Shown here piece after piece: positions 1-5,376 of a DNA stretch of 5,376 nucleotides. The translations under genes and the position numbers were made by a program. Under the pieces are notes generated by a model. That model had not been told where the DNA came from and ran no database searches. It saw only the letters and a program-made list of their open reading frames with translations. This DNA comes from an uncultured Bacteroidales bacterium (lineage in GTDB: Bacteria > Bacteroidota > Bacteroidia > Bacteroidales > UBA932). The stretch is from NCBI GenBank assembly GCA_934702165.1, contig CAKUYG010000145.1, forward strand, positions 1-5,376, given 5' to 3'. Positions within the stretch are counted from its first letter, which is position 1. Each line of letters starts with the position of its first letter.

Positions 1-352
1 CAGTAAGGTCACGACGCTTGACAGAGCCGTATCCGATCACGACCACATCGTCCAGCATAGTGTTGTCCGTTTCGAGTACAACCACCACAGGAGAGGCCCC
101 GGCGGTTATGACCTTTGTAACATATCCTATGGATGAGACAGTAAGCCTGTCACCTTCCATGGCATTGATGGAGAATGAACCGTCAAGTCCGGTGACTACA
201 CCGTTGCCGCTCCTCTCCACGACGACCCCGGCTCCGATGACCGGTTCTCCGGCCACATCAGTGACCTTGCCGCTTATCCGCTGCTGTGCTGACCCGGAAA
301 TCAAGGAACAGAACAGGCAAATGGCGGCCAGGAAAATCCTTTTTGAATCCAT
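1..352 (-). CDS. SusC/RagA-like TonB-dependent outer-membrane receptor, N-terminal part (3' end outside window)
   Basis: Reading the minus strand from the ATG at 352-350 gives 117 uninterrupted codons to the window edge. Residues 1-22 are a Sec signal peptide: basic MDSKR, a hydrophobic core, and a likely cut after SGSA before QQ. Residues 25-95 match the carboxypeptidase-regulatory-like domain at the front of SusC proteins, with ISGKVTD, EPVIGAGV, TGLDGSFSI and LTVSSIGYV in the usual order. Residues 101-109, DDVVVIGYG, followed by KRRDLT (112-117), are the family's conserved stretch at the TonB-box/plug boundary. Known SusC proteins are roughly 1000 residues and import oligosaccharides or other large substrates across the outer membrane with a SusD lipoprotein and TonB energy; plug and barrel are not visible here. 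A SusD gene would be expected beyond the left edge. The gene is divergent from the regulator at 500, which suggests local control. The substrate is unknown. Confidence 0.93.
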   Translation of the reverse strand, partial: MDSKRIFLAAICLFCSLISGSAQQRISGKVTDVAGEPVIGAGVVVERSGNGVVTGLDGSFSINAMEGDRLTVSSIGYVTKVITAGASPVVVVLETDNTMLDDVVVIGYGSVKRRDLT

Positions 353-403
353 TTGTAACATTTGGTTTGTTAAAGTGTTTTAATAATGTGTATTTGTTTG
401 CTG

Positions 404-411
404 CAAAACTA
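404..411 (-). promoter_or_regulatory. Candidate Bacteroidetes -7 element for the SusC-like gene
   Basis: The minus strand reads TAGTTTTG, a full match to the Bacteroidetes primary sigma -7 consensus TAnnTTTG, and continues as GCAGC. Transcription would start near 396-400, leaving an A-rich leader of about 45 nt before the ATG at 352. No good -33 TTTG is seen at the usual 19-21 bp spacing. A small palindrome, TTTGC-T-GCAAA at 397-407, overlaps the predicted start site; it may be chance. The assignment rests on consensus and position only. Confidence 0.5.
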
Positions 412-444
412 AAAACTCAGCATTACAATTATGTCTGATACACT

Positions 445-485
445 CCAAATATTGTTTGAAATCGTCCAAAGACCCAAATTATTGT
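445..485. repeat. Imperfect direct repeat in the divergent spacer, candidate operator
   Basis: CCAAATATTGT at 445-455 recurs as CCAAATTATTGT at 474-485, differing by one inserted T. The copies start 29 bp apart, close to three helical turns, so they would lie on nearly the same DNA face. A shorter related TCCAAAG lies between them at 465-471. The downstream copy ends one base before the regulator's -7 element. AraC-family proteins commonly bind direct repeats near the promoters they control, so these may be half-sites for the adjacent regulator. Function is inference; AT-rich spacers can contain such repeats by chance. Confidence 0.35.
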
Positions 486-486
486 A

Positions 487-494
487 TAATTTTG
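487..494 (+). promoter_or_regulatory. Candidate Bacteroidetes -7 element for the regulator gene
   Basis: TAATTTTG is a full match to TAnnTTTG. Only five bases (CACAT) separate it from the ATG at 500, so transcription would start at or within a few bases of the start codon and the mRNA would be leaderless or almost so. A -33 TTTG is not obvious at normal spacing; a TTGTTTG at 452-458 is about 28 bp upstream, too far for the standard geometry. The position supports choosing the ATG at 500 over the in-frame ATG at 431. Confidence 0.5.
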
Positions 495-499
495 CACAT

Positions 500-3328
500 A
501 TGCACTCGACAAAACCAATCATAACTGCCATTTGTTGCATGGTCATCAGCCTCGTATCATCCACGGCCCAACCGCCACACTATTTCACATGGTACGGCAG
601 CGCCGACAACCAGTCGCTGAAGACCGTACACAAAATCAGTCAAGACAAAGCCGGATATATCTGGATTGCGACATGGGACGGGCTTCTGATGTTCGACGGT
701 TACGAGTTCAAGAAATACTCTCTTCCTTCTGACAGGATGACCAACCGCTTCATTAACGTGACATCGGACTGCAACGGTGACATCTGGGCCCCGGCATATG
801 ACCATCGGCTCTATCGACTTGACAGAAAAAGCGGCACATTCGAGGAGATAGGAGGAGATTCCACTTCTGAAGCCGACTATTACAGATCTCCGGACGGAAG
901 ACGGATTTATCGGCTCGACACATCCGGCAGGCTCACAAGGATAGACATAGCGCCGGACAGATCCTATCACATTTCTGAAGTCTCTCTGCCTGAAAACGCA
1001 AAAGCAAATGGTGTTTTCTTCCACGAAAACGGAAAAGCATGCATACTCAGCGACAAAGGCCCGATTTATGACAAGGCCCCTGTCCTGTCTCACCCGGTGC
1101 GGTGCGCAGTTGAGACAGACGGCGCGACCATATTCGGAGGCACAGGCGGGAAATTGTTCATCCATACTGTATCAGGAACCAGGCAATACAGCATTCCGAC
1201 GGCCGGGAGCATTGCGGCAATATGCCCCGTCCCGGGAAGCAGCGAATTGTTGGCAAGCACATCAGAGTCAGAACTGTTCCTCTACAACCTTGATAACGGA
1301 AAAGCCGCCCGCCTGCATTCCGACTCCTTCCAAGGCAATGGGCAGATAAGTATGCTCAACGATAAGAATGGCGCCATCTGGGTACAGTCGAGCTCGGGCG
1401 GAGTGGACTGGTACGACCCCTCTGGCAGGCGTCTCGTCCCCTTTTACGACGGGAGCAGGCAACAGAAGTGGAACAGCGAGAACCGGGCCACAGCCATTTT
1501 TTCAGATCGTCAGGGAATCCTGTGGATCGGGACCAACTGGAACGGGCTTATGAAAGCAGTATTCAACGATGATCACTTCTATCTGAAATCCCCGTCAATT
1601 CCGGGCAAGAGTGAAATCACGCCAGACAACAGCGTCAGGGCACTCATGGAGGATCAAGACGGAAACATCTGGGCAGGCACAAAAGGCGGGAGGATACACA
1701 TCTATGACTCCCGGATGCTCAAACTTGGAGAACTCCATGCTGACGGGACGATCAGGCAAAAAGCCGGAAAGGATTTCGGAAGCATCTACTCCCTGAGCCA
1801 GAGCGGCGACGGTACGGTGTGGCTGGGTTCGAAAGAAGAAGGCCTTTTCAGCCTGTCTCCATCTGAGGACAGACATCATTACTCGATAAAGCACTATCCT
1901 GTCGATCATGACTCATACTATGGTCTGAACAGCCGTGAGGTTTTTTGCGTACACCCGGATTCATCGGGCAGGGTCTGGCTTGCCACTTTCGATGACGGCC
2001 TCTCTTATCTTGACATCGCGACAGGAGAGTTCATCAGCAAGAAAAACAGACTTCACTTCCCTACTGACCAGCGGAACAGGCTGCGTTTCGTCACGCACTC
2101 AAAAGACGGAAAGCTCTATACCTGCGGGACTCTCGGAGTCTTCATATGCGATGATATCTCCAAAGCGCCTGAAGACATGGTCTTCACCAACCACATCCTG
2201 ACCAGCGATGAGGAAAGCCAGTCCAATGTCAAGGATGTGCAGCACATTACAACAGCAGAAGACGGCTCCGTCTACGCATGCACATACGGTGGGGGATTCT
2301 ACCGGTTTCCGGACAAGGCGATCGGGACAAAGGACGGCATGATGTCAGACTTCACCCTGTCTTCAGTGCAGGACAACTCCGGAAACATCTGGATAGCCAC
2401 GGATGAGGGCCTCAACAGATACAATCCCACAAACGGCAGCATAGAGGGCTTCTCGTACGAAAGGCTCGGATACAAAATAAGATTCAACGAAGGTGCGCCA
2501 TTACGCACATCGCGAGGCGAAATCCTCTTCAACACAAGCGGTGGAATTCTTCACTTCGACCCGGACAACATCTCAAACAGGTCCTACATCCCGGCCATCA
2601 ACATACGCTCAGATGGCAGCACCGGACCTGTCTGCTGTACTGCCGGAAAAGAACTGGACATATCTTTCCAAGCCATGGACATGACAGCCCCGGACAGGAT
2701 CATATACTACTACAGGATCGATGGCGGGGACTGGAAGAACATAGGCAACAGCAGGTCTCTAAGAATGCGCGCCCCCAAAATCGGACGGCACCTTCTTGAG
2801 CTGCGTTCAACAAACGGCAACGGCATAGACGTGGACAACAGCATCCCAATAGAAATATTTGTCAAAGCCCCCTTCTACGCATCCTGGTGGGCCATATCCC
2901 TATATGTCGCCATCATACTGTCAGCAACCTTGCGTCACTTCTTCCTGAAACTGAAAAAAGCGCAGGAAGAAGAGCCCTACTACGGCCGCCTGAAGGGTAC
3001 GGACAGGGACTTTGTAAAAAGAATGGTTACATATATCTCAGACCATATCGATGAATCCGGCCTCGATGTGCAAAAAGTGGCGGAGATCATGAATGTAAGC
3101 CGCTCAAGGCTGTTTGAAAAGACAAAAGCCATACTGGATCTCTCACCGGCCGCAATCATCAGGGAGATCCGTTTCCGGAAAGCCCTCGAACTCATCAGAG
3201 GAGGCGAGCACTCATTGTCCGAAGTAGCCTACATGAGCGGATTCAGCGACACCCACTACTTCAGCACGGCATTCAAGCAGAGATTCGGCATGACACCTGG
3301 AGAATACAAAAAAAGCTGTCACAAATAA
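500..3328 (+). CDS. Membrane-tethered AraC-type regulator with beta-propeller and Y_Y_Y sensor, lacking kinase and receiver domains
   Basis: A 942-residue protein. Residues 1-23 are a signal peptide (K5, hydrophobic 7-19, STAQ cut site). A run of two-component-regulator propeller repeats follows, with IWIAT/GL-type cores centred on W55, W96, W294, W342, W391, W441, W493, Y592 and W631. Residues 718-790 are a Y_Y_Y domain (YYYRIDG at 736-742, W745). One transmembrane helix spans about 796-814. After a linker of about 22 residues comes an AraC/XylS DNA-binding domain (837-942): first HTH from L855 (VAEIMNVSRSRLF), second from L906 (LSEVAYMSGFSDTHYF), ending FGMTPGEY. The periplasmic half has the length usual in Bacteroides hybrid two-component sensors, but the HisKA, HATPase and receiver domains that normally separate membrane and HTH are absent. 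It probably senses a glycan-derived ligand in the periplasm and controls the divergent SusC-like gene. An in-frame ATG at 431 would add 23 residues before the signal peptide, which is implausible. Architecture is clear; ligand and targets are unknown. Confidence 0.92.
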   Translation: MHSTKPIITAICCMVISLVSSTAQPPHYFTWYGSADNQSLKTVHKISQDKAGYIWIATWDGLLMFDGYEFKKYSLPSDRMTNRFINVTSDCNGDIWAPAYDHRLYRLDRKSGTFEEIGGDSTSEADYYRSPDGRRIYRLDTSGRLTRIDIAPDRSYHISEVSLPENAKANGVFFHENGKACILSDKGPIYDKAPVLSHPVRCAVETDGATIFGGTGGKLFIHTVSGTRQYSIPTAGSIAAICPVPGSSELLASTSESELFLYNLDNGKAARLHSDSFQGNGQISMLNDKNGAIWVQSSSGGVDWYDPSGRRLVPFYDGSRQQKWNSENRATAIFSDRQGILWIGTNWNGLMKAVFNDDHFYLKSPSIPGKSEITPDNSVRALMEDQDGNIWAGTKGGRIHIYDSRMLKLGELHADGTIRQKAGKDFGSIYSLSQSGDGTVWLGSKEEGLFSLSPSEDRHHYSIKHYPVDHDSYYGLNSREVFCVHPDSSGRVWLATFDDGLSYLDIATGEFISKKNRLHFPTDQRNRLRFVTHSKDGKLYTCGTLGVFICDDISKAPEDMVFTNHILTSDEESQSNVKDVQHITTAEDGSVYACTYGGGFYRFPDKAIGTKDGMMSDFTLSSVQDNSGNIWIATDEGLNRYNPTNGSIEGFSYERLGYKIRFNEGAPLRTSRGEILFNTSGGILHFDPDNISNRSYIPAINIRSDGSTGPVCCTAGKELDISFQAMDMTAPDRIIYYYRIDGGDWKNIGNSRSLRMRAPKIGRHLLELRSTNGNGIDVDNSIPIEIFVKAPFYASWWAISLYVAIILSATLRHFFLKLKKAQEEEPYYGRLKGTDRDFVKRMVTYISDHIDESGLDVQKVAEIMNVSRSRLFEKTKAILDLSPAAIIREIRFRKALELIRGGEHSLSEVAYMSGFSDTHYFSTAFKQRFGMTPGEYKKSCHK

Positions 3329-3384
3329 CACTACTTCCAAATCTTTTCACTACCTTGTAAGGCGAATATAGTATCAATAAGCAC

Positions 3385-4593
3385 ATGAAGAAGTGTATGA
3401 CCTTATGGGCTTGCGCAGCAGCGCTTGCCATCCTTGCCGCCGGGTGCGGCAAGGAAAACAAACCGGGCGAGGAGGAAGTCACCGTTCCGAGCGATGCCTT
3501 CAACCTCAACGCAGCAGGAGAAACAGCCAACAGTTACATCGTCGCCCCTGGCAAGACGTCAGTCTTCACAGTCCAGTACAAAGGCAACTCGAAAACCGAA
3601 GAGACAGGAGCCGTCGTGTCCGCCGAGCTCCTTTGGCAGGACGCTGAGTCTCTCATCAAAGAACTCTACTATGTTCCCGAGACCATGCAGGTTGTAGTCA
3701 AGACCGGCAAGGTTTGCGGTAACGCCGTCGTGGCAGTAAGGGACGAGGGGGACAACATCCTCTGGAGCTGGCACCTGTGGGTAAGCGACTACGACCCGGC
3801 AGCAAGCCTCTGGAGCAGCCCTGCCACAGCGAACGGGACAGTATGGAAATTCATGGACCGCAATCTCGGTGCCAGCAGTGCCGAGCCTGGAGACTGGAAC
3901 AGCAAGGGCCTCCTCTACCAATGGGGCCGCAAGGACCCGTTCAAGAGCCCGGCGGCATTTACTGTACAGAACGAAGACTACTCATACGCTGTCAACGGCG
4001 AGCCTACCCTCTACACTATAGACAACAAGGCCATTGCCACCACACCATACGAAGACGCAGAGGGCTTCGGCTCATACGAGAAGAGCTTACAGAATCCGAC
4101 AGTGTTTTACAAAGTCATGGAGGAGTACCTCGAGGACGGGGATAAAGCCAACCACCCTGCATCCAAAGACTGGAGAGACAGTTCCGACGACGATGCCTGG
4201 GGCGGCGTGAGCCTCACCAAGTCAATCAACGACCCTTGCCCTCCGGGATACAAGGTTCCAGTCCTTGCAGCCAACGGAGACCACCCGTACTCATGGCATG
4301 ACTTCAACAAGGCAGAATGGGACACGGTCAACTACGGCATGAACCAGGACGGACAGTGGTGGCCGGCAGCCGGCACACGCGTCAACTACAGCGGCGGCCT
4401 CGACTTCCCGGAAATCAACCCTTACGGAGGCATGTGGGTCGGTACGGCCGGCAAGGCCAGCGAGGATCTTGAGAAATACCCAACCCTTTACGGAAGGTAC
4501 ACATTCATCATAAAGACCAAGCGCATGTACAACAAGTACGATCAGAAAGACGCACGCTCACAGGCCCTTTCTGTACGCTGCGTAGCCGAATAA
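3385..4593 (+). CDS. Putative lipoprotein with FISUMP-like (major paralogous) C-terminal domain
   Basis: A 402-residue protein beginning MKKCM, with a hydrophobic stretch and a lipobox AAGC (18-21), so C21 is the predicted lipidated residue. The next residues, GKENKPGEEE, are charged, as in Bacteroidetes lipoproteins exported to the cell surface, though they are not a textbook export signal. Residues about 34-135 look like a beta-rich Ig-like module ending ILWSWHLWVSDYDP. Residues about 150-402 carry hallmarks of the Fibrobacter major paralogous (FISUMP) domain found in many Bacteroidales surface proteins: MDRNLGA (157-163), YQWGRKDPF (178-186), DPCPPGYKVP (283-292) and a closing SVRCV (396-400). 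C285 and C399 may pair. No catalytic motif is visible. It starts 56 bp after the regulator with no terminator between them, so read-through is possible; a weak TACCTTG at 3351-3357 could be a separate promoter. A strong terminator follows. Adhesive or structural surface roles are typical of relatives; the function here is unknown. Confidence 0.85.
   Translation: MKKCMTLWACAAALAILAAGCGKENKPGEEEVTVPSDAFNLNAAGETANSYIVAPGKTSVFTVQYKGNSKTEETGAVVSAELLWQDAESLIKELYYVPETMQVVVKTGKVCGNAVVAVRDEGDNILWSWHLWVSDYDPAASLWSSPATANGTVWKFMDRNLGASSAEPGDWNSKGLLYQWGRKDPFKSPAAFTVQNEDYSYAVNGEPTLYTIDNKAIATTPYEDAEGFGSYEKSLQNPTVFYKVMEEYLEDGDKANHPASKDWRDSSDDDAWGGVSLTKSINDPCPPGYKVPVLAANGDHPYSWHDFNKAEWDTVNYGMNQDGQWWPAAGTRVNYSGGLDFPEINPYGGMWVGTAGKASEDLEKYPTLYGRYTFIIKTKRMYNKYDQKDARSQALSVRCVAE
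3431..3455 (+). other. Perfect intragenic hairpin over the lipobox codons
   Basis: TCCTTGCCGC (3431-3440) pairs perfectly with GCGGCAAGGA (3446-3455) around the loop CGGGT: a 10-bp stem, seven pairs of it G-C. It covers codons 16-24, which encode the end of the signal peptide and the lipid-accepting Cys. No T-tract follows on either strand, so it is not an intrinsic terminator. It may arise simply from the Leu-Ala-Ala-Gly-Cys-Gly-Lys codons, or it may slow ribosomes early in the mRNA. Confidence 0.5.
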
Positions 4594-4611
4594 CAAATAC
4601 GACATCGTCTT

Positions 4612-4647
4612 AAAGCCGTTCTCCAGACCTGGGAACGGCTTTTTTTA
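4612..4647 (+). terminator. Rho-independent terminator after the lipoprotein gene
   Basis: The left arm AGCCGTTC (4614-4621) pairs with GAACGGCT (4633-4640). Above it, CCA (4623-4625) pairs with TGG (4630-4632), leaving T4622 bulged and a GACC loop. Eleven pairs in total, followed by a run of seven T including the last stem base (4640-4646). It lies 20 bp after the stop codon at 4591-4593 and ends about 15 bp before the next start, insulating the pseudouridine synthase gene. Confidence 0.9.
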
Positions 4648-4649
4648 TG

Positions 4650-4657
4650 TAACTTCG
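4650..4657 (+). promoter_or_regulatory. Candidate -7 element for the pseudouridine synthase gene
   Basis: TAACTTCG matches TAnnTTTG except for one base and continues GCAGC, as at the SusC-like promoter. The ATG at 4662 follows four bases later, with no purine-rich ribosome-binding site between. Because the terminator ends just upstream, this gene needs its own promoter, and any -33 contacts would have to fall inside the terminator hairpin. No TTTG is seen there, so the call stays tentative. Confidence 0.35.
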
Positions 4658-4661
4658 CAGC

Positions 4662-5376
4662 ATGGTTTACAGACAGCTGACAAAAGAAGAATTCGAAGAC
4701 TTCGCGGGCAGGATCCTTTATGAGGACAACCACCTGCTGGTAGTGGACAAGAAAGTAGGGGAAATAACCCAGGGCGACAAGACCGGCGACGAGTGCCTCG
4801 CCGAATCATACAAGGCATTCATCGCGCAACGCGACGGCAAGCCAGGGCAGGTCTTTCTCGGGGTGCCGCACAGGCTGGACCGCCCCGTATGCGGCATCTG
4901 CATACTCGCAAAAACCTCAAAAGCCCTCGAAAGGCTGACCGCGATGTTTCGGGACGGAGAAATCCACAAGAAATACTGGGCGCTCTGCTGTTCTAAACCG
5001 GATCCAGAAGAAGGACATCTGGAAGACTGGCTCGTCCGCAACGAAAAGCAGAACAAGACCTACACGGCCGGAGCGGGCAGCCATGAAAAGCCGCGTCCGG
5101 ATGCGAAGTTGGCCAAACTCAACTACAAGTATCTTCTTAGCACGGACAGATATCATCTCATAGAAGTCGAACTGCTCACCGGCAGGCATCACCAGATCCG
5201 CTGCCAGTTGAGCAACGCCGGTTGCACGATAAAGGGTGACCTGAAATACGGAGCCCCGCGTTCCAACCCGGATGGGGGAATCTGCCTCCAGGCACACGAG
5301 ATCAGTTTCATACATCCAGTCAAGAAAACCCCAAATGACATAACAGTGCAGGCCCCTGTCAACTGGAAAGGAGTCA
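4662..5376 (+). CDS. RluA-family RNA pseudouridine synthase (3' end outside window)
   Basis: The frame is open for 238 codons from the ATG at 4662 to the window edge. It should convert specific uridines in rRNA or tRNA to pseudouridine in the cytoplasm; the target site cannot be told from sequence. Family motifs appear in order: ILYEDNHLLVVDK (18-30); HRLDRPVCG (70-78), with D73 the expected catalytic aspartate; a GEIHKKYWAL segment (99-108), with Y105 the conserved active-site tyrosine; and LLTGRHHQIRCQL (171-183). GDLKYG (192-197) and HPV (218-220) are typical of the C-terminal part. No N-terminal S4 domain is present: the catalytic domain starts about 17 residues in, as in the short Bacteroidetes members, so the protein probably ends just beyond the window. 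The usual NKPxG is DKKVG here (29-33), a minor deviation away from the active site. It is separated from the upstream genes by a terminator and is unlikely to share their role. Confidence 0.93.
   Translation, partial: MVYRQLTKEEFEDFAGRILYEDNHLLVVDKKVGEITQGDKTGDECLAESYKAFIAQRDGKPGQVFLGVPHRLDRPVCGICILAKTSKALERLTAMFRDGEIHKKYWALCCSKPDPEEGHLEDWLVRNEKQNKTYTAGAGSHEKPRPDAKLAKLNYKYLLSTDRYHLIEVELLTGRHHQIRCQLSNAGCTIKGDLKYGAPRSNPDGGICLQAHEISFIHPVKKTPNDITVQAPVNWKGV

What the first reader, a model, noticed from the sequence alone, without database searches (positions are those of the whole stretch)
500..3328. A hybrid two-component-type sensor joined directly to an AraC domain, with the phosphorelay missing
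Seen: signal peptide, propeller repeats, Y_Y_Y domain, one transmembrane helix, about 22 residues of linker, then an AraC HTH. Known: in Bacteroides hybrid two-component systems, HisKA, HATPase and receiver domains lie between the membrane and this same kind of HTH. The sensor half is full length (about 770 periplasmic residues) and the HTH start (TDRDFVKRMVTYI) resembles the segment that follows the receiver in those hybrids. Inference: an internal loss of the phosphorelay produced a membrane-tethered one-component activator that must bind DNA from the inner membrane, as ToxR or CadC do. Kinase-less propeller/HTH proteins may already be known in databases, so novelty is not certain.
Basis: partly seen in the sequence, partly recalled or inferred. 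Interest (0 to 1): 0.7.

Follow-up and report, generated by a model that had tools for sequence, protein, structure and literature searches.

The report
Membrane sugar sensor without its kinase
This gene encodes a protein, predicted to sit in the inner membrane, in which a sugar-sensor-type outer half is joined directly to a DNA-binding inner half without the phosphate-relay domains that lie between them in related bacterial sensors; it likely descends from such a sensor by losing the relay, and would control its own gene and the nutrient-uptake gene beside it.

Summary
Confirmed. Window 500-3328 (+) is one intact gene (942 aa): signal peptide, Reg_prop propellers, Y_Y_Y domain, one predicted TM helix, about 19 residues, AraC HTH; no HisKA, HATPase or receiver. 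It is no assembly deletion: the 24 nearest homologues (35-69% identity) share the architecture. Sensor and HTH trees place the clade with the same hybrid two-component systems (HTCS), so internal loss of the phosphorelay is the best reading; one clade of kinase-less forms is rejected (p-AU 3e-6). New here: (1) the recognition-helix lysine reported to contact the inhibitory receiver (Gao 2024) loses most conservation of all HTH columns once the receiver is gone (K in 72/74 hybrids, 30/66 kinase-less); its partner Asp is kept, as is the window's own Lys. (2) A tandem site, TGTYTGA-N6-CCAAA twice, 21 bp apart (the reported HTCS spacing), lies between outward promoter elements of a divergent susC and this gene, recurs at the same place in one relative and in none of 399 other genomes; weaker 21-bp repeats precede the gene in other relatives. 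Many relatives lie beside pectin-type enzymes. Membrane-tethered activation is inferred, untested. Membrane one-component regulators are known; this is a new variant.

The parts
2..361 (-). N-terminal part of a divergent SusC/RagA-family TonB-dependent transporter gene (runs off the window)
   Evidence: TIGR04056 E 3e-28 (98.6 bits for this fragment, below the whole-protein cut-off), CarbopepD_reg_2 E 2e-14
403..411 (-). candidate Bacteroidota -7 promoter element TAGTTTTGC of susC
   Evidence: one of only two TANNTTTGY matches in the window, both in this intergenic region; the promoter motif itself is recalled
432..449 (+). candidate operator half-site 1, TGTCTGATACACTCCAAA
   Evidence: 0 mismatches to TGTYTGA-N6-CCAAA, also found in relative L105
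453..470 (+). candidate operator half-site 2, TGTTTGAAATCGTCCAAA, 21 bp from half-site 1
   Evidence: 0 mismatches; the tandem was found in 1 of 400 genomes, at the same place in G442
487..495 (+). candidate -7 promoter element TAATTTTGC of the regulator gene
   Evidence: a TAnnTTTG match lies near the start in 21 of 22 regulator loci scanned, the window included
500..3328 (+). kinase-less HTCS-derived regulator gene, 942 codons plus stop
500..571 (+). predicted signal peptide, about residues 1-24
   Evidence: hydropathy 6-24, helix 5-18 in the model, conserved AQ after it
572..2599 (+). periplasmic Reg_prop beta-propeller region, about residues 25-700
   Evidence: Reg_prop; match to HTCS sensors in PDB
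2630..2866 (+). Y_Y_Y domain, about residues 711-789
   Evidence: sub-threshold Pfam match, strands in the model, 51 of 52 relatives match
2891..2947 (+). predicted transmembrane helix core, residues 798-816
2948..3001 (+). short linker, residues 817-834, where HTCS carry HisKA, HATPase and receiver
3002..3325 (+). AraC-type (HTH_18) DNA-binding domain, residues 835-942
3119..3121 (+). codon of Lys874, HTH position 40, matched by spacing to the reported receiver-contact lysine K1383 of BT4124

Best explanation
The gene encodes a one-component regulator, predicted to be anchored in the inner membrane, in which an HTCS-type periplasmic sensor is joined by one predicted helix directly to an AraC DNA-binding domain, and which likely arose by internal loss of the kinase and receiver from a hybrid two-component system. 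Shown: the architecture, its conservation in a clade, the placement of both halves with the same hybrids, the tandem 21-bp site between susC and the regulator gene, and loss of conservation at the reported receiver-contact lysine across kinase-less proteins. Inferred: the protein is a dimer through its periplasmic half; an oligosaccharide, by neighbourhood of relatives perhaps pectin-derived, changes the dimer; this turns or spaces the two HTH domains so that they sit on the two half-sites, two helical turns apart, while the protein stays in the membrane; from there it would activate susC and regulate its own gene. With the receiver gone, the receiver-held OFF state of HTCS would be replaced by control through dimer geometry.
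For: Architecture and model. Clade: 24 of 24 nearest homologues have no HisKA, HATPase or receiver in their precomputed Pfam lists; of 52 locus proteins classed as kinase-less by my own profiles, Pfam finds these three families in 0, Reg_prop and HTH_18 in 52 and Y_Y_Y in 51; one copy in each of 16 genomes, no stops. Origin: the window clade (23 rows) has SH-aLRT 100 in the sensor tree and 98 in the HTH tree; the 20 hybrids that share its starred 44-row HTH clade are all among the 24 hybrids of its 47-row sensor grouping. One clade of kinase-less forms is rejected on 50 rows. Released contact: HTH column 40 has the largest drop in conservation of the HTH columns compared, and 0 changes among 34 hybrids against 13 among 44 kinase-less rows on the sensor tree, the most skewed of 104 columns. 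Operator. Published HTCS operators: direct repeats, on average 21 bp apart (PMC3878776, passages). Neighbours: GH95, pectinesterase or pectate lyase at 20 of 22 relatives' loci (the latter two at 12 of 22); divergent susC at two as in the window.
Against: No experiment on this protein or a relative is known to me. The window protein itself keeps Lys at position 40, as do 13 of 23 rows of its clade; the partner Asp is not released (67/74 hybrids, 57/66 kinase-less); and the column's p of 1e-3 would not survive correction over all 104 columns, it counts only because the residue was named beforehand. The exact operator motif was read off the window and L105; it is absent from L106, the other relative with divergent susC, and from the GH95/pectinesterase-type relatives, where only a 21-bp repeat shows; in those 15 loci lag 31 is marginally higher than lag 21 in the whole-region profile (0.511 against 0.500). 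Two TANNTTTGY matches in a window of this size are not rare (39 of 200 shuffles have at least two); their place is the point. The sensor-tree groupings with hybrids are not starred (85 and 87), and the HTH tree forces only two changes and has many open forks. In 2 of the 23 clade rows (P0025, L002) no TM before the HTH passed my hydropathy threshold. In the window no sugar enzyme is visible, only susC.
Confidence: 0.74

Rival explanations
1. Regulated proteolysis: ligand binding triggers cleavage in or near the TM helix, and the freed HTH domain acts in the cytoplasm.
For: A membrane-tethered transcription factor can work either way; nothing or 62 excludes cleavage.
Against: The 21-bp tandem site suits a held dimer; a freed AraC domain would likely be a monomer. 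No cleavage motif was looked for.
Confidence: 0.13
2. Domain shuffling: an HTCS-type sensor was fused to an unrelated stand-alone AraC domain, without loss from one ancestral hybrid.
For: 28 of 74 inner branches of the HTH tree are open, and no stand-alone AraC regulators were put in the trees.
Against: The HTH falls in a starred 44-row clade with 20 hybrids, all 20 of which are among the 24 hybrids grouped with its sensor. The Prevotella group of about 1000 aa even keeps a post-receiver-like linker resembling hybrids L059/L066 (read by eye).
Confidence: 0.08
3. Kinase-less forms are ancestral and the phosphorelay was inserted later in the hybrids.
For: The trees are unrooted and cannot tell gain from loss.
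Against: Kinase-less groups lie apart among hybrids (three changes forced), so parallel insertions of a relay of about 430 residues at one place would be needed. The position-40 lysine is nearly invariant in hybrids and patchy in kinase-less forms.
Confidence: 0.04
4. Dead or merely constitutive DNA binder: the sensor no longer controls the HTH, or the gene is decaying.
For: Relief of the receiver's inhibition gives DNA binding without phosphorylation in HTCS fragments (PMC11253607, passages).
Against: Whole-length conservation of sensor and HTH across 35-69% identity, no stops in 16 genomes, and repeats kept in the promoter.
Confidence: 0.07
5. Assembly or strain-specific deletion of a normal HTCS.
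For: None found.
Against: 24 full-length homologues with the same architecture and 16 genomes with one uninterrupted copy.
Confidence: 0.01

Closest known systems
Bacteroides hybrid two-component systems (HTCS; BT4663, BT3049, BT4673, BT4124)
   Same: Reg_prop/Y_Y_Y periplasmic sensor, TM before the cytoplasmic part, C-terminal AraC HTH, susC next door, direct-repeat site with 21-bp spacing
   Different: No HisKA, HATPase or receiver; 19-residue linker instead of about 440; loosened receiver-contact lysine across the kinase-less set
SusR-like regulators of Bacteroides (SusR BT3705, SusR2 BT3091)
   Same: Membrane one-component regulators of glycan use with a periplasmic sensor and cytoplasmic DNA-binding end (PMC3878776, passages)
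   Different: SusR's DNA-binding end has no significant similarity to those of other known regulators, and predicted SusR sites are 67 or 77 bp apart (PMC3878776); here AraC HTH and 21 bp
Transmembrane transcription regulators (TTRs) as a class
   Same: DNA-binding domain plus TM region in one chain; Y_Y_Y reported in 7.7% and two-component core domains in about 8.2% of TTRs (PMC10269533, passages)
   Different: The passages that I read do not single out HTCS-derived kinase-less AraC proteins, repeated origins or operators (the words AraC, HTH_18 and propeller do not occur in its main text)
ToxR / CadC
   Same: Work-alike: one-component activators binding DNA from the inner membrane (recalled)
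   Different: Cytoplasmic N-terminal winged-helix domain and opposite topology (recalled); no homology claimed
Rsp of Neisseria gonorrhoeae (PilS receptor joined to PilR DNA-binding domain, as told in PMC10269533)
   Same: A natural two-component-derived chimera of sensor and DNA-binding domain
   Different: Different families; a chimera of separate proteins, not loss within a hybrid

Membership tests
Hybrid two-component system (HTCS) | Periplasmic sensor of Reg_prop repeats plus Y_Y_Y | tested here: met
   Reg_prop above cut-off, Y_Y_Y sub-threshold; Foldseek's first 15 rows are HTCS sensors
Hybrid two-component system (HTCS) | HisKA and HATPase domains | tested here: not met
   None in Pfam up to E 0.1; none in 52 relatives at E 0.001
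Hybrid two-component system (HTCS) | Receiver domain | tested here: not met
   linker of 19 residues
Hybrid two-component system (HTCS) | C-terminal AraC-type HTH | tested here: met
   HTH_18 69.9 bits against a cut-off of 33.6
Hybrid two-component system (HTCS) | Direct-repeat operator with sites about 21 bp apart | tested here: inconclusive
   A 21-bp tandem sequence is present in window and L105; that the protein binds it was not tested
SusR-like regulator | DNA-binding end unlike other known regulator families | tested here: not met
   AraC HTH_18 match
SusR-like regulator | Tandem sites 67 or 77 bp apart | tested here: not met
   candidate site has 21 bp; other spacings of 67 or 77 were not scanned for
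Transmembrane transcription regulator (TTR) | DNA-binding domain and at least one TM region in one chain | tested here: met
   Prediction only
Transmembrane transcription regulator (TTR) | Acts on DNA while in the membrane | not testable with these tools
   needs experiment
ToxR/CadC | N-terminal cytoplasmic winged-helix DNA-binding domain | tested here: not met
   C-terminal AraC HTH; the family's feature is recalled

The most novel reading that the evidence does not exclude
Bacteroidota have repeatedly turned hybrid two-component systems into kinase-free membrane switches: the phosphorelay was cut out, the periplasmic sensor was left to gate the AraC domain by geometry alone, the lysine that the receiver used to hold DNA binding off drifted free, and the 21-bp tandem operator was kept. 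This would be a natural, replicated proof that the relay is a dispensable insert between a sensor and a DNA-binding domain.
Probability: 0.55. Interest if true: 0.78.

Novelty: new variant of a known kind. Interest (0 to 1): 0.6.

Why it matters
HTCS are a major class of glycan-use regulators in Bacteroides, and it is argued that tethering the DNA-binding domain to a kinase dimer calls for a receiver-based brake on DNA binding (PMC11253607, abstract). A clade, and likely several, that dropped kinase, receiver and brake yet kept the sensor, the HTH and an HTCS-like tandem site makes a question directly testable: what does the phosphorelay add, and can a propeller sensor switch DNA binding through one membrane helix? 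It is also an annotation caution: kinase-less forms were frequent among the Prevotella-titled loci fetched here (a set biased towards them), while a Segatella copri study calls its PUL regulators HTCS (PMC11784079, passages); whether any of those is kinase-less I did not check.

Tried and rejected
Own-genome searches: no genome is held for the window. Viral contigs: no relative. General repeat scan: a 14-nt direct repeat at 442/472 was not significant (96 of 500 shuffles as good) and was dropped; the 21-bp tandem was seen only when L105's promoter was read beside the window's. The sigma-70-type scan was not used: 8 sites against 3.6 in shuffles, a promoter type not expected here. Aligning regions upstream of GH95 genes gave no usable footprint (the regulator-upstream alignment in the same call did). 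A first kinase profile overlapped the sensor and gave false matches; it was rebuilt. Longest-ORF gene calls in relatives included antisense ORFs; neighbours were recounted by tblastn. A review (PMC10766802, passages) held nothing on kinase-less HTCS. Considered and rejected: assembly artefact, pseudogene, membership of SusR or ToxR families.

Bias and dropped rows. The 80 loci (of 406 relatives found) were picked by patterns from kinase-less proteins, so kinase-less to hybrid numbers (52 to 15, with 1 lacking a detected HTH and 12 lacking kinase, receiver and HTH) are not frequencies. For the trees I chose 78 rows by hand from the 120 listed proteins and the loci; for the AU test 28 of these 78 (long branches, near-duplicates) were dropped. 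For one search, 179 proteins with an HTH were used (26 without HTH left out; L102 left out by my strand rule; partial L099 and L100 not taken) and rows at 90% identity or more within a class removed, leaving 140. In one search, 20 of the 22 loci were used (L108 had no element; L109 was left out).
Full report
OBSERVATION. The window holds one long gene at 500-3328 (+) (the ORF opens at 431, but the start matching homologous signal peptides is 500). Pfam finds Reg_prop, HTH_18 and HTH_AraC, with no HisKA, HATPase_c or Response_reg up to E 0.1; Y_Y_Y is sub-threshold. Closest solved sequences are HTCS sensors (3v9f, 4a2l) for the N-terminal part and, for residues 823-938, a chain named hybrid two-component system protein (12aw). 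Hydropathy gives a leader at 6-24 and one TM at 798-816; the HTH starts at 835, a 19-residue linker; in 34 hybrids TM and HTH are 416-465 residues apart, with one exception of 270. The AlphaFold2 model is confident (pLDDT 88.4, pTM 0.76): a long run of strands, then a strand-rich stretch at 711-789, one helix 796-823, HTH 834-941. Foldseek's first 15 PDB rows are the periplasmic domains of BT4663, BT3049 and BT4673.

NOT AN ARTEFACT. In the protein search (725 matches at E<=0.001, 120 listed) the first 24 after the query have 35-69% identity, 930-960 aa, 98-100% coverage and no HisKA, HATPase or receiver in their Pfam lists; proteins with kinase, receiver and HTH start at 32% identity and are 1287-1521 aa long. 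Four more distant kinase-less HTH proteins are listed (P0073, P0084, P0092, P0108). Of 80 loci fetched from genome contigs, the best ORF had an HTH without kinase or receiver in 52, all three in 15, kinase and receiver without a detected HTH in 1 and none of them in 12; the loci were selected by patterns from kinase-less proteins, so these are not frequencies. Pfam on the 52: Reg_prop 52, HTH_18 52, Y_Y_Y 51; HisKA, HATPase_c and Response_reg are not among the 15 families matched. Sixteen relatives' genomes have one copy each at E<=1e-30 without internal stops. The family is narrow: 13 of 200 genomes of one genus at 1e-100, 12 of 398 of its family at 1e-100, 1 of 393 of its order at 1e-120, the centre genome G001 counted each time.

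ORIGIN. Separate trees were built from 78 rows (44 kinase-less, 34 hybrid). In the sensor tree the window's clade (23 rows) has SH-aLRT 100; it is grouped with four hybrids (85) and, more widely, with 24 hybrids (87), neither starred; kinase-less and hybrid labels need three changes, all three forced by starred branches. In the HTH tree (113 columns; 28 of 74 inner branches open) the same 23 rows form a clade (98) inside a starred 44-row clade that holds 20 hybrids, all of them among the 24 of the sensor grouping; five changes, two forced. On a 50-row subset the AU test rejects one clade of kinase-less proteins (lnL difference 115, p-AU 3.2e-6). Both halves thus point to the same HTCS, and internal loss of about 430 residues is the simplest account, likely more than once. 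The trees are unrooted, so loss rather than gain is inferred, and three changes could be mixed gains and losses. By eye, the Prevotella group of about 1000 aa keeps a linker like the post-receiver linker of hybrids L059/L066; in the window's clade I saw no receiver remnant.

RELEASED RECEIVER CONTACT. Gao, Wu and Stock (PMC11253607; outline, abstract and passages read) report that HTCS receivers hold the HTH off DNA through a motif S/CHIP-DK, with D1344 and K1383 of BT4124 in HTH helices alpha-6 and alpha-8. The 39-residue spacing fits D1 and K40 of the HTH as numbered here; this mapping is mine, by spacing and helix, not from BT4124's own sequence. Among 140 HTH rows (74 hybrid, 66 kinase-less) column 40 shows the largest conservation loss of the columns compared: K in 72 of 74 hybrids, 30 of 66 kinase-less (R 25). 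On the sensor tree it changes 0 times among 34 hybrids and 13 times among 44 kinase-less rows, against 900 and 1285 summed over 104 columns (binomial p 1.0e-3 for this column; rank 1 of 104; not significant if all 104 columns are corrected for), and it varies in each of three kinase-less groups (K 13 of 23, 8 of 14, 3 of 7). Against: D1 is kept (67 of 74, 57 of 66), and the window protein keeps K40. Of 78 hybrids from the protein list 74 carry S/CHIP, so the ancestor likely had this brake.

OPERATOR AND PROMOTERS. The 138-bp gap between susC and the regulator contains the only two TANNTTTGY matches of the window, facing outward: 411-403 for susC and 487-495 for the regulator (0.86 expected in the whole window; 39 of 200 shuffles have two or more, so the number is ordinary and the placement is the point). 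This is the Bacteroidota -7 consensus (recalled). Between them lie TGTCTGATACACTCCAAA (432-449) and TGTTTGAAATCGTCCAAA (453-470), starts 21 bp apart. Relative L105 (sensor 34%, HTH 35% identical, measured on L098, the same gene) has the same divergent susC and the same tandem, 0 mismatches, 21 bp apart. Distances, reckoned from these coordinates, are 20 nt to the susC element in both and 16 (window) or 15 nt (L105) to the regulator's element. The motif written from both loci was found, at up to 2 mismatches over 24 fixed positions, in 1 of 400 genomes: G442 itself, the source of L105. A motif taken from L105 alone (26 fixed positions) matches the window at 432 with 3 mismatches; 200 shuffles of the window reach 7 at best, and 108 other loci (1.72 Mb, some overlapping) reach 7 at best apart from L110, which is the G442 site again. 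Within each gap alone the 18-nt repeat at lag 21 (13 of 18) is reached by 3 of 500 (window) and 4 of 500 (L105) shuffles. Upstream of the regulator in 15 GH95/pectinesterase-type loci a TAnnTTTG element is present in all 15, and at a fixed 15 nt above it 18-mers repeat best at lag 21 (0.533 against 0.159-0.352 at other lags 14-27); these loci are related to each other, and in the whole-region profile lag 31 (0.511) slightly exceeds lag 21 (0.500). In L106, L107 and L014 taken together lag 21 is the highest (0.470, mean 0.309), but L106 alone has 7 of 18, and none of the three has the motif. Ravcheev et al. (PMC3878776, passages) report direct-repeat HTCS sites 21 bp apart on average and SusR sites 67 or 77 bp apart; the geometry here is HTCS-like.

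NEIGHBOURS. Within the flanks held (unequal), tblastn finds a GH95 (15, seven of them with a pectinesterase too), pectinesterase-only (3) or pectate-lyase-only (2) neighbour at 20 of 22 relatives' loci, none at L102 and L103; pectinesterase or pectate lyase, the plainly pectin-directed enzymes, at 12 of 22. The window's SusC N-terminus matches at L098 and L104, divergent as here. Pfam confirms GH95 and pectinesterase and pectate lyases, SusC, SusD, GH115 and pectinesterase in chosen genes. A pectic ligand is a fair guess for the clade; for the window itself only the divergent susC is seen.

MECHANISM. Inferred: a periplasmic dimer senses an oligosaccharide imported by its SusC system and passes a change through one helix to two AraC domains, which bind the 21-bp tandem from the membrane, activate susC and control the regulator's own gene. 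Proteolytic release is the main rival and was not tested. The rivals overlap, so their odds need not add to one with the main reading.

KNOWN OR NEW. One-chain membrane regulators are a recognised class, enriched in Bacteroidia, with Y_Y_Y in 7.7% of them, and descent from two-component systems is raised there (PMC10269533, passages). SusR is a membrane one-component regulator (PMC3878776, passages). Martens et al. describe HTCS sensors and say that most HTCS, not all, have all relay domains (PMC3243724, passages). Searches for a description of kinase-less HTCS-type AraC regulators listed none that I recognised as one; two searches showed only 20 of 24 and 15 of 151 papers, the library lacks most subscription papers, and I read passages only. 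Hence: new variant of a known kind.

Noticed in passing
window 3385-4593 (+): Predicted lipoprotein gene (402 aa) 56 bp after the regulator on the same strand, with no Pfam or NCBIfam match up to E 0.1; a 12-pair hairpin with a T run at 4612-4642 follows it (such sites are no more numerous in the window than in shuffles), so the two genes may share a transcript.
   Followed up: partly
window 4662-5375 (+): RluA-family pseudouridine synthase gene (PseudoU_synth_2 E 3e-28), running off the window.
   Followed up: no
L048, L052, L064, L068, L071, L072, L073, L077, L078, L080: Prevotella- or Prevotellaceae-titled sensor proteins of 868-931 aa whose ORF ends soon after the TM helix with no HTH, kinase or receiver found; their Y_Y_Y-region sequences look like those of the kinase-less Prevotella group of about 1000 aa, whose HTH scores are low in some members (L030, L034). 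Perhaps a further step: loss of the output domain too.
   Followed up: no
L037, L046, L049, L074: Prevotella-type kinase-less regulators of about 800 aa with a longer linker (52-54 residues) that looks coiled-coil-like by eye, unlike the 16-30 residue linkers measured in the window's clade.
   Followed up: no
L007 13543-17025 (-): Natural fusion of a GH95 enzyme and a pectinesterase in one 1160-aa chain, near the regulator; in L001 the GH95 gene has no pectinesterase part.
   Followed up: partly
L109 6849-9734 (-) and L106 8916-11777 (+): Genome G851 carries two different members of this regulator family on separate contigs, unlike the single copies in G001-G016.
   Followed up: no
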